DNA from: Saccharicrinis aurantiacus
Lineage (GTDB): Bacteria > Bacteroidota > Bacteroidia > Bacteroidales > Marinilabiliaceae
Direction: 5' to 3'
Length of the DNA stretch: 64,000 bases
NCBI RefSeq assembly: GCF_001660705.2
Contig: NZ_LYBV02000009.1
Location: 62,001 to 126,000, forward strand
Part shown: positions 1 to 64,000 of the stretch, in pieces
How the letters are laid out: each line of letters begins with the position of its first letter
Numbering within the stretch: position 1 is the stretch's first letter
Made by a program: the position numbers and the translations under genes
Notes under the pieces: model-generated
Told to the model about the DNA's origin: nothing
The model's input: the letters and a program-made list of their open reading frames with translations, nothing else
Databases searched by the model: none

Positions 1-1
1 T

Positions 2-196
2 AATTTGCTGTTGCCTTTCGGAGGTCTTTTAATAGCAATTTTTGTTGGTTGGGTTTTAGATAAGGAAGTTGTAAGAGCAGAGTTAGAGAGTCACGGTAAA
101 AAGGTGGCTATATTTAAAGTTATAATGCTTATTGTAAAATACATTGCTCCAGTAGCAGTAGCTATTGTTTTATTGCAAAGCTTAGGTGTCTTTTAA
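2..196 (+). CDS. Sodium-dependent transporter (NSS/SNF family), C-terminal fragment
   Basis: Only the last ~64 codons are inside the window; the reading frame is open to the left edge, so the real start lies outside. The fragment holds a hydrophobic helix beginning LLLPFGGLLIAIFVGWVLD, a short charged loop and a final membrane helix ending in VLLQSLGVF. This resembles the last two transmembrane segments of bacterial neurotransmitter:sodium symporter family proteins, which import amino acids with Na+ at the inner membrane. Substrate cannot be inferred. The family call rests on overall resemblance only. Confidence 0.6.
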   Translation, partial: NLLLPFGGLLIAIFVGWVLDKEVVRAELESHGKKVAIFKVIMLIVKYIAPVAVAIVLLQSLGVF

Positions 197-369
197 AATA
201 CAAATTTGCTTTTTCTAGTAATGTTCTTATTTTTATAAGAGCTAATAAACTAGAAGTTTAATGGTGGCGTTATTGTTTTAATAATTGAAGTTCGCTTTAT
301 AAAAAAGGTGTCTTTGCTTATTAAAATGATAGCGCTTACTTTTTTTAAGCTCTCGTTAAAACCTAATCT

Positions 370-1212
370 ATGTTTGATAAACTGCTTTTATATACCCGGT
401 CGCAACAAAGGGGTATTATAGTTCTTGTGGGTCTTATTATTATACTATTGATAGTAAGGGGTCTTTTGCCATCATATTTCGAATTTATTTACAAAAAAGA
501 AGTAACTGAATACGAAAGGTACTTCATTGCGCTTAATGATTCGCTTAATGATTCGCTTAAGGAACAGCGCGATCGACCTCTACAATTGTTTAGTTTTGAT
601 CCTAACCTTATTTCTAAGGAGGACTTAATGAAATTGGGTTTTAATTCATATCAAACCAAAAATCTTTTATCTTATCGTAAAGCAGGTGGTAGTTTCAAAA
701 AAACAACTGACCTAAAAAAGATTTATGGTGTTGATAGTACTCTGTATAATAAAATTTCACCTTATGTTAGGATAGTGCAGGCCCCTAAAGTTGAGACTAA
801 GTTTATACCTAATAAGAAAAGTAAGCTAAATATTAATAAGGCAACTTACAGTGATCTTGTTAAGGTAAATGACCTTGGTTCAAAATTGGCATCTCGTATA
901 ATTAATTTTCGTAAAGCCCTTGGTGGTTTTTATGATATGAAACAGATTGATGAGGTTTATGGAATTAATAAACAGCTTTGCGTGGCGATTAAAGTTGAGT
1001 TTTATGCTTCGCAGAAAGATATACGTAAAATAGACTTGTCTGAGTATAATATAACCATGTTAGCCAAGCATGCATATCTCAACAGAAAACAAGCAGAAAA
1101 AGTATTGAAATTGTACGAAAAATATAAGGATAGTGGCGAAATATCTGAATTTTATAAACAATTGACAGGAAGTGGGTTGGGTAAAATAATTCCTTATATA
1201 GTAGCTTGGTAG
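370..1212 (+). CDS. Membrane-anchored helix-hairpin-helix (ComEA-like) protein
   Basis: 280 residues. One N-terminal transmembrane helix (about residues 15-35) is followed by a soluble part with repeated helix-hairpin-helix units: about 70-130 (LMKLGFNSYQTKNLL...), 152-208 (LNINKATYSDLVKV...LGSKLASRI) and a divergent third unit at 222-280. The second unit has the classic ComEA form 'LNINKA..L..v.dlG..lA..Ii..R'. Such domains bind DNA without sequence specificity; in Bacteroidota these proteins are common but mostly uncharacterised, so a role in DNA uptake is inference. A 12-bp tandem repeat (531-560) encodes LNDSLNDSLK after the membrane segment. No Shine-Dalgarno precedes the start; the start codon sits in AACCTAATCTATG, which matches the complement of the small RNAs found at 26.7-32.2 kb. 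Confidence 0.7.
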   Translation: MFDKLLLYTRSQQRGIIVLVGLIIILLIVRGLLPSYFEFIYKKEVTEYERYFIALNDSLNDSLKEQRDRPLQLFSFDPNLISKEDLMKLGFNSYQTKNLLSYRKAGGSFKKTTDLKKIYGVDSTLYNKISPYVRIVQAPKVETKFIPNKKSKLNINKATYSDLVKVNDLGSKLASRIINFRKALGGFYDMKQIDEVYGINKQLCVAIKVEFYASQKDIRKIDLSEYNITMLAKHAYLNRKQAEKVLKLYEKYKDSGEISEFYKQLTGSGLGKIIPYIVAW

Positions 1213-1277
1213 TATGTTGTGAATTAGTGCATTATGATTAGGTTTGTTAAGTTTAGATGTAAAAAGAATTCGTAAAG

Positions 1278-1309
1278 TTTGTTGACGTGAAAAAACTTTG
1301 CTTTCTTTG
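1278..1309 (+). promoter_or_regulatory. Putative promoter of rpsU
   Basis: TTTG at 1278-1281 and TTTCTTTG at 1302-1309 resemble the Bacteroidota -33 (TTTG) and -7 (TAnnTTTG) elements with about 20 bases between them. The TA of the -7 element is replaced by TT, so the match is imperfect. It lies about 100 bases before rpsU. Confidence 0.35.
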
Positions 1310-1403
1310 CACCTGCAAATAATCAACAAATGTACTGTTATGTACTCGGAAGTTTCTGATTATTTGAGATTTAAGTAATAAAATTTAGAGAAAATAAAAA
1401 ATC

Positions 1404-1410
1404 AAAGGAG
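1404..1410 (+). promoter_or_regulatory. Strong Shine-Dalgarno of rpsU
   Basis: AAAGGAG ends six bases before the ATG of rpsU. Most genes in this window have no such site, as is usual in Bacteroidota, where bS21, bS18 and bS6 cover the anti-Shine-Dalgarno end of 16S rRNA. A strong site in front of the bS21 gene fits the autoregulation reported for Flavobacterium, where ribosomes lacking bS21 translate rpsU better. Confidence 0.75.
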
Positions 1411-1416
1411 ATAGTT

Positions 1417-1608
1417 ATGATTGTTATTCCAATTAAAGAAGGCGAAAACATCGAGAGAGCATTAAAAAAATTCAAAAGAAAATTTGAGAAAACTGGAGCG
1501 ATGAGATCTTTGCGTTCACGTCAAGCTTTCACTAAACCTTCTGTTAAAAGAAGAGAAGAGGTTAAAAAAGCTATTTACATACAGCAATTACAACAAAACG
1601 AGGATTAA
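1417..1608 (+). CDS. rpsU: 30S ribosomal protein bS21
   Basis: 63 residues, the usual length for Bacteroidota bS21. It starts MIVIPIKEGENIERALKKFK and continues with a highly basic tail (KRKFEKTGAMRSLRSRQAF, KPSVKRREEVKKA). It sits on the platform of the 30S subunit near the 3' end of 16S rRNA. It is followed after 71 bases by a Xer recombinase gene and then hpf, a common arrangement in this phylum. Confidence 0.95.
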   Translation: MIVIPIKEGENIERALKKFKRKFEKTGAMRSLRSRQAFTKPSVKRREEVKKAIYIQQLQQNED

Positions 1609-1679
1609 ATTAAATTCTTAAGGTCAATAGTGTAAAATTTGTTATATTCGTTTAAACGAATAGCTCCAATTGACCTTAC

Positions 1680-2564
1680 ATGATTTTAATAGAATCTTTT
1701 ATAAAATATTTAGAGTTCGAGAAGCGCAGTTCTGAACATACAATTGCTTCATATAGCTGTGATCTCGAACAATTTATTCTTTTTGCTAAGCAGAAAGATG
1801 TAACTCATGTGTCTGATGTCAATCGCAAACTAGTTCGTAGTTGGGTTGTTTATTTGGTAGGTGAGGGTATGGCACCGAAAAGTGTAGGTCGTAAAATAAC
1901 ATCACTTAAATCATACTTCAATTATCTTATGCGTGAAGGATTTGTCGAAATTAATCCGGCAAAAGACATAAGTACTCCAAAAATTCCAAAAAAAATTCCA
2001 ATATTTGTAAGAGAGTCCGAAATGGATCTTTTATTAGATGAATTCCCTTTTACAAGCGATTATGAAGGTGTCAGAGATAGGCTCATTCTTGAATTGTTGT
2101 ATGGTGTGGGATTGCGACGTTCTGAATTGGTTGGTTTAAGAGATAATGACTTTGATTTTTCATTAAAAGAAATTAAAGTTACAGGTAAATATAAAAAACA
2201 GCGCTATATACCTCTTAATGCAAATCTTTTGTTATTAATTAAGAAATACTTGGTAGTAAGAAATCGGGAATTTGAAATTGGTGATAATGGATTTTTCTTT
2301 TTAACAAAGAAAGGAGATGCGGTATATGCTAAGTTAATTTACAGAGTTGTTAATAAATATTTGTCATCTGTTACTACCTTGCAAAAAAAGAGTCCGCACG
2401 TTTTAAGGCATTCTTTCGCAACATCGTTATTGAATGCTGGTGCTGATTTGAATGCTATAAAAGAATTGTTAGGTCACTCTAACTTAACTGCTACTGAAGT
2501 GTACACTCATAGTAGTTTTGAAAAAATAACTGATATATATAAACAGGCCCATCCGCGGTCTTAA
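1680..2564 (+). CDS. xerC: Tyrosine recombinase XerC/XerD family
   Basis: 294 residues, normal for Xer proteins. The N-terminal SAM-like DNA-binding domain covers about residues 1-90; the C-terminal catalytic domain contains Arg in GLRRSEL, Lys in GKYKKQRYIP, HxxR in HVLRHSFATSLL, His in LLGHSNL and the nucleophile Tyr in VYTH. All catalytic residues are present. Xer proteins resolve chromosome dimers at dif sites. The neighbours rpsU and hpf argue for the housekeeping enzyme rather than a phage or integron integrase. Whether it is the XerC or the XerD counterpart cannot be decided here. Confidence 0.88.
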   Translation: MILIESFIKYLEFEKRSSEHTIASYSCDLEQFILFAKQKDVTHVSDVNRKLVRSWVVYLVGEGMAPKSVGRKITSLKSYFNYLMREGFVEINPAKDISTPKIPKKIPIFVRESEMDLLLDEFPFTSDYEGVRDRLILELLYGVGLRRSELVGLRDNDFDFSLKEIKVTGKYKKQRYIPLNANLLLLIKKYLVVRNREFEIGDNGFFFLTKKGDAVYAKLIYRVVNKYLSSVTTLQKKSPHVLRHSFATSLLNAGADLNAIKELLGHSNLTATEVYTHSSFEKITDIYKQAHPRS

Positions 2565-2567
2565 ATT

Positions 2568-2575
2568 TAAGGAGG
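2568..2575 (+). promoter_or_regulatory. Near-perfect Shine-Dalgarno of hpf
   Basis: TAAGGAGG ends seven bases before the ATG of hpf. This is one of the two strongest Shine-Dalgarno sequences noticed in the window; the other belongs to rpsU, two genes upstream. Confidence 0.7.
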
Positions 2576-2582
2576 ATTACGT

Positions 2583-2882
2583 ATGAATATTACAATTCAA
2601 TCGGTGAAGTTTGACGCCGCTGATCATTTACAAGGTTTTATTGAGCAGAAGGTGAGTAAATTAGATGTGTTTTTTGACGGTATTATTGATGCTGAAGTTA
2701 TATTGAAGCTTGATAAAGCTGAATCTAGTGAGAATAAGGTAGCTGAAATTAACTTGAAAGTTCCTGGAGGAGATTTATTTGCAAAGAAGCAGAATAAATC
2801 TTTTGAAGAAGCTGTAGATTCTTCTTGTGAAGCCATGAGAAAGCAACTTATTAAGTACAAAGAGAAGGTGAAAGCTAAATAA
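2583..2882 (+). CDS. hpf: Ribosome hibernation promoting factor (short HPF / YfiA type)
   Basis: 99 residues, matching the short HPF class: one S30AE domain (beta-alpha-beta-beta-beta-alpha) with the start MNITIQSVKFDA, a central 'AEVILKLDKAE..NKVAEINLKVPGG' part and a C-terminal helix 'SFEEAVDSSCEAMRKQLIKYK'. HPF binds the A and P sites of the 30S subunit in resting cells. It follows the xer gene by 18 bases. Its strong Shine-Dalgarno suggests that its translation may respond to the state of the 16S rRNA 3' end. Confidence 0.92.
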   Translation: MNITIQSVKFDAADHLQGFIEQKVSKLDVFFDGIIDAEVILKLDKAESSENKVAEINLKVPGGDLFAKKQNKSFEEAVDSSCEAMRKQLIKYKEKVKAK

Positions 2883-2900
2883 TTAAAAAATAACTAATTA

Positions 2901-2933
2901 TTTTTGCGCAGTGGAAAAATAATCCTACATTTG
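2901..2933 (+). promoter_or_regulatory. Bacteroidota-type promoter for the tRNA-tuf region
   Basis: TTTTTG at 2901-2906 and TACATTTG at 2926-2933 match the -33 and -7 consensus (TTTG / TAnnTTTG) with a 19-base spacer. Transcription would begin near 2940 and run into the hairpin at 2983 and tRNA-Tyr. Confidence 0.7.
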
Positions 2934-2982
2934 CACACCGTTTTAAAAAGGTAAAACTTTTAGGATAAAAAATAAATAAAAT

Positions 2983-3016
2983 CACAGGCTGATTATAGTA
3001 ATATAATCAGCCTGTG
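2983..3016 (+). other. Perfect 15-bp hairpin in the leader before tRNA-Tyr
   Basis: The arms CACAGGCTGATTATA (2983-2997) and TATAATCAGCCTGTG (3002-3016) are exactly complementary around a GTAA loop. No U-run follows, so it is not a normal terminator. It lies between the promoter at 2926 and tRNA-Tyr; an RNA processing site (RNase III type) is one possible role. Confidence 0.7.
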
Positions 3017-3051
3017 AAATGAAATAAAGTTTCTTTTAACGAAAAGAACTT

Positions 3052-3134
3052 GGGCAGATACCAAAGCGGCCAACTGGGACGGACTGTAACTCCGTTGTCT
3101 TTCGACTTCGCAGGTTCGAATCCTGCTCTGCCCA
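3052..3134 (+). tRNA. tRNA-Tyr (GTA)
   Basis: Acceptor arms GGGCAGA (3052-3058) and TCTGCCC (3127-3133) pair fully; discriminator A; anticodon GTA; long variable arm as expected for tRNA-Tyr; T-loop GTTCGAATC. The CCA end is not encoded. Confidence 0.95.
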
Positions 3135-3166
3135 CAAGAACCAGAAAATATTAAATTTTATTCGGG

Positions 3167-3202
3167 TTTGCGAAGTTTTTGATTAATAAATCATTACCTT
3201 TG
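3167..3202 (+). promoter_or_regulatory. Possible promoter between tRNA-Tyr and tRNA-Gly
   Basis: TACCTTTG at 3195-3202 matches the -7 consensus. The nearest well-placed -33 candidate is TTTG at 3167-3170 (24-base spacer, slightly long). It could give separate transcription of tRNA-Gly, tRNA-Thr and tuf. Confidence 0.45.
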
Positions 3203-3218
3203 TAGCCCCGAAGCAAAA

Positions 3219-3291
3219 GCGGGAGTAGCTCAGCTGATAGAGCATTAGCCTTCCAAGCTAAGGGTCGCGGGTTTGAATCCCGTCTCCCGCT
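3219..3291 (+). tRNA. tRNA-Gly (TCC)
   Basis: Acceptor arms GCGGGAG (3219-3225) and CTCCCGC (3284-3290) pair fully. Anticodon loop CTTCCAA gives anticodon TCC. Standard D and T loops; CCA not encoded. Confidence 0.95.
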
Positions 3292-3299
3292 CTTTTTCC

Positions 3300-3371
<72 letters not shown>

Positions 3372-3437
3372 CTATTTCTGGTTCGGTTTTTTATAAAAAT
3401 TAATAGTTAATATTTTAATTGTCTAATTATTCGAGTT

Positions 3438-4625
3438 ATGGCTAAAGAACATTTTGACAGGTCAAAGCCTCACGTGAACATCGGTACTATCGGTCACGTA
3501 GACCACGGTAAAACCACTTTAACAGCTGCTATTACAAAAGTTTTGGCTGAAGCTGGGTTATCAGAAGCAAGAGATTTTGATCAAATTGATAACGCTCCTG
3601 AGGAGAAAGAAAGAGGTATTACAATTAATACTGCTCACGTTGAGTATCAAACTGCAAACCGTCACTATGCACACGTTGACTGTCCAGGTCACGCCGATTA
3701 TGTGAAAAACATGGTAACTGGTGCTGCGCAGATGGATGGTGCTATTATTGTAGTTGCTGCTACTGATGGTCCTATGCCTCAAACTCGCGAGCACATTCTA
3801 CTTGCACGTCAGGTAAACGTTCCTAAACTAGTTGTGTTTATGAACAAAGTTGACATGGTTGACGATGAAGAGCTTTTAGAGTTAGTAGAAATGGAAATTC
3901 GTGAGTTGTTAGACTTTTATGAGTTTGATGGTGACAACACTCCTGTAATCCAAGGTTCTGCTTTAGGTGGACTTAATGGAGATGCTAAGTGGTCTGAAAA
4001 GATTATGGAGCTTATGGAAGCTGTTGATACATGGATTCCTCTTCCTCCACGTGATATTGATAAGCCTTTCTTAATGCCTGTTGAGGATGTTTTCTCAATT
4101 ACAGGTCGTGGTACTGTTGCAACAGGTCGTATTGAGTCTGGTGTAATCAACACTGGTGATGAAATGCAAATTATCGGTTTAGGTGCTGAAGGAAAGAAAA
4201 CTGTATGTACAGGAGTAGAGATGTTCCGTAAGATTCTTGATAGAGGTGAAGCTGGTGATAACGTAGGTTTATTATTACGTGGTATCGATAAAACTGAAAT
4301 CAAAAGAGGTATGGTTCTTGGTGCTCCAGGATTAATTACTCCTCACACTAAGTTTAAAGCTGAGATTTATGTATTGAAGAAAGAAGAAGGTGGTCGTCAC
4401 ACTCCTTTCCATAACAAATACCGTCCTCAGTTTTATTTACGTACTCTTGATGTAACTGGTGAGATTTCTCTTCCAGAAGGTACTGAAATGGTAATGCCAG
4501 GTGATAACGTAACAATCACTGTTGAGCTTATCTACCCAGTAGCTATCGATCAAGGTCTTCGTTTCGCTATCCGTGAGGGTGGTAGAACTGTAGGTGCAGG
4601 TCAGGTAACTGAAATTGTAGAGTAA
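3438..4625 (+). CDS. tuf: Elongation factor Tu
   Basis: 395 residues, full length. G1 motif GHVDHGKT, G3 [13 protein letters not shown]4 NKVDMV and G5 SALGG are all present in the N-terminal GTPase domain, followed by the two beta-barrel domains ending in [10 protein letters not shown]. It brings aminoacyl-tRNA to the ribosome. It lies between tRNA-Thr and tRNA-Trp, the usual context in Bacteroidota. Confidence 0.98.
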
Positions 4626-4638
4626 CAATATAGGTGAT

Positions 4639-4662
4639 AATGGAAGGAGAAATCCTTCCATT
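4639..4662 (+). terminator. Hairpin after tuf
   Basis: AATGGAAGGA (4639-4648) pairs with TCCTTCCATT (4653-4662) around a GAAA loop, 13 bases after the tuf stop codon. The following T-run is weak (ATTCTTG), so it may be a leaky terminator or a processing site between tuf and tRNA-Trp. Confidence 0.55.
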
Positions 4663-4673
4663 ATTCTTGTTAT

Positions 4674-4746
4674 ACGGGTTTAGCTCAGTTGGTAGAGCAC
4701 TGGTCTCCAAAACCAGGTGTCAGGAGTTCGAGTCTCTTAACCCGTG
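4674..4746 (+). tRNA. tRNA-Trp (CCA)
   Basis: Acceptor arms ACGGGTT (4674-4680) and AACCCGT (4739-4745) pair fully; discriminator G. Anticodon loop CTCCAAA gives anticodon CCA. It sits between tuf and secE, as in many Bacteroidota. Confidence 0.95.
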
Positions 4747-4807
4747 CAGAGAAAGAAAGATTTAAGCATTTTTATGATGCTTTGTATTCAGATAAAATTA
4801 TAATCCA

Positions 4808-5002
4808 GTGAGTAAGATTGTTAATTATTTCAAAGACGTTCAAGAGGAATTAGTTCACAAGACGTCGTGGCCAACTTGGCCTGAGCTTCAAAATAGTGCA
4901 TTAATTGTAATGGTAGCTTCAACTATAATTGCACTTATTGTTTGGGGAATGGATGTTTCGTTCGATAATACACTAGATTGGTTATATAAACAACTTTACT
5001 AA
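4808..5002 (+). CDS. secE: Preprotein translocase subunit SecE
   Basis: 64 residues with GTG as the start codon. A short amphipathic part with the conserved HKTSWPTWPEL is followed by one transmembrane helix (about residues 31-52), which is the single-helix SecE form. It clamps SecY in the inner-membrane translocon. It is followed after 13 bases by nusG, as is nearly universal. Confidence 0.95.
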   Translation: MSKIVNYFKDVQEELVHKTSWPTWPELQNSALIVMVASTIIALIVWGMDVSFDNTLDWLYKQLY

Positions 5003-5015
5003 CAATTGGTAATAG

Positions 5016-5561
5016 ATGGGTAGCGTCGATAAAAAATGGTATGTATTAAGAGCCATTGGAGGTAAAGAGAAAAAAGTTAAAGAATACGTTGAAAATGAAA
5101 TTGAGCGTCTAAATCTTCAAGATTATATTGCTCAGGTTTTAATTCCAACTGAGAAAGTTTACCAAATTCGTAATGGTAAAAAAATCAGTAAAGAACGTAA
5201 CTACTTCCCAGGATATGTAATGATTGAGGCTGCACTTGTTGGAGAGATTCCTCATATTCTTAAAAGTATTCCCAATGTTATCGGATTCTTAGGTGATAGA
5301 GATAATAGTGCGGTACCTTTACGTATGTCTGAAGTAAATAGGATTCTTGGTAAAGTTGATGAGTTATCAGATACTGAAGAGGATTTAGATATTCCATATT
5401 TTGTTGGAGAAACTGTTAAAGTTATAGACGGTCCATTCAATGGTTTTAATGGAATTATCGAAGAAGTAAATGAAGAAAAGAGAAAGCTTCAAGTAATGGT
5501 TAAAATTTTCGGAAGAAAAACACCATTGGAATTGAGTTTTCTACAGGTTGAGAAAGAGTAG
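5016..5561 (+). CDS. nusG: Transcription termination/antitermination factor NusG
   Basis: 181 residues. The N-terminal NGN domain begins KKWYVLRAIGGKEKKVKEYV and contains the NYFPGYVMIEA segment; a C-terminal KOW domain starts near residue 130 (DGPFNGFNGIIEEVNEE). NusG binds RNA polymerase and couples it to the ribosome or Rho. It lies between secE and rplK. Confidence 0.96.
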   Translation: MGSVDKKWYVLRAIGGKEKKVKEYVENEIERLNLQDYIAQVLIPTEKVYQIRNGKKISKERNYFPGYVMIEAALVGEIPHILKSIPNVIGFLGDRDNSAVPLRMSEVNRILGKVDELSDTEEDLDIPYFVGETVKVIDGPFNGFNGIIEEVNEEKRKLQVMVKIFGRKTPLELSFLQVEKE

Positions 5562-5675
5562 TTGAATTATTCTAAATTGTACGTTAAGCTTCCATAAGGG
5601 ATTTATCTCTTATCCACTGCAACGCAAGTTTAGTTCACACCTTTAATATATATAATAATTAATAAGAATTGCTAC

Positions 5676-6119
5676 ATGGCTAAAGAAGTAGAAACTTTTA
5701 TCAAATTACAGATAAAAGGTGGAGCAGCAAACCCTTCACCACCTGTAGGTCCTGCATTAGGTGCCAAAGGTGTAAATATTATGGAGTTTTGTAAGCAATT
5801 CAACGCCAGAACTCAAGAAAAAGCAGGTAAAGTTTTACCAGTTGTTATTTCGGTGTATACAGACAAATCTTTTGATTTTGTTATTAAAACACCACCAGCA
5901 GCTGTTCAACTTTTAGATGCTGCAAAGCTTAAAGGAGGTTCTCCTGAGCCAAACCGTAAAAAGGTTGGATCAGTAAATTGGGATCAAGTTAAAGCAATTG
6001 CTGAGGATAAGATGGCTGATTTGAATTGTTTTACAGTAGAATCCGGTATGCGTATGGTTGCTGGAACTGCCAGAAGTATGGGTATCACCATTGATGGTGA
6101 ATTCCCAGGTGATAATTAA
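5676..6119 (+). CDS. rplK: 50S ribosomal protein uL11
   Basis: 147 residues. Typical uL11 start [20 protein letters not shown] with [19 protein letters not shown], and the C-terminal rRNA-binding domain with GTARSMGI. It forms the GTPase-associated centre of the 50S subunit. The 114-base gap after nusG includes a small imperfect hairpin (ATAAGGGA...TCTCTTAT near 5596) and could hold a separate promoter or leader. Confidence 0.97.
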
Positions 6120-6139
6120 TTTAATACCATTTTGGAGTT

Positions 6140-6835
6140 ATGACAAAACTAACAAAAAGTAAAAAGTTAGCGTTAGATAAAATCGAAGCGGGAAAACAAT
6201 ATTCTCTCGAAGAAGCAGCCAAATTGGTAAAGGAAATTACCACTACTAAATTTGATGCTTCGGTAGATATTGACGTACGTTTAGGTGTTGATCCAAGAAA
6301 AGCAAACCAAATGGTAAGAGGTATTTGTACGCTTCCTCATGGTACTGGTAAAGAAACTCGTGTTCTTGTACTTTGTACTCCTGATAAGGAAGAAGAAGCG
6401 AAAGCTGCAGGTGCTGATTACGTTGGATTGGATGAATACGTTGAAAAGATCAAAGGTGGCTGGACTGACATCGATGTGATTATTACTATGCCTAGTGTTA
6501 TGGCTAAAGTTGGACAATTAGGACGTGTTTTAGGTCCTCGTGGTCTTATGCCAAACCCTAAGAGTGGTACTGTTACAATGGAAGTTGGTAAGGCTGTTCA
6601 AGAAGTAAAATCGGGTAAAATTGACTTTAAAGTTGATAAATTCGGAATAATTCACGCTTCAGTTGGAAAAGTATCCTTTGATGAGCAAAAGCTAGTTGAA
6701 AATGCGAAAGAGTTTATGAATGTTATTCTAAAACTTAAGCCAAGTTCAGCAAAAGGTACTTATGTGAAAAGTATTGGTCTTTCTAGTACTATGAGTCCCG
6801 GTGTTCGTATTGAACCCAAGTCGGTAGATGCTTAA
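6140..6835 (+). CDS. rplA: 50S ribosomal protein uL1
   Basis: 231 residues, full length. It begins with a basic start ([19 protein letters not shown]) and contains the signature [20 protein letters not shown]. It forms the L1 stalk that guides E-site tRNA. It lies 20 bases after rplK. In many bacteria uL1 represses its own operon through an mRNA site; such a site was not identified here. Confidence 0.97.
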
Positions 6836-6860
6836 TGTTTAACTACAGAAAAAAGGAATC

Positions 6861-7379
6861 ATGAATAAGGAAGATAAAAGCTTACTTGTAAAAGAACTAA
6901 AGCAGAATATTGCTGACTATAACCACTTTTATGTGGTTGATGCTGGCGGTATGGATGCAGGTAAAACAAGTGACCTTCGTAGATTATGTTTTAGTAAAGA
7001 GGTTAAAATGATGATGGTGAAAAACTCACTATTCGTTAAAGCTCTTGATCAAACAGAAGGTGACTATGAAGAACTTTATGGATCTCTAGTTGGATCTTCA
7101 GCTGTTTTCTTCACAAATGTAGGTAATGTACCAGCAAAATTAATTCAAGATTTTGCTAAGGCTAATAAAAAGCCGGTATTAAAAGGTGCTTACGTTGAAG
7201 AATCATTGTATATCGGAGCAGACCAATTAGGTGCTCTAGCTACAATTAAGTCTAAAGACGAGTTACTAGGCGATATCATCAGTCTATTACAATCACCAGC
7301 GAAGAATGTTATTTCGGCACTTCAATCAGGTGGTTCAACAATACATGGTGTCTTACAGACACTAGCCGAAAAAGAATAA
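6861..7379 (+). CDS. rplJ: 50S ribosomal protein uL10
   Basis: 172 residues. Contains the VKNSLFVKAL segment and an Ala/Lys-rich C-terminal helix that carries bL12 dimers. It lies 25 bases after rplA, so there is no room for the long L10 leader known from other phyla. AAAAAGGA shortly before the ATG may act as a modest ribosome binding site. Confidence 0.96.
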   Translation: MNKEDKSLLVKELKQNIADYNHFYVVDAGGMDAGKTSDLRRLCFSKEVKMMMVKNSLFVKALDQTEGDYEELYGSLVGSSAVFFTNVGNVPAKLIQDFAKANKKPVLKGAYVEESLYIGADQLGALATIKSKDELLGDIISLLQSPAKNVISALQSGGSTIHGVLQTLAEKE

Positions 7380-7419
7380 GTAAAAAAAGTAAAGAATTAA
7401 TATTTTAATATTTAGAGAA

Positions 7420-7797
7420 ATGGCAGATTTAAAGAAGCTTGCAGAAGAATTAGTTAACTTAACAGTAAAAGACGTTAACGAGCTTGCAGAGATCCTTAAA
7501 GACGAATATGGTATTGAGCCTGCTGCTGCAGCTGTTGCTGTTGCTGGTCCTGCCGCTGGTGGTGATGCCGGTGCTGCTGAAGAGCAAACTGAATTTGACG
7601 TAATTTTAAAATCAGCTGGTTCTTCAAAACTAGCTATCGTAAAATTAGTTAAAGAAATGACTGGTGTAGGTCTTAAAGAAGCTAAAGAATTAGTTGACAA
7701 AGCACCTGCTCCATTAAAAGAAAAAGTTTCTAAAGAAGAAGCTGAAGCTTTAAAAACTCAATTAACTGAAGCTGGAGCTGAAGTTGAACTTAAGTAA
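7420..7797 (+). CDS. rplL: 50S ribosomal protein bL12 (L7/L12)
   Basis: 125 residues. N-terminal dimerisation part, an Ala/Gly-rich hinge at about residues 34-52, and the conserved C-terminal domain ([35 protein letters not shown]). It recruits translation GTPases. It lies 40 bases after rplJ. Confidence 0.97.
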
Positions 7798-7827
7798 TTA
7801 CTACTACCTATAATATAGGGTTGGTTT

Positions 7828-7852
7828 AGGGACTTATCATTGATAAGTTCCT
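7828..7852 (+). terminator. Hairpin/attenuator between rplL and rpoB
   Basis: AGGGACTTATC (7828-7838) pairs with GATAAGTTCCT (7842-7852) with one G-T pair; CTTTTTAT follows after a few bases. The position corresponds to the partial attenuator known between rplL and rpoB in E. coli, which sets the lower expression of rpoBC; that role here is inferred from position. Confidence 0.6.
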
Positions 7853-7901
7853 ATGCCTTTTTATGCATTTATGTTATTAAGTTCAATTAATTCGTTAATA
7901 A

Positions 7902-10900
7902 ATGACTCCAATTAATACAAGCGAAAGAATTAGCTTTGCTTCTATAAAAAATCAATTAGAGTATCCAGATTTTTTAGAAGTACAATTAAAATCGTTCCGA
8001 GAATTCTTTCAATTCGGAACTACACAAGAGGAAAGACGTATCGAAGGACTTTACGAAGTCTTTGCTGAAAACTTTCCAATTACAGATACACGAAATAATT
8101 TCGTATTAGAGTTTCTTGATTTTGGTATTGATCCACCTCGTTATAGTATACAAGAATGTACTGAGCGTGGTTTAACTTTTAGTGTGCCTTTAAAAGCAAA
8201 ACTAAAGTTATATTGTACTGATCCAGAACACGAAGATTTTGATACAGTTGTACAAGATGTTTATCTTGGAACTGTACCATATATGACAGACAAAGGTAGT
8301 TTCATTATTAATGGAGCAGAGCGTGTTGTTGTATCGCAGCTACATCGTTCACCAGGTGTGTTTTTTGGTCAAAGTACTCATGCTAATGGTACCAAATTAT
8401 ATTCTGCACGTATAATTCCTTTTAAAGGTTCGTGGATTGAATTTGCTACTGATATTAACAGTGTGATGTATGCCTATATTGATAGGAAAAAGAAATTACC
8501 TGTAACTACTTTATTACGTGCCATTGGTTACGAAAGTGATAAGGATATTCTTGAGATTTTCGACCTTGCAGATGAAATAAAAGTTTCTAAATCGGGTTTA
8601 AAGAAAGTTGTTGGTCGTAAACTAGCAGCACGTGTTCTTAAAACATGGATTGAGGATTTCGTTGATGAAGATACAGGTGAGGTTGTTTCAATCGAGCGTA
8701 ACGAAGTTATAATCGATCGTGAAACAGTTATTGAAACTGAGCATATTGAAGAAATCGTAGACTCTGGTAGTAAAACAATTCTTTTACATAAAGAAAACCA
8801 GAATCTTTCAGATTTTGCAATCATATATAATACTTTACAGAAGGACCCATGTAACTCTGAGAAAGAGGCTGTTCTTCATATTTATCGTCAATTGAGAAAC
8901 GCTGAGCCACCTGATGAGGCTACAGCTCGTGATGTAATTGACAAACTATTCTTTTCTGATAAACGCTATGACCTTGGAGAAGTTGGCCGTTACAGATTGA
9001 ATAAGAAGTTGGGTATAGATACTGAAATGGATACTAAGGTATTGACAAAACCCGATATCATTCAGATCATCAAATATTTAATTGAACTTATTAACTCTAA
9101 AACTGAAGTAGATGATATTGACCACTTAAGTAATCGTCGTGTACGTACTGTAGGTGAGCAGTTGTCTAATCAGTTTGGTGTAGGTTTAGCTCGTATGGCT
9201 AGAACAATTCGTGAGCGTATGAATGTTCGAGACAATGAGGTATTTACACCTATTGAACTTATTAACAGTAAAACATTATCTTCTGTTATTAATAGTTTCT
9301 TTGGAACAAATGCTCTATCTCAGTTTATGGATCAAACAAATCCGTTGGCAGAGATAACTCATAAAAGACGTATGTCAGCCTTAGGGCCTGGAGGTCTTTC
9401 CCGTGAAAGAGCTGGTTTTGAGGTTCGTGATGTTCACTATACACACTATGGCCGTCTTTGTCCGATTGAAACACCAGAAGGTCCAAATATTGGTCTTATT
9501 TCATCTCTTTGTGTATTTGCAAAAATTAATGATTTAGGATTTATTGAAACACCATATCGTAAAGTTGATAATGGTCAAGTTGACCTTTCTGCTGATGGTG
9601 TTAAATATTTAAGTGCAGAAGAGGAGGAAACATTACTTATCGCGCAAGCAAATGCACCTCTTGATGAAGTTGGAAAATTTGTTAACTCTAGAGTTAAGGC
9701 TCGTGAGGAAGCTGATTATCCGGTTGTTGCACCTGAGGAAATTCAATTAATGGATGTTGCACCAAATCAGATTGCTTCGGTTGCCGCTTCATTAATTCCA
9801 TTCCTTGAGCATGATGATGCAAACCGTGCTTTGATGGGATCTAACATGATGCGTCAGGCAGTTCCATTATTGCAACCAGACGCACCAATTGTTGGTACAG
9901 GATTAGAAGGAAAATTAATTAGCGATTCTCGTACTAACATCGTTGCAGAAAAAGATGGTGTTATTGATTTCGTTGATGCTGAGGAAATTGTTGTAAAGTA
10001 TGATCTTACTGATGATGAAAGATTCGTTAGTTTTGATACGGATACCAAACGATATTCTATTCAGAAATTCCAAAAAACGAACCAGAACACTTGTATTGAC
10101 TTAAAACCTATGGTTTTACCTGGTCAACGAGTTAAGGCTGGAGATATTTTAACACAAGGATATTCTACAGAAAAAGGAGAATTAGCACTAGGACGTAACC
10201 TTAAAGTGGCGTTTATGCCTTGGAAAGGTTATAACTTTGAGGATGCTATCGTAATCTCTGAAAAAGTTGTTCGTGATGATATTTTTACTTCTGTTCATAT
10301 TGATGAATATTCTTTAGAAGTGCGTGACACTAAACGAGGTTTGGAAGAATTAACTTCAGATATTCCTAACGTAAGTGAAGAGGCTACTAAAGATCTTGAT
10401 GAGAATGGATTAATTAGAGTTGGTGCCCATGTTAACCCGGGTGATATCTTAATAGGTAAGATTACTCCAAAGGGTGAAAGTGATCCAACTCCTGAAGAAA
10501 AATTACTACGTGCCATTTTCGGTGAGAAAGCTGGAGATGTAAAAGATGCTTCATTAAAAGCTTCTCCTTCATTGAAAGGAGTAGTTATTAATAAAAAACT
10601 TTTCTCTCGTATTATTAAAGATAGAAAAGCACGTTCTTCAGACAAGCCATTAATTGCTAAAATTGATGAAGAGTTTGATCGTTCAGTTTTAGATTTAAGA
10701 ACTCGTTTGGTTGATAAATTATTTACCATAGTAAATGGTAAAACGTCTCAAGGTGTTAAAGATTATTTTGATGTAGATATCGTTTCTAAAGGAACTAAAT
10801 TCACTCAAAAGATCCTTAATGATATTGACTACCATAATATCAACCCAAATAAATGGACAACTGATGCAGAGAAGAATGCATTAATTCAAAAAATGGTTCA

Positions 10901-11714
10901 TAACTATTTATTGAAGTTCCAAGAGTTTGAGGCGAAGGAAAAACGTCAAAAATATAACTTGACAATTGGTGATGAGTTACCTGCAGGTATCGTACAATTA
11001 GCAAAAGTATATATTGCTAAAAAACGTAAGATAACAGTAGGTGATAAAATGGCCGGTCGACATGGAAATAAAGGTATCGTTTCTCGTATCGTTAGAGTTG
11101 AGGATATGCCTTTCCTAGAAGACGGAACACCGGTTGATATTGTACTGAATCCATTAGGTGTACCTTCAAGGATGAACCTTGGTCAGATATATGAAACTGT
11201 ATTTGGATGGGCCGGAAAAGAGCTAGGTGTTAAGTTTGCTACACCAATTTTTGATGGTGCCAAAATGGCTGATATGGATTATTGGACTGATAAGGCAGGA
11301 ATTCCACAATATGGTAAAACATATCTTCATGATGGAGGTACAGGTGCACGTTTCCACCAACCAGCAACAGTAGGTGTTATTTACATGCTGAAGCTTGGAC
11401 ACATGGTAGAAGATAAAATGCATGCTCGTTCTATCGGTCCTTACTCTTTAATTACGCAACAGCCTCTTGGAGGTAAAGCACAATTTGGTGGTCAGCGTTT
11501 TGGAGAGATGGAGGTTTGGGCACTCGAAGCATTTGGTGCTGCAAACATACTACAAGAGATTCTAACTGTTAAATCTGATGATGTAATGGGTCGTGCAAAA
11601 GCTTATGAAGCGATTGTTAAGGGTGATCCAATGCCGAAACCAGGTATTCCAGAATCGTTGAATGTATTGTTACATGAGCTTAGAGGTCTAGGTTTAAGTG
11701 TAAATCTTGATTAG
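7902..11714 (+). CDS. rpoB: RNA polymerase beta subunit
   Basis: 1270 residues, normal for Bacteroidota. The rifampicin-binding region is canonical: [39 protein letters not shown] and [13 protein letters not shown] are present with no resistance-type change that I can see. The C-terminal part has [12 protein letters not shown] and ends with the clamp segment [21 protein letters not shown]. Together with beta' it forms the polymerase active centre. Confidence 0.98.
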
Positions 11715-11726
11715 AGCATTTTTTAT

Positions 11727-11756
11727 CATTGAATAATGTGTATGCATTATTCAATG
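11727..11756 (+). other. Perfect 12-bp hairpin between rpoB and rpoC
   Basis: CATTGAATAATG (11727-11738) and CATTATTCAATG (11745-11756) are exactly complementary around TGTATG. The T-run lies before rather than after the hairpin, so it does not look like a terminator for this strand. An RNA processing or stability element in the rpoBC message is possible. Confidence 0.65.
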
Positions 11757-11794
11757 GTTGCCTTTTAGTATTAAATTAATTAAGAAGTCGTTAT

Positions 11795-14700
11795 ATGGCA
11801 TTCAGAAGAGATCAGAAAGTAAAAAATAGTTTTACAAAAATCTCTATCGGCTTAGCTTCACCAGAGGAAATTCTAGAGAGATCTAGTGGTGAGGTTCTTA
11901 AACCGGAGACCATCAATTATAGAACTTATAAACCAGAGCGAGATGGATTATTCTGTGAAAGAATATTCGGTCCTGTAAAGGATTATGAGTGTCACTGTGG
12001 TAAATACAAGAGAATAAGATATCGTGGTATCGTATGTGATCGATGCGGTGTTGAGGTTACAGAAAAGAAAGTGCGTCGTGAAAGAATGGGACATATTTCT
12101 TTAGTTGTACCTGTTGCACATATCTGGTATTTTAAATCATTACCTAATAAAATTGGTTATTTATTAGGTTTACCAACAAAGAAATTAGATTCTATCATTT
12201 ACTACGAAAGATATGTAGTAATTCAGGCAGGTATTAAGTCTGAAGATGGAATTAGCTATATGGATTTCTTAACAGAAGAGGAATATCTTGATATTTTAGA
12301 TACTCTTCCAAGAGAAAACCAACATCTTGAAGATGATGATCCAAATAAATTTATTGCTAAGATGGGTGCTGATGCACTTCATATGATCTTATCAAGAATT
12401 GATTTAGATGGATTGTCTTATGATTTAAGACATAAAGCAAATACTGAAACTTCTCAACAACGTAAAAATGAGGCATTGAAACGTCTTCAAGTTGTTGAAT
12501 CTTTCCGTGCATCAGTTGGTCGTAATCGTCCTGAGTGGATGATCGTAAAAGTAGTTCCGGTTATTCCACCAGAATTAAGACCTCTTGTGCCATTGGATGG
12601 TGGACGTTTTGCAACATCCGATTTAAATGATCTTTACCGTCGTGTAATTATCAGAAATAATCGTTTGAAAAGATTAATTGAAATCAAAGCTCCAGAAGTA
12701 ATTTTACGTAATGAGAAACGTATGCTTCAAGAGTCTGTTGATTCATTATTCGATAACTCACGTAAGGCAAATGCAGTTAAAACTGATGCTAATAGACCTT
12801 TAAAATCATTATCAGATAGTTTAAAAGGTAAGCAAGGACGTTTCCGTCAAAACTTACTTGGAAAAAGGGTTGATTATTCTGCACGTTCTGTAATTGTTGT
12901 GGGACCAGAATTAAGAATGCATGAGTGTGGTATTCCAAAAAACATGGCTGCCGAGCTTTATAAGCCTTTCGTAATTCGTAAATTAATTGAAAGAGGAATT
13001 GTAAAAACAGTTAAGTCAGCTAAGAAGATCGTTGATAGAAAAGATCCTGTAGTTTGGGATATTCTTGAAAACGTAATTAAAGGTCATCCTGTGCTACTTA
13101 ACCGTGCTCCAACTCTACACCGTTTAGGTATACAAGCATTCCAACCTAAACTTATTGAGGGTAAAGCGATCCAATTACATCCGTTAGCATGTTCTGCATT
13201 TAATGCCGATTTTGATGGTGACCAGATGGCGGTACACTTACCACTTGGTAATGCTGCTATATTGGAAGCGCAAATGTTAATGTTAGGATCTCAAAACATC
13301 TTGAACCCTGCGAATGGTGCTCCTATTACTGTACCATCTCAGGATATGGTTCTTGGTTTATACTATATGACTAAGAAACGTGAAGGTGCAAAAGGAGAAG
13401 GATTAAAATTCTACTCTCTTGAGGAAGTTAAAATTGCTTTTAACGAAGGTGGAGTAGATTTACATGCTGAAGTTGAAGTTAAAGGTTATGATTTGAATGA
13501 AGATGGCGTGCCTGAACTTCAAATGGTAAAATCAACTGTTGGTCGTATCTTATTTAATGAGTTTGCTCCGCGCGAAGCAGGTTTCATTAATGATGTATTG
13601 ACTAAGAAAGCATTGCGTGATATTATTGGTCATGTTCAGAAAACATGTGGTACACCTCGTACAGCTGATTTCTTAGATGATATTAAGAATTTGGGATATA
13701 CAATGGCATTTGAAGGTGGACTTTCGTTTAACCTTGGTGATGTTATTATTCCTGATGAAAAAGCAACCTTAGTAGAAGGCGGTTATAATGAAGTTGAGGA
13801 AGTGAAGAATAACTATAATATGGGATTCATCACTTACAATGAACGTTACAACCAAATTATTGATATCTGGACGCATGTAAATGCCAAGTTAACGAATACG
13901 GTGATGAACCAATTAAGTTCTGACCGTCAAGGTTTCAACTCGGTATATATGATGCTTGATTCTGGAGCGAGGGGTTCTAAAGAACAGATTCGTCAGCTTT
14001 CAGGTATGAGGGGGCTTATGGCTAAACCTCAAAAGTCTGGTGCTGCAGGAGGACAGATTATTGAGAATCCAATTCTTTCTAACTTTAAGGAAGGACTATC
14101 AGTACTTGAGTACTTTATTTCTACTCACGGTGCGCGTAAAGGTCTTGCAGATACGGCTCTTAAAACTGCCGATGCTGGATACTTAACACGTCGTTTAGTG
14201 GATGTATCACAAGATGTGATTATCCAAGAGAATGATTGTGGTACATTAAGAGGATTAATTGCTACTGATATTAAGAACAACGAAGATATCGTAGCTACAT
14301 TATATGAGCGTATTCTTGGTCGTGTATCTGTTCATGATGTATACCATCCAAATACGGGTGATATTATCGTACAAGCAGGAGAAGAAATCGATGAAGATAA
14401 AGCAAAAGTTATAGATGAGTCTCCAATAGAGCGTGTAGAAATACGTTCGGTATTAACTTGTGAATCAAAAAAAGGAGTTTGTGCTAAGTGTTACGGTCGT
14501 AACCTTGCTACAGGTGCTTCTGTTCACATTGGTGAAGCTGTTGGTGTTATTGCAGCTCAGTCTATTGGTGAGCCGGGTACACAGCTTACTCTACGTACGT
14601 TCCACGTAGGGGGTACTGCAGGTAATATTTCTTCGGAGAATAGCATTGTAGCAAAATACGATGGTGTTCTTGAGTTTGAGGAGTTACGAACAGTAGCTAG

Positions 14701-16066
14701 TAAAGACGAAGAAGGTAGAAGTGTTGATATGGTAATTGGTCGTTTGGCTGAATTGCGTATTATTGATAAAAATACAGGTATTGCACTAGCTAATCACCCA
14801 ATCGGATATGGTTCTAAATTATTCGTTAAGAATGGCCAAGAAGTTAAAGCTGGTGAGTTGATTAGTGAGTGGGATCCATATAATGCAGTAATTATTTCAG
14901 AGAAAGCAGGTTCTGTTAGCTTTGATAATTTACTTGATGGTGTTACTTATAAAGAGGAATCTGATGAACAAACAGGTTTCCGTGAGAAAGTAATTATTGA
15001 AACTCGTGATAAAACGAAAAACCCGGCATTAAAGATTGTTGATGAGTCTGGAGAGGTATTGAAAACATTCAACTTACCAGTAGGAGCTCACATTTCTGTT
15101 GATGAAGGTGCTAAAGTTAAAACGGGAGAGATTGTTGCTAAGATACCAAGAGCTGTTGGTAAAGCAGGTGATATTACAGGGGGGCTTCCTCGTGTTACCG
15201 AGTTATTTGAGGCTCGTAACCCTTCACATCCAGCAGTTGTTTCTGAGATTGATGGTGAGGTTACTTTTGGCAAAATCAAGCGTGGTAATCGCGAAATTAT
15301 TGTTACCTCTAAGAATGGTCAAGTTAAGAAGTACTTAGTACCTCTTTCTAAACAAATCTTAGTTCAAGAGAACGATTACGTTCGTGCAGGTATTCCTTTA
15401 TCGGATGGAGCCACAACTCCTTCAGATATTCTTCATATCATGGGACCTACAGCTGTACAAGAGTACATTGTAAATGAGGTTCAAGATGTATATCGTTTAC
15501 AAGGTGTGAAAATTAATGATAAGCACTTTGAGATTATTGTACGTCAGATGATGCGTAAAGTGGATATTGTTGATCCAGGTGATACTAAATTCTTAGAGAA
15601 GCAGATTGTTGATAAGCTTGTATTTATGGAAGAGAATGATGGCATCTACGCTAAGAAAGTAGTAGTAGAGGCCGGAGATTCAGAAAACTTAAAAGCAGGT
15701 CAAATTGTAACAGCTCGTCGTTTAAGAGATGAAAATTCTCAATTAAAACGTAGAGATATGAAATTAGTTGAAGCTAGAGATGCAGTACCAGCAACATCAA
15801 GTCAGGTGTTACAAGGTATTACACGTGCTGCTCTTCAAACTAAGAGTTTCATGTCAGCTGCTTCCTTCCAGGAAACAACTAAAGTGCTTAATGAAGCTGC
15901 TATATCTGGTAAAGTCGACAAACTTGAAGGATTGAAGGAAAATGTGATCTGTGGTCACTTAATTCCAGCAGGTACAGGACAGCGTAGATTTAACAATCTA
16001 GTAGTTGGTTCTCAAGAGGAGTACGAAAAATTAACAAGTCGTGCTGAAGTTCAAGAAAATGAATAG
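11795..16066 (+). CDS. rpoC: RNA polymerase beta' subunit
   Basis: 1423 residues. The zinc ribbon near residues 69-86 shows the C-x-C-x(n)-C-x2-C pattern (ECHCGKYKR...VCDRCGVE). The catalytic Mg-binding loop NADFDGDQM is intact, and a second zinc site is seen in [19 protein letters not shown]. Trigger loop and C-terminal clamp regions are present. It follows rpoB by 80 bases and is closed by the terminator at 16094. Confidence 0.98.
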
Positions 16067-16093
16067 ATAAATATTTATTTACTATTATATTTG

Positions 16094-16122
16094 AGGGAAG
16101 TATTTTTATACTTCCCTTTTTT
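16094..16122 (+). terminator. Intrinsic terminator after rpoC
   Basis: AGGGAAGTA pairs with TACTTCCC around a T/A-rich loop, followed by CTTTTTTATT. It lies 28 bases after the rpoC stop codon and probably ends the rpl-rpo transcription unit. Confidence 0.85.
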
Positions 16123-16144
16123 ATTGATATAAACAGACATAAAT

Positions 16145-16465
16145 ATGGAAGATCAGAAAAAACAAAATCAATTGAATATCGAGTTAAACGATGAAGTAGC
16201 GCAAGGAACATATGCTAACCTTGCAGTTATTACGCACTCTACTTCAGAATTCGTTTTAGACTTTATACGAGTTATGCCTGGTATGCCTAAGGCACAGGTT
16301 AAATCAAGAGTGGTTGTAACACCAGAACATGCCAAAAGATTAATGCGTGCTTTGCAGGATAATATCAATAAATTTGAGTCGATGCATGGACCGATTAAAG
16401 ATATTGATGGTGGAGGTCAGACAGGAAATATTCCAATGAACTTCGGAACACCGGGACAAGCATAA
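16145..16465 (+). CDS. DUF3467 family protein
   Basis: 106 residues, soluble, no signal peptide. The central part 'GTYANLAVITHSTSEFVLDF' and 'MPKAQVKSRVVVTPEHAKRL' match the small DUF3467 family, often found next to rpoC in Bacteroidota. Function unknown. It lies between two hairpin terminators and so may be transcribed alone or by read-through from rpoC. Confidence 0.8.
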   Translation: MEDQKKQNQLNIELNDEVAQGTYANLAVITHSTSEFVLDFIRVMPGMPKAQVKSRVVVTPEHAKRLMRALQDNINKFESMHGPIKDIDGGGQTGNIPMNFGTPGQA

Positions 16466-16474
16466 AATATTAAT

Positions 16475-16505
16475 AACAGGTTACCTATGCGGGTAGCCTG
16501 TTTTC
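16475..16505 (+). terminator. Intrinsic terminator after the DUF3467 gene
   Basis: ACAGGTTACC (16476-16485) pairs with GGTAGCCTGT around TATGCG and is followed by TTTTC, 11 bases after the stop codon. The U-run is short. Confidence 0.65.
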
Positions 16506-16523
16506 AGTTAATCACTCTTCAAT

Positions 16524-17684
16524 ATGCGTTTTATATTATTCTTTCTTTTGTTATTTACTATTGCCTGTACTGCCCAAAATATTGATCATTTAAAGGTTGG
16601 TGCAGAATGTACAAGTAGTTATTATTCTTTATTAGGGGATAAAAATATTGGCTTGGTAGTTAATCAATCTTCGCTTGTAAATAATAAGCATTTAGTAGAT
16701 GTATTATTAGAGAATAATTTTAGTATTGAACGTATATTTTCTCCAGAGCATGGATTTAGAGGAAAGGCCGATGCTGGTGAAAAAGTAAATAGCTCTATCG
16801 ATGAGCAAACAGGAATTCCAATTGTATCATTGTACGGGAGTAATAAAAAGCCAAAACCTGATCAACTTGCAGGTATTGATATAGTATTATTTGATTTGCA
16901 AGATGTGGGTGTTCGGTTTTACACTTATATAAGTACAATGCATTATGTAATGGAAGCTTGTGCTGATAAGAATATTCCATTTATTGTGTTGGATAGGCCA
17001 AATCCCAATGGTGATTATTTCGATGGCCCAGTTTTAGAACCGGATTACAAATCTTTTGTTGGAATGCATCCTATTCCAATAGTTCACGGTTTAACAGTTG
17101 GAGAATTAGCAATGATGATTAATGGAGAATCGTGGTTATCCGATAGCTTAACTTGTGATTTAAGTGTGGTAAAGATGAATGGATGGAATCATAGTACAAA
17201 ATATAAATTACCCATTAAGCCTTCTCCAAATTTACCAAACTATAATTCCATACGTTTATATCCTTCTTTATGCTTATTTGAGCCAACTCAAATTAGTATA
17301 GGCAGAGGAACCTATTCTCCTTTTGAAATATTAGGCTTTCCAAATTCAAGTATTGGCAATTATACTTTCACTCCCCAGAGTATTGATGGGATGTCGAAAT
17401 ATCCTAAACATGAGAATGTAGAATGTAAAGGTCTTGATTTACGAAATAGTTCAAATCAGTCATCTTTCTCTTTAGATTACCTTCTTCAATTTTACAGAGC
17501 TTATCCTGATAAGAGTGAATTCTTCACTAACAAACGTTTCTTTAATTTATTAGTTGGTAATTCAAGTTTAATACAACAATTAAAAGAAGGTAAAAGCGAA
17601 TTAGAGATACGAGCTTCTTGGCAGGATGACCTTTCAAAATATTCGAAGCTTCGCGATAAATATCTATTGTATCCGAAAGAATAA
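16524..17684 (+). CDS. DUF1343 / NamZ-type exo-beta-N-acetylmuramidase
   Basis: 386 residues with an N-terminal signal sequence whose FTIAC may be a lipobox, giving an exported lipoprotein. Family marks are GLVVNQSSLV, the acidic FSPEHGFRG, VSLYG..KKP, FDLQDVGVRFYTY and LDRPNPNG. The DUF1343 family includes NamZ (GH171), which removes terminal N-acetylmuramic acid from peptidoglycan fragments during cell-wall recycling. That activity is inferred from the family. No recycling partners are adjacent. Confidence 0.8.
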   Translation: MRFILFFLLLFTIACTAQNIDHLKVGAECTSSYYSLLGDKNIGLVVNQSSLVNNKHLVDVLLENNFSIERIFSPEHGFRGKADAGEKVNSSIDEQTGIPIVSLYGSNKKPKPDQLAGIDIVLFDLQDVGVRFYTYISTMHYVMEACADKNIPFIVLDRPNPNGDYFDGPVLEPDYKSFVGMHPIPIVHGLTVGELAMMINGESWLSDSLTCDLSVVKMNGWNHSTKYKLPIKPSPNLPNYNSIRLYPSLCLFEPTQISIGRGTYSPFEILGFPNSSIGNYTFTPQSIDGMSKYPKHENVECKGLDLRNSSNQSSFSLDYLLQFYRAYPDKSEFFTNKRFFNLLVGNSSLIQQLKEGKSELEIRASWQDDLSKYSKLRDKYLLYPKE

Positions 17685-17835
17685 CTTTTAGTACCACTTT
17701 AACGAACATTATTCCATCTATTTAGATTGGATATATATTGTTATATACTAACATTTGCTTTTTGTTTTCTTACTGATAGAATGTAAATTTATGAGTATTG
17801 AAGAAATAATTCTTTAATAAAGTTTACATCTATCT

Positions 17836-18180
17836 ATGACTATAAAAGAAATTATAGAGGTAACTGGGGCTCAACTGATCTGTGGCGAATCTAATATTGA
17901 TAATATTATAGAATTTGCCTTCTCAAGTGATCTGATGAGTGATGTACTTACGCAAGATTCGGATCAAGTATTACTTATTACAGGACTTTCAAATTTACAG
18001 ACCATACGAACTGCAGAAATGGCTGATATCAATTATATTTTGATTGTTAGAGGTAAAGCTATTTCCAACGATATGATACGCCTAGCTGAAGAGAATCATA
18101 TCTCATTATTACAATCAGATTTATCGATGTTTCATATATCGGGTTTATTATATGCACAAGATTTAAAACCAATATTTTAG
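17836..18180 (+). CDS. DRTGG-domain protein, first copy in the hydrogenase cluster
   Basis: 114 residues. It resembles the small DRTGG-domain proteins that occur alone or fused to phosphotransacetylase and CBS-type proteins: MTIKEIIEVTGAQLICG, then FSSDLMSDVL, 'VLLITGLSNLQTIRTAEMAD' and a C-terminal 'AEENHISLLQSDLSMFHISG'. It is a paralogue of the gene at 20009 (shared 'sDLlSDV', 'tIR/aeM', 'eEe.I.il.t.l.tFeisG'). The domain has no proven activity; ligand sensing is a guess. It is the first gene of a tightly spaced operon that leads into HydBAC (4 bases before the next gene). Confidence 0.75.
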   Translation: MTIKEIIEVTGAQLICGESNIDNIIEFAFSSDLMSDVLTQDSDQVLLITGLSNLQTIRTAEMADINYILIVRGKAISNDMIRLAEENHISLLQSDLSMFHISGLLYAQDLKPIF

Positions 18181-18184
18181 CCTT

Positions 18185-18604
18185 ATGATGCGCACAAATT
18201 ACAACGTTGAAGGAGGAGATTTTACCAAAGCCGGTAATGTTGCTAGTTGTGTGAAAAAAACATTAAAGCAGTTAAACGTGAATGCCAAAATTATTAAACG
18301 AGTTGTTATTGCTTTATATGAGGCAGAGGTAAATATTGTGGCTCATGCTTATCAAGGTCATGTTACTATAGATATAGATGATCAATATATTACAATGTTG
18401 CTTAAGGATAAAGGACCAGGAATAGAAGATATTGATTTAGCAATGACTCAGGGATTCTCAACAGCTTCGGCCAAGGTTAGAGAAATGGGTTTTGGTGCAG
18501 GAATGGGGTTGCCAAATATTAAGAAGAACGTGGATGAACTTACTCTAGAGAGTGAAATTAATATAGGAATTACTCTTTGTTTAAAAGTTAAGTTGACAGA
18601 ATAA
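18185..18604 (+). CDS. RsbW/SpoIIAB-like GHKL ATPase (anti-sigma-factor type)
   Basis: 139 residues, a stand-alone histidine-kinase-like ATPase domain. N-box EAEVNIVAHAY, G1 box DKGPGIEDID and G2 box GFGAGMGLPNIKK are present; there is no phosphoacceptor-His domain. Related proteins are serine kinases that control anti-anti-sigma factors. Here it lies between a DRTGG gene and a hydrogenase-like gene, so it may act on a partner coded in this operon. Translation could start at either of two adjacent ATG codons (18185 or 18188). Confidence 0.8.
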   Translation: MMRTNYNVEGGDFTKAGNVASCVKKTLKQLNVNAKIIKRVVIALYEAEVNIVAHAYQGHVTIDIDDQYITMLLKDKGPGIEDIDLAMTQGFSTASAKVREMGFGAGMGLPNIKKNVDELTLESEINIGITLCLKVKLTE

Positions 18605-18645
18605 AAAAGAAAACGATTAGAGTGCAAATTCATTAATTATAAGCT

Positions 18646-20022
18646 ATGAATGAGCAATATACATATCATGCAATAAAGGTTGATCATAATGTATGTTACG
18701 GTTGTACCCATTGTATGCATGTATGTCCTACAAACTCAATTCGAGTTAATAATGGTAAAGCGCATATACTGATAGATAAGTGTATCGATTGCGGCGAATG
18801 CTTGAAAAATTGCCCAGTAAATGCCATTTATGTCGATCAAGATGACTTTAGTAATATCTACGAGTATAAGTATCGTGTAGCTCTCGTTCCAGCGGTTCTT
18901 ACAGGTCAATTTCCAACCAATATTATCGAAGAAGAGATCTTTGGTGAAATGAATAAATTGGGCTTCACTCATGTATACCATGCGGAAGATATGGCTCCAG
19001 TAATTAAAGAGCTTATTAACTACCAAATTTCGGAGGACACAGATAAGCCACTTATTTCTACTTTTTGCCCTGCTGTAGTACGTCTTATTCAAGTAAAGTT
19101 TCCGCTTTTGTTACCACACTTAGTAGATACATTACCTCCAATTGATGCATCGGCTATTTATTATCGAAAATTATTGGTTGAAGAAGGGATACCCGAAAAC
19201 GAAATCGGGATATTTTATATAACACCATGTGCAGCTAAAATAGCATCTATTAAGAATAATTTGTCATCGAGTAATTCAAATATTAATGGTGTTATTAATA
19301 TGAGTTTCTTGTACAACCGTATTTATGGTGCCATTAAAAATAGTAATTCGTGCACTACAAAAAATCCTTTATTGTCTGAGCTCACTCAGGATAGCATTAA
19401 ATGGAGTTTGTCGCGCGGCGAACTTAGTCAGATTGATGGGACAGGTTTAGCCGTTGATGAAATTAATAATGTGATTGAATTTCTGGAGTTGCTTGAGAAT
19501 GGAGAGGTACCTGAACTGGACTTCCTAGAGTTGAGAACTTGTGACCAAGGTTGCGCTGGTGGTGCTCTTTTGCAAGGGAATCGTTTTTTAACGGTAGAGC
19601 GAATTAAAACACGAGCTAAAAAGCTAAAGATAAATTCTTTCCAAGAGTCATATTGGGATAAATGTAAAGACGTATTTAATAATAAAGCCTGTTTGAAATA
19701 TGAGGTTAAGGAGGCAAAACCGGCAGTTTTAGATAAAGATTTTTCTAAAGCTCTTAAAAAGATGGAGCGCATCAGAGATCTTATGTGCTTTTTACCCGGA
19801 ATAGATTGTGGTGCCTGTGGGTCGCCGAGTTGTCAAACTCTGGCTGAAGATATAGTGCAAGGGGATTCAAACCTATCAAATTGCGTGTTTTTGCAACGGA
19901 TGATGGAAAAGAAAAGGAAACTTCACAGCAATCATGCCATTCGTATAATTGAAGGAACATGGGGTAAAGATAGATTAGATAAGGACTGTAAAAAGAAAGG
20001 AGCAAAAAATGAAGATATCTGA
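18646..20022 (+). CDS. [FeFe] hydrogenase-like protein with ferredoxin and C-terminal Fe-S domains, probably sensory
   Basis: 458 residues. Order: two [4Fe-4S] ferredoxin motifs (CYGCTHCMHVCP, CIDCGECLKNCP; residues 17-56), an H-cluster domain (about 75-330), and a C-terminal 4Fe-4S motif (Cys 388, 391, 396, 413 in DCGACGSPSC...NC). The four H-cluster cysteines remain: Cys141 in STFCPAVV, Cys195 in TPCAAK, Cys299 and Cys303 in RTCDQGCAGG. The cysteine that normally precedes Cys141 and carries protons (TSCCP in active enzymes) is Phe140, and the rest of the three motifs is degenerate. This pattern is known from HydS-like putative H2 sensors. Unlike many of those it has no PAS domain. Its end overlaps the next gene by 14 bases. 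Confidence 0.82.
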   Translation: MNEQYTYHAIKVDHNVCYGCTHCMHVCPTNSIRVNNGKAHILIDKCIDCGECLKNCPVNAIYVDQDDFSNIYEYKYRVALVPAVLTGQFPTNIIEEEIFGEMNKLGFTHVYHAEDMAPVIKELINYQISEDTDKPLISTFCPAVVRLIQVKFPLLLPHLVDTLPPIDASAIYYRKLLVEEGIPENEIGIFYITPCAAKIASIKNNLSSSNSNINGVINMSFLYNRIYGAIKNSNSCTTKNPLLSELTQDSIKWSLSRGELSQIDGTGLAVDEINNVIEFLELLENGEVPELDFLELRTCDQGCAGGALLQGNRFLTVERIKTRAKKLKINSFQESYWDKCKDVFNNKACLKYEVKEAKPAVLDKDFSKALKKMERIRDLMCFLPGIDCGACGSPSCQTLAEDIVQGDSNLSNCVFLQRMMEKKRKLHSNHAIRIIEGTWGKDRLDKDCKKKGAKNEDI

Positions 20023-20344
20023 AGTGGTAGATCAGTTGAATTTGAAAGTTTTTTCGGGATATAAAGGCCTACATAAAGAAATATTAGGAGCATATACCTC
20101 AGATCTGTTAAGTGATGTAATGGGAAACTTAAACGAAGGTTATATATGGATAACACTACAAACCCATCAGAATATAATGGCGGTATCCTCATTAAAAGAT
20201 GCATCTGCTATACTTATGGTGAAGGGATTAAGTCCGGAGGCAAGCACAATTAAAATGAGTGAAGAGGAAGGTATCCCGATTTTAGGAACAGAATTAGAGA
20301 CTTTTGAAATATCGGGTAAATTATTCATGCTACTTAATCAATAA
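20009..20344 (+). CDS. DRTGG-domain protein, second copy
   Basis: 111 residues, paralogue of the gene at 17836: MKISEVVDQLNLKVFSG, TSDLLSDVMG, 'GYIWITLQTHQNIMAV' and the end 'EEEGIPILGTELETFEISGKLF'. It overlaps the preceding hydrogenase-like gene by 14 bases in another frame, which suggests translational coupling. Two diverged copies in one operon suggest a heteromer or two ligands. Function unknown. Confidence 0.75.
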   Translation: MKISEVVDQLNLKVFSGYKGLHKEILGAYTSDLLSDVMGNLNEGYIWITLQTHQNIMAVSSLKDASAILMVKGLSPEASTIKMSEEEGIPILGTELETFEISGKLFMLLNQ

Positions 20345-20352
20345 CAATTGAA

Positions 20353-21072
20353 ATGAAGAATTATCGGGCCGATTTACATATTCATACAGTGCTATCTCCT
20401 TGTGCTAGTTTAGATATGAGTCCTGATAACATTATAAAAGAAGCAATAAAAAAGAAGCTTGATATAATTGGAATAACAGATCATAATTCAACCAAACAAT
20501 GCAAAGTAGTTGATGTACTAGGAAAGAAAAATGGTATAAAAGTTCTTTTAGGAGTTGAAGTTAGCAGTAAAGAGGAGGTACACTGCTTGGCTTATTTTGA
20601 GAGTTACACAGAATTGGCTTTATTTCAAGAATATATAGATCAACATTTGCCCTACATAAAAAATCAATCCAAAAAGTTTGGTGATCAGGTATGGGTAAAT
20701 CAGTTTAATGAGATAATTGGCATTGAAGAACGCTTACTAATAGTTGGTTTAAAGCAAACCATTGACGAGATAGCAATTAAGGTAAAAGAGCTTAGCGGTA
20801 TTTTTATTCCGGCTCATATTAATAAGGCTCGTAATAGCTTAATCAGTCAATTGGGATTTATGCCAACAAATTTGTCAGTAAACGCTATCGAGGTTTTTAA
20901 AGGTACTGATATAGATGCTTTATGTAAGCTGCACAAATGGGCAGCTCAGTATAGCATACTTACAAACTCAGATGCGCATGAATTGCAACAGATAGGACAA
21001 AATTGTAATAACATACAGCTTGAAGCTCCAACGTTTCAAGCCATAAAAGAAGCTTTAAAGAAAGGTTTATGA
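20353..21072 (+). CDS. PHP-domain metal-dependent phosphoesterase
   Basis: 239 residues. PHP motifs: DLHIHTVLSPC (motif 1), GITDHNS (motif 2), VEVSS (motif 3 region), FIPAHINKA and TNSDAHEL near the end supply the metal ligands His and Asp. The family hydrolyses phosphate esters, for example nucleotides and histidinol phosphate. In this hydrogenase operon the substrate is unknown; breaking down a signalling nucleotide or phosphoprotein is speculation. It starts 8 bases after the DRTGG gene and overlaps the next start by 4 bases (ATGA). Confidence 0.82.
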   Translation: MKNYRADLHIHTVLSPCASLDMSPDNIIKEAIKKKLDIIGITDHNSTKQCKVVDVLGKKNGIKVLLGVEVSSKEEVHCLAYFESYTELALFQEYIDQHLPYIKNQSKKFGDQVWVNQFNEIIGIEERLLIVGLKQTIDEIAIKVKELSGIFIPAHINKARNSLISQLGFMPTNLSVNAIEVFKGTDIDALCKLHKWAAQYSILTNSDAHELQQIGQNCNNIQLEAPTFQAIKEALKKGL

Positions 21073-21617
21073 GAGATTTATCTATGCATATTTTAGATAT
21101 TGTTGGTAACTCAGTAAGAGCAAAATCTACAGAAGTTAAAATCATATTGATGGAGGATATGGATTATGATATTCTCAGCTTGAGAATTGAAGACAATGGG
21201 TGTGGAATGAGTGAAGCTACCATTAAAAAGGCAATGGATCCCTTCTTTACTTCCCGAAAAACCCGTAAAGTAGGTCTTGGTATTCCTTTGTTGCAGCAAA
21301 ATGCAGAGTTAACAAATGGTGGGATAACTATTGAATCTGAAATAGGTAAAGGAACTCAACTAACTGCTGTGTTTGTACGCTCGCATATCGACAGGCCGCC
21401 ATTAGGCGATATTGCAGATACCATCGCTTTGATAATCTCCGGTAATCCGAATGTAAATATTATTTATTCTCATTCCTTTAATGATGAAAAGTACATTTTA
21501 ACTACAAAGGAAATTATTAACTCTTTAGAGAATGTGTCAATTTCTCATCCTAAAATAAACCAATTTATAAAGCAAATGATTGAAGAGAACCTTGAATTGA
21601 TAGGTGTTGAATTATAA
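21069..21617 (+). CDS. GHKL ATPase domain protein (histidine-kinase-like) in the hydrogenase operon
   Basis: 182 residues. N-box 'MHILDIVGNSVRAKS', G1 DNGCGM, F-box DPFFTSRKT, G2 GLGIPLLQQ and 'GTQLTAVFVRSHIDRPPLGD' mark a catalytic ATPase domain of the sensor kinase type, followed by a ~65-residue tail. There is no dimerisation/phosphoacceptor domain and no membrane segment. It is the second stand-alone ATPase in this operon. The ATGA overlap with the PHP gene indicates coupled translation. Confidence 0.8.
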   Translation: MRDLSMHILDIVGNSVRAKSTEVKIILMEDMDYDILSLRIEDNGCGMSEATIKKAMDPFFTSRKTRKVGLGIPLLQQNAELTNGGITIESEIGKGTQLTAVFVRSHIDRPPLGDIADTIALIISGNPNVNIIYSHSFNDEKYILTTKEIINSLENVSISHPKINQFIKQMIEENLELIGVEL

Positions 21618-21646
21618 AAAAAATCTACATTAAATACCCAAAGGAT

Positions 21647-22045
21647 ATGGCAAAAGTTAAAACACTAGAAGATTTGAAAAGGATGCGAGAATCCTTGCAA
21701 TCGGAGCTAAGTCTGAGAGAGAACAGTGATACCCCCGAAAAGCTGGTGCAAATTAAAGTATCCATGGCTACATGTGGTATTGCTTCAGGAGCCAAAGAAA
21801 CCATGAGCTTTATAATGGAGGAGCTATATAGGCGAAAGATAGATGCCGTGGTAACACAAACCGGATGTATGGGCTATTGCCACTCCGAACCTACCATTGA
21901 GGTACAACTTCCGGGAGCTGATCCGGTGGTATACGGAAATGTAAAAAAAGAGCGAGCCCAATTAATCATCGATCAACATATTATTGCAGGTAAATTGGTC
22001 GATGGTATTATTCCAGGCATTTATTCTACACCAGATAACAAATAA
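21647..22045 (+). CDS. Thioredoxin-like [2Fe-2S] ferredoxin protein
   Basis: 132 residues. An N-terminal coiled stretch is followed by a thioredoxin-like [2Fe-2S] fold with cysteines in 'ATCGIASGA' and 'TGCMGYCHSEP'. The same fold forms the N-terminus of HydB and the end of HydC/NuoE. The protein lies directly before HydB and is probably an electron carrier or accessory subunit of the complex. Confidence 0.8.
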   Translation: MAKVKTLEDLKRMRESLQSELSLRENSDTPEKLVQIKVSMATCGIASGAKETMSFIMEELYRRKIDAVVTQTGCMGYCHSEPTIEVQLPGADPVVYGNVKKERAQLIIDQHIIAGKLVDGIIPGIYSTPDNK

Positions 22046-22049
22046 TCTT

Positions 22050-23843
22050 ATGGCTAAATTCAAAAATCATATATTGGTTTGTGCGGGAACGGGCTGTAGA
22101 GCTTCTGAAGGAGAAGAGATTGTGCAGGAATTAAAAACGGCCGTAAGTCAAAATCAATTAGAAAATGAAGTTCAGGTAGTGCGTACAGGGTGTTTCGGCT
22201 TTTGCGAAAAGGGGCCTATTGTAAAAATGATACCCGACAATACTTTCTATACGCAAGTTAAAACCGCAGATGCAAAAGAAATAGTAGAAGAGCATATTAT
22301 AAAAGGGCGACAAGTTCAGCGTTTGTTGTATGAGAATCCCGAAGATGCTACGCGCATTTCCGACTCTAAGCATATGAACTTCTATAAAAAGCAAATCAGA
22401 ATAGCACTTCGCAACTGTGGCTTTATCAATCCGGAGAATATTAACGAGTATGTAGCCCGTGATGGCTACACAGCATTGGGTAAGGTAATTACTGAGATGA
22501 CACCCGAGGACTGTATTGATATTATTAAGCAATCGGGTTTGCGAGGTCGTGGAGGGGGAGGTTTCCCAACGGGTTTAAAATGGGAAATCACTAATAAGGT
22601 TGAAAGTGCAGAAAAGTATGTGGTATGTAATGCCGATGAGGGAGACCCAGGAGCATTCATGGATCGTTCTATACTTGAAGGCGATCCACATTCAGTGCTC
22701 GAAGCCATGGCTATTTGTGGCTATTGTATTGAAGCATCTGTTGGTCTTATTTATATCAGAGCCGAATATCCATTGGCCATTCAGCGATTAAAAATAGCCA
22801 TTGAGCAAGCACGAGACCTTGGAGTAATAGGAGATAATATTTTCGGAACAGAATTTAGTTTCGATGTAGAAATACGTTACGGAGCTGGTGCTTTTGTTTG
22901 CGGCGAAGAAACATCTCTGATACAATCTATGGAAGGCCTACGCGGTGAACCAACAGTAAAGCCACCCTTTCCATCGGTTAAGGGTTATATGGGTAAGCCC
23001 ACCAATGTAAATAATGTAGAAACCTTTGCCAACGTTCCGGTAATTATTAATAAAGGTGCTGCTTGGTTTGCATCCATTGGAACAGAAAAGAGTAAAGGAA
23101 CCAAGGTTTTTGCCTTGGCCGGGAAAATTAATAATGTTGGTTTAATCGAGGTACCTATGGGTACCACTTTGCGTGAGGTAATATTCGATATTGGTGGAGG
23201 TATAAAAGATGGTAGAAAGTTTAAGTCAGTTCAAACTGGTGGGCCATCAGGCGGATGCCTTACAGAGAAACACTTAGATGTACCCATTGATTACGATAAT
23301 CTATTAGAGTCGGGTTCAATGATGGGATCGGGCGGTATGATTGTAATGGATGAGGACGACTGTATGGTATCCGTAGCTAAGTTCTATCTCGATTTTACAG
23401 TAGAAGAATCCTGCGGCAAATGTGCGCCTTGCCGTATAGGCAATAAGCGTTTGTATGAAATTCTCGACAAAATTACCAAGGGAAAAGCTCAGTTTGAGGA
23501 TCTGGATAATCTACGTAACCTAGCTAATGTAATTAAGGATACCTCCTTATGTGGACTAGGGCAAACTTCGCCAAATCCGGTATTGTCAACAATGGATAAC
23601 TTCCCCGAAGAATATCTAGCTCATGTTCATCAAGGGAAATGCCCCGCCAAGCAATGTAAAGCTTTAAAAGAATATGTAATAAATGCCGAAACATGTGTAG
23701 GATGTACCTTGTGTTCTCGTGTTTGTCCGGTTAATGCAATTACGGGCGATAAAAAACAGCCTCACCTAATCAATGCCCAATTGTGTATAAAGTGCGGTGC
23801 ATGTTTTGCCAAATGTAAGTTTGGAGCCATCAGTATTCAGTAA
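22050..23843 (+). CDS. hydB: Trimeric [FeFe] hydrogenase subunit HydB (NuoF-like, FMN/NAD binding)
   Basis: 597 residues from the ATG at 22050; an upstream in-frame start at 21984 would overlap the previous gene by 62 bases and adds no conserved sequence. Order: thioredoxin-like [2Fe-2S] domain (CAGTGCRASEG, TGCFGFCEKGP), the NuoF core with RGRGGGGFPTGLKW and NADEGDPGAFMDRSILEGDP for FMN and NAD(H), the [4Fe-4S] motif SCGKCAPCRIG, and a C-terminal 2x[4Fe-4S] ferredoxin domain (CVGCTLCSRVCP, CIKCGACFAKC). This is the arrangement of HydB in bifurcating hydrogenases, where oxidation of NADH and ferredoxin is coupled to H2 formation. Confidence 0.92.
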   Translation: MAKFKNHILVCAGTGCRASEGEEIVQELKTAVSQNQLENEVQVVRTGCFGFCEKGPIVKMIPDNTFYTQVKTADAKEIVEEHIIKGRQVQRLLYENPEDATRISDSKHMNFYKKQIRIALRNCGFINPENINEYVARDGYTALGKVITEMTPEDCIDIIKQSGLRGRGGGGFPTGLKWEITNKVESAEKYVVCNADEGDPGAFMDRSILEGDPHSVLEAMAICGYCIEASVGLIYIRAEYPLAIQRLKIAIEQARDLGVIGDNIFGTEFSFDVEIRYGAGAFVCGEETSLIQSMEGLRGEPTVKPPFPSVKGYMGKPTNVNNVETFANVPVIINKGAAWFASIGTEKSKGTKVFALAGKINNVGLIEVPMGTTLREVIFDIGGGIKDGRKFKSVQTGGPSGGCLTEKHLDVPIDYDNLLESGSMMGSGGMIVMDEDDCMVSVAKFYLDFTVEESCGKCAPCRIGNKRLYEILDKITKGKAQFEDLDNLRNLANVIKDTSLCGLGQTSPNPVLSTMDNFPEEYLAHVHQGKCPAKQCKALKEYVINAETCVGCTLCSRVCPVNAITGDKKQPHLINAQLCIKCGACFAKCKFGAISIQ

Positions 23844-23939
23844 TGATTGAGTTCTATTAACTGGACAGCCTTGAATTTTTGCGATGAGCTCAACAATATT
23901 GGGTAGTAACTAAGAGCTAATAACTAACAACTAAAAGTT

Positions 23940-25703
23940 ATGAGTCAAATAAAATTAACTATAGATAATAAAACAGTGCAAGTAGCCCAAGGTACAAGCA
24001 TTGTTGATGCAGCCAAGCAGATAGGCGTTAATATACCCACGCTTTGCCACATGAAACTTGAGCATGTAGGTTATGAGAATAAACCTGGCGGATGCCGTAT
24101 ATGTGTAGTTGAGTTAGAAGGTCGTAAAAACCTAGCCCCAGCCTGCAAAACCATATGTACCGAAGGTATGCAAGTAAGCACACATACATTGCGTGTAATA
24201 AATGCACGCCGTACAGTAATGGAACTCATCTTGTCCGATCATCCTGCCGAGTGCCTCACCTGTGTTAAAAGCGGGAAGTGCGATTTACAAACACGAGCTC
24301 AAGAACTGGGCATACGCGAAATCCCTTATCAGGGCGAGCAATCAAAATATAAAGAAGATAAGTCGCCAGCCATTATACGCGATATGGACAAGTGTATTAT
24401 GTGCCGTCGTTGCGAAATGATGTGCAAACAAGTACAAACCGTGGGCTGCCTATCGGCCATTAATCGAGGCTTCGAGTCGGTGGTAGCACCCGCCTTCGAA
24501 ATGGATCTAGAGAAATCCACCTGCACCTACTGCGGGCAGTGTGTGGCCGTTTGTCCAACCGGAGCACTATCCGAAATCGACAATACCCGCAAGGTAATTG
24601 CCGCCTTGGTAAACCCCAATAAAACAGTAATAGTACAAACCGCTCCGGCAGTTCGTGCTGCCTTGGGCGAAGAGTTCGGACTAGAACCCGGCACCCTAGT
24701 AACTGGTAAAATGGTTTCGGCACTTAAAAAAATAGGCTTCGATAAAGTGTTCGATACCGACTTTGCCGCCGACCTCACCATAATGGAAGAAGGAACCGAG
24801 CTATTAAACCGCCTACAAAAACATTTGGCAGGCGATAAAAATGTAAAACTGCCCATATTAACATCGTGCTGCCCGGGCTGGGTTAACTTTTTTGAGACCA
24901 ACTACCCTGATATGCTCGATGTGCCATCCACCGCCAAATCGCCACAGCAAATGTTTGGTGCCATTGCCAAAACCTATTTAGCTGAGCAAATGAAGCTAAA
25001 ACGCGAAGATCTTGTGGTGGTTTCAGTAATGCCCTGCTTGGCTAAAAAGTACGAGTCGCAGCGCAAGGAGTTTCAAGTAAATGGTAATCCCGATGTTGAT
25101 TTATCCATCACCACACGCGAGCTGTCGCAAATGATAAAAGGAGCCAATCTAAATTTTAACGAACTACATAACGAAGAATTTGATAATCCAATGGGCGAAT
25201 CTACCGGAGCAGGTGTTATATTTGCCAACACTGGTGGCGTAATTGAAGCAGCCGTGCGCACCGCCTACGAGTTACATACCCAAAAGACCCTTGAGAAAGT
25301 CGACTTTCACGAACTCCGCGGTTTCGAAGGTATTCGTTCGGCAACGGTCGATTTCGATGGATTTCCTCTAAAAATAGGTATCGCCCACGGCTTAGGACAT
25401 GCACGTCAGTTGCTCAATGAGGTAAAAGCAGGCACATCCACCTTTCACGCCATCGAAATAATGGCCTGTCCAGGTGGATGCATCGGTGGGGCAGGGCAGC
25501 CTTACCACCATGGAGATACTAATATTTTAAAGCAAAGGGCAGCAGCAATTTATCGCGAAGATGCAGGAAAAGCCATACGCAAATCGCATCAAAACCCTTT
25601 TATCATCAAGTTGTACGATGAGTTTTTAGGAGAGCCATGTGGCGAAAAGGCGCATAAATTATTGCACACACATTACTTTGATAAAAAGCCTAAAGTGAAA
25701 TAG
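23940..25703 (+). CDS. hydA: Trimeric [FeFe] hydrogenase catalytic subunit HydA
   Basis: 587 residues. An N-terminal [2Fe-2S] domain (Cys 36, 52, 55, 69), a His-ligated [4Fe-4S] site (HPAECLTCVKSGKC), two [4Fe-4S] motifs (CIMCRRCEMMC, CTYCGQCVAVCP), then the H-cluster domain with the complete motifs TSCCPGW (Cys310, Cys311), MPCLAKKYE (Cys366) and EIMACPGGCIGG (Cys510, Cys514). The proton-relay Cys310 is present, so it should be active, in contrast to the homologue at 18646. It lies between HydB and HydC. No maturase genes (hydE, hydF, hydG) are in the window. Its base composition is richer in G+C than that of the genes around the cluster. Confidence 0.94.
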   Translation: MSQIKLTIDNKTVQVAQGTSIVDAAKQIGVNIPTLCHMKLEHVGYENKPGGCRICVVELEGRKNLAPACKTICTEGMQVSTHTLRVINARRTVMELILSDHPAECLTCVKSGKCDLQTRAQELGIREIPYQGEQSKYKEDKSPAIIRDMDKCIMCRRCEMMCKQVQTVGCLSAINRGFESVVAPAFEMDLEKSTCTYCGQCVAVCPTGALSEIDNTRKVIAALVNPNKTVIVQTAPAVRAALGEEFGLEPGTLVTGKMVSALKKIGFDKVFDTDFAADLTIMEEGTELLNRLQKHLAGDKNVKLPILTSCCPGWVNFFETNYPDMLDVPSTAKSPQQMFGAIAKTYLAEQMKLKREDLVVVSVMPCLAKKYESQRKEFQVNGNPDVDLSITTRELSQMIKGANLNFNELHNEEFDNPMGESTGAGVIFANTGGVIEAAVRTAYELHTQKTLEKVDFHELRGFEGIRSATVDFDGFPLKIGIAHGLGHARQLLNEVKAGTSTFHAIEIMACPGGCIGGAGQPYHHGDTNILKQRAAAIYREDAGKAIRKSHQNPFIIKLYDEFLGEPCGEKAHKLLHTHYFDKKPKVK

Positions 25704-25718
25704 AGTAAAGACTAAGAG

Positions 25719-26195
25719 ATGACAAAAATAAAATTAGCAGATAGTAAAGTAACAGAACTCAAACAAGTTTGTGCTAAATTCGATAATCAGAAAAACGAAC
25801 TCATCAACATCCTACACGGAGCACAAGAATTGTTTGGTTACCTACCCGCCGAAGTGCAAGAAATAATAGCACAGCAACTCAGCGTTGATGTGGCTCACGT
25901 ATATGGCGTAGTCACCTTTTACTCCTTCTTTAGCATGTCGCCCAAGGGCGAGCACCCCATTTCAGTATGTATGGGAACCGCGTGCTACGTGCGTGGTGCC
26001 GAAAAAGTCCTCGATGAGTTTAAGCGCATCCTAAACGTAAAAATAGGCGAAACCACACCCGATGGCAAATTCTCCGTCAGTAGCCTTCGTTGTGTAGGCG
26101 CCTGCGGTTTGGCACCCGTAGTAACCGTTGGCAGTAAAGTATATGGCCGTGTCACCATCGAAGAAGTGCAACAAATAATCAACGAATATCAATAG
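25719..26195 (+). CDS. hydC: Trimeric [FeFe] hydrogenase subunit HydC (NuoE-like)
   Basis: 158 residues. N-terminal helical bundle, then a thioredoxin-like [2Fe-2S] domain with cysteines in 'VCMGTACYVRGA' and 'LRCVGACGLAP', as in NuoE/HoxE. It completes the HydABC complex and passes electrons to or from the flavin of HydB. It starts 15 bases after hydA and is the last gene before the terminator at 26488. Confidence 0.93.
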   Translation: MTKIKLADSKVTELKQVCAKFDNQKNELINILHGAQELFGYLPAEVQEIIAQQLSVDVAHVYGVVTFYSFFSMSPKGEHPISVCMGTACYVRGAEKVLDEFKRILNVKIGETTPDGKFSVSSLRCVGACGLAPVVTVGSKVYGRVTIEEVQQIINEYQ

Positions 26196-26487
26196 TTTCT
26201 AATGTGATTTGTTCGCACTCTTATTTAAAAGAGTAATTGTGTATTAGAATTTATTTAGCTAGATGTTATTTATAATTATTTTAAATAATAGTAATGGTTT
26301 GTGTTTAACAATAAAGTATATTATATTCGAATATTAATTTGGAGCTATAAAGTTTTTAAGCTTATAATGTTGGGACTGATTCAAAAGTGATAATAAAAGT
26401 TATCAGCCAAGTACGTCTGTTAAAAAAGAAATTTAATACGTAGAGTATATTAAAGTAATTTAGTTTGGTGGGTTAAGGTTAGGTAAA

Positions 26488-26515
26488 AGTCATTCCGAAA
26501 GGAATGGCTTTTTTT
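26488..26515 (+). terminator. Intrinsic terminator of the hydrogenase operon
   Basis: AGTCATTCC pairs with GGAATGGCT around a GAAA loop and is followed by seven T. It lies 292 bases after the hydC stop codon, so either the operon has a long 3' untranslated region or a separate small transcript ends here. Confidence 0.85.
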
Positions 26516-26551
26516 GTGCAAAAAAAGTTGGAGTTAACTTACGAATAATAA

Positions 26552-26715
26552 GAAGTTGTTTAAGGTTGTAGGGGAATTGCGAGAGTGACAATTTGATTAT
26601 CAGTGGCAAAGCTCCATTTTTTATTGCATAGCCGTAGCTACGGAATAAAAATTAGCTGAAGCCAATTAAATCAAGGTGTTACTCGCAGATTTTCGATACA
26701 ACTTTAAACAACTTC
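26552..26715. repeat. Long imperfect palindrome (MITE-like element or large structured RNA)
   Basis: The left end GAAGTTGTTTAAGGTTGTA and the right end TACAACTTTAAACAACTTC are inverted copies. Pairing continues inward (TTGCGAGAGTGAC with GTTACTCGCAG; TGGCAAAGCTCC with the AGCTGAAGCCA side) to a perfect 12-bp centre CCGTAGCTACGG (26632-26643). The whole ~164 bases can fold on itself. It contains no open frame. Size and terminal inverted repeats suit a miniature inverted-repeat element, but no clear target-site duplication is visible. Confidence 0.65.
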
Positions 26716-26719
26716 AAAT

Positions 26720-26898
26720 AAAAAAAGGGATTTCAACCGTTGTTGAATCCCTTTCTTTTAACCTAAACCCTAATCTATGAAAAAAAACTTCTTATGTCTT
26801 ACTTTGAGGTGAGTTTTAAAGAGGGAATGTTTTAGAAACATTCCCATCTTATAACCTAAACCCTAACCTAATCTATGAAAAACTCTCTTGCTCTTCGG
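26720..26898 (-). ncRNA. Sigma-54-dependent small RNA, copy 1 (proposed)
   Basis: Predicted transcript of about 179 nt on the minus strand. It starts about 12 bases past the -12 GC of the promoter at 26910-26924 and ends in the T-run at 26720-26726, directly after the hairpin 26727-26751 (GGGATTCAAC stem with one bulge). In RNA order: short leader, segment A (UUUUUCAUAGAUUAGG + UUAGGGUUUAGGUU), hairpin 1 (26823-26845, 10-bp stem, 3-base loop), linker, segment A' (UUUUUCAUAGAUUAGGG + UUUAGGUU), then the terminator hairpin. It is therefore a tandem duplication of 'single strand + hairpin'. Copies at 29916 and 32027 are nearly identical. The plus-strand frames that begin with ATG differ in length and frame between copies, which argues against a coding role. 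Confidence 0.75.
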
Positions 26899-26909
26899 TA
26901 TGGAATATT

Positions 26910-26924
26910 GCAAAGTGTGTGCCA
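26910..26924 (-). promoter_or_regulatory. Sigma-54 promoter of small RNA copy 1
   Basis: Read on the minus strand: TTGGCAC-ACACT-TTGCA. This matches the -24/-12 consensus TGGCAC-N5-TTGCA exactly in sequence and spacing. Sigma-54 promoters need an NtrC-type activator; no obvious enhancer palindrome is seen nearby. Confidence 0.8.
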
Positions 26925-27088
26925 AAAAAGCATATGGTAATTTGTTTAACCTTTATTAATGAAACTAGTTTTTATTGAAGGGGAAAGTTTGAAATAGTTA
27001 ATTGAAAAAAACTTAGTTATCCTTGTATCTTTTATGGCTCCTTTCAGTTATGAGAGTAATATAAAGTAGCTCACTTAAAAACTATTAA

Positions 27089-27571
27089 ATGAAAAATATA
27101 ATAATTGTCCTTTTAATATTAAGTCCGTTTCTGCTTCATGCTCAGGATAAATCAAAAACCCTCACTCTTAAAGTTAGGAAACCTATAGTAGAAGAGGATA
27201 TTATAATTGAGTTTGATGTGCAACCATCTGATGATAGACCAGTTTTTTTTGTAGTTGAAGAAATGCCCAAATTTCCTGGTGGAGATGAGGCATTGCGTAA
27301 GTATATTTCAGATAATATAACAGTGCCCTCTGATATACCTGAAAGTGAAAGCATGGGCACAGTGTATGTTCAATTTATAATAAGTAAATCAGGTAAAGTA
27401 GAGAGGGTTAGGCTAGGGAGAGGGGTGAACAATATATTAGATAAAATAGCTATGGATATAGTTAGTAATATGCCCAAGTGGGAACCTGGTAGGCAAAGAG
27501 GAAAGGCTGTTGAGGTGAGCTATACTGTGCCAGTTAATTTCTTAGGAAACCAAACAAAGAGCACTGAGTAA
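27089..27571 (+). CDS. Exported protein with TonB C-terminal domain
   Basis: 160 residues. A signal peptide (MKNIIIVLLILSPFLLHAQ) is followed by a short linker and a TonB-C domain at about 60-155: 'MPKFPGGDEALRKYISDNI..P', 'GTVYVQFIISKSGKVERVRL' and 'MPKWEPGRQRGKAVEVSYTVPVNF'. This domain normally contacts the TonB box of outer-membrane receptors. The protein lacks the TonB membrane anchor and Pro-rich spacer, so it is a periplasmic TonB-C protein of the sort often seen in Bacteroidota rather than an energy transducer itself. Confidence 0.82.
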   Translation: MKNIIIVLLILSPFLLHAQDKSKTLTLKVRKPIVEEDIIIEFDVQPSDDRPVFFVVEEMPKFPGGDEALRKYISDNITVPSDIPESESMGTVYVQFIISKSGKVERVRLGRGVNNILDKIAMDIVSNMPKWEPGRQRGKAVEVSYTVPVNFLGNQTKSTE

Positions 27572-27655
27572 TTTGAAAATATACACAATTAACTTGTTGT
27601 GTAATTGTTTGTGACTAAATCCTTACCAGCTATTATCATTAAACCTAAATAGTAA

Positions 27656-28225
27656 ATGACCATATCACAAATTCATCATAAGTCGCCTAAAACAATTGAC
27701 CAAGAGTATCAATTAGTAAAGGCAGCTCAAAACGATACCGCAAAGTTTGAGGTATTATACGATAGGTATTACGAGGCCATATTCCGATTTGTTTATCAGA
27801 GATTAGATTCAAAAGAGTTGGCTTTTGATATTACGCAGCAAGTTTTTGTAAAAGCACTGCAGGGCATCAAAAAATACAAATTCAAAGGAGTTCCTTTCTC
27901 GGCATGGTTATATCGTATTGCAAGTAACGAACTCAATACTTCTTTTAAACAAAACAAACTAATCAGAACCATAAATATCGAATCTGTTACCCCGCATACT
28001 CTAAAAGAAGATATTGATGAGGAGAGCTTGGATGATTTGTGGAATATATTGATAGAACAAATTGGCACTTTGGCAGCAAGTGAAATTACATTAATAGAAA
28101 TGCGCTATATGGAGAATAGACCATTTAAAGAGATTGCCGATATACTTGATATTACCGAGAATAATGCCAAGGTTAAGGTTTATCGGATTTTAGATAAACT
28201 AAAAGCTAAATGTAAAACTCTTTAA
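27656..28225 (+). CDS. ECF-type RNA polymerase sigma factor
   Basis: 189 residues. Region 2 at about 30-95 (YDRYYEAIFRFVYQRL...AFDITQQVFVKAL, 'FSAWLYRIASNEL') and region 4 at about 130-185 ('ITLIEMRYMENRPFKEIADILDITENNAKVKVYRILDKLK'). The next gene starts 10 bases later and codes for a protein with one membrane helix, the usual layout of an ECF sigma factor and its anti-sigma factor. Confidence 0.88.
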   Translation: MTISQIHHKSPKTIDQEYQLVKAAQNDTAKFEVLYDRYYEAIFRFVYQRLDSKELAFDITQQVFVKALQGIKKYKFKGVPFSAWLYRIASNELNTSFKQNKLIRTINIESVTPHTLKEDIDEESLDDLWNILIEQIGTLAASEITLIEMRYMENRPFKEIADILDITENNAKVKVYRILDKLKAKCKTL

Positions 28226-28235
28226 GCTGCCAATT

Positions 28236-29885
28236 ATGAATAAGTATAAAATTAACATTGATAGAGATATTATTAGTTCTGAGAGTATTGCCCAAGAACG
28301 CAATTTTGCCGCAGTACAAACAGAGGCTCGTATAAAAGATCCGCTTTACACAAAAACTAAAATATTTTTAAATAGTGTGGCTATACTGATTACAGTAGCC
28401 GTTGTGGGTTATTTATTGTACAGTCCAACAAACCAAGATATTGATGATGTAACATCATTTATTGTACCTCCTATAAATGATATCAACATTTCTTTTCAGG
28501 AGTTTCAGCTTGAGGCTTGTATAGCCGATACCATTATTAGTGAGCGAGGTAGTAGAGTAATAATCCCCGCTAATGCCTTTGCAGATACAACTAATCAAAT
28601 AGCTAAGGGAGCGATAATATTTAAAGTGCGTGAGTTTCATAATCAGGCCGATATATTTTTATCAGGTATTCCAATGGGATACGATTCTTTAGCCAATAAC
28701 TATACATTAGAATCAGCTGGTATGATTGAACTACGTGCATTTCAGAATGGAAAGGAATTGCAGCTAGTTCCCGAAAAGGAGCTTGAAGTTGAATTGGTAT
28801 CCGACTATAGCGATAATGATTACAATGTTTATTATTTAGATGAGAATCTTGAAAACTGGCAGTATGTAGGTAAAGATTCTTTAATACTTCCCAATAAAAC
28901 ACTTCCTGTCGATGAACCTCTAGAGGTAGCAATAAATAACAAGGATATTTTAGAACTTCAAAGAAGATTAGATTCTATTATAACAAATAATCAACAGTTT
29001 AGATTAACAGAACCAATCAAACCACAAAAGGCTTTGGCCGATAAATGGAAAATTGAATTAGATGTAATTGCCGAAGATTTCCCTGAACTATCTGTTTACG
29101 AAGGTACTAATTGGCAATTTGCCGATGATGCGCTAGTTCCGGATATTCAGGATGCAGATATTACTTGGGATGATATTATTATTAGCAAAGCAGGAGGGAG
29201 CAATAATTATTTACTTACTGTAAAAAAAGGAAGTAAAGAAAAGCAATATACAGTAAATCCTGTCTATACAGGAATTGCGTATGCAGATGCAATCAACAAT
29301 TACGAAAACAAGTTTAATACTTATAAAGCGGCTCGTGCAAGCAGAAGGCAAGAAGAAGCGAACCTGTTAGCCGCAATTGAGGCTGATAAAGAAAAGTGGC
29401 GCTTAAGTCAACAAAGAGCAATGAGCTTGCGCACAAATATAAATAACAATAAAGGAAAACTCGACCGTGATATTTTTAGGCGCTTCTCGGTAAGTACATT
29501 AGGAGTATGGAATTGTGATAGAATTATTAACACTAATAGGGTAAAAACTGTAAATGCTTTGTGTGCAGATAAAAATGGGGACGCAATGGTTTTTAAAAGC
29601 TTATATGTAATAAATAAGAATAGAAATACAGTACTGCAGTCTACTTCCCAAGTTAGTATTGATGATGTATTGTATTATAGAGTTATGCTTAATAAATTGG
29701 GTGGTGATATTATTATTGGTATTAACATTGAAGATAAAATAATAGTATTGTCTGAAAGGGAATTAAACTATGCAGTTAAAAGCGCTAAAGAGGAAGTTGT
29801 TTTCAACTTTAGTGTAATTGATAAAGAGGTTTCCTCAAAAATGGATTTTAAAAAGCTATATGAAAATAGTTTTAATGCGAATTAG
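28236..29885 (+). CDS. Single-pass membrane protein next to ECF sigma factor (possible anti-sigma factor)
   Basis: 549 residues. A ~45-residue cytoplasmic N-terminus, one transmembrane helix at about 46-64 (IFLNSVAILITVAVVGYLLY) and a large periplasmic part. The periplasmic part has a beta-rich section (about 80-220, 'SRVIIPANAF', 'IIFKVREFHNQADIFLSGIP') and a charged helical stretch (about 360-405, 'ARASRRQEEANLLAAIEADK'). I recognise no named domain. Being 10 bases behind the sigma gene and the topology suggest it inhibits that sigma factor and senses something outside; this is inference. It has no zinc-binding HxxxCxxC motif. Confidence 0.5.
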   Translation: MNKYKINIDRDIISSESIAQERNFAAVQTEARIKDPLYTKTKIFLNSVAILITVAVVGYLLYSPTNQDIDDVTSFIVPPINDINISFQEFQLEACIADTIISERGSRVIIPANAFADTTNQIAKGAIIFKVREFHNQADIFLSGIPMGYDSLANNYTLESAGMIELRAFQNGKELQLVPEKELEVELVSDYSDNDYNVYYLDENLENWQYVGKDSLILPNKTLPVDEPLEVAINNKDILELQRRLDSIITNNQQFRLTEPIKPQKALADKWKIELDVIAEDFPELSVYEGTNWQFADDALVPDIQDADITWDDIIISKAGGSNNYLLTVKKGSKEKQYTVNPVYTGIAYADAINNYENKFNTYKAARASRRQEEANLLAAIEADKEKWRLSQQRAMSLRTNINNNKGKLDRDIFRRFSVSTLGVWNCDRIINTNRVKTVNALCADKNGDAMVFKSLYVINKNRNTVLQSTSQVSIDDVLYYRVMLNKLGGDIIIGINIEDKIIVLSERELNYAVKSAKEEVVFNFSVIDKEVSSKMDFKKLYENSFNAN

Positions 29886-29915
29886 GAAATACTTTATAGC
29901 TTAGGAGTGAATCAT

Positions 29916-30093
29916 AAAAAAAGGGATTTCAACCGTTGTTGAATCCCTTTCTTTTAACCTAAACCCTAATCTATGAAAAAAAACATCTTATGTCTCATTT
30001 GAGGTGAGTTTTAAAGAGGGAATGTTTTAGAAACATTCCCATCTTATAACCTAAACCCTAACCTAATCTATGAAAAACTCTCTTGCTCTTCGG
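29916..30093 (-). ncRNA. Sigma-54-dependent small RNA, copy 2 (proposed)
   Basis: About 178 nt on the minus strand, with the same parts as copy 1: promoter at 30105-30119, segment A, hairpin 1, linker, segment A' and terminator hairpin 29923-29947 followed by seven U. It differs from copy 1 only at a few positions, mainly in the linker and close to the start point; both hairpins and both antisense segments are unchanged. Homology between copies begins at the -24 element and ends at the T-run, i.e. it covers one transcription unit. Confidence 0.75.
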
Positions 30094-30104
30094 TGAGGAA
30101 TATT

Positions 30105-30119
30105 GCAAAGTGTGTGCCA
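30105..30119 (-). promoter_or_regulatory. Sigma-54 promoter of small RNA copy 2
   Basis: Minus strand: TTGGCAC-ACACT-TTGCA, identical to copy 1 and a full match to the -24/-12 consensus. Confidence 0.8.
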
Positions 30120-30287
30120 AATTTTTCAATAATTGAAAAAATTTATCTTAAACCAACTTTTTTTCTAAAAATTAATGTGGCGCATAATAAAGTATCAGTC
30201 AATTGTTAAAAACAGATCGTGTGTAATGCTTGCCTGTAGGTTAAAATAGTTAATTCCGTTATTAGTTATATTGTGTACTTAGATTAA

Positions 30288-30295
30288 TATATTTG
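30288..30295 (+). promoter_or_regulatory. Possible -7 element for the gene at 30339
   Basis: TATATTTG matches TAnnTTTG 44 bases before the start codon. No convincing -33 element is seen at the right distance. Confidence 0.4.
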
Positions 30296-30338
30296 CGCAA
30301 AATTATAGAAGCAATTTTAACTAACACATTAAACTACA

Positions 30339-31913
30339 ATGCGTAAATTACTATTAATTGTATTTGTATTACTAACGCAATTACAACTTGAAGCAAAAAA
30401 AACAGAGAACCGACTTTTACTGAATACACCGAGCGATAGTCTTGTTTTTATGTTTTATATGAATGCCTCAGAAATACAATCCGACTCATTATATCAGGCC
30501 TTTAGTAAAGAGATTGGAGAAGAACAGCAAAAGCTGCTTGAGCAGTTTAGCGAATTAAATATCTATGCACAGATGTACGAGGCTCACATGGCTCTTACAG
30601 TAAACTTTAAAGCATCTAAGGAATTTGATTTAGAGTTCATGAAATCTAGCTTATCCGATCTGGATTTATCAATAACAGGCATGCAAGGTAACTTTATCAC
30701 ACTTCAAGGAGATGGGGAAAACAAGCGATATGCTTATTTATATACAGGAAATCAATATGCTACCTTAAAGATCTTCACACCATATTCTTATATCAGTCAA
30801 GATATAAGAACTCAAGTAACTGAACTCTATGGTTTACTAGATAAGCCTAACATGGATTATGAAGATAGAAATGTTATTTATGATAAGATAGATTCATTAA
30901 AAGTGTTGGATGATGCATATGTTGAACCATTCTTCACCGCTTTGATTCAATCCGATAAAACGCGTTTATCCAATGGTGAAGATATACAATCGGTGAAGCG
31001 ACCAATAAAGTTTAAACAAGAGATTCAAAATAATCCAATTGTTTCTTATGTGAAGAATGATGAAATATGGAGAATTACTTATTTCGGTGGAATAGCTTTG
31101 GCTGGTAAAGATATGTTTGGAAGTTTTTCATCAAATTATGATGATTTTAAAAGGGCAATGGCCATCTATAATATATTTGATGAAACATGGTATACTGCTA
31201 AGTCAACAAATGATGGGGTAGAGCTAGCACAAATTTCTGGCAATAAAAATCGTAAGCAAAATTTATATACAAATATTGATAGTAAGATGTTACAATATAT
31301 TCCGTCTTCAGATTCAGCTAATCTGGCAACCTATAGTATAGATGCTTTAAATCTGAGAGAGATTTTGTACGATTATTATGTAACTGATTATGACAAAGAA
31401 TTAAAATTGGGCAAATTAGCAATGCTGGCATTAGATGATGACGTAGTTAAAATGTTAAATAACTTTTTAATATCGGGAAATTTTGTAAAGACTAGTTATT
31501 ACGGAAAAGAACTACATTTTAAGGCAGTGTTAAAAATGCCAAATCAGCAAAAAGGGAGGCGCCTATTAGATCTTTTATGTAAAGAATTTGAAATATTGCA
31601 AAAACTAGAGGAGGATACCTATGTTTTCGTAGAACAAAGTCTTACAGAAAAACCTCTTTATTTAGTTATTGATAACGAATATTGGATTGCAGGAACTCAT
31701 TCTGCAGATGAGCTAAAGCAAAAGAATAAGAATTATAAAACTAGTTTTCCTGATTTGTTAAATAAAAAACTTTCAAGCTATATTTTGCTTAGGCAAGATA
31801 TCCTAGGTGTTAAAGAGGGAATTGATAACGTGAAAATACAATTAGAGCTAGTGGATAGTAAAACAGTGAAAACAACTTATAAACTCAAATTTAGCGATCA
31901 ATTAAGTAATTAA
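30339..31913 (+). CDS. Exported protein of unknown function
   Basis: 524 residues with a signal peptide (MRKLLLIVFVLLTQLQLEA). The rest is soluble and mixed alpha/beta with phrases such as 'DSLVFMFYMNASEIQSDSLYQAF', 'LANLATYSIDALNLREILYDYY' and 'PLYLVIDNEYWIAGTHSADELK'. The layout recalls the large DUF4836-like exported proteins of Bacteroidota, but I cannot confirm a family. It stands alone between small RNA copies 2 and 3. Confidence 0.5.
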   Translation: MRKLLLIVFVLLTQLQLEAKKTENRLLLNTPSDSLVFMFYMNASEIQSDSLYQAFSKEIGEEQQKLLEQFSELNIYAQMYEAHMALTVNFKASKEFDLEFMKSSLSDLDLSITGMQGNFITLQGDGENKRYAYLYTGNQYATLKIFTPYSYISQDIRTQVTELYGLLDKPNMDYEDRNVIYDKIDSLKVLDDAYVEPFFTALIQSDKTRLSNGEDIQSVKRPIKFKQEIQNNPIVSYVKNDEIWRITYFGGIALAGKDMFGSFSSNYDDFKRAMAIYNIFDETWYTAKSTNDGVELAQISGNKNRKQNLYTNIDSKMLQYIPSSDSANLATYSIDALNLREILYDYYVTDYDKELKLGKLAMLALDDDVVKMLNNFLISGNFVKTSYYGKELHFKAVLKMPNQQKGRRLLDLLCKEFEILQKLEEDTYVFVEQSLTEKPLYLVIDNEYWIAGTHSADELKQKNKNYKTSFPDLLNKKLSSYILLRQDILGVKEGIDNVKIQLELVDSKTVKTTYKLKFSDQLSN

Positions 31914-32026
31914 CCATCTTGGTTGTAATCAAAATTAATTATTTCTCAGAAGACTTATTTTTATACTCAGGTATGGATGTAAGTCTTCTTTGTTTTAGAT
32001 TAAAATAGAATCACATTTTTAAGCAT

Positions 32027-32206
32027 AAAAAAAGGGATTTCAACCGTTGTTGAATCCCTTTCTTTTAACCTAAACCCTAATCTATGAAAAAAAACTTCTT
32101 ATATCTTATTTGAGGTGAGCTTTTAAAAGAGGGAATGTTTTAGAAACATTCCCATCTTATAACCTAAACCCTAACCTAATCTATGAAAAACTCTCTTGCT
32201 CTTCGA
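32027..32206 (-). ncRNA. Sigma-54-dependent small RNA, copy 3 (proposed)
   Basis: About 180 nt on the minus strand with the same parts as copies 1 and 2; terminator hairpin 32034-32058 and a T-run at 32027-32033. Changes lie in the linker between hairpin 1 and segment A' and just past the promoter. No plus-strand gene follows this copy (the next gene, ung, points the other way), so the alternative view of the repeats as plus-strand leaders of downstream genes does not work here. Confidence 0.75.
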
Positions 32207-32217
32207 TGAGGAATATT

Positions 32218-32232
32218 GCAAAGTGTATGCCA
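32218..32232 (-). promoter_or_regulatory. Sigma-54 promoter of small RNA copy 3
   Basis: Minus strand: TTGGCAT-ACACT-TTGCA; one change from the other two copies (C to T in the last base of TGGCAC), with the GG and GC pairs and the spacing kept. Confidence 0.72.
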
Positions 32233-32267
32233 AGAATATTATTATATATTAGCTTAACTTTTATTAA

Positions 32268-32966
32268 CTAAAACAAAGTTTTTTGTACTTGGGGTAAATC
32301 CCAGATAATAGGCGCGTAACCTTTACTTTGCAAGTAATTATTAGTTTTGCTAAAGTGTTTATTACCAAAAAAACCCCGATGCGCTGAGAGAGGAGAAGGA
32401 TGAGGTGATTCTAAAATAGAATGCTTATTGGTATCGATAAGACTTACTTTTTTACGCGCATATGCACCCCAGAGTATAAAAACAATGTTTTCTTTTTCCT
32501 TAGCAAGCTTTTCTATTACTGCATCAGTAAATGTTTCCCAGCCTTGTTTTTGGTGCGAACCCGCTTTGTGGGCCTCTACCGTTAAAGTAGCGTTGAGTAA
32601 AAGTACCCCTTGTTTGGCCCACTGCTCAAGGTTTCCATTTTCAGGCATTCTAAAATCTACCTCTTCATCGCTATCTAATTCTTTAAAGATATTTCGCAAC
32701 GATGGCGGGAATTTAATACCATTATTCACCGAAAAGCAAAGACCGTGTGCTTGGTTTACATCATGGTAAGGGTCTTGGCCTAAAATGACCACTTTGGTTT
32801 TATCAAGCGGACAAAGATTAAATGCTTCGAATATTAATTCGCGTGGGGGGAATATCTCTGTTGTTTGATAAGCATCATTCACAAATGAATTTAATTGTTT
32901 AAAATAATCGGTTTCAAGTTCACTTTGTAATAGCTTCTTCCAGCCTGATTCTATATTAATATCCAT
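32268..32966 (-). CDS. ung: Uracil-DNA glycosylase, family 1
   Basis: 232 residues. Water-activating loop GQDPYHD, 'AHGLCFSV', 'GVLLLNATLTVE' with 'AGSHQKQGWETFTD', and the DNA-intercalation loop HPSPLSAHRGFFG are all intact. It removes uracil from DNA as the first step of base excision repair. A -7 type element (TATATTTG on the minus strand, 33004-33011) lies about 38 bases upstream. The stop codon is about 35 bases from the sigma-54 promoter of small RNA copy 3. Confidence 0.97.
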   Translation of the reverse strand: MDINIESGWKKLLQSELETDYFKQLNSFVNDAYQTTEIFPPRELIFEAFNLCPLDKTKVVILGQDPYHDVNQAHGLCFSVNNGIKFPPSLRNIFKELDSDEEVDFRMPENGNLEQWAKQGVLLLNATLTVEAHKAGSHQKQGWETFTDAVIEKLAKEKENIVFILWGAYARKKVSLIDTNKHSILESPHPSPLSAHRGFFGNKHFSKTNNYLQSKGYAPIIWDLPQVQKTLF

Positions 32967-33017
32967 ATTAAATGCACTCTTAAATTAGTTTTAATTCTGA
33001 GTGCAAATATATTGGCT

Positions 33018-33922
33018 TTATTTAATATACATGTAATATGAGCGCGATGCCTTGCCTGTCCATCTCCCAATTCCACCAACTATATTGGTTTCAGTTTTCT
33101 GATTTACTAAAGCAAAGGGGTTGCCATTGTTAAAGTTATCAACATAAATAGCATTTAGTACCTTGTAAGAAGTTTCATCAATACACGATATTTTTACTTT
33201 TATGCTATCTGTATAATGGTATTCCTTTCTTGGTAAATCTCGCTTGTCATCAATATTAAATAAGTTAAGAGGATCGGGCTGATTAGACCGATGTACTGAA
33301 TGTTTTAAATCCTCTCCATTGGTGCGAGCATTTGAAAATAGAGGATTCTGACTAGGGTGGTATTGTGTATCAAAGTTTTGGGTAAATATTTCAGAGTAGT
33401 AGTAAATAGAGTTTTCTGTATTACCATTTATAAATGCATTTATAGTTGTTGTGGTATCCGATACAAATTCAATTTCCATTTTATCCATATCGGGTTTTGA
33501 TGGAATTGTTGTTTCTGCAGTTATTTTCTCACCATTTGTTTCTATTATATTTGGTAACTTTTGTTTTCTTCGCCTATAATTTCAACTGATTTATATACAA
33601 AAGGAGGGAAGAATTCATCTTGTTTGAATAGTGTAAGAATTTCGGAATTTCCATCACTACAAATAAGGCTTACTTTTGCGGTGTTAATAAATAAATTACG
33701 AATGCTGGCAGAATCGTAATCTGAAAAATAAGGTGAGCTGTTTGTAAGAAATATATGAGCTGGCTGATTGGTTTCTATCCACCCATCTACAACAACCTTT
33801 GTTTCATAATCAGGTAAATCTATTTCAATAACTTTTGTACAACTAATGCAAAACAAGTTACATGCTATAAACACGTAAAGTATTTTAAGGTTGTGGAATG
33901 TATTTTTATTGATGAGGTGCAT
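33018..33922 (-). pseudogene. DUF4249 family lipoprotein gene broken by a frameshift
   Basis: The N-terminal part (33545-33922) has a lipoprotein signal ending FCISCTKVIEIDLPDYETK and the family phrase 'VVDGWIETNQPAHIFLTNSS'. Its frame ends at ...NKSYQI followed by two stop codons. A shifted frame continues without gap as IIETNGEKITAETTIPSKPD and runs through the second frame (33018-33488) to a family-typical end. One lost base in the A-run near 33540 explains it. DUF4249 proteins pair with TonB-dependent receptors, here the truncated gene just upstream. A sequencing error is the alternative. Confidence 0.8.
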
Positions 33923-33939
33923 ATGCTACATTAATTTAG

Positions 33940-35256
33940 TTAAAATTTATAGCGCCAACTAATGGAAGGAACTATAGGAAAAAAACTACTCTGTTTGGCA
34001 TTAATGCTCATATCGTAGTTTTGGTCTCCTTTTTGGGTTTCAAAATAGATAAAGTATGGGTTGCTTCTGTTATATATGTTGATGATTGAAAAGTTAAGAA
34101 CTGATTCATGAAAAATGTTGGATTCAATGTAATAATTCATTGAAAGATCGAGTCTATGGTATGCCGGCATTCTGTAATTATTGATGCTTGAATAGTCATT
34201 TGCAATGTTTCCCATCATAAAGTATCTGCCCGTGGGTAATGTTGCCGTATTTCCGGTGGCATACATAAAAACAAGTCCGTAATCAAAACGTTTATTGGGT
34301 TTGTGAGTAAGTACAATATTCACATCGTGGCGGCGATCGTATTTGGCATTAAACCACTCTCCACTATTCATGTTTGGGAACTGCTGCTTCATTTGCCCCA
34401 AAGTATAACTGAGGGTAGCTCTTGTTTTTCCTCTATTCTTTTTAAATAAAAACTCGGCTCCATAACCAAGGCCTTTACCTATAAAGAAATTGTCTTCAAA
34501 ATGTAAACTCTCATCACCATTAATATTCGGGTTCAGTAATAGTTGATTTTCAATAGACTTTCCGTAAAATTCAATGCCAAACTCATATTTCGATTGCGCT
34601 AAATCCTTGAAAATACCAATTGTTGCCTGGTGCCCTTTTTCATGAGGAAGTCTTTCGGTAGCAGGCATCCAAACATCTGTAGGTAAGGGAATGGAAGCCA
34701 TGGAAGCCAAATGGATATTTTGTGCAGTGTAGGCGTGAGATGCTTTTATGGATGTCTGTTTGTTTATAAAATAGCTTAACGTGATTACCGAGTTAATATG
34801 ATTACTTTGTTCTTTTAATAAAGATGAGGAATTGTTGTCGATTAGTCCATAATGCTCATAACGTAAGCCAAAATAAGCATCCCATTTTTCCGATATTGAA
34901 TAATGATTGCTAAAATATATTTGAGTACTTAAATTATTATAATTATCAGTTTGAGAGATAGGTACACTTTGTATGTTGTACTTTATATCTTGTGGTGTAT
35001 ATTCTCCGTACTTTATTCTTGAACCAATGCGAAACAAATGTTTATAGGCTTGTTTGTAATAGTCGAATTTATGTTGTAGTTGATTTAGCCTTGTTTTAAA
35101 GTACATTAACTCATTATTCATTGTAGTTGAAAAATAGGAGTAGTACGATGTATAATCAAAACCAGTATTGAAGCCACTGGTATCTGATAATTTTCTGTTC
35201 CACAATAAGGATGCTCCAGCATTACTCCAATTCGAATCGCCATTGAGGTTTTGGCC
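33940..35256 (-). pseudogene. TonB-dependent receptor, C-terminal half only
   Basis: The open frame covers about 438 residues and begins right after an in-frame stop at 35257-35259 (GQNLNGDSNWSNAGASLLW...). Everything seen is outer-membrane beta-barrel: alternating aromatic strands such as 'YTSYYSYFSTTMNNELMYFK' and the C-terminal 'FFPIVPSISWRYKF'. The signal peptide, carboxypeptidase-like domain, plug and first half of the barrel are missing. No good start codon is available. Next to the frameshifted DUF4249 gene this looks like a decaying uptake locus. Confidence 0.82.
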
Positions 35257-35351
35257 TTAAGTACTTTCTTTAATTAAATTTATGTATTTAAACTGTATCT
35301 TATGTTTATTTTACATATACTTGTACTATTATTAACTTTTTTTTAAAAAAT

Positions 35352-36830
35352 ATGAATAGAATTAAATTTAGCCTACTACCCCTACTAATAGCACTTATGT
35401 GTTGTTATGTTGAAGGCCAGGAATTGAGAACACCAATAGAATTAAATGGTGAGTCGAATAAAGCAGGATATGTAGATTTCACTTGGAAAGACAATTCTGT
35501 AGGACATAATGGTTATGAAATCCAGCAAAGAAGACAATTGGTGGGATATAAGACGGTGGGTATATTAAGGCCGAATGCAAAATCGGTTAAATCTTTGAAA
35601 TGTACCGCAAAATCAACTAGAAATGTCGAAAAATTTAGAATTTTTAGTTTTATAGGTCCTAAGGTCAAGAAAAATACGTTTTCAAAACCAGATTGGAAAA
35701 AAAAATCTGGGAATAGATATTGTGATGTACAGATGGTATGGCCTAATTTGATAGTGCCGAAGTGTAACCTTAATAAAACAGTTGTTCAACAGGAAGATTA
35801 TGTAACATGTACATTTTCAATACAAAATATTGGAAATTATAGTTCTGAGAAATCTGAAATTTTCATTTATTTATCAAAGGGTTCTTATAATCATGAAGGT
35901 TGTGTTAAATTAAAGAGTATAAAGATTGATGCATTATCTCCTGGCCAAAGCTTTAGTAGTAGCACATCGTGTTATATTCCGTCAAACAGTTCCTTAGGGA
36001 ATTGTAATTTTGTACTGACAGTAAATAAGCTAAGTGCATCTACAAGTCCAAAATTTCCAGAACTTATGACTTCAGATAATATTGCTACACGCAGTATAAA
36101 TATTAAGAAGGCTCCACCAAAACCAAAGTGTGACCTGAATGTTCTTGATTTGAAACTTCCTTGGGCTGATATATCGGGTGATACGCCTAAAGTACCATCT
36201 GATGGGAATCAAAGAATAGAATTAGAATGTCAAAATTTAGGATCGGTTAATTCTCCAAAAACGTCTATTAACTTATTTTTAACTAAAAAGACTACGCCAG
36301 TTATTAGCGAACAACTTGGAACAATTGAGGTTCCAAGTTTAAGTAAAGGGCAGAAGAAGAAGTTTTACTTAGATTCAAATATTGGTAATTATTCGGGGGT
36401 CTATTATATCCTTGCATATGTGGATAAGAGTGTAGGATGGGATGGAAATATATCTGAAGAAGATGAAGATAATAATACGGTAAAATTAAAAATTTACATT
36501 GAGAACTCTGTGGTAGCTAGTTCATTGGAGCTAAAAGGGGCTTCTTTGGATGATTCAAAAAGCACTAGCATTAAGAGCAAGTCATTAAAAGGAGTTGAGA
36601 TTTACGTTGCGCCAAATCCTAATAGAGGAGTTTTTAAAATAATTGGATTGTCACGTGAATTTATGAGAGTAGATATATTTAACTTAGAAGGTTCAAAAGT
36701 ATTCACATATGACTTGTCAGAATATTATGATGATGAAATTGATGTTTCTTTTTTAAGTGATGGAGTATATATGATTAAAGTAATAGGCGAAGGCAAAGTC
36801 GTTAGTAAAAAATTTTTACTTAAGCATTAA
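35352..36830 (+). CDS. Secreted CARDB-like protein with T9SS sorting domain
   Basis: 492 residues. Signal peptide (to about residue 22), a fibronectin-III-like start ('GYVDFTWKDNSVGHNGYEIQQR'), two CARDB-like beta-sandwich repeats (about 125-250 and 260-385, each with 'NIGNYSS' or 'NLGSVNSP' plus 'S.GQ' motifs), and a C-terminal type IX secretion sorting domain ('VAPNPNRGVFKI...VDIFNLEGSKV...DGVYMIKVIGEGKVVSKKF'). It is probably exported to the cell surface or the medium. Binding partner unknown. Confidence 0.78.
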   Translation: MNRIKFSLLPLLIALMCCYVEGQELRTPIELNGESNKAGYVDFTWKDNSVGHNGYEIQQRRQLVGYKTVGILRPNAKSVKSLKCTAKSTRNVEKFRIFSFIGPKVKKNTFSKPDWKKKSGNRYCDVQMVWPNLIVPKCNLNKTVVQQEDYVTCTFSIQNIGNYSSEKSEIFIYLSKGSYNHEGCVKLKSIKIDALSPGQSFSSSTSCYIPSNSSLGNCNFVLTVNKLSASTSPKFPELMTSDNIATRSINIKKAPPKPKCDLNVLDLKLPWADISGDTPKVPSDGNQRIELECQNLGSVNSPKTSINLFLTKKTTPVISEQLGTIEVPSLSKGQKKKFYLDSNIGNYSGVYYILAYVDKSVGWDGNISEEDEDNNTVKLKIYIENSVVASSLELKGASLDDSKSTSIKSKSLKGVEIYVAPNPNRGVFKIIGLSREFMRVDIFNLEGSKVFTYDLSEYYDDEIDVSFLSDGVYMIKVIGEGKVVSKKFLLKH

Positions 36831-36923
36831 TTCTAACTACATATTACGTTGAAACTTTCCAACTTTGTATTTATACTGTTATGTAAATCTGAAGAGGTTT
36901 GTATTTATGAGAGATTATATAAC

Positions 36924-36954
36924 GAGGGTGTCCAATAATGGGCACCCTCTTTTT
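36924..36954 (+). terminator. Intrinsic terminator after the T9SS cargo gene
   Basis: GAGGGTG-TCC pairs with GG-CACCCTC around AATAAT and is followed by five T. It lies about 93 bases after the stop codon. Confidence 0.85.
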
Positions 36955-37129
36955 GTCTGACGTAAAACACTATTAGTTACTCTTTAGCAATTTCAGTAAC
37001 GTATACTTGTGCCGTAATATGGACCATACTAAGTAAAAGCATTCATTATATGTGTCTTTGAGGTAAGCCGTTTCTCAAGTAATGTTGTATTAATAATTAA
37101 AGGAGCTTATCAATAAACTATTTACATAA

Positions 37130-37540
37130 GTTGTATTAATGTTAGTTGAGTTGGGTTATTTAAGTTTGGATGTGCAAAATATCGATGTGACAATAATAGA
37201 ACGTGCAGCTAATCGTTACTTTTTTGTTTGGGTAAATTGATAGAACGCTACAAGTCAAAGTTCGAAATCAAGATTAAGAATATCCTTGTCCAAATAAACG
37301 TAGGTATTCGGGAAGATAATAAACCGTCAGAAGGAGTTATTGAGTTTATAAACTCGCATACCGTGTAGGGAAAACAGCTGTCTGAATCAACAGAACAAGG
37401 CGTAGACAAAGGAAAATAAAAATCAATGAAGAGCGCTAGTGCCACAACACCTTTACAAATTAGAAGAGTACGAACAAAAGCTAGAAGATATCGAAGAAAG
37501 CCGTAACTTAAGTTCTAAAACGGAAACAAGAAAAACAATA
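37130..37540 (+). pseudogene. IS1182-family transposase relic
   Basis: One frame reads VVLMLVELGYLSLDVQNID then VTIIERAANRYFFVWV, close to the 'LVELGYLSLDVQYIDGTKIEA.ANRYTFVW' core of IS1182-type transposases. After a frameshift it continues LIERYKSKFEIKIKN..., hits a stop (near 37369) and, in a third frame, LYKLEEYEQKLEDIEESRN with LSSKT recalls the family's 'ERNSYSKTDPDATF' region. N- and C-terminal parts are gone and no terminal inverted repeats were found. The fragment lies in the 790-base gap before the NhaC gene, which otherwise shows only the terminator at 36924. Confidence 0.82.
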
Positions 37541-37622
37541 ATAATACATAGTGACTGAACGATATAAGAATAGCTTCTATCTTTTTATTAGCTTTGTGTT
37601 TATAAATTATAAAGATTATATA

Positions 37623-38933
37623 ATGGATCAAACAAAACTATTAAAAAGGAAGTGGCTAGCACTTCTTCCCATTGTAATATTCCTACTTCTATATCTAGTT
37701 TCCTCCATTGTATCTGGCGATTTTTATAAAATGCCAGTAACCGTATCCTTCTTTGTAGCCTCGCTAATTGCATTGGCCATGAATAGGAAGAGAGTTTTCT
37801 CAGATAGGGTTGAAACTTACCTTAAAGGAATGGGCGATTCTGGTATTATGATGATGTGTTTAATTTTCATATTAGCAGGAGTGTTTGCCACATTAGCAAA
37901 AAATATGGGGGCGGTATCCGCTACTGTGAATCTTGGCATTACTTATTTACCACCTAATATTTTGGTAGCAGGCTTATTTCTTATCGGATGTTTTATATCC
38001 CTTTCAGTAGGTACCTCATTGGGGACAGTTGTGGCTTTAACGCCTGTTGGAATGGAGATTGCCGATCAAACAGGAGTTAGTTTAGGTTTAACCCTTGGAG
38101 CCGTTTTAGGAGGTGCCATGTTTGGCGATAATTTATCGTTTATATCGGATACCACTATTGCGGCAGCACGCACACAAGGGGCCAAAATGAAAGATAAATT
38201 CAGGGTCAACTTCTTTATTGTACTCCCGGCAGCAGTAATCACTTTTTTATTGTATTTGTTTTTAACTAAAGGTACCCCTATTGATGTGGCTAGTAAAGAA
38301 ATTGAGTATCAATATCTGAAAATTGTCCCATACTTATTTGTTTTGATAGCCGCTTTGGCAGGAATGAATGTTTTTATAGTATTAGTTATTGGCTCAATTT
38401 TATCCGCAATAATCGGATTTGGTATTGGTGCGTTCGACTTTTGGGGTATTGTAAATAGCATAGGCGATGGTATTGATGGTATGAGCGAGATCATCATTAT
38501 TTCCATTTTAGTTGGAGGTATGGTTGCCTTAATACGCTACAATGGTGGTATTGATTGGATTATTAAAATAATATCGCGCAATACCAAAGGACGCAGAAGT
38601 GCAGAGTTTAGCATTGCAGCCTTAACTTCTGTTGTGAACGTATTTACAGCTAACAATACAATTACCATACTCATTGTAGGACCAATAGCTAAGGATATTG
38701 CGCAAAAATTTGGAATCAAGCCAAGAAGAGCTGCGAGTATCCTTGATACATTCTCCTGTTTTATGCAAGGTTTATTACCTTATGGAGCACAAATTCTTGC
38801 CATTATAGGATTAACACATGAGCTTGTTTCTCCATTTGAAATAATGAACTATTTATTTTATCCCTATTTGATGGGTATATCATCAATCTTAGCCATTACT
38901 TTTGGCTTACCAAAATTAAAAGAAGAACAATAA
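37623..38933 (+). CDS. NhaC-family Na+/H+ antiporter
   Basis: 436 residues from the ATG at 37623; a GTG 72 bases upstream (37551) gives an extension without family similarity that runs into the transposase relic. About 11-12 transmembrane helices with conserved 'GTSLGTVVALTPVG', 'LGAVLGGAMFGDNLSFISDTTIAAA' and 'TSVVNVFTANNTITI' segments. The family exchanges Na+ and H+ (some members organic acids) across the inner membrane. Its stop codon overlaps the next start (TAATG). Confidence 0.85.
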   Translation: MDQTKLLKRKWLALLPIVIFLLLYLVSSIVSGDFYKMPVTVSFFVASLIALAMNRKRVFSDRVETYLKGMGDSGIMMMCLIFILAGVFATLAKNMGAVSATVNLGITYLPPNILVAGLFLIGCFISLSVGTSLGTVVALTPVGMEIADQTGVSLGLTLGAVLGGAMFGDNLSFISDTTIAAARTQGAKMKDKFRVNFFIVLPAAVITFLLYLFLTKGTPIDVASKEIEYQYLKIVPYLFVLIAALAGMNVFIVLVIGSILSAIIGFGIGAFDFWGIVNSIGDGIDGMSEIIIISILVGGMVALIRYNGGIDWIIKIISRNTKGRRSAEFSIAALTSVVNVFTANNTITILIVGPIAKDIAQKFGIKPRRAASILDTFSCFMQGLLPYGAQILAIIGLTHELVSPFEIMNYLFYPYLMGISSILAITFGLPKLKEEQ

Positions 38934-39118
38934 TGGAGAAGAAATGTGCCAATTGTGGAACTCAGTTTACGTGTAGAGAAGATAGCATTATTCAATGCCA
39001 TTGTGCGACTGTTAAATTAAATGATTCGGCTAGAGATTATTTAAAAACTAAATTTACAGGATGCTTGTGCCACAAGTGTTTACTCGAAGTTAAGCAACGT
39101 TTTGTAATCAATAAATAA
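38933..39118 (+). CDS. Small cysteine-rich protein (CWC type)
   Basis: 61 residues with Cys pairs in 'KKCANCGTQFTC', 'IIQCHC' and 'GCLCHKCL', arranged for zinc or Fe-S binding. It resembles the small cysteine-rich CWC family. Its ATG overlaps the stop codon of the NhaC gene by one base, so the two are translated together. Function unknown. Confidence 0.7.
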   Translation: MEKKCANCGTQFTCREDSIIQCHCATVKLNDSARDYLKTKFTGCLCHKCLLEVKQRFVINK

Positions 39119-39149
39119 ACACTAACTATTAATTAATATAAATATTAAA

Positions 39150-39596
39150 ATGAGAAAACTATTACTTACGTTTAGTCTTGCAGTATTATTTATAACTGCT
39201 ACTCAGGCACAAACAAATGATGCCTATTCTAAGGAATTGAAAAAAATGTTTGAATTATCAGGATCAGAAGAGACTTATAAGGCAGTAATTACTCAAATGA
39301 TGGGAATGATCAAGATGCAATATTCTCAAGTTCCAGCCGCAGTAATGAATGAATTAGAGAAAGAATTCTTAAATACTTCGATGTCTGATTTAGCTGTAGA
39401 GTTAACGCCTGTATATAAAAAACATTTAAGCTTAGAAGATTTAAAAGGCTTAATAGTTTTTTATGAAACACCACTAGGTAAGAAATATGCAAAGAAAACC
39501 CCAGCAATTATGCAAGAATCAATGGCAGTTGGACAAAAGTGGGGGATGAGTATAGGAACTAAGTTTGCTGAAACTTTAAAGGCAAAGGGATATTAA
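39150..39596 (+). CDS. Exported DUF2059 protein
   Basis: 148 residues with a signal peptide (to about residue 20, ...FITATQAQT). The rest is helical: 'KKMFELSGSEETYKAVITQMMGMI' and 'LAVELTPVYKKHLSLEDLKGLIVFYETPLGKKYAKKTPAIM', which is the DUF2059 core. Probably periplasmic; role unknown. Confidence 0.85.
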   Translation: MRKLLLTFSLAVLFITATQAQTNDAYSKELKKMFELSGSEETYKAVITQMMGMIKMQYSQVPAAVMNELEKEFLNTSMSDLAVELTPVYKKHLSLEDLKGLIVFYETPLGKKYAKKTPAIMQESMAVGQKWGMSIGTKFAETLKAKGY

Positions 39597-39617
39597 ATAA
39601 AGTATTACTTAATTATG

Positions 39618-39654
39618 ATGAGGGTGTGATATGAAAATATCAACCCTTATCCTG
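39618..39654. terminator. Hairpin between convergent DUF2059 and fur-family genes
   Basis: GAGGGTGTGATAT pairs with ATATCAACCCTT around GAAA with one bulged G. It overlaps the end of the fur-family gene (stop near 39640). The T-runs are poor on both sides. Confidence 0.45.
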
Positions 39655-40092
39655 ACATTCTTTACAAACCCCGTATATATACAATGATTGGTGCGTTACT
39701 TTAAAGTTCATTGTATCCTGAGCATTGTTTAAAACAACTTGAATTCCAGGATCACAGAATTCAATAACCTTACCACATGTAGTGCAAATCAAGTGGTCAT
39801 GCTGTTTTGATTCAAAAGCTTTTTCAAACTGAGCAATATTTTTACCGAATTGGTGTTTAATAACAAGCTTACACTCCAGTAATAAATCTATAGTGTTATA
39901 TAAGGTAGCTCTACTTACTCTATAATTTTTATTTTTCATAAAAATATAAAGTGACTCGATATCGAAATGACCTTCGCGAGAATATATTTCCTCTAATATC
40001 GCAAAACGTTCTGGTGTTTTTCGATGCCCATTATTCTGCAAAAATTCAGTAAAGATTTGCTTAACCACTTCCTTGGTCTTTACCTTATCCAT
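39640..40092 (-). CDS. Fur-family transcriptional regulator
   Basis: 150 residues. N-terminal winged helix ('[29 protein letters not shown]', '[20 protein letters not shown]'), then the metal-binding dimerisation domain with '[17 protein letters not shown]' and a C-terminal CxxC in '[10 protein letters not shown]', together the four-Cys structural zinc site. It could be Fur, PerR or Zur; the sequence alone does not decide. It is transcribed alone on the minus strand. Confidence 0.88.
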
Positions 40093-40201
40093 AACTAATC
40101 TAATTAAAAAGAACGGGCTAAAGATATATATTTTATGTAGATTAAAAAACGATTGTTTAGACTAAATTAAGATAAGGATTGTTAATGAATTGATTAAAAA
40201 C

Positions 40202-40233
40202 AAAAAGGCCGAATCAACTGATTCGGCCTTTTT
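40202..40233. terminator. Bidirectional terminator between biotin carrier and fur-family genes
   Basis: AAAAAGGCCGAATC and GATTCGGCCTTTTT form a perfect 14-bp stem around AACT. On the minus strand it follows the stop codon of the biotin carrier gene by about 15 bases and ends with a U-run. Confidence 0.88.
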
Positions 40234-40248
40234 GTTTGTTTATTATGT

Positions 40249-40569
40249 CTACTCTTCCAGTAGTATCATTAGTTCATTCTTAGGGACTCTATCTCCCTCT
40301 TTAATGTGAATCTCTTTTACTTTGGCATCAAATGGCATAGTAATTTGATTTAACATCTTCATTGCTTGAAGTACAAGTACGTTATCTCCTTCTTTTAATA
40401 CCTGTCCTACTTCTACCTGAATATCAATAATGGTTCCAGGGATGTAAGAACGTATTTCTAAAGGATTGGGTTCTTTCCAAGCTTGTCTGTTTGCAAATTT
40501 CTTTGTCAACTTGGTTTGATACTCCAAACTTTGTACTCGAAAGCCTACTAGGTCTTTATCTTTACTCAT
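40249..40569 (-). CDS. Biotin carboxyl carrier protein of an acyl-CoA carboxylase/decarboxylase
   Basis: 106 residues. The C-terminal biotinyl domain carries the target lysine (Lys71) in VLQAMKMLNQI. A ~35-residue N-terminal region precedes it, shorter than in fused BCCP proteins. It lies 11 bases after the carboxyltransferase gene and should carry CO2 between active sites. No biotin carboxylase gene is adjacent. Confidence 0.88.
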   Translation of the reverse strand: MSKDKDLVGFRVQSLEYQTKLTKKFANRQAWKEPNPLEIRSYIPGTIIDIQVEVGQVLKEGDNVLVLQAMKMLNQITMPFDAKVKEIHIKEGDRVPKNELMILLEE

Positions 40570-40580
40570 TATCCAATGAT

Positions 40581-42125
40581 TTAAAATGGAGGAATACCGT
40601 GTTTCTTCTCTGGATGATGTACATCTTTTCCTACTGAAACTTCTAATGCATGTAATAAAATATTACGTGTATCATTAGGTTCAATAACAGAGTCAATGTA
40701 ACCTTTTGCAGCAGCAACATACGGATTAGCAAATTTCTCTTTGTACTCTTGTACTTTAAGTTTGCGCATTTCATCCGGATCATCAGCACCATCAATCTCT
40801 TTCTTAAAGATGATGTTAGCAGCTCCTTCTGGTCCCATAACAGCAATTTCAGCAGTTGGCCAAGCAAACATAAAGTCAGCACCTAAGTGACGAGAGTTCA
40901 TGGCAATATAACCCCCACCATAAGCTTTACGTAAGATTACTGTAATTTTTGGTACAGTAGCTTCTGAATAAGCGTAAAGAACTTTCGCACCATGACGAAT
41001 TACACCAGCATGTTCTTGGTCTACACCTGGTAGGTAACCTGGCATATCCTCTAAAGTTACGATTGGAATATTAAACGAATCACAGTAACGGATAAAACGA
41101 GCTGCTTTATCAGAACTATCACAATCTAATACACCCGCAAGAACAAGAGGTTGATTAGCAACAAAACCAATTGTTTGACCATTTAAACGACCAAAACCGA
41201 TGACGATATTTGCTGCAAATAATTCTTGAATTTCGAAGAAATCACCTTCATCAACAATGCTCCTAATAACATCACGAACATCATAAGGCTGACGTGGATC
41301 AGATGGAATCAAATCTTCGATATTTCCTTTAAAGGTAGGTGCCTTAGGAGGAAACTCTTTTGCTTTCTTATTATTATTCCAAGGAATAAACGTAATTAGC
41401 TTTTTAATTTGATCGAAACATTCTTGCTCACTTTCTGCAAAGAAATGTGCATTTCCTGTAATTTCAGCATGTACGCGTGCACCACCTAGCTCTTCCATAG
41501 AGATCTCTTCTCCAAGAACAGTTTTGATTACACCTGGGCCTGTAATAAACATTTTTGAAATGTTATCAACCACAAATACAAAATCAGTTAACGCAGGAGA
41601 ATATACTGCACCACCAGCACAAGGTCCTAAGATTACTGAAATTTGAGGAATTACACCAGAAGCGATAGTGTTTCTATAGAATATTTCTCCGTATCCTGCC
41701 AAAGAGTTCACTCCTTCTTGGATACGTGCACCACCAGAATCGTTAATACCGATCAAAGGTACGCGCATTTTTAAAGCATGATCCATGATTTTAGTGATCT
41801 TACGTGCGTGCATAAGACCTAAAGACCCACCAGCTACAGTAAAATCCTGCGCGAAGATACATATTGGAGCACCATAAATAGTACCTGTTCCAATAATAAC
41901 TCCATCTCCATGCAGTTGTTTTTTATCCATTCCAAAGTCTTTAGCTTCATGCTCAACAAAAAGATCATACTCTGTAAATGAATTTTGATCGAGAAGGGCG
42001 AGAATACGCTCACGGGCAGTCATTTTACCCATTGCCACTTGTTTCTCTATGGCTTTTTCGCCACCTCCCATTTCCACTTGTTCCTTTCTTTTGCGAAGAT
42101 CAAGAATGTGTTTTTTTAATGACAT
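40581..42125 (-). CDS. Acyl-CoA carboxyltransferase (propionyl-CoA carboxylase beta / methylmalonyl-CoA decarboxylase alpha type)
   Basis: 514 residues, normal length. Two crotonase-type halves: N-terminal with 'GTIYGAPICIFAQDFTVAGGSLG' and 'SGGARIQEGVNSLAGYGEIF', C-terminal with 'VALEDMPGYLPG'-like LEDMPGYLPGVDQEHAGVIRHG and 'AYGGGYIAMNSRHLGAD'. It transfers the carboxyl group between biotin and an acyl-CoA. With only a biotin carrier beside it, both propionyl-CoA carboxylation and Na+-linked methylmalonyl-CoA decarboxylation (part of propionate formation) are possible; the latter would suit a fermenter. Confidence 0.9.
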   Translation of the reverse strand: MSLKKHILDLRKRKEQVEMGGGEKAIEKQVAMGKMTARERILALLDQNSFTEYDLFVEHEAKDFGMDKKQLHGDGVIIGTGTIYGAPICIFAQDFTVAGGSLGLMHARKITKIMDHALKMRVPLIGINDSGGARIQEGVNSLAGYGEIFYRNTIASGVIPQISVILGPCAGGAVYSPALTDFVFVVDNISKMFITGPGVIKTVLGEEISMEELGGARVHAEITGNAHFFAESEQECFDQIKKLITFIPWNNNKKAKEFPPKAPTFKGNIEDLIPSDPRQPYDVRDVIRSIVDEGDFFEIQELFAANIVIGFGRLNGQTIGFVANQPLVLAGVLDCDSSDKAARFIRYCDSFNIPIVTLEDMPGYLPGVDQEHAGVIRHGAKVLYAYSEATVPKITVILRKAYGGGYIAMNSRHLGADFMFAWPTAEIAVMGPEGAANIIFKKEIDGADDPDEMRKLKVQEYKEKFANPYVAAAKGYIDSVIEPNDTRNILLHALEVSVGKDVHHPEKKHGIPPF

Positions 42126-42410
42126 AATTAAATAATTTCATTTAACTTCATACATATCAGTACATTAATACAATGTAGCCTCATGTAAATTTAAGGGTGC
42201 ATAATTACTAAAATTATTCTGCACAAAACTGATAAATTAAGATATTTTTACACTCCAATCAAGTAACTAACATACAATCACTTATTGAGAGGGACTTTTC
42301 AATTCTTTTTTATAATGATTCTAGATAAGAATTTGAGAAACATTAATTGTAATGAATATATATTCATATTAAAAGCCTTAAATAATTAGGTAATCAATAA
42401 TCATATATAA
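42126..42410. other. Gap between acyl-CoA carboxyltransferase and LptF/G genes
   Basis: About 285 AT-rich bases. I see no open frame, tRNA or hairpin with a T-run; it should contain the promoter of the carboxyltransferase operon. Confidence 0.5.
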
Positions 42411-43502
42411 TTATTTAGGTGCTTTTTGGTATAAATATACACCGATTAAAGAGAATACGATATTTGGTATCCATACAGCTAAAAGTGGGTTCATACTACC
42501 ATTAACAGCAAATGTTGTGGATATGGTCATAAATAAGATGTATGTAAAGCTTAAAGCGAGTCCAACTCCAATATGGAGCCCCATTCCTCCTCTAACTTTA
42601 CGCGATGCTAAGGAAACACCAATTAGGCTTAATATAAATGCAGAAAAAGGATTAGCCCACCTTTTATAATATTCAATCTTAAATGGCTGAATGGCTCCAA
42701 CACCTTTTTTAGTCTGTGCATCAATATATTCTATTAGTTCGCTATTATTCATGGTTTCATGCCAATTGTGCTCTTCAGTAAAGTCTTTTGGCGTCATATT
42801 AAATACGGTATCTAATTTTGAACCTTCAATAATTTCGATAGTATGATCATCAGAGAAGTTTTGAATTACGTAGTCAGAAATTGTCCAATTATCAGCTTCC
42901 TCATTAAATACAATTGACTGAGCAGATAACTTAGATTTTAAAGTTTTACCTTCAAAACGTTCTGACCCAAAGTAAGTTCCTCTGTTTCTTAATGCATAAT
43001 AGCGCCCCATGTATACAAATAAACCAGGTTCAAGTTGTAAGTGAATATCTTGTAAACCTCTGTCTTTTTGTTTTTTAATATATACTGTTTCAAAAGCCAG
43101 ACGAGTTTTGTTTGCTGGAGGAATCACATAAGCACCTAACCAAAAGGAGAATACGGCTATTACCAATGAGCCCACTAAGTAAGGGAACATCAGTCGTTTA
43201 AAACTTACACCGCTTGATAGAATGGCAATAATCTCTGTTTGATAAGCCATTTTAGAGGTGAAAAATATTACGGCAATAAACACAAATAGAGGCGTAAATA
43301 GATTGGCAAAGTATGGAATGAAGTTGGCGTAATAGTCAACAACAATCGCATTTAAAGGAGCTCCTTTTTCAATAAAATCATCAATCTTCTCGGTGATATC
43401 AAAAACAACGGCAATACTTACTATTAGTAAAATTGCGAAAAAATAGGTTCCTAAAAACTTAAATATGATATATCTATCTAACTTTTGCAGTATTCCTCTC
43501 AT
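42411..43502 (-). CDS. LptF/LptG family permease
   Basis: 363 residues. Three N-terminal membrane helices, the first after 'LDRYIIFKFLGTYFFAI', a periplasmic beta-rich domain (about 120-270) and three C-terminal helices ('NPFSAFILSLIGVSLAS..RGGMGLHIGVGLALSF'). These permeases pull lipopolysaccharide out of the inner membrane with LptB. The gene follows tgt on the same strand with a 56-base gap, a frequent pairing in Bacteroidota. Confidence 0.88.
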   Translation of the reverse strand: MRGILQKLDRYIIFKFLGTYFFAILLIVSIAVVFDITEKIDDFIEKGAPLNAIVVDYYANFIPYFANLFTPLFVFIAVIFFTSKMAYQTEIIAILSSGVSFKRLMFPYLVGSLVIAVFSFWLGAYVIPPANKTRLAFETVYIKKQKDRGLQDIHLQLEPGLFVYMGRYYALRNRGTYFGSERFEGKTLKSKLSAQSIVFNEEADNWTISDYVIQNFSDDHTIEIIEGSKLDTVFNMTPKDFTEEHNWHETMNNSELIEYIDAQTKKGVGAIQPFKIEYYKRWANPFSAFILSLIGVSLASRKVRGGMGLHIGVGLALSFTYILFMTISTTFAVNGSMNPLLAVWIPNIVFSLIGVYLYQKAPK

Positions 43503-43558
43503 AGGTGCTTTACCTTATTATAATAATAAACTGTACTTTGGTTAAGTAATATACTACG

Positions 43559-44689
43559 TTATAAACGTACTGACATTTGTTTTACCATTTGATCTTTCCA
43601 GGTAGCAAAGTCGCCAGCAATAATATGTTTGCGCGCTTCTTTAACAAGCCATAGATAAAATGCTAGGTTATGAAGACTCCCAATTTGTCCCGCTAACAAT
43701 TCTTTAGATACATATAAATGACGCAAATAAGCTTTTGTATAGGTATGATCAACAAATGATGTGCCCTCTGGGTCAATTGGAGAGAAATCATCCTTCCACT
43801 TTACGTTCTTCATGTTAAGGATTCCACGCGAAGTAAAAAGCATTCCATTTCTACCATTACGAGTTGGCATAACACAATCAAACATATCCACGCCAAGTGA
43901 GATTGCTTCTAAAATATTTACAGGAGTTCCTACGCCCATTAGGTAACGCGGTTTATCTTCAGGTAAAACTTCGTTAACTACTTCAATCATTTCGTACATA
44001 ACTTCAGCAGGCTCTCCAACTGCTAATCCGCCAATGGCATTTCCCTCTCTTTCAAAGGATGCAATATATTCGGCTGATTGTTTTCTCAAATCTCTAAAAC
44101 CTGCACCCTGTACAATCGGAAAAAATGTTTGACTATGCCCGTATTTAGGTTCTGTAGCATCAAAATGCGATATGCCACGTTGTAGCCAACGATGTGTGAG
44201 TTCCATTGAGTTTTTGGCGTACTTGTGGTCAGCATCACCTGGGGCACACTCATCAAAAGCCATTATAATATCAGCTCCAATAATTCGTTGGATGTCTACC
44301 ACGTTTTCAGGAGTAAATAAATGCTTCGATCCATCAATGTGTGATCTGAAAATTGCCCCTTCTTCCTTTAATTTTCTATTGGCACTTAGCGAAAAAACCT
44401 GATAACCACCACTATCTGTTAGTAAGGGTTTATCCCAACCATTAAACTTATGCAGTCCACCTGCTTTTTCAATAATATCTAAACCCGGACGTAAATATAA
44501 ATGATATGTATTTCCTAAAATTATTTGTGCTTCAATGTCATTCTTTAAATCGTTAAAGTGTACTCCCTTAACACTTCCAACAGTTCCAACTGGCATGAAA
44601 ATAGGTGTTTCTATTTCTCCATGATCGGTTGTTATTTTCCCAACGCGTGCTTTACTTTTTGTATCTGTATGCTGTAATTCAAAATCCAT
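43559..44689 (-). CDS. tgt: tRNA-guanine(34) transglycosylase
   Basis: 376 residues. 'PIFMPVGTVGSVKG', 'LTDSGGYQVFSL' (general acid Asp), 'AFDECAPGD', 'GGLAVGEPAEVMYE' and the nucleophile region MFDCVMPTRNGRNG are intact. It exchanges guanine for preQ1 at the wobble position of tRNAs with GUN anticodons. The zinc-binding CxCxxC seen after 'DPE' in the E. coli enzyme is replaced by GTSFVD, while the following His (SLHNL) is kept. The first codons read MDFELQHTDTKSKARVGKI. Confidence 0.95.
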   Translation of the reverse strand: MDFELQHTDTKSKARVGKITTDHGEIETPIFMPVGTVGSVKGVHFNDLKNDIEAQIILGNTYHLYLRPGLDIIEKAGGLHKFNGWDKPLLTDSGGYQVFSLSANRKLKEEGAIFRSHIDGSKHLFTPENVVDIQRIIGADIIMAFDECAPGDADHKYAKNSMELTHRWLQRGISHFDATEPKYGHSQTFFPIVQGAGFRDLRKQSAEYIASFEREGNAIGGLAVGEPAEVMYEMIEVVNEVLPEDKPRYLMGVGTPVNILEAISLGVDMFDCVMPTRNGRNGMLFTSRGILNMKNVKWKDDFSPIDPEGTSFVDHTYTKAYLRHLYVSKELLAGQIGSLHNLAFYLWLVKEARKHIIAGDFATWKDQMVKQMSVRL

Positions 44690-45049
44690 TTCTCAAAACC
44701 TTATTATAAAGTATAGTGCCTCACTATTATGTACTAAGTAATATTATTACATTATAATTCGGCTTGCAAATATAAAGATAAGGATTTGGATATTTCGCTT
44801 TTGCTACTTCTTATTATAAAGAGAAAAGATAAAGAAACAGATATGCGAAGTAAAAGTCCCTTATTAAAATGCTTGTCACACTATTTTTCCTTAGTCAAGG
44901 GATGGTTTTTATACATAAGCTTAGTTATCATTTATAATACTGCGTAATGTAAAAGGTGGAAAGTGAGAAAATAAATAAAAAGCTATTTGTATTGACTATT
45001 ATTATTGGATTGAATCACAAAAATGTTCATTTTTGGGGAAACTTTTTGA
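44690..45049. other. 360-base divergent region between tgt and the glycosyltransferase gene
   Basis: A -7 element TATATTTG on the minus strand (44767-44774) could serve tgt, about 80 bases upstream of its start. Otherwise I see no gene, no strong hairpin and no repeat. Confidence 0.5.
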
Positions 45050-46192
45050 ATGAATTATTCTATTGATTTTTTTCTCGATCACCAAACTGAAAGTATACTA
45101 TTAGGTATTTGTATTATAGCCTTCTTAATACAAATCATATACTATTTAAGATATTATTTAGCATTAGCTAAATATAAAGATCCCGAGGTTTCAAAAGATC
45201 TCCCACCAGTTTCAGTTATTATTTGTGCTCGTAATGAATCAAAAAATCTAGAGAATAATTTACATAAAATACTTTCTCAAGAATATCCCTCTGATTTTGA
45301 AGTGGTAGTAGTTAATGATGCATCAGAAGATGACTCAGAATTAGTGCTTGCAAAATTGAAACGTGAGCATACAAATTTATATTATACCACTATACCTCAC
45401 GACAGGCAATTTTCTCACGGTAAGAAATTGGCATTAACATTAGGGGTTAAGGCAGCAAAAAACGAACATCTTATATTTACAGATGCAGATTGTGTGCCTC
45501 AATCAAATAAATGGTTAAGTCATATGGCAAATGGATTGCTGCAAAAGGATATTGCATTAGGGGTTGGTTTATATAAAAAAAGAAAAGGCTTATCGAATCT
45601 GCTCCTTCGGTATGATACTTTTATGATAGCGGTTCAATATTTATCTTTTGCGATAAAGAAAAAACCATACATGGGAGTGGGGCGTAATATGGCATATACA
45701 AAAAAAACATTTTACGATACGGGAGGTTTTAAAAGTCATAGTCATATTTTATCAGGTGATGATGATTTATTTATCCAAGAAGCGGCTACAAAAAATAATG
45801 TTGCCATCGTTACTAACTCGGATTCATACACACTTTCAGAATCTCCGAATAATTTTAGTGAATGGTGTAATCAGAAAAAAAGACACTTAACTACTTCAAA
45901 ACACTATAAGAACAAATCAAAGAGATTAATTGGTATTGAAATATTTAGCCGACAACTTTTTTGGGCAAGTGCAATAATTTCTATGTTTTTTTCTACTTTT
46001 GCAAATGCAATTCTTATTGTGTTTTTTTTAAAATTATTAGTACAATTCTTAGTTTTAGGGAAAATATCAAGAAATATGGGGCAGAAGAATATAATCTGGA
46101 TAGGTATCCTATTGGATTTCGTATTGCCGATTATTACGGGTGTTTTACTAATGGGGAGTAAACGAAAAGTTAAAAGTAATAGATGGACTTAA
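45050..46192 (+). CDS. Membrane glycosyltransferase, family 2
   Basis: 380 residues. One N-terminal membrane helix (about 15-37), a GT2 catalytic domain ('PPVSVIICARNESKNLENNL', 'VVVVNDASEDDSE', DxD in 'FTDADCVPQ', 'SGDDDLFIQEAA', 'QKKRHLTTS' in place of QxxRW) and two or three C-terminal helices. It likely adds sugars from nucleotide donors during surface glycan synthesis. It overlaps the next gene by 10 bases. Confidence 0.87.
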   Translation: MNYSIDFFLDHQTESILLGICIIAFLIQIIYYLRYYLALAKYKDPEVSKDLPPVSVIICARNESKNLENNLHKILSQEYPSDFEVVVVNDASEDDSELVLAKLKREHTNLYYTTIPHDRQFSHGKKLALTLGVKAAKNEHLIFTDADCVPQSNKWLSHMANGLLQKDIALGVGLYKKRKGLSNLLLRYDTFMIAVQYLSFAIKKKPYMGVGRNMAYTKKTFYDTGGFKSHSHILSGDDDLFIQEAATKNNVAIVTNSDSYTLSESPNNFSEWCNQKKRHLTTSKHYKNKSKRLIGIEIFSRQLFWASAIISMFFSTFANAILIVFFLKLLVQFLVLGKISRNMGQKNIIWIGILLDFVLPIITGVLLMGSKRKVKSNRWT

Positions 46193-46794
46193 ATCCAAAT
46201 TTGTCAGATAAAGCCAAGCACGACCTTACTTTGGTCGATTTAGCTATAAGTGGTGACCAGAAGGCATTTGCTGAACTTATGGGTAGGTATAGAGATGCAA
46301 TTTACTTTATGCTATTAAAGATGGTTAATAATAAAAGCGATGCTGAAGATTTAACCATTGAAGCTTTTGGTAAAGCGTTTAAGAATATACATCAGTATTC
46401 TCCGAACTATGCATTTAGTACTTGGTTGTTCAAAATAGCATCAAATAATTGTATCGATTATTTGCGAAAGAAAAAAAACAATGTTGTTTCTTTAGATGGG
46501 TCTCATCAAACTGAAGAGAAAGAAATAGAGCAAACTTTCCATTTAAAAGATGAGACACCTGATCCTGAAGAAAATCTCATAAAGCAACAGAAAGCGATTT
46601 TAATGCGTACTGTTGTTAAAAAGCTTAAGCCAAGATATAGAACACTTATCGAGCTAAGGTATTTTAATGAGTTTTCTTACGAAGAAATAGCACAGGAATT
46701 GGGGCTGCCATTGGGTACTGTAAAAGCACAATTGTTCAGAGCTCGTGAGCTGCTTTTCAATACACTAAAAAACACCGACATAAAAACAAATTAA
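46183..46794 (+). CDS. ECF-type RNA polymerase sigma factor
   Basis: 203 residues. Region 2 at about 25-95 ('RYRDAIYFMLLKMVNNKSDAEDLTIEAFGKAF', 'AFSTWLFKIASNNCIDYLRKK') and region 4 at about 140-195 ('YRTLIELRYFNEFSYEEIAQELGLPLGTVKAQLFRAR'). Unlike the ECF gene at 27656 it has no anti-sigma neighbour; it overlaps the glycosyltransferase gene and precedes rsmG. Confidence 0.9.
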   Translation: MDLNPNLSDKAKHDLTLVDLAISGDQKAFAELMGRYRDAIYFMLLKMVNNKSDAEDLTIEAFGKAFKNIHQYSPNYAFSTWLFKIASNNCIDYLRKKKNNVVSLDGSHQTEEKEIEQTFHLKDETPDPEENLIKQQKAILMRTVVKKLKPRYRTLIELRYFNEFSYEEIAQELGLPLGTVKAQLFRARELLFNTLKNTDIKTN

Positions 46795-46818
46795 CTAAGG
46801 TTATTCAAATTATACTTC

Positions 46819-47433
46819 GTGATAAATAAGTACTTTCCGAATTTAAATAGCAAACAAGTTGAGCTTTTTAATAAACTAGAAGCTCTATATCCTGAATGGA
46901 ACGAAAGAATTAATGTAATATCCCGTAAGGATATTGATGAGCTAGCTGTGCGACATATTCTACATTCGCTAGCCATTGCTAAATATACCAACTTTACTCC
47001 AGGAACCAGAATTATAGATGTTGGAACAGGGGGCGGATTTCCAGGAATTCCTTTGGCAATAATGTTTCCTGAATGTGAATTTCATTTGGTGGATTCTATA
47101 GGGAAGAAGATAAAAGTGGTAAGCACAATAGCTGAAGAACTTGGACTTAGCAATGTAAAGGCTCAACAAATCAGATCTGAGAATGTGAAAGATAAATACG
47201 ATTTTATCGTAAGTAGAGCCGTAACCGCATTTCCTCGTTTTGTGTCTTTAACCCGTCATTTGATCGACAAAAAACAAATTAATGCCATTGGTAATGGGAT
47301 ACTATATCTTAAAGGTGGTGATTTTGAAGAAGAGGTAAAGCCTTTTATAAAAAACATTAGTACTACAGATCTTACTTCTTATTACGAAGAAGATTTTTTT
47401 GAGACTAAAAAACTGATTCATCTAACTTTGTAA
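46819..47433 (+). CDS. rsmG: 16S rRNA (guanine527-N7)-methyltransferase
   Basis: 204 residues with GTG as start. Class I methyltransferase with 'RIIDVGTGGGFPGIPLAIMFP' binding SAM, 'FHLVDSIGKKIKVV' and 'DFIVSRAVTAF'. It methylates G527 of 16S rRNA; its loss gives low-level streptomycin resistance in other bacteria. Confidence 0.94.
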   Translation: MINKYFPNLNSKQVELFNKLEALYPEWNERINVISRKDIDELAVRHILHSLAIAKYTNFTPGTRIIDVGTGGGFPGIPLAIMFPECEFHLVDSIGKKIKVVSTIAEELGLSNVKAQQIRSENVKDKYDFIVSRAVTAFPRFVSLTRHLIDKKQINAIGNGILYLKGGDFEEEVKPFIKNISTTDLTSYYEEDFFETKKLIHLTL

Positions 47434-47481
47434 GACAAGGCCATTTTTTTTAATTAGAAACATTAAAAAATACTTGGTTTG

Positions 47482-47512
47482 TTTTGTAAGAATAAAATAA
47501 TGTGTATTTTTG
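47482..47512 (+). promoter_or_regulatory. Promoter of rpmH
   Basis: TTTTG at 47482-47486 and TATTTTTG at 47505-47512 match the Bacteroidota -33/-7 consensus with an 18-base spacer. A leader of about 120 nt would precede rpmH. Confidence 0.65.
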
Positions 47513-47640
47513 CACTCCGAAATTAAGAGAGTAAATAACAACAGCCGTTGCAGATTATCAAAAATTGTAACAATTCAAGTTTGAAAGTTCATTTTGCTTC
47601 AAAAGTTTGTTAACGGTTATCATAAATAAAATATAAGCAT

Positions 47641-47799
47641 ATGAAAAGGACATTTCAACCTTCGAACAGAAAGAGAAGAAATAAGCACGGGTTCAGAGCA
47701 AGAATGGCTAGTGCTAACGGGCGTAAAGTTTTAGCTTCAAGAAGAGCTAAAGGAAGAGCTAAACTAAGCGTTTCAAGCGAAAAAAGACATAAAGCATAA
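47641..47799 (+). CDS. rpmH: 50S ribosomal protein bL34
   Basis: 52 residues: [20 protein letters not shown], then '[22 protein letters not shown]' and a short C-terminal extension ending EKRHKA. The first ~44 residues are the universal bL34 sequence. It has its own promoter and terminator. In many bacteria rpmH marks the origin region with rnpA and dnaA; none of those genes is nearby. Confidence 0.95.
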
Positions 47800-47821
47800 T
47801 TAATTGCTTACAGTATAAAGA

Positions 47822-47851
47822 AAAGGATTCTGAGAAGAATCCTTTTTTTTT
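47822..47851 (+). terminator. Intrinsic terminator of rpmH
   Basis: AAAGGATTCT pairs with AGAATCCTTT around a short loop, followed by a run of T. It lies about 23 bases after the stop codon. Confidence 0.88.
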
Positions 47852-47999
47852 GCTTTAAAAACAAGCTTTTATCGCATATCTAAATTGGGATTTTAGTAAT
47901 AGGTAGCACTACTTATTAAATTCTTAGCAGATAGCATATATATATTTCATACGTTAAGTTATTTGTATTATTTTTGACACTCTGAAAATCTTAAATTAT

Positions 48000-48848
48000 A
48001 TGGCATTCTTAAAGTTTTTAATCAGCAAGCGTTTCTTATTACACGCAGCAGCTGCAATTGGTTTAATAGTTTTACTTCTTATCTCTACGTTTATAGGTTT
48101 AAGTATCTATACACATCATAGAGAAAGTAAAGCAACACCTGACTTTACAGGATTAAAAGAGAATCAATTAATTGATTTGGTGCAAAGTAATAACTTGCGA
48201 TATAAAATAATAGATTCAGTTCATATTAATGGTAAAACACCTGGTGTTGTGGTGGATCAGACCCCAAATGCTGGTGCACTTGTTAAAGAGGATAGAACCA
48301 TATTTTTTACAATTAATGCCTATAGCTCAGAGCAGGTGCCTATGCCGCGTTTAATTGATGCTTCTTTAAGAAATGCTGAAGCAACTTTAGAATCCTATGG
48401 CTTAAAAATTGGCGAGTTGATTTATATTCCTTCGGAATACTCGCAGTTGATTTTAGGTCAGCACTATAAGGGCAAACCAATTGAGCCAGGAACTCTTTTA
48501 AGTAAAGATTCAGAAATTGATTTATTGATAGGTAAGGGCTTGAGTAATAAGAAAACAAATATACCTGAGCTTATTGGATTAGGTTTTGAGGAGGCAAACT
48601 CAATATGCCAAAGTAATATGTTAAGTATTGGGGCATCAGTCTACGATAAATCGATTGAAACAGAGGAAGACTCATTGAGTGCCTTTATCTGGAAGCAATC
48701 GCCTCAGAATAATGAGTTATCAAATCGTAAAGTACGATTAGGGTCGTCAATTAATATATGGCTTACCAACGATTCTACAAAAGTGGAAGCTTTTAGAATT
48801 GAGTTAGAAGAAGCAATTGAAGAAGCTGAGCAAGATCAACAACAATAG
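48000..48848 (+). CDS. Membrane-anchored PASTA-domain protein
   Basis: 282 residues. Short cytoplasmic N-terminus, one transmembrane helix (about 13-35) and three PASTA domains: about 42-110 ('ATPDFTGLKENQLIDLVQSNNL'), 112-180 ('VPMPRLIDASLRNAEATLESYGL') and 185-258 ('TNIPELIGLGFEEANSICQSNML'). A Glu/Gln-rich tail ends the protein. PASTA domains bind peptidoglycan or beta-lactam-like ligands in penicillin-binding proteins and Ser/Thr kinases; here no kinase or transpeptidase domain is attached. It precedes rluD-like and ddl genes, so a cell-wall role is plausible. Confidence 0.85.
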   Translation: MAFLKFLISKRFLLHAAAAIGLIVLLLISTFIGLSIYTHHRESKATPDFTGLKENQLIDLVQSNNLRYKIIDSVHINGKTPGVVVDQTPNAGALVKEDRTIFFTINAYSSEQVPMPRLIDASLRNAEATLESYGLKIGELIYIPSEYSQLILGQHYKGKPIEPGTLLSKDSEIDLLIGKGLSNKKTNIPELIGLGFEEANSICQSNMLSIGASVYDKSIETEEDSLSAFIWKQSPQNNELSNRKVRLGSSINIWLTNDSTKVEAFRIELEEAIEEAEQDQQQ

Positions 48849-48886
48849 CATTTATATTTACATACAGGAAGTTAATAAAACAAAGG

Positions 48887-49939
48887 ATGAGTACTGATAT
48901 TACTGGATACGAGGAGGAAGATTTTAATGATTCTAACAATGAATTGTTTGAGCATCATCGCTTTGAGGCAGATCCTGGCCAAGCCATGATTCGCATCGAT
49001 AAATTTATTGTAAATCGTATGGAAAATGCATCGCGTAATAAAATACAGGATGCAGCCAGTAATGGACACATAAGAGTAAATGATGTTGTTGTAAAATCTA
49101 ATTATAAGGTTAAACCTAATGATGTTGTTACTATAGTAATGGAATTTCCCAAAAGGGAGTTAACCATTATTCCAGAAGATATTCCTTTAAATATTCATTA
49201 TGAAGATGAGCATTTAATAGTCATCAATAAGGAGCCTGGTATGGTTGTGCATCCTGGTCATGGTAATTATACGGGTACCTTAGTGAATGCACTTGCTTAT
49301 CATTTAAAAGGAGTGCCTATTTTCGAGTCTGAGGATCCCCGCCCAGGATTAGTTCATCGTATTGATAAAGACACCTCAGGTTTATTAGTGGTTGCCAAAA
49401 CGGAACAGGCTAAAATTCATTTGGCAAAACAATTCTTTGATAAAACCACAGAAAGAAGCTATGTAGCTATTGTGTGGGGGCAAGTTAAAGAAGAAGAAGG
49501 AACCATAGAAGGACACATTGGTAGAAGCTTAAAAAATAGGATGGAAATGACCGTATTCCCTGATGGAGAATTCGGAAAGCATGCCGTAACTCATTATAAA
49601 GTATTACAAAGAATGGGCTATGTAACCTTGGTTCAATGTGTGCTCGAAACGGGAAGAACGCATCAGATTAGGGCGCATATGAAATATATTGGTCATACCT
49701 TATTTAATGATACGCGTTATGGAGGTAATGAAATATTAAAAGGTACTACATTTAGTAAATACAAACAGTTTGTAAACAACTGTTTTAAAATATTACCGCG
49801 ACAGGCTCTTCATGCTAAATCGCTAGGTTTCATTCATCCACATACTGGAGAGAAAATGACTTTTGATACAGAAATACCTACAGATATGACAGAAGCTATT
49901 GAAAAATGGAGCTCTTACATAGCTGGTAGAGACGAATAA
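48887..49939 (+). CDS. rluD: RluD-type 23S rRNA pseudouridine synthase
   Basis: 350 residues. An N-terminal S4 RNA-binding domain ('RIDKFIVNRMENASRNKIQDAASNGHIRVNDVVVKSNYKV'), then the RluA catalytic domain with the nucleophile Asp in LVHRIDKDTSGLLVVAKT and 'ETGRTHQIRAHMKYIGH'. It probably makes pseudouridines in helix 69 of 23S rRNA. It carries an acidic N-terminal extension of about 30 residues. Confidence 0.88.
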   Translation: MSTDITGYEEEDFNDSNNELFEHHRFEADPGQAMIRIDKFIVNRMENASRNKIQDAASNGHIRVNDVVVKSNYKVKPNDVVTIVMEFPKRELTIIPEDIPLNIHYEDEHLIVINKEPGMVVHPGHGNYTGTLVNALAYHLKGVPIFESEDPRPGLVHRIDKDTSGLLVVAKTEQAKIHLAKQFFDKTTERSYVAIVWGQVKEEEGTIEGHIGRSLKNRMEMTVFPDGEFGKHAVTHYKVLQRMGYVTLVQCVLETGRTHQIRAHMKYIGHTLFNDTRYGGNEILKGTTFSKYKQFVNNCFKILPRQALHAKSLGFIHPHTGEKMTFDTEIPTDMTEAIEKWSSYIAGRDE

Positions 49940-49958
49940 ACTAGACCTTTACAATAAA

Positions 49959-50939
49959 ATGAATTCAAAAAAAATAATAGCAATAATATACGGTGGTGAT
50001 TCTTCTGAAATAGTGGTATCTCGTAAGAGTGCTGAAGGAATTCAATCGTTTATTGATACAGATAAATATGATATCGTATCGGTATGCATGGAAGGTAAAA
50101 GTTGGAATGCAATTATCGATAATAATGAATATTGCATTGATAAAAATGACTTTAGCTATACCATCAACAACATAAAGTATTGTATTGATTTCGCTTATAT
50201 AACCATTCATGGCACACCAGGTGAAGATGGTAAATTACAAGGCTATTTTGAATTGTTAGATATTCCATATTCAAGTTGTGGTGTGTTAGCATCATCTCTT
50301 ACCTTTAATAAATTTGCTTGTAACAATTACCTTAAAGGTTTCGGATTAAAGGTAGCTGATTCCTTAATGATAAGAAAAGGAATTAATTACGATGCAAATG
50401 CCATTGTTGAAAAATTAGGTTTGCCTTGTTTTGTTAAGCCTAATGCTGGCGGTTCGAGTTTTGGAATTACTAAGGTGAAGAAAGCTGAAGAAATGGAGGA
50501 AGCGTTGAAGAATGCTTTTGGTGAGAGTGATGAAGTAATTATTGAGCAGTTTATAAAAGGACTCGAAGTAACTTGTGGTTTATACAAAACCCACAATAAT
50601 ACCAGTATATTTCCGTTAACAGAAGTAATCCCTGCCAATGAGTTTTTTGATTTTGAAGCCAAATATAATGCTGATAAGGTTCAAGAAATAACGCCAGCCC
50701 GAGTCCCTGAAGAAACTACAAATAGAATACAACAAATCAGTTCAATGATTTATGATTTACTAGCTTGTAAAGGAATTGTTAGGGTTGATTATATTATTAG
50801 CGAAAATCAAATATATTTGCTAGAAGTTAATACAACACCAGGAATGACAAAAACTAGTTTTATTCCACAACAAATAGCAGCAGCTAAGTTAGATATAAAG
50901 GATGTATTCACCGAAATTATAGAAAGTAACATCGCATAA
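49959..50939 (+). CDS. ddl: D-alanine--D-alanine ligase
   Basis: 326 residues, ATP-grasp enzyme. 'IYGGDSSEIVVSRKSA' at the N-terminus, 'HGTPGEDGKLQGYFELLDIPYSS', 'PCFVKPNAGGSSFGITKV' for ATP and 'LEVNTTPGMTKTSFIPQQ' with metal ligands. It makes the D-Ala-D-Ala dipeptide for peptidoglycan. It starts 19 bases after the rluD-like gene. Confidence 0.94.
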   Translation: MNSKKIIAIIYGGDSSEIVVSRKSAEGIQSFIDTDKYDIVSVCMEGKSWNAIIDNNEYCIDKNDFSYTINNIKYCIDFAYITIHGTPGEDGKLQGYFELLDIPYSSCGVLASSLTFNKFACNNYLKGFGLKVADSLMIRKGINYDANAIVEKLGLPCFVKPNAGGSSFGITKVKKAEEMEEALKNAFGESDEVIIEQFIKGLEVTCGLYKTHNNTSIFPLTEVIPANEFFDFEAKYNADKVQEITPARVPEETTNRIQQISSMIYDLLACKGIVRVDYIISENQIYLLEVNTTPGMTKTSFIPQQIAAAKLDIKDVFTEIIESNIA

Positions 50940-50954
50940 ATAGAAATAATTATA

Positions 50955-51668
50955 GTGTTATTAAAAAGATTATTAGTTCTCATTCCTTTATTACTATTTT
51001 GTATAGTAGGCAATGCTCAGCAAAATGAGTTGAGAACACTATTCTTGGCTAAATTTGATTTTAATAGTGACTGGCGAGGAAGTCTTGACGGAGGTTATTA
51101 TAGAGGATTAAATGGAAGTGGATGGGATCGATACGGCATTCGTGCAATTGCCCAGCGACGACTCAATTCTAAGGTTCAATTTGATGCGGGTTTTATGTTT
51201 AACCATGTAAATAATCATGATGGAACCCATACTAATGAATACAGGCCACACCAAACTGTAAAATTAGCTTATCCTAGGTTTTCGAGGATGACGATTAATC
51301 ATCGATTTAGACTAGAAGAACAAATCATATATAGGAGTTCTACTGAAAAAACGCAGATGACTTCGCGTTTTAGGTATGAATTAAAAACCAAACGCGCTTT
51401 TAATCTTGAAAAGTTTATTCAACCCAAAACCTTTTATTGGATTGCTTCTAGTGAAATTACATTCAACTTCACTGGGCATATAAAAGGAGAATATAATTTC
51501 TTTGAAAGAGGAAGGCATGGTCTTGGAGTGGGGTATAGAGTCAATACAAATACCTCAGTTGAATCAACTGCTTATTTTCAGCATACCCATAAGGGTATTG
51601 ATTTCCATGATCATAGTGATTTGTTCATCTTTAACTTCTGTATAATACAAAGTATCTTTGTTAATTAA
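50955..51668 (+). CDS. DUF2490 outer-membrane protein
   Basis: 237 residues with a GTG start and a signal peptide (to about residue 21, ...CIVGNAQ). Beta-rich with repeated aromatic strands ('RFRLEEQIIYRS', 'TSRFRYELKTKRAF', 'HGLGVGYRVN'), as in the DUF2490 family, which is thought to form a small beta-barrel. It follows ddl by 15 bases. Function unknown. Confidence 0.78.
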   Translation: MLLKRLLVLIPLLLFCIVGNAQQNELRTLFLAKFDFNSDWRGSLDGGYYRGLNGSGWDRYGIRAIAQRRLNSKVQFDAGFMFNHVNNHDGTHTNEYRPHQTVKLAYPRFSRMTINHRFRLEEQIIYRSSTEKTQMTSRFRYELKTKRAFNLEKFIQPKTFYWIASSEITFNFTGHIKGEYNFFERGRHGLGVGYRVNTNTSVESTAYFQHTHKGIDFHDHSDLFIFNFCIIQSIFVN

Positions 51669-51708
51669 TGATGGTTTTATAAGCGCCATAAAATAAGAGT
51701 TGATGTAC

Positions 51709-51742
51709 AAAAAAAGGCTACCTAAAACGATAGCCTTTCTAA
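51709..51742. terminator. Bidirectional terminator between DUF2490 and amylase genes
   Basis: AAAAAGGCTA and TAGCCTTT are complementary around a ~10-base loop, between two convergent genes, with A/T runs on both sides. Confidence 0.7.
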
Positions 51743-51761
51743 ATTTATACCCTATAAAGGT

Positions 51762-54548
51762 TTATCGCTTTATAAATTTCTTCACAACAGAATTACTATC
51801 CCCACCTTCAAATTTAATAAGGTAAATGCCCGATGGTAATTCACTTAAGTTTTCGGTGTGTATATTATTGTCGATTATAAACTGTTTAATTACACTACCC
51901 GATAAGTTATAAATAAGTGCCTTATTGGCTGGTTGATTACTGAAATTTATAGTCAGAGAACTTTCAACTAGTGTTGGACTTATGCTTACATTCTGAATGG
52001 GCTCTAATTCATCAGTACTGGTGTCAATACCAAATCCGATTAGCTTTTTCTCAGTAAACATGATGAATTTCCCTGGAGATAATTCAAACTCTTGGTTAAG
52101 ATCAGTAATTTCTATTTCATCACCTCTAAAGTGACGGTACCAAATACCAGTACTACTAAAGCTAGGAGATACAGAGGCTGTTGTTGTTCCAAAATTACCC
52201 ACTAAGCGTACGTCTGAACCATTATAGTTTAACTCAATTTGTTTAATAGCATCACTAACATCCAAACTGTAATCATCAGTTGAAAATACAGGCTCTTCTT
52301 TTTTTAACGTAGCCATTTGAGCATATACTTTATAAAGATTCATTCGATCTGTATCTTCGGCATAATCCCACTTAATGGGTTTACGGCCAGTTCTACACCC
52401 TTCATCTATACTGCCATCAGTACAAGTATTAATGCTATAATCATATCCGAGCTCACCAAATTGCCAAATCATATTAGGACCAGGTACTGAGAATATAAAT
52501 GCCGCAGCAGCTTTTGAGCGTTCTAGTCCGGTTGACAGATCTTTAACATTATAATCACCTGAAGAAGCGCCATACTCTTGCGCCTTATACATAATACGTT
52601 CTTCATCATGACTCTCAATGTAATTGATAATATGTGGACTATCCCAACCTCTTTTTTGGTAAGATGCCCATGAGAAATCTGATTTTCCATTTTCATTATA
52701 GCCCATTACTGCCTCAGCCATGTTGTGGTTATGATTTCCCCACATTAAGATCCCGTAATCGGCGAGCTCTTTTTCTTCATCATTGTCAGATAAGTGTTCA
52801 AAGGAAATAATAGCATCGCTTTTTCGCTTTCTAATCTCATCAGTCATTCGCTTTAAAATGGCAATACGAGAAGCGTCGTATGCACTTGCCCAATCACCAA
52901 CAGGATAGCTCGTATTAGTAAAACCTTTTGTAAAATCGAAACGATAACCATCAATCTTAAATTCGCTAATCCAGTAGGAACAGATACTATCTACCAATTC
53001 TTTAGTATCTACACTTTCGTGATTAAAATCGTAACCCCATTGTGCGGCAGGTTCTGCCATATTGTGTTCTGTATTATACCAAGGGTTATTAGCAGAAGGC
53101 TTGTTCTCATCATTTAAGTACATACGCGCAAATGGCGATTGACCAAAGGAGTGATTGAGTACATGATCCATGATTACTGAAATGCCATTCTCGTGGCAGG
53201 CATCAATAAATGCTTTATAATCGTTGGCTGTGCCGTAGGCCTTATCTGTAGCAAAATAGAAGGATGGATTATATCCCCAGCTATCGTTACCTTCAAACTC
53301 ATTAAAAGGCATTAACTCAATGGCGTTAATCCCTAAATCAACAAAATAATCCATTTTAGCAGTAACTGCTTTAATGGTGCCTTCTTCTGTAAAGTCACGA
53401 ATGTGTAATTCGTAAATTACCAATTGCTCTGGATCAGGGTTGGTGTGCGATGCCACTTTCCAAGTATATTCATCCTCATTAATTGTAAATAATGAAGCTA
53501 CGTGTTCTGTTTTATCAGATGGATATTCTTTTAATCCAGGATAAACGGAATCATCAATCCACTTATCATCTGGATCTAATGTTTTTGTAGTGTACGGATC
53601 AGCAATGCGTATTTCGCCATCAATATAAAACTGAAAAGCATACTCTGTATCTGCAACTAAACCATCAAGAGTCAACCAGAAGTCATCGCCATCCTTTTTC
53701 ATCATATATTCATTGGATGGCGTCCAATCGTTGAACTCACCAATTACATGTACAAACTCCTTCTCTGGAGCAAATAATACAAAGGTGACGCTTGAATCGT
53801 CTACTTTATTAACACCACGTCGAAGGTTAGATGGCATCGTCTCTTCAATAACATCTTCTCTCACATAAAAAGTTTGTGACTTCTCCAACGTTGTAGTCCC
53901 ATCCGAAGACTGAGCCTTTAGGGTGTATGTACCGGGAACACCTGCTGTTTCAGTAATATCAAGAGTAGAAGTACTACTACTGCCTGCCTCGTTATTATTA
54001 ACAAAAGCTTTTATACTAGTTGAATTTTCTGAAGTTATTTGGATACTTATGGCATCTCCTTCTTCAAAAATAGCACTTGGTGCTGGGCTTATTATATCTA
54101 AAGTTAGGTTTAGAGTAGTGACATCAACAAATATATCACCACCAGTACTTGTTTTTCCTACTTTTGAACCATCAGCATTTCTAAAAACAAAAGCCATTTG
54201 CTTTATTTGTTCACCTTCTGGTACTCCATAATAAGCATTAATAGAAGTAGGCATTTCTAAAGTAAAAATATCATTCCCAATACTTGTTAACTTAGCCTTT
54301 TCAGTATTCTCTGTCCACTCAGCAATAACATATTTCCAATCGCTGCCATCGCTGCTTTTATCTGTAATAACTCCTGTGTGTGCATATACATCGCCTGTAT
54401 AACCTTTTAACTCAGCATTACCCTCAGCAGCATTAAAAGTTATGGTTACAGGTTTGTTATCAACAGGCGGATTTGGGTTTGTTGTTACTTGAGCTGCTAA
54501 GAGCAAACCCATGCACAAAAAACTAATTAAAGTATATATTCTATTCAT
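51762..54548 (-). CDS. GH13 alpha-amylase with N-terminal beta domains and T9SS sorting domain
   Basis: 928 residues. Signal peptide, then a starch-binding-like N-terminal region (about 20-130), an Ig-like domain (about 145-235), a CBM48/E-set domain ('VTFVLFAPEKEFVHVIGEFNDW', about 250-340) and a GH13 barrel. All four GH13 regions are there: VIMDHVLNHS, GYRFDFTKG (nucleophile Asp), IISFEHLS (acid Glu) and YIESHDEER. The last ~85 residues form a type IX sorting domain ('NVSISPTLVESSLTINFSNQ...IKQFIIDN...LPSGIYLIKFEGG'). It is likely a cell-surface or secreted starch-degrading enzyme of this sus locus. Confidence 0.9.
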   Translation of the reverse strand: MNRIYTLISFLCMGLLLAAQVTTNPNPPVDNKPVTITFNAAEGNAELKGYTGDVYAHTGVITDKSSDGSDWKYVIAEWTENTEKAKLTSIGNDIFTLEMPTSINAYYGVPEGEQIKQMAFVFRNADGSKVGKTSTGGDIFVDVTTLNLTLDIISPAPSAIFEEGDAISIQITSENSTSIKAFVNNNEAGSSSTSTLDITETAGVPGTYTLKAQSSDGTTTLEKSQTFYVREDVIEETMPSNLRRGVNKVDDSSVTFVLFAPEKEFVHVIGEFNDWTPSNEYMMKKDGDDFWLTLDGLVADTEYAFQFYIDGEIRIADPYTTKTLDPDDKWIDDSVYPGLKEYPSDKTEHVASLFTINEDEYTWKVASHTNPDPEQLVIYELHIRDFTEEGTIKAVTAKMDYFVDLGINAIELMPFNEFEGNDSWGYNPSFYFATDKAYGTANDYKAFIDACHENGISVIMDHVLNHSFGQSPFARMYLNDENKPSANNPWYNTEHNMAEPAAQWGYDFNHESVDTKELVDSICSYWISEFKIDGYRFDFTKGFTNTSYPVGDWASAYDASRIAILKRMTDEIRKRKSDAIISFEHLSDNDEEKELADYGILMWGNHNHNMAEAVMGYNENGKSDFSWASYQKRGWDSPHIINYIESHDEERIMYKAQEYGASSGDYNVKDLSTGLERSKAAAAFIFSVPGPNMIWQFGELGYDYSINTCTDGSIDEGCRTGRKPIKWDYAEDTDRMNLYKVYAQMATLKKEEPVFSTDDYSLDVSDAIKQIELNYNGSDVRLVGNFGTTTASVSPSFSSTGIWYRHFRGDEIEITDLNQEFELSPGKFIMFTEKKLIGFGIDTSTDELEPIQNVSISPTLVESSLTINFSNQPANKALIYNLSGSVIKQFIIDNNIHTENLSELPSGIYLIKFEGGDSNSVVKKFIKR

Positions 54549-54568
54549 CTATCTTAAATTTATGTGAT

Positions 54569-54602
54569 TAAAACCCCACACTAAATTTTTATAGCATGGG
54601 GT
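54569..54602 (-). terminator. Weak terminator between the two amylase genes
   Basis: On the minus strand ACCCCA pairs with TGGGGT, with an inner GCTA/TAGT pairing, followed by TTTAAT. The gap between the genes is only ~60 bases, so partial read-through is likely. Confidence 0.5.
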
Positions 54603-54609
54603 ATCTACA

Positions 54610-56451
54610 TTAGTTAAGTATTAAAACTCTCCCTTTTAATGCCCCTAATTCTATTGTTGATGCTGAAATTATTTCTTGTGTTAATGCATCGGTATAAGTA
54701 CCTTTTGGCAATTGAAATACTTCAGAAGAAGTTCCTGCGTTCATTACTGTTAATATAGTCTGGCTAGCATTACTTCTGGTATAAGCCAACAATTTACCTT
54801 CGGCCTTAATAAAGTTGATATCACCATCAATAAGCGCTGAGTTGCCGTTACGCAAAGCACACAATTGTTTGTAATAGTTATGCCACTCTGCATTAAATCC
54901 AACATTTGTATATTTAGGTTTGCCTTCTTTTATGTTATTCTGATTCTCAGGATCAAATGTAAACTCAGGCCACCAAAGTGGTTTTCTACAGTCAGGATCA
55001 TCAGCACCCCACATACCCATTTCATCGCCATTCCAAATTTGGGGTGCGCCAATATTAGTGAACTGGTGCATTAAATATAGTTTAACGCGCTCATATGTTT
55101 CTGCTTCAGGCTTACCCGCTTTGTAATTGGGATCGTCGTTTAAGTTTGCTTTGTACTTGTATTTATCCCTATTATTAAACGAGCTTAATAAGCGTGGCGT
55201 ATCGTGCGTAGCATTCACATTCATCATGCCATATCTAAAAGGTTCTTCTAGCCTGTTCCACTGCAGATTTAGGCTATCCACCAAGTTGGCAGCGTCAATT
55301 TCATAATCAGTGTCAGCAAAAAAGTAACGAGCAGGGCGATAAACGTGATAGAACATAACTGCATCAAAAATATCACCACTGGTATAGGGTACAGGATCCA
55401 TAAATTCATCAGGCCAAACCTTCCACCAAATTTCACCCACTAAGTAGGCCTCGGGGTTTATACTTTTTACATGAGTACGGTAATCGCGCCAAAATCCGAG
55501 GGGCACGTGGTCGGCTACATCTAAACGGTAGCCATCAATACCCTTGCTCACATCACCATTTGGTGCTAACCAGCGTTCGCTGACATCAAATACATGTTGT
55601 TTTGCACCTGGGTTTAAATCACCTTCAAAAGGAATACCTGCTTTGTGCGCACCATGTGTATTAACTTTCTTAAGTTCTGGTAGGCTATTTAGTCCTAACC
55701 ACCCTGAGTAAGAAAATTCATCTTCTTCGGTATTGGGATCATCAAAACTTTCTACAGCATACCAATCTTTGTATTTTGATTGCTCTTGATTTTTTAGAAG
55801 GTCTTTCCATGCCCAAAATTCTACTCCTGTATGATTCCATGAGTAATCGAGTACCACTCGCATACCTCTTTTATGCGCCTCGTCTACTACTTTTAGAAAC
55901 ATCTTATCGGCAGCAGTCCATTTCCACGTAGATGGATCTCCTGGATCTTCCGATGTTATAATAGCCATGTCTCCCTCAGGGTCGGGACCAAAAGTTACAT
56001 CAATGTGATGGTAGTTACGTGCATCGTATTTATGCAGTGAAGGCGCATCATTTAAGGGGTTAAAATAAAGAGCGGTAATGCCCAAATCTTGTAAATAATC
56101 TAACTTATCTAGCACCCCTTGTAAATCGCCACCGTATCGGCGCAATTGCAAATTGCTATAGAAGTTCTGATTGGTTTCTTGTGCCCAATCTTCTTTGGCA
56201 AACCAATCGGTTGTCCATGGTGTAACTGACCAATCGCTTGGCGTTTCAATAAAGTTAGACTTATCATAAATGGTTTCTGGTGTAGGGTCATTTGTAGGGT
56301 CGCCATTATTAAAACGCTCTACAAAAATCTGATACCAAATTACGGATTTCGCCCATTCGGGAGGGGTACTAGGTATTTCAATAGCTTCTTGCTTTGGTTT
56401 GTTTTGGCAAGATATTAATGCCAATAATACTAAAAAAGATATATAACGCAT
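54610..56451 (-). CDS. GH13 amylase/neopullulanase-like lipoprotein
   Basis: 613 residues from the ATG at 56451; this start gives a clean lipoprotein signal (MRYISFLVLLALISCQN, lipid on Cys15), whereas the ATG-like start 39 bases further upstream (56490) lies inside the terminator hairpin. GH13 regions: VVLDYSWNHTG, GYRLDVADHV (nucleophile Asp), VGEIWWKVW (acid Glu) and NATHDTPRLL. The sequence resembles cyclomaltodextrinase/neopullulanase-type enzymes. As a lipoprotein in a sus locus it may sit on the outer membrane like SusG or act in the periplasm like SusA. Confidence 0.9.
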   Translation of the reverse strand: MRYISFLVLLALISCQNKPKQEAIEIPSTPPEWAKSVIWYQIFVERFNNGDPTNDPTPETIYDKSNFIETPSDWSVTPWTTDWFAKEDWAQETNQNFYSNLQLRRYGGDLQGVLDKLDYLQDLGITALYFNPLNDAPSLHKYDARNYHHIDVTFGPDPEGDMAIITSEDPGDPSTWKWTAADKMFLKVVDEAHKRGMRVVLDYSWNHTGVEFWAWKDLLKNQEQSKYKDWYAVESFDDPNTEEDEFSYSGWLGLNSLPELKKVNTHGAHKAGIPFEGDLNPGAKQHVFDVSERWLAPNGDVSKGIDGYRLDVADHVPLGFWRDYRTHVKSINPEAYLVGEIWWKVWPDEFMDPVPYTSGDIFDAVMFYHVYRPARYFFADTDYEIDAANLVDSLNLQWNRLEEPFRYGMMNVNATHDTPRLLSSFNNRDKYKYKANLNDDPNYKAGKPEAETYERVKLYLMHQFTNIGAPQIWNGDEMGMWGADDPDCRKPLWWPEFTFDPENQNNIKEGKPKYTNVGFNAEWHNYYKQLCALRNGNSALIDGDINFIKAEGKLLAYTRSNASQTILTVMNAGTSSEVFQLPKGTYTDALTQEIISASTIELGALKGRVLILN

Positions 56452-56472
56452 GATAAAAACTTTTGTGAATAA

Positions 56473-56502
56473 ACAAAAAAAGGCTGCCACTTGGGCAGCC
56501 TT
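56473..56502 (-). terminator. Strong intrinsic terminator between susF-like and amylase genes
   Basis: On the minus strand AAGGCTGCC pairs with GGCAGCCTT around CAAGT and is followed by seven T. It lies 26 bases behind the SusE/F gene and 21 bases ahead of the amylase start, so transporter genes should be expressed more than the amylases. Confidence 0.85.
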
Positions 56503-56528
56503 AGATAATATACATTTACTTTAAATGC

Positions 56529-57848
56529 CTATTGCTTAACAATAGAATATGAGTAATTTCCACCTTGTGTAAGTACTAAACTAATAGAATATGTACCTGC
56601 TTCCTGAATTGATAAGTTATCCCCACCAGGAATAGGTTCTCCTGTTAAACCAGTACCACCATAATTTACAGACCAATCATCCGTGCCTCTAAATTTCATG
56701 GAACCTACCGTTAAATCAGCTTCCATGGTAAAGGTATTTGTTGTTGCATCGAAAGTTGTAAAGTTTGTTTGTGCATCCCATCCACCTGAGGTTGCATCAC
56801 CAATGATACCCCAAGTTGTTGACGTAGCAGTCCATTTCTGAGTAGATAAATCTACTTGCATTAAATAAAAACCAGCATCAGGGATTAGTACATTTGTTTC
56901 ACCTTCAGAAATAATATTACCCGGGTTATTGGGGTCATCACCAAAGTCATTATCCCAAGAACCTAATTGTGGCAACCATTTACATGCACTATTTTCTGGG
57001 AAATCTTGATAAACTTCGTATGTGCCATCAAAGAAGTTTTTATGAGCTCCTGCTGTTGCATTATCCCATCCATTATGACTTCCTACTAAGTATATATTAT
57101 TTGGGAAATTAGACTGTTCCATAGTATAAGTCATATTCTCAAGATCCAATGAGAATTTATAAACTGCCGCTTCTGTGGCTATTTTCTCTCCATCAGCAAC
57201 TAGCTTGCCTGTCATTGTTCCATCATCACCTAAAACAGTTTGTCGATACGAGTTATCTTTAAACACATACTCTCCTTCTTCAACTAACATTGTAGATTCC
57301 CAAAGACTTGTAGCTTCATTTAACACTAATGGTCGGAACATTGCCTCTCCTGCAGTAGTGCCATAAATCCCCCAAACAATGATTTCATCTTCATATATAT
57401 ACCTATTAACAAGGAAATTTACAGGTATTGAATAAACGATTTTATCATTTCCTGTAGCCTTAACACGCGCTTGTAAACCTGTAGCAACACCTGCTACGAC
57501 TTCAAGTTCACGACAGATTTGATTCATCTCACCTATCGTGATTTTGATGGCATTTAGTTCTGTCGTATCTACAACTATGGGATTTGAAAAATCTCCCGTT
57601 GCAAGGTCTAACTCCAAAGAATACATTGGTGTTACATCCTCTGCAAAGTATGCATCTTCCCAAATAAAGGTTTCAAATGCACCTTCTTCATTTTCTGGGA
57701 TTAATGTATATGAACTAGACCCGTTCGGATTTAGGAACATTGGCGCTGTTTCCGTCATTGGAATTCTTGTTATTCCATCCTTATCTTCACAAGACGAAAA
57801 GACTAAGACTAAAGCCAATAAACTATATAATATATTTATTTTCTTCAT
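56529..57848 (-). CDS. SusF/SusE-family starch-binding outer-membrane lipoprotein
   Basis: 439 residues from the ATG at 57848, which gives a lipoprotein signal (ILYSLLALVLVFSSCEDK); the longer frame to 57902 adds 18 residues without signal character. An N-terminal SusE-type domain ('FLNPNGSSSYTLIPENEEGAFETFIWEDA') is followed by three CBM-like beta domains (about 145-240, 240-335 and 345-439, with 'IYLVGSHNGWDNATAG' and 'WGIIGDATSGGWDAQ'). Such proteins hold starch at the cell surface. Last gene before the terminator. Confidence 0.87.
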   Translation of the reverse strand: MKKINILYSLLALVLVFSSCEDKDGITRIPMTETAPMFLNPNGSSSYTLIPENEEGAFETFIWEDAYFAEDVTPMYSLELDLATGDFSNPIVVDTTELNAIKITIGEMNQICRELEVVAGVATGLQARVKATGNDKIVYSIPVNFLVNRYIYEDEIIVWGIYGTTAGEAMFRPLVLNEATSLWESTMLVEEGEYVFKDNSYRQTVLGDDGTMTGKLVADGEKIATEAAVYKFSLDLENMTYTMEQSNFPNNIYLVGSHNGWDNATAGAHKNFFDGTYEVYQDFPENSACKWLPQLGSWDNDFGDDPNNPGNIISEGETNVLIPDAGFYLMQVDLSTQKWTATSTTWGIIGDATSGGWDAQTNFTTFDATTNTFTMEADLTVGSMKFRGTDDWSVNYGGTGLTGEPIPGGDNLSIQEAGTYSISLVLTQGGNYSYSIVKQ

Positions 57849-57908
57849 AAAATTATGTTTTAATAAAAAGTTACAAACCTGGTGAGGACTTCTCCTCACC
57901 ATTTAGAA

Positions 57909-58736
57909 TTACTGTTTAGTAAACTTCACTGTTTTATTAACTGCGTTAAATAAGATTTCGTAATCACCAGCTTCAGTTGGTGCGAAATTAGTTTCATCAT
58001 ATTGATTAACTTCTGGAACAATTAGACCACTTGGCACAGATTCAACTACCTCCATGTCTGTATAAAACCATTGAACTGGATTCCAATCTGTATTCTGCCC
58101 TAAGAACCTAAAAGAAAAAGCATAACCATCATCATCAACACCGGTAATTAAAGAAATGGTTCCTTGATATTCTTCTGCAGATATTGCCTCGAGGGGTAAT
58201 CCATCTGCAGGAACCCAATCAGCTGAACAAGCATTACCTACAACATAGATAGGTGGCACTACAGCATCATATGGAGTAACTGTTAAAACAATAGTATCAC
58301 TATACATTGTTGCTACATCAGGATTAGAAGAGTCAGCTCTAACACGAATCTTTACCTTGGTTTGTTCTTCGGGTGTTTTATCTAATCCTGTTGGTCCTAA
58401 TAATAAGTTAAATGCTTTGTTGCTAATAGTCTGATATAATAATGTAACAGGCTCTTGCATATCAACCTTGTTATCAAAAGAATCATCAGACTCACTAGCT
58501 ACTTCAACTGTATAATTAGTAACTACTGATTCGCTATACTTCGCCTCGCTGTATATAAAAGTTTCGAACGGACTATTTTCATTCTCTTCAGTTAGCACAT
58601 AATTTAACGAGCCGTCAGGGGATTGTAAAACTGGCGCTTCCTCAGCTTTTAATGCAGGCTTTTCAGTTACTTCAGCACAACTCGAAAGGAATGCTAAAGT
58701 AAAAAGTAGAATATATATATAATTTAATTTCTTCAT
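57909..58736 (-). CDS. SusE-domain outer-membrane lipoprotein
   Basis: 275 residues. Lipoprotein signal (LLFTLAFLSSCAEV), SusE-type N-terminal domain ('VLQSPDGSLNYVLTEENENSPFETFIYSEAKYS') and one C-terminal binding domain ('IYVVGNACSADWVPADGLPLE'). Shorter than Bacteroides SusE (about 390 residues) by one binding domain. It lies 13 bases behind susD and about 60 bases ahead of the next SusE/F-like gene, with which it shares the N-terminal domain. Confidence 0.85.
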   Translation of the reverse strand: MKKLNYIYILLFTLAFLSSCAEVTEKPALKAEEAPVLQSPDGSLNYVLTEENENSPFETFIYSEAKYSESVVTNYTVEVASESDDSFDNKVDMQEPVTLLYQTISNKAFNLLLGPTGLDKTPEEQTKVKIRVRADSSNPDVATMYSDTIVLTVTPYDAVVPPIYVVGNACSADWVPADGLPLEAISAEEYQGTISLITGVDDDGYAFSFRFLGQNTDWNPVQWFYTDMEVVESVPSGLIVPEVNQYDETNFAPTEAGDYEILFNAVNKTVKFTKQ

Positions 58737-58749
58737 AATTGTATGTGTT

Positions 58750-60507
58750 TTAATAACCAGGGTTTTGAACTAATTTAGTATTGGCACCGATGTCTTTTGC
58801 TGGGATAGCAAATAACCTTTTTGTGGTGCTTACAGCAGCTCCGTTTGAAACACCACCTTTCCACGACCATAAGTAGTCATTAGTAGTATACTTACTGAAA
58901 CGAATTAAATCAGACCTACGAGTACCCTCCCAGAATAACTCTCTACCGCGCTCATCGATAATAAAATCTTTGGTTAAATTACTCAGTGTAATATTGCCAC
59001 TAGTATCACCAAAAGCTCTTTCACGAAGTTGATTAATGTAGTTCACTGCTGTATTGGCATCACCACCACCACCATTAATATTGGCTTCGGCATACATTAA
59101 GTAAGCATCAGCTAATCTAAAAAGAGGGAAGTCTGTTGTTACAAAATCTTGGTTAGCAGGATTAGCACCATCGCTATTGATATTTCTGAATTTCATAACA
59201 CCATAACCATCAGTGTAATTTGCAGGGTTCTCATTTTCTAGTAAGCCACCAGCTTCAACTTCTTTTTCTTCTCTAAAAGTAAATGAACCATCTTCATTTT
59301 CATCCCATATTTTCTCTGTGTAAGTAGCACTATTCCAAAGTGTACCTGCAAATCCCGAAATGACTGTATCTGTAAGAAGTGAATCATTTTTTTCGAAAGT
59401 ATAATAGCTATGCACTACTCTCTCTTCTGCAGTTCCTCTGTTATCACCAGTAGGGAATAGACCAACTAATTGAGGACGAGCTCTGTTACCTCCCCATCCG
59501 CCACTTAGACCTACTTCAGCAGGACTAATGCCTCCACCTGTAGCACTAAACGCTAAGAATGTAGTACCTCCGTAGGTTTGCATTTGGTCACCATCGTAAG
59601 GCACTGCAAAAATAAACCCTGAGGCAATATCTGCTTTGTTGTTATCGGCATAGAATAAGTGTTGGTAGTTTCCTGTGTATAAAGAATAGCCAGCAATTAC
59701 TTTGTTGGTTTCGGTGATTACCTTATCCCACATGGCTGTTCCTGTATATACTTCCGCATTTAGGTATAAACGTGCTTTTAAGAATGCTACTGCACCTTCA
59801 TCTACTCTTCCATATGCAGCTGTACCTACTGTTCCTATTTCACCTTCAATAGCGTCTAATTCCTCAATTAACCAGTTAAATAGGTCTTTACGCATAATTT
59901 GCTCCGGCAAATAAGTACCTAAGCCGTCTTCTTCTAAAACAAATGGCACGTTACCAAATAAATCAACTGCACAAGAATAAGCATATGCTCTTAAGAAACG
60001 TACTTCAGCACGTAAAACTTTCATTTTATCTTGTAAGTCTTCCTGACCTCGAGAAGCTAACATTTCATCAGTAGATTGACGAAGAAACTCGTTGGCCATT
60101 GAAACTTGGTGATATATTCTGTAATACAAACCTTCAATAAATGGATTTGCTGCAGAATATTGTAATTGGTTCAACTGAGAAATACCAAAATCACCCCATG
60201 CACAAATAGCCTCATCTGTTGTTAAAACCTGTGCATTCCAAAGATTACGTATAAATGAAGATGAACCTTCATCAATACCACCTACATCACCGTTACCTGC
60301 AGGACCTTCTTGCCCTGTTAATGCTAAAGCAGCATATATTTTAGCCACAACTTGGTTATATCCTTCTTCGGTAGTATAAACGGTTTCAGCTGTACTTTCA
60401 TTTGGATCAATTGGTAGCTGATCCAAATCGTTTACACAAGAGGTGAAGCTGAAAGCTCCCAATAGAACTATTGCTGCCCCCTTTTTTATTTTATCTATAT
60501 ATTTCAT
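58750..60507 (-). CDS. susD: SusD/RagB-family glycan-binding lipoprotein
   Basis: 585 residues. Lipoprotein signal (LLGAFSFTSCVNDLDQLP), TPR-like helices ('VLRAEVRFLRAYAYSCAVDLFGNVPFV'), and the C-terminal SusD signature ('FPLFRLADAYLMYAEANINGG', 'FIIDERGRELFWEGTRRSDLIRF'). It forms the lid over the SusC channel and captures maltodextrins. It follows susC by 31 bases. Confidence 0.94.
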   Translation of the reverse strand: MKYIDKIKKGAAIVLLGAFSFTSCVNDLDQLPIDPNESTAETVYTTEEGYNQVVAKIYAALALTGQEGPAGNGDVGGIDEGSSSFIRNLWNAQVLTTDEAICAWGDFGISQLNQLQYSAANPFIEGLYYRIYHQVSMANEFLRQSTDEMLASRGQEDLQDKMKVLRAEVRFLRAYAYSCAVDLFGNVPFVLEEDGLGTYLPEQIMRKDLFNWLIEELDAIEGEIGTVGTAAYGRVDEGAVAFLKARLYLNAEVYTGTAMWDKVITETNKVIAGYSLYTGNYQHLFYADNNKADIASGFIFAVPYDGDQMQTYGGTTFLAFSATGGGISPAEVGLSGGWGGNRARPQLVGLFPTGDNRGTAEERVVHSYYTFEKNDSLLTDTVISGFAGTLWNSATYTEKIWDENEDGSFTFREEKEVEAGGLLENENPANYTDGYGVMKFRNINSDGANPANQDFVTTDFPLFRLADAYLMYAEANINGGGGDANTAVNYINQLRERAFGDTSGNITLSNLTKDFIIDERGRELFWEGTRRSDLIRFSKYTTNDYLWSWKGGVSNGAAVSTTKRLFAIPAKDIGANTKLVQNPGY

Positions 60508-60538
60508 ATTAATTTCTTTTTTTGGTTGCTAACAACGA

Positions 60539-63514
60539 TTAAAAGTTAAGATTAACGCCTAATATAAATGTTCTTGGACGTGGATAGAAGTTATTGTCAA
60601 TACCTCCAGAAACCTCTGGGTCAACTCCTTCGTATTGTGTAATTACAAATACATTTTGAGCAGTACCTGTTATTTTTAAACTCATATCTGTACCTCCTAA
60701 TTTATTAAAGCGATATCCAGCTGTAATATTATCCATTCTGAAGAATGATGCATCCTCTAAATACTCGGAAGACCAATATTGGAAGCTATTAAAACCTGAA
60801 GGAGTAGATGTTAATCTATTACTTAAGAAGTTACCACCGCTGTTGTAAGTATCCTGTGCAACTCCCATGTTTGATTTGTTATCATTATACACAGTAGCTC
60901 CAAATTGCATACGACCAGAGAATGCAAAATCCCAATTCTTATACTCTAAACGAGAGTTAATACCCACTAATAGGGTAGGAGCAGCTTGGCCAACTCTAAC
61001 CTTATCAAAGTCGTTATAAATACCATCACCATTTTGGTCAACGTACACACCTTCTAAAGGCTTTCCGTTGGCATCATACACTTGTTGATAAACAAAGAAT
61101 GAGTTAGCAGGGTATCCAACAGAGTGGATTTGAACATTGTTACCTGTACCGCCTGAAATACCACCTGTTTGAATACCTAGGTATGTAGGATCATCACCAT
61201 TTGTTAAACTTGTAATTTCGTTTTGGTTGTAGGTTAAGTTACCACCAATTTCCCAAAACAGATCTTGTTTTGCAATTGCTCTATAAGTAAGGTTTAATTC
61301 AACCCCTGTATTTTCTAAACTACCTACATTTGTTAATAACTCATTTGTTAAGTTTGCACCTGCTGCTACCGGAACAACATTTAATAAGTCATCTGTTATT
61401 CTGTGGTAAAATTCGAAGCTACCAGCTAGTTTATTGTTGAAGAACCCAAAATCAAGACCTGCATTGTAGGTAGTAGTTTCCTCCCACTTAATATTCTCGT
61501 CATATCCATCAGGACGCATTGTGTTGATGTAACCACCATCCCAAGGATACATTGCGGTTCCATTTGAACGAACATAAGAACCTTGGTAAGGAAGATCCTC
61601 TGTTACACCTTGTTGACCTGTAATACCCCAACCTAAGCGAAGTTTTAAATCAGATAACCAATCAATATCAGTCATGAACGCTTCGTTTTTCATTCTCCAA
61701 GCTAAGCCAACGGCTGGGAAATAACCCCAACGATTGTCTTCTGAGAAACGAGATGTACCATCGGCTCTTACTGTAGCATTTACTAAATATCTGTTGTCGT
61801 AGTTATATTCAGCTCTACCGAAGAATGATACAAGGTAGTTTTGCGCTTCATAAGCTCTATATGGTGTTACTTCATTTGTTTCTGCATAATTGTAAGTAAC
61901 ATTATTACCTTCTCTGTGGAAGTGCTGCCATGCATAACCACCCATTGCTTTAATATTGTGCTTACCAAAACTTTCGTTGTACGTAAGGTACATATCTAAA
62001 GTCTTGTTGTTCTTATCTTGATTGTATGGAGAATACTCCCCAGCTCTTTCAGGATCATTTGGAGAAGACCAAGCAGCTGTAGGCTGAACAATTGTTCTTC
62101 CCTCAGATGTAGAACCATCAATACCCATATTTAAAGTAGCCGTAATTGTTGGAGCAAAATGGAGCTTATAGTCGAACTTTGCATTTATGATATAACGATT
62201 TACTTTAGACTGATTATCATGAAGGTTTAATTGAGCAACTGGGTTCATTGGAGCAATAGTAACTGGGTTACCATCGTTATCAATCCAAGTATAATAACCT
62301 CCATATTTAGAAGATTCGTCATATACTGGTTTTGTGGGATCAAAAGTTACAGATCCTCCAATAGCAGCATCGTTTGAAAAGTTATTACTCACATGCATAT
62401 ATTTTGCATTAACAGCTGTTTTTAAATGCTCATTAAAGAAAGTTGGGTTTAAGTTTAAACCTACTGTAATTCTTTCCATTGCTGATGTTTCTACAATACC
62501 TTCTTGGTTAGTGTAACCGAAAGATAAACGGTATGGTAGATCTTTTACTCCACCTGAAACACTTAAGTTGTGGTCCGTACCAATAGAAGTTCTGTATACT
62601 TCATCTTGCCAGTTGGTGTTTACACCCTCATATGATGTAACATTTCTGTAAGCTTCAGAATCCTCACCATAAGTATCTTTTATAAAAGAGCTGTATTGGC
62701 TAGCATTCATTACATCTAATGTATTTGCAGCAGTCGCTACACTTACATTACCTGAATAGTCAAACTTAACAACATCACCACTTTTACCATTTTTAGTAGT
62801 AATGATGATTACACCATTAGAGGCACGAGAACCGTAAATTGCAGTTGCAGATGCATCTTTTAATACAGTAAATGTTTCAATATCGTTAGGGTTAACTGTG
62901 TTTAGTGGATTCTGCATCCCTTCTACACCTTCGGTATCAATAGGTACACCATCAATTACAATTAATGGATCGTTACTTGCATTTAAAGAAGAACCACCAC
63001 GAATACGAATGGTAGATCCAGCTCCAGGAGCACCTCCAGTTGATGTAATCTGTACACCAGCTGTTTTACCAACGATAAGATCTTGTGGAGATGCAATGGC
63101 ACCAGCGTTAAAGTCTTTTGATGATACTGCAGATATTGATCCTGTAGCATCTTCTTTTTTAACACTACCGTAACCAATAACAACTACTTCTTCAACACCA
63201 ACTACATCTGGCTTTAATTGAATGTTTAATTGAGCTTGTTGTCCTATTGTTACCTCTTGTGCAACATAGCCTATGAATGAATATACTAATATATCCCCTT
63301 GATTTGCGTTTAAATTATATACACCATCGAAATTAGTAATACTACCAGTTGTTGTGCCTTTTATTATTACAGATACTCCTGGTAATAAATCGCCTGTGGT
63401 TGCATCACTTACACTACCACTTATTGCAATACTTTGTGCCTGTATGATACCTGAGATAAAAAATATCCCGGTAAGCAGCAAAAATGCTTTCTTAAGACAA
63501 AATGATTTAATCAT
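60539..63514 (-). CDS. susC: SusC-family TonB-linked outer-membrane transporter
   Basis: 991 residues. Signal peptide, carboxypeptidase-regulatory-like domain (about 28-105, 'GSVSDATTGDLLPGVSVIIKG'), TonB box ('VEEVVVIGYG'), plug ('DLIVGKTAGVQITSTGGAPG', 'STIRIRGGSSLNASNDPLIV') and a C-terminal 22-strand type barrel ending in 'NFYPRPRTFILGVNLNF'. With SusD it imports oligosaccharides at the expense of TonB energy. First gene of the minus-strand sus operon; its upstream region holds a 20-bp palindrome. Confidence 0.95.
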   Translation of the reverse strand: MIKSFCLKKAFLLLTGIFFISGIIQAQSIAISGSVSDATTGDLLPGVSVIIKGTTTGSITNFDGVYNLNANQGDILVYSFIGYVAQEVTIGQQAQLNIQLKPDVVGVEEVVVIGYGSVKKEDATGSISAVSSKDFNAGAIASPQDLIVGKTAGVQITSTGGAPGAGSTIRIRGGSSLNASNDPLIVIDGVPIDTEGVEGMQNPLNTVNPNDIETFTVLKDASATAIYGSRASNGVIIITTKNGKSGDVVKFDYSGNVSVATAANTLDVMNASQYSSFIKDTYGEDSEAYRNVTSYEGVNTNWQDEVYRTSIGTDHNLSVSGGVKDLPYRLSFGYTNQEGIVETSAMERITVGLNLNPTFFNEHLKTAVNAKYMHVSNNFSNDAAIGGSVTFDPTKPVYDESSKYGGYYTWIDNDGNPVTIAPMNPVAQLNLHDNQSKVNRYIINAKFDYKLHFAPTITATLNMGIDGSTSEGRTIVQPTAAWSSPNDPERAGEYSPYNQDKNNKTLDMYLTYNESFGKHNIKAMGGYAWQHFHREGNNVTYNYAETNEVTPYRAYEAQNYLVSFFGRAEYNYDNRYLVNATVRADGTSRFSEDNRWGYFPAVGLAWRMKNEAFMTDIDWLSDLKLRLGWGITGQQGVTEDLPYQGSYVRSNGTAMYPWDGGYINTMRPDGYDENIKWEETTTYNAGLDFGFFNNKLAGSFEFYHRITDDLLNVVPVAAGANLTNELLTNVGSLENTGVELNLTYRAIAKQDLFWEIGGNLTYNQNEITSLTNGDDPTYLGIQTGGISGGTGNNVQIHSVGYPANSFFVYQQVYDANGKPLEGVYVDQNGDGIYNDFDKVRVGQAAPTLLVGINSRLEYKNWDFAFSGRMQFGATVYNDNKSNMGVAQDTYNSGGNFLSNRLTSTPSGFNSFQYWSSEYLEDASFFRMDNITAGYRFNKLGGTDMSLKITGTAQNVFVITQYEGVDPEVSGGIDNNFYPRPRTFILGVNLNF

Positions 63515-63634
63515 AAAATTTATAATTTAAGTGTTAAAACATGTATAATTCATTGTTTACGAATTTTATCATCAATAAACAGTTAATAATTACACACCTT
63601 ACTATTAGGTACTTTTACCTACAAATGGACATTA

Positions 63635-63642
63635 CAAATCTA
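63635..63642 (-). promoter_or_regulatory. Possible -7 element of the sus operon
   Basis: On the minus strand TAGATTTG matches TAnnTTTG about 120 bases before the susC start. No -33 element of good quality lies at the usual distance, which would suit a promoter that needs an activator. Confidence 0.4.
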
Positions 63643-63703
63643 TATCAAAAACCGACTTATTTATACACTTCTTAACAAATGGAAACGTTTTTTTGTGGTT
63701 TTT

Positions 63704-63723
63704 CTTCGCAAACGTTTGCGAAG
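63704..63723. promoter_or_regulatory. Perfect 20-bp palindromic operator upstream of susC
   Basis: CTTCGCAAACGTTTGCGAAG is its own reverse complement. The core CGCAAACGTTTGCG has the central CG and flanks of LacI/MalR-type operators. It lies 190 bases upstream of susC and about 60 bases upstream of the possible -7 element. Confidence 0.75.
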
Positions 63724-63726
63724 CCG

Positions 63727-63746
63727 ATTGCGAATTCGTTTGCAAT
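63727..63746. promoter_or_regulatory. Second, weaker operator half-palindrome
   Basis: ATTGCGAATTCGTTTGCAAT has matching ends and one half (CGTTTGC) identical to the perfect palindrome three bases away. It may be a second binding site for the same regulator. Confidence 0.5.
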
Positions 63747-64000
63747 AAAAACATATGTTGTAAAACATAAATTTATTATAAAAAAAGCATCACAAATATT
63801 AACAAATATTTAACATAAATAATAATTAGGGCATCACTTTTAATCATTAATTATCATTTATCGATTTTTATTAATGTTTATTCTTTACATGTTTCAGCAA
63901 GTTTTAACATTACAAATGCCACAAATTCTTTTGCGATTTGAAGTAATTAATATTCCCTTTTCATTCAGGAGCTACTCTCCTTAATATATGGTAGCAATTG

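Follow-up and report, generated by a model that had tools for sequence, protein, structure and literature searches.

Three near-identical blocks lie on the minus strand of the window, the 64,000-nucleotide stretch of the Saccharicrinis aurantiacus genome that we analyzed. Their positions, 26720-26924, 29916-30119 and 32027-32232, agree with the original prediction, as do the -24/-12 promoters that it placed at all three copies (TGGCACACACTTTGC twice, TGGCATACACTTTGC once). Within each unit the order of parts is seed A, hairpin 1, seed B and terminator, and the predicted product is a two-seed, two-hairpin small RNA (sRNA) of 178-180 nt. The features are as follows.

26720..26898, minus strand: sRNA copy 1, predicted transcript of about 179 nt
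26910..26924, minus strand: copy 1 -24/-12 promoter, TGGCACACACTTTGC
26946..26960, minus strand: copy 1 upstream direct repeat, ATTAA-N5-GTTAA
26852..26882, minus strand: copy 1 seed A (UUUUUCAUAGAUUAGGUUAGGGUUUAGGUUA)
26823..26845, minus strand: copy 1 hairpin 1, covarying stem
26759..26787, minus strand: copy 1 seed B (UUUUUUUUCAUAGAUUAGGGUUUAGGUUA)
26720..26754, minus strand: copy 1 intrinsic terminator
29916..30093, minus strand: sRNA copy 2, predicted transcript of 178 nt
30105..30119, minus strand: copy 2 -24/-12 promoter, TGGCACACACTTTGC, without a clear upstream direct repeat
30047..30077, minus strand: copy 2 seed A (FopS model, 24.3 bits for the seed A half)
30018..30040, minus strand: copy 2 hairpin 1
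29955..29983, minus strand: copy 2 seed B (FopS model, 31.1 bits for the seed B half)
29916..29950, minus strand: copy 2 intrinsic terminator
32027..32206, minus strand: sRNA copy 3, predicted transcript of 180 nt
32218..32232, minus strand: copy 3 -24/-12 promoter, TGGCATACACTTTGC
32254..32268, minus strand: copy 3 upstream direct repeat, GTTAA-N5-GTTAA
32160..32190, minus strand: copy 3 seed A
32131..32153, minus strand: copy 3 hairpin 1
32066..32094, minus strand: copy 3 seed B
32027..32061, minus strand: copy 3 intrinsic terminator

Compared with the reference copy without gaps, the other two copies are 98% and 90% identical over a 124-nt half and 83% and 94% identical over a 109-nt half. 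When the three are aligned with gaps, homology extends from TTGGCA to directly past the T-run and the flanks are unalignable, which bears out the claim that the repeated segment is a promoter-to-terminator unit. Both hairpins had been said to be kept, and compensatory changes are indeed seen in them.

Copies across the genome

What had been described as a three-copy family proved to be larger: at least 11 copies were counted in the genome, including the three in the window. Their hairpins covary, and the two long stretches in between, the seeds, are almost invariant. We scored covariation on 10 of the 11 copies, omitting C24 (L052) because its terminator stem differs. In this sample 94.8% of cells in the hairpins are paired, and five hairpin pairs are changed on both sides, a count equalled in 8 of 500 shuffles; the covariation score was equalled in none of 500. 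Twenty-three two-seed units were listed altogether, and a MAFFT alignment of 19 of them misaligns the variable hairpins.

Folding of single sequences predicts near-complete pairing between the U-run of seed A and the 5' end in all 11 copies (unpaired probability at most 0.02); for the remainder of seed A, and for seed B, the unpaired probability is about 0.4-0.7. An initial assumption that both seeds are unpaired thus finds no backing in this folding, in which their accessibility is limited. We abandoned the idea that the exact leader TAAACCCTAATCTATG stands on many genes: all 11 exact matches in the genome are the sRNA copies themselves. Allowing one mismatch gave two matches, both of them ordinary gene starts.

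Relation to FopS, GibS and Qrr

When copy 2 was compared permissively with 4227 Rfam families, the top two were FopS (31.1 bits) and GibS (28.0 bits). Both invariant stretches align with the FopS/GibS seed, and seed B together with the terminator aligns end to end with the FopS model, which has its R1' seed ahead of an intrinsic terminator. These scores lie below the gathering cut-offs, which are 56 bits for FopS (RF04319; 31.1 for the seed B half and 24.3 for the seed A half) and 115 bits for GibS (RF04182); at gathering score the window yields only four tRNAs, and the link to FopS is visible just in the permissive search. The original prediction knew of no counterpart in Bacteroidota, but what stays invariant here is a FopS/GibS-type seed present twice, and for this reason we take FopS of Bacteroides thetaiotaomicron (PMC11697453) as the functional model.

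In Bacteroides, the RNAs FopS and GibS act on SusC mRNAs, silencing them at the start codon (PMC11697453 for FopS). FopS was reported in 2025 to exert translational control over polysaccharide utilisation loci in Bacteroides; it is transcribed from housekeeping promoters, has 12-15 copies per genome in the Bacteroides species named, and has the RRM-1 protein RbpB as its partner there (PMC11697453). The window copies resemble it in the seed, UUUUUCAU-G-AUUAG plus GGUUAA followed by a terminator, in complementarity around the susC start codon, and in having many paralogues, here at least 11 sigma-54-type units and one TAnnTTTG unit (exact pattern). They differ in architecture and promoter. FopS has about 65-70 nt and one seed, whereas the window copies have two seeds, two hairpins and a far greater predicted length; and the FopS promoter is of the sigma-ABfr type (TAnnTTTG), whereas those in the window are of the sigma-54 type. 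The FopS seed occupies an unpaired 5' stretch; for the window copies folding gives a mixed picture, with the U-run of seed A predicted to be paired and the remainder of both seeds partly open. As for RbpB, no RRM_1 (RbpB-type) protein was found in the window's genome by a search in which Bacteroides ihuae was positive.

GibS (RF04182, PMC7366714) is similar in its R1-type seed, longer RNA and internal hairpin, but has another second seed (R2) and the promoter motif PM2, with elements at -10 and -30, which we compared by description only. Single-seed sigma-ABfr units of the FopS-like kind occur in the same bacterial family and have the seed core TTTTTCATAGATT in common with the window copies; they differ in their TAnnTTTG housekeeping promoter, and there are one to three exact-pattern matches per genome where they are present. 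This arrangement is probably the older one.

Vibrio Qrr comprises several similar sRNA genes, each with a sigma-54 promoter, and its Hfq/LuxO circuit is a Vibrio feature. The likeness to Qrr (RF00378) that had been proposed stands for the promoter logic, that is, for multiple copies with sigma-54 promoters, here at the level of promoter sequence. It does not extend to function, for which FopS is the model: Qrr has another seed and other targets, and at gathering score its covariance model finds nothing in the window.

Complementarity to SusC start regions

Complementarity to the seed is enriched in SusC start regions in two genomes, and this is partly a composition effect. In the window's own genome, seed pairing of start regions reached -16.05 kcal/mol for 39 SusC genes versus -12.65 kcal/mol for 366 others (p=3.4e-8). 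The corresponding values in a second genome (g12, from the genus of Carboxylicivirga linearis) were -17.72 kcal/mol for 40 SusC genes and -14.07 kcal/mol for 152 others (p=7.1e-6). None of 60 shuffled seeds equalled the difference in either genome. The reversed seed still separates SusC from other genes in g12 (p=8.9e-5), and taking just the G-rich half of the seed gives no separation in either genome (p=0.23 and 0.31).

Many non-SusC genes pair equally well, and SusC genes are a minority among the 25 best-ranked predicted targets, in a list for which SusC and other start codons were chosen by different rules (the two-genome comparison used a single rule). In the window's own genome, signal-peptide-like genes outside the SusC group also show a slight pairing advantage over the remaining genes (p=0.013; in g12 they are not separated, p=0.15), and seed A is partly folded away. 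These observations would fit sigma-54 sRNAs whose main target is something other than SusC, be it the mRNAs of other exported proteins, one or two special mRNAs, or a protein to be titrated. We consider this unlikely: SusC genes pair more strongly than other signal-peptide-like genes, both in the window's own genome (p=6.1e-7) and in g12 (p=6.1e-5), and the related FopS seed has SusC targets that were tested in Bacteroides thetaiotaomicron (PMC11697453).

Promoters and upstream repeat

Ten of the copies in the genome carry TGGCA[C/T]N5TTG, and one has AGGCACN5TTG at the equivalent position. In 730 kb of this genome, partly selected around sRNA copies, seven of the eight exact TGGCAYN5TTGC sites are promoters of the sRNA family, so the promoter match is not due to chance. 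The genome also contains rpoN and seven strong matches to sigma-54 activator domains; the -24/-12 element, RpoN and activators are thus all found together. Further upstream, a GTTAA-type direct repeat accompanies 32 of 67 non-redundant promoters versus 1 of 67 in the adjacent 75 nt beyond, and it occurs in 96 of 20,000 random windows. A clear repeat is missing from roughly half of the promoters, that of copy 2 included.

Could the -24/-12 match be fortuitous, with the housekeeping sigma factor driving the units as it does for Bacteroides FopS? The -12 TTTGC is similar to the TTTG that ends the TAnnTTTG box, and the genome does hold one FopS-like unit with a housekeeping promoter (TAnnTTTG in its exact pattern, TACATTTG). 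The -24 TGGCA, however, recurs at fixed spacing in 10 of the 11 copies and in other genera, and the TTG precedes the U-run of the seed by at least 14 nt in the 65 sigma-54-type units measured, whereas the box of genuine TAnnTTTG units lies a few nt upstream of the seed. We therefore regard transcription by the housekeeping factor as very improbable, and sigma-54 as the better candidate. Thirty FopS loci of the order were inspected as well, these being the top-scoring matches, one per genome, not preselected by TAnnTTTG; all 30 have TAnnTTTG and none has a promoter of the -24/-12 type.

Distribution

A scan of the bacterial family for promoter plus seed produced 79 matches in 31 of 71 genomes, against five for the reversed pattern. 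The match in G358 is a probable chance hit, with no U-run ahead of CATAAATT, so that 30 of the 71 genomes, in 6 of 21 genera, are likely to be real carriers. Scanning GTDB gave 71 matches in 62 stretches. Six of them (L171, L174, L178, L191, L202 and L210) are without the rest of the seed and were treated as chance; the remaining 65 fall in records named Bacteroidales or lower groups, the exception being two stretches from one MAG labelled Chlorobiota. Six of these 65 failed a crude hairpin-plus-T-run test. Carboxylicivirga and other Bacteroidales have single-seed units behind promoters of the sigma-54 type, and such single-seed relatives are short, the seed being followed by the terminator as in FopS.

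The presence of 11 similar copies across the genome, three of them inside 5.5 kb, might suggest a dispersed repeat or a small mobile element with no regulatory role. This is highly improbable, given that the repeated segment is exactly one transcription unit, that its stems covary with the seeds fixed, and that other genera have the same design with different hairpins; moreover, copy 2 has no match in the plasmid collection, and the three pattern matches among virus contigs are all without the rest of the seed.

Each window copy also keeps two plus-strand ATGs followed by lysine codons; conservation of these ATGs follows from that of the antisense CAU. The likelihood that the blocks act as attenuators or encode leader peptides on the plus strand (ATGAAAAA frames preceded by CCTAAACCC) is negligible: the short frames end at different points in the three copies, the neighboring genes differ from copy to copy, and the unit is delimited by a minus-strand promoter and terminator. 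The earlier statement that frames are not conserved was right in substance.

Discussion

The gene anatomy, the covariation, the conservation of promoter and upstream site, the distribution, the presence of rpoN and activators, the alignment with the FopS seed and the enriched complementarity to susC start regions in two genomes are all read from sequence; expression, dependence on sigma-54, repression and a controlling signal are inferred. The units are probably FopS-like repressors of glycan importers under sigma-54. The three blocks would be members of a set of at least 11 paralogous genes, each specifying a trans-acting sRNA on the FopS/GibS plan, in which a conserved seed (UUUUUCAUAGAUUAGGGUUUAGGUUA or near) is the putative antisense of a Bacteroidota start-codon region and stands ahead of an intrinsic terminator. 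With an active enhancer-binding protein, sigma-54 RNA polymerase would transcribe the unit; that protein, or a helper, may bind the GTTAA-type direct repeat, which lies at about -62 to -48. The RNA would then pair with the 5' ends of susC-type mRNAs, which encode outer-membrane glycan importers, and block their translation. The doubling of the seed may have arisen by decay of the terminator between tandem units.

We would give about even chances to a broader reading. In it, the Marinilabiliaceae have placed an entire multicopy sRNA regulon for silencing glycan importers under sigma-54 instead of the housekeeping sigma factor; the switch would seem to be complete in the Carboxylicivirga genus and partial in that of the window, and importer shut-off would come to depend on a signal. 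Tandem units would have fused to a two-seed RNA in the window's genus, and a regulator that recognizes GTTAA may act both on the sigma-54 forms and on housekeeping-promoter FopS genes elsewhere in the order. If true, the FopS control layer would be widespread in the order, free-living relatives included, and could be rewired to an on/off signal with the seed retained; it would also provide a Bacteroidota example of the Qrr-like logic of multicopy sigma-54 sRNAs.

Units are carried by records of Labilibacter sediminis CG51, Labilibacter marinus Y11 and Carboxylicivirga mesophila JCM 18290. The window's genome itself belongs to the Marinilabiliaceae, and its genus includes Labilibacter.

Anatomy and number of the sRNA units

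Three units, each read from the minus strand, lie in the window:

26720..26898, minus strand, copy 1
29916..30093, minus strand, copy 2
32027..32206, minus strand, copy 3

As the original prediction held, the repeated blocks are near-identical and run from promoter to terminator: homology begins at TTGGCA and ends right after the terminator T-run, and the flanking DNA cannot be aligned. Each unit comprises, in order, a sigma-54-type -24/-12 promoter, the predicted 5' end, seed A (UUUUUCAUAGAUUAGGUUAGGGUUUAGGUUA), hairpin 1, a linker, seed B (UUUUUUUUCAUAGAUUAGGGUUUAGGUUA) and an intrinsic terminator. With the 5' end placed about 12 nt beyond TTGC from the usual spacing, the predicted RNA is 178-180 nt long. 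Copy 2 folds at -46.5 kcal/mol, against -34.3 +/- 3.6 in 200 shuffles (z = -3.4). An imperfect inverted repeat (26552-26715; 47-nt arms, 77% complementary, 70-nt gap) abuts the copy 1 terminator. Between copies 1 and 3 (27656-31913) lie a gene for a sigma-70-family sigma factor and, after it, two genes whose products (549 and 524 aa) have no Pfam match.

The family had been taken to have three copies; it is larger. A similarity search of 100 genomes matched 36 and gave eight places in the genome that includes the window (G000, 5.88 Mb), a lower bound, as the search there was limited to eight scored candidates and all eight were family members. G000 contains 11 exact instances of the 16-mer TAAACCCTAATCTATG; three of these places, previously uncounted, proved to be additional sRNA copies, so the genome has at least 11. 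Ten of these carry TGGCA[C/T]N5TTG at the equivalent position; the eleventh, on contig C1, has AGGCACN5TTG, and is adjoined by a Flavo-1 RNA (RF01705, 50.6 bits, cut-off 42; L051:5195-5336). Within 730 kb of G000, seven of the eight exact TGGCAYN5TTGC sites are promoters of the family. The remaining site, G000:C30:63555, precedes a SusC match by about 280 bp, and this importer gene is possibly sigma-54-driven.

G000 encodes RpoN (181.7 bits). It has 14 matches to the sigma-54 activator domain above the family cut-off, but because this family matches all 14 control genomes, we counted just the seven strong ones (176-250 bits).

Stems are kept by pairing and seeds by sequence

We counted covariation on 10 of the 11 G000 copies. 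Standard pairs fill 94.8% of cells in the two hairpins (shuffle mean 90.3%) and the covariation score is 0.177 (shuffle mean 0.081); neither value was reached by any of 500 shuffles. Five pairs, four of them in hairpin 1, have changed on both sides, a number reached by 8/500 shuffles. Further pair types were no more numerous than in shuffles, 214/500 of which reached the count. Seed B and nearly the whole of seed A are invariant across the same copies, and long invariant stretches of both persist in 19 two-seed units of the window's genus. Stems kept by pairing and seeds kept by sequence are the pattern of a base-pairing RNA.

Single-RNA folding of all 11 copies predicts nearly complete pairing of the seed A U-run with the 5' end, where a conserved GAAGAGCAAGAGAG precedes the seed; the remainder of seed A, like seed B, is just ~0.4-0.7 unpaired on average. 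These folds suggest that seed B may be the more accessible seed, or that a protein assists. Terminator loops CAACGG or AACG are common to many sigma-54-type sRNAs despite different stems (L004-L025, L155-L216).

Relation to FopS and GibS

The units had been thought to lack a counterpart in Bacteroidota. This does not hold: among 4227 Rfam families, the best two for copy 2 are the Bacteroides sRNAs FopS (RF04319, 31.1 bits) and GibS (RF04182, 28.0 bits), below their curated cut-offs of 56 and 115 bits. Seed A of copy 2 again retrieved FopS (24.3 bits, likewise under the cut-off), and the FopS alignment places GUUUUUUUUCAUAG-AUUAGGGUUUAGGUUAA opposite GUGUUUUUCAUgGUAUUAGAUUUAAGGUUAA. According to PMC11697453, B. 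thetaiotaomicron FopS has 14 paralogues that pair at the start codon via the seed and repress susC translation; their promoters are sigma-ABfr, bile salts raise their levels and RbpB counteracts them. The window units differ from FopS in score, length and promoter, and the FopS model is without the 5' hairpin that GAAGAGCAAGAGAG and the seed A U-run are predicted to form. The GibS promoter, motif 2, is described in PMC7366714 as having elements at -10 and -30; a link between it and the window-type promoters is conceivable.

No RRM_1 protein, the type to which RbpB belongs, was found in G000, whereas the Bacteroides ihuae control matched; G000 therefore seems either to lack the RbpB arm of the circuit or to use a substitute for it.

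Promoter type across the order and family

In 295 genomes of the order, the FopS model (E 0.01) matched 80, of which 55 were above the cut-off; G000 was unmatched under the stricter filters of that search. Among the best-scoring FopS matches, one per genome, the housekeeping box TAnnTTTG lies directly ahead of the seed in 30/30 loci, and TGGCAYN5TTG occurs within 60 nt in 0/30. In the window's family, a -24/-12 promoter with seed core was found in 31/71 genomes (79 matches vs 5 with the reversed pattern); the match in G358 looks like chance. The housekeeping form, TANNTTTG with TTTTTCATAGATT, was found in 36/71, and its reversed pattern nowhere.

Genomes with each form (exact patterns, so that an absence is not proof)
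Genus; sigma-54 form; housekeeping form
g12 (genus of Carboxylicivirga linearis); 14/14; 0/14
g10 (another genus); 4/4; 0/4
Window's genus; 8/9; 9/9

The ninth genome of the window's genus, G002, has a near match to the sigma-54 form (L006). About 4 kb separate one sigma-54-type copy of G000 from a single-seed FopS-like unit (G000:C33:32512-32544, in L033) whose promoter, TACATTTG, is of the housekeeping type.

When 84,980 named genomes were scanned, a set that possibly leaves out the G000 records, 71 matches in 62 stretches came up. The remainder of the seed is present in 65, and 59 of these also have, by a crude test, a hairpin and T-run. The records of the 65 are titled Carboxylicivirga, Labilibacter, Saccharicrinis, Marinilabiliaceae or Bacteroidales; the exception is a single MAG with the label Chlorobiota, which contributes two stretches. 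Six matches without the seed (Bacillus, Caenarcanales, Pelagibacteraceae, Brocadiia, Electronema, Flavobacterium) were rejected.

By regular expression, 58 of the 65 are single-seed, as is at least one of the other seven (L212); the doubled RNA was found just in the window's genus. In L047 and L048 the distance to seed B is greater than usual, with the seed further downstream. That of L047 has its own TAGATTTG box, which makes this unit a possible intermediate and would fit an origin of the doubled RNA in a tandem arrangement through weakening of the inner terminator.

The likeness of the seeds to those of FopS and GibS could reflect convergence on the same targets, but the family's TAnnTTTG single-seed units, intermediate in form, would favour common descent. 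We conclude that the window-type units are a real family of trans-acting FopS-like sRNA genes, of an ordinary kind, with an unusual promoter and a doubled seed. FopS loci with housekeeping promoters and FopS-like units with -24/-12 promoters form a clear evolutionary contrast. Among titles and abstract openings, from a literature in which most subscription journals were lacking, we recognised no report of an sRNA of FopS type driven by sigma-54 and none of a Bacteroidota sRNA family with several sigma-54-dependent copies; a flavobacterial transcriptome describes a sigma-54 regulon and sRNAs, with no link between them in the text available (PMC9723704).

Predicted targets

Using one start-codon rule, we calculated duplex energies between positions -45..+25 of genes and seed B (G000, 730 kb) or the matching seed of a g12 genome (G046, surroundings of 40 of its 46 above-cut-off SusC matches). 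SusC genes paired better in both: mean -16.05 for 39 SusC vs -12.65 for 366 other genes in G000 (p = 3.4e-8), and -17.72 for 40 vs -14.07 for 152 in G046 (p = 7.1e-6). They also exceeded other signal-peptide-like genes (p = 6.1e-7 and 6.1e-5, respectively) and, among ATGAAA starts alone, other ATGAAA genes (2.5e-4 and 1.1e-4). In each genome the difference was reached by 0/60 shuffled seeds and by 0/60 seeds with the 3' half alone shuffled. The predicted duplex covers the start codon in 36/39 and 35/40 SusC genes, and in 267/366 and 122/152 others.

Against this, the reversed seed, which did not separate SusC in G000 (p = 0.34), did so in G046, with a smaller difference (p = 8.9e-5); the G-rich half by itself did not separate SusC in either (p = 0.23 and 0.31), and many other genes pair equally well. 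The predictions thus support a preference of the seed for SusC start regions that is not exclusive. The family probably works like FopS.

An upstream GTTAA-type site

GTTAA or TTAAC starts exactly at -36 from TGG in 11, and at -26 in 10, of 19 seed-A-type promoters (one, L027, a single-seed unit); among 48 other non-redundant promoters, starts fall at -32 in 15 and at -31 in 9, GTTAAC being scored at both positions. The 75 nt ahead of the promoter contain a strict direct-repeat pair in 32/67 cases (9/19 seed-A-type, 23/48 others), compared with 1/67 for the next 75 nt and 96/20,000 random windows. Within the window, GTTAA-N5-GTTAA precedes copy 3 and the looser ATTAA-N5-GTTAA precedes copy 1, while copy 2 is preceded by neither. 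GTTAA/TTAAC also stands at the matching distance in 17/32 FopS genes of the order, as against 5/106 comparison TAnnTTTG sites in those loci, which hints at one regulator common to them and the sigma-54-type units. Many housekeeping FopS promoters also have a ATGTTGTATAACATA-like palindrome, placed between their GTTAA site and -7 box (upstream regions of L056-L085).
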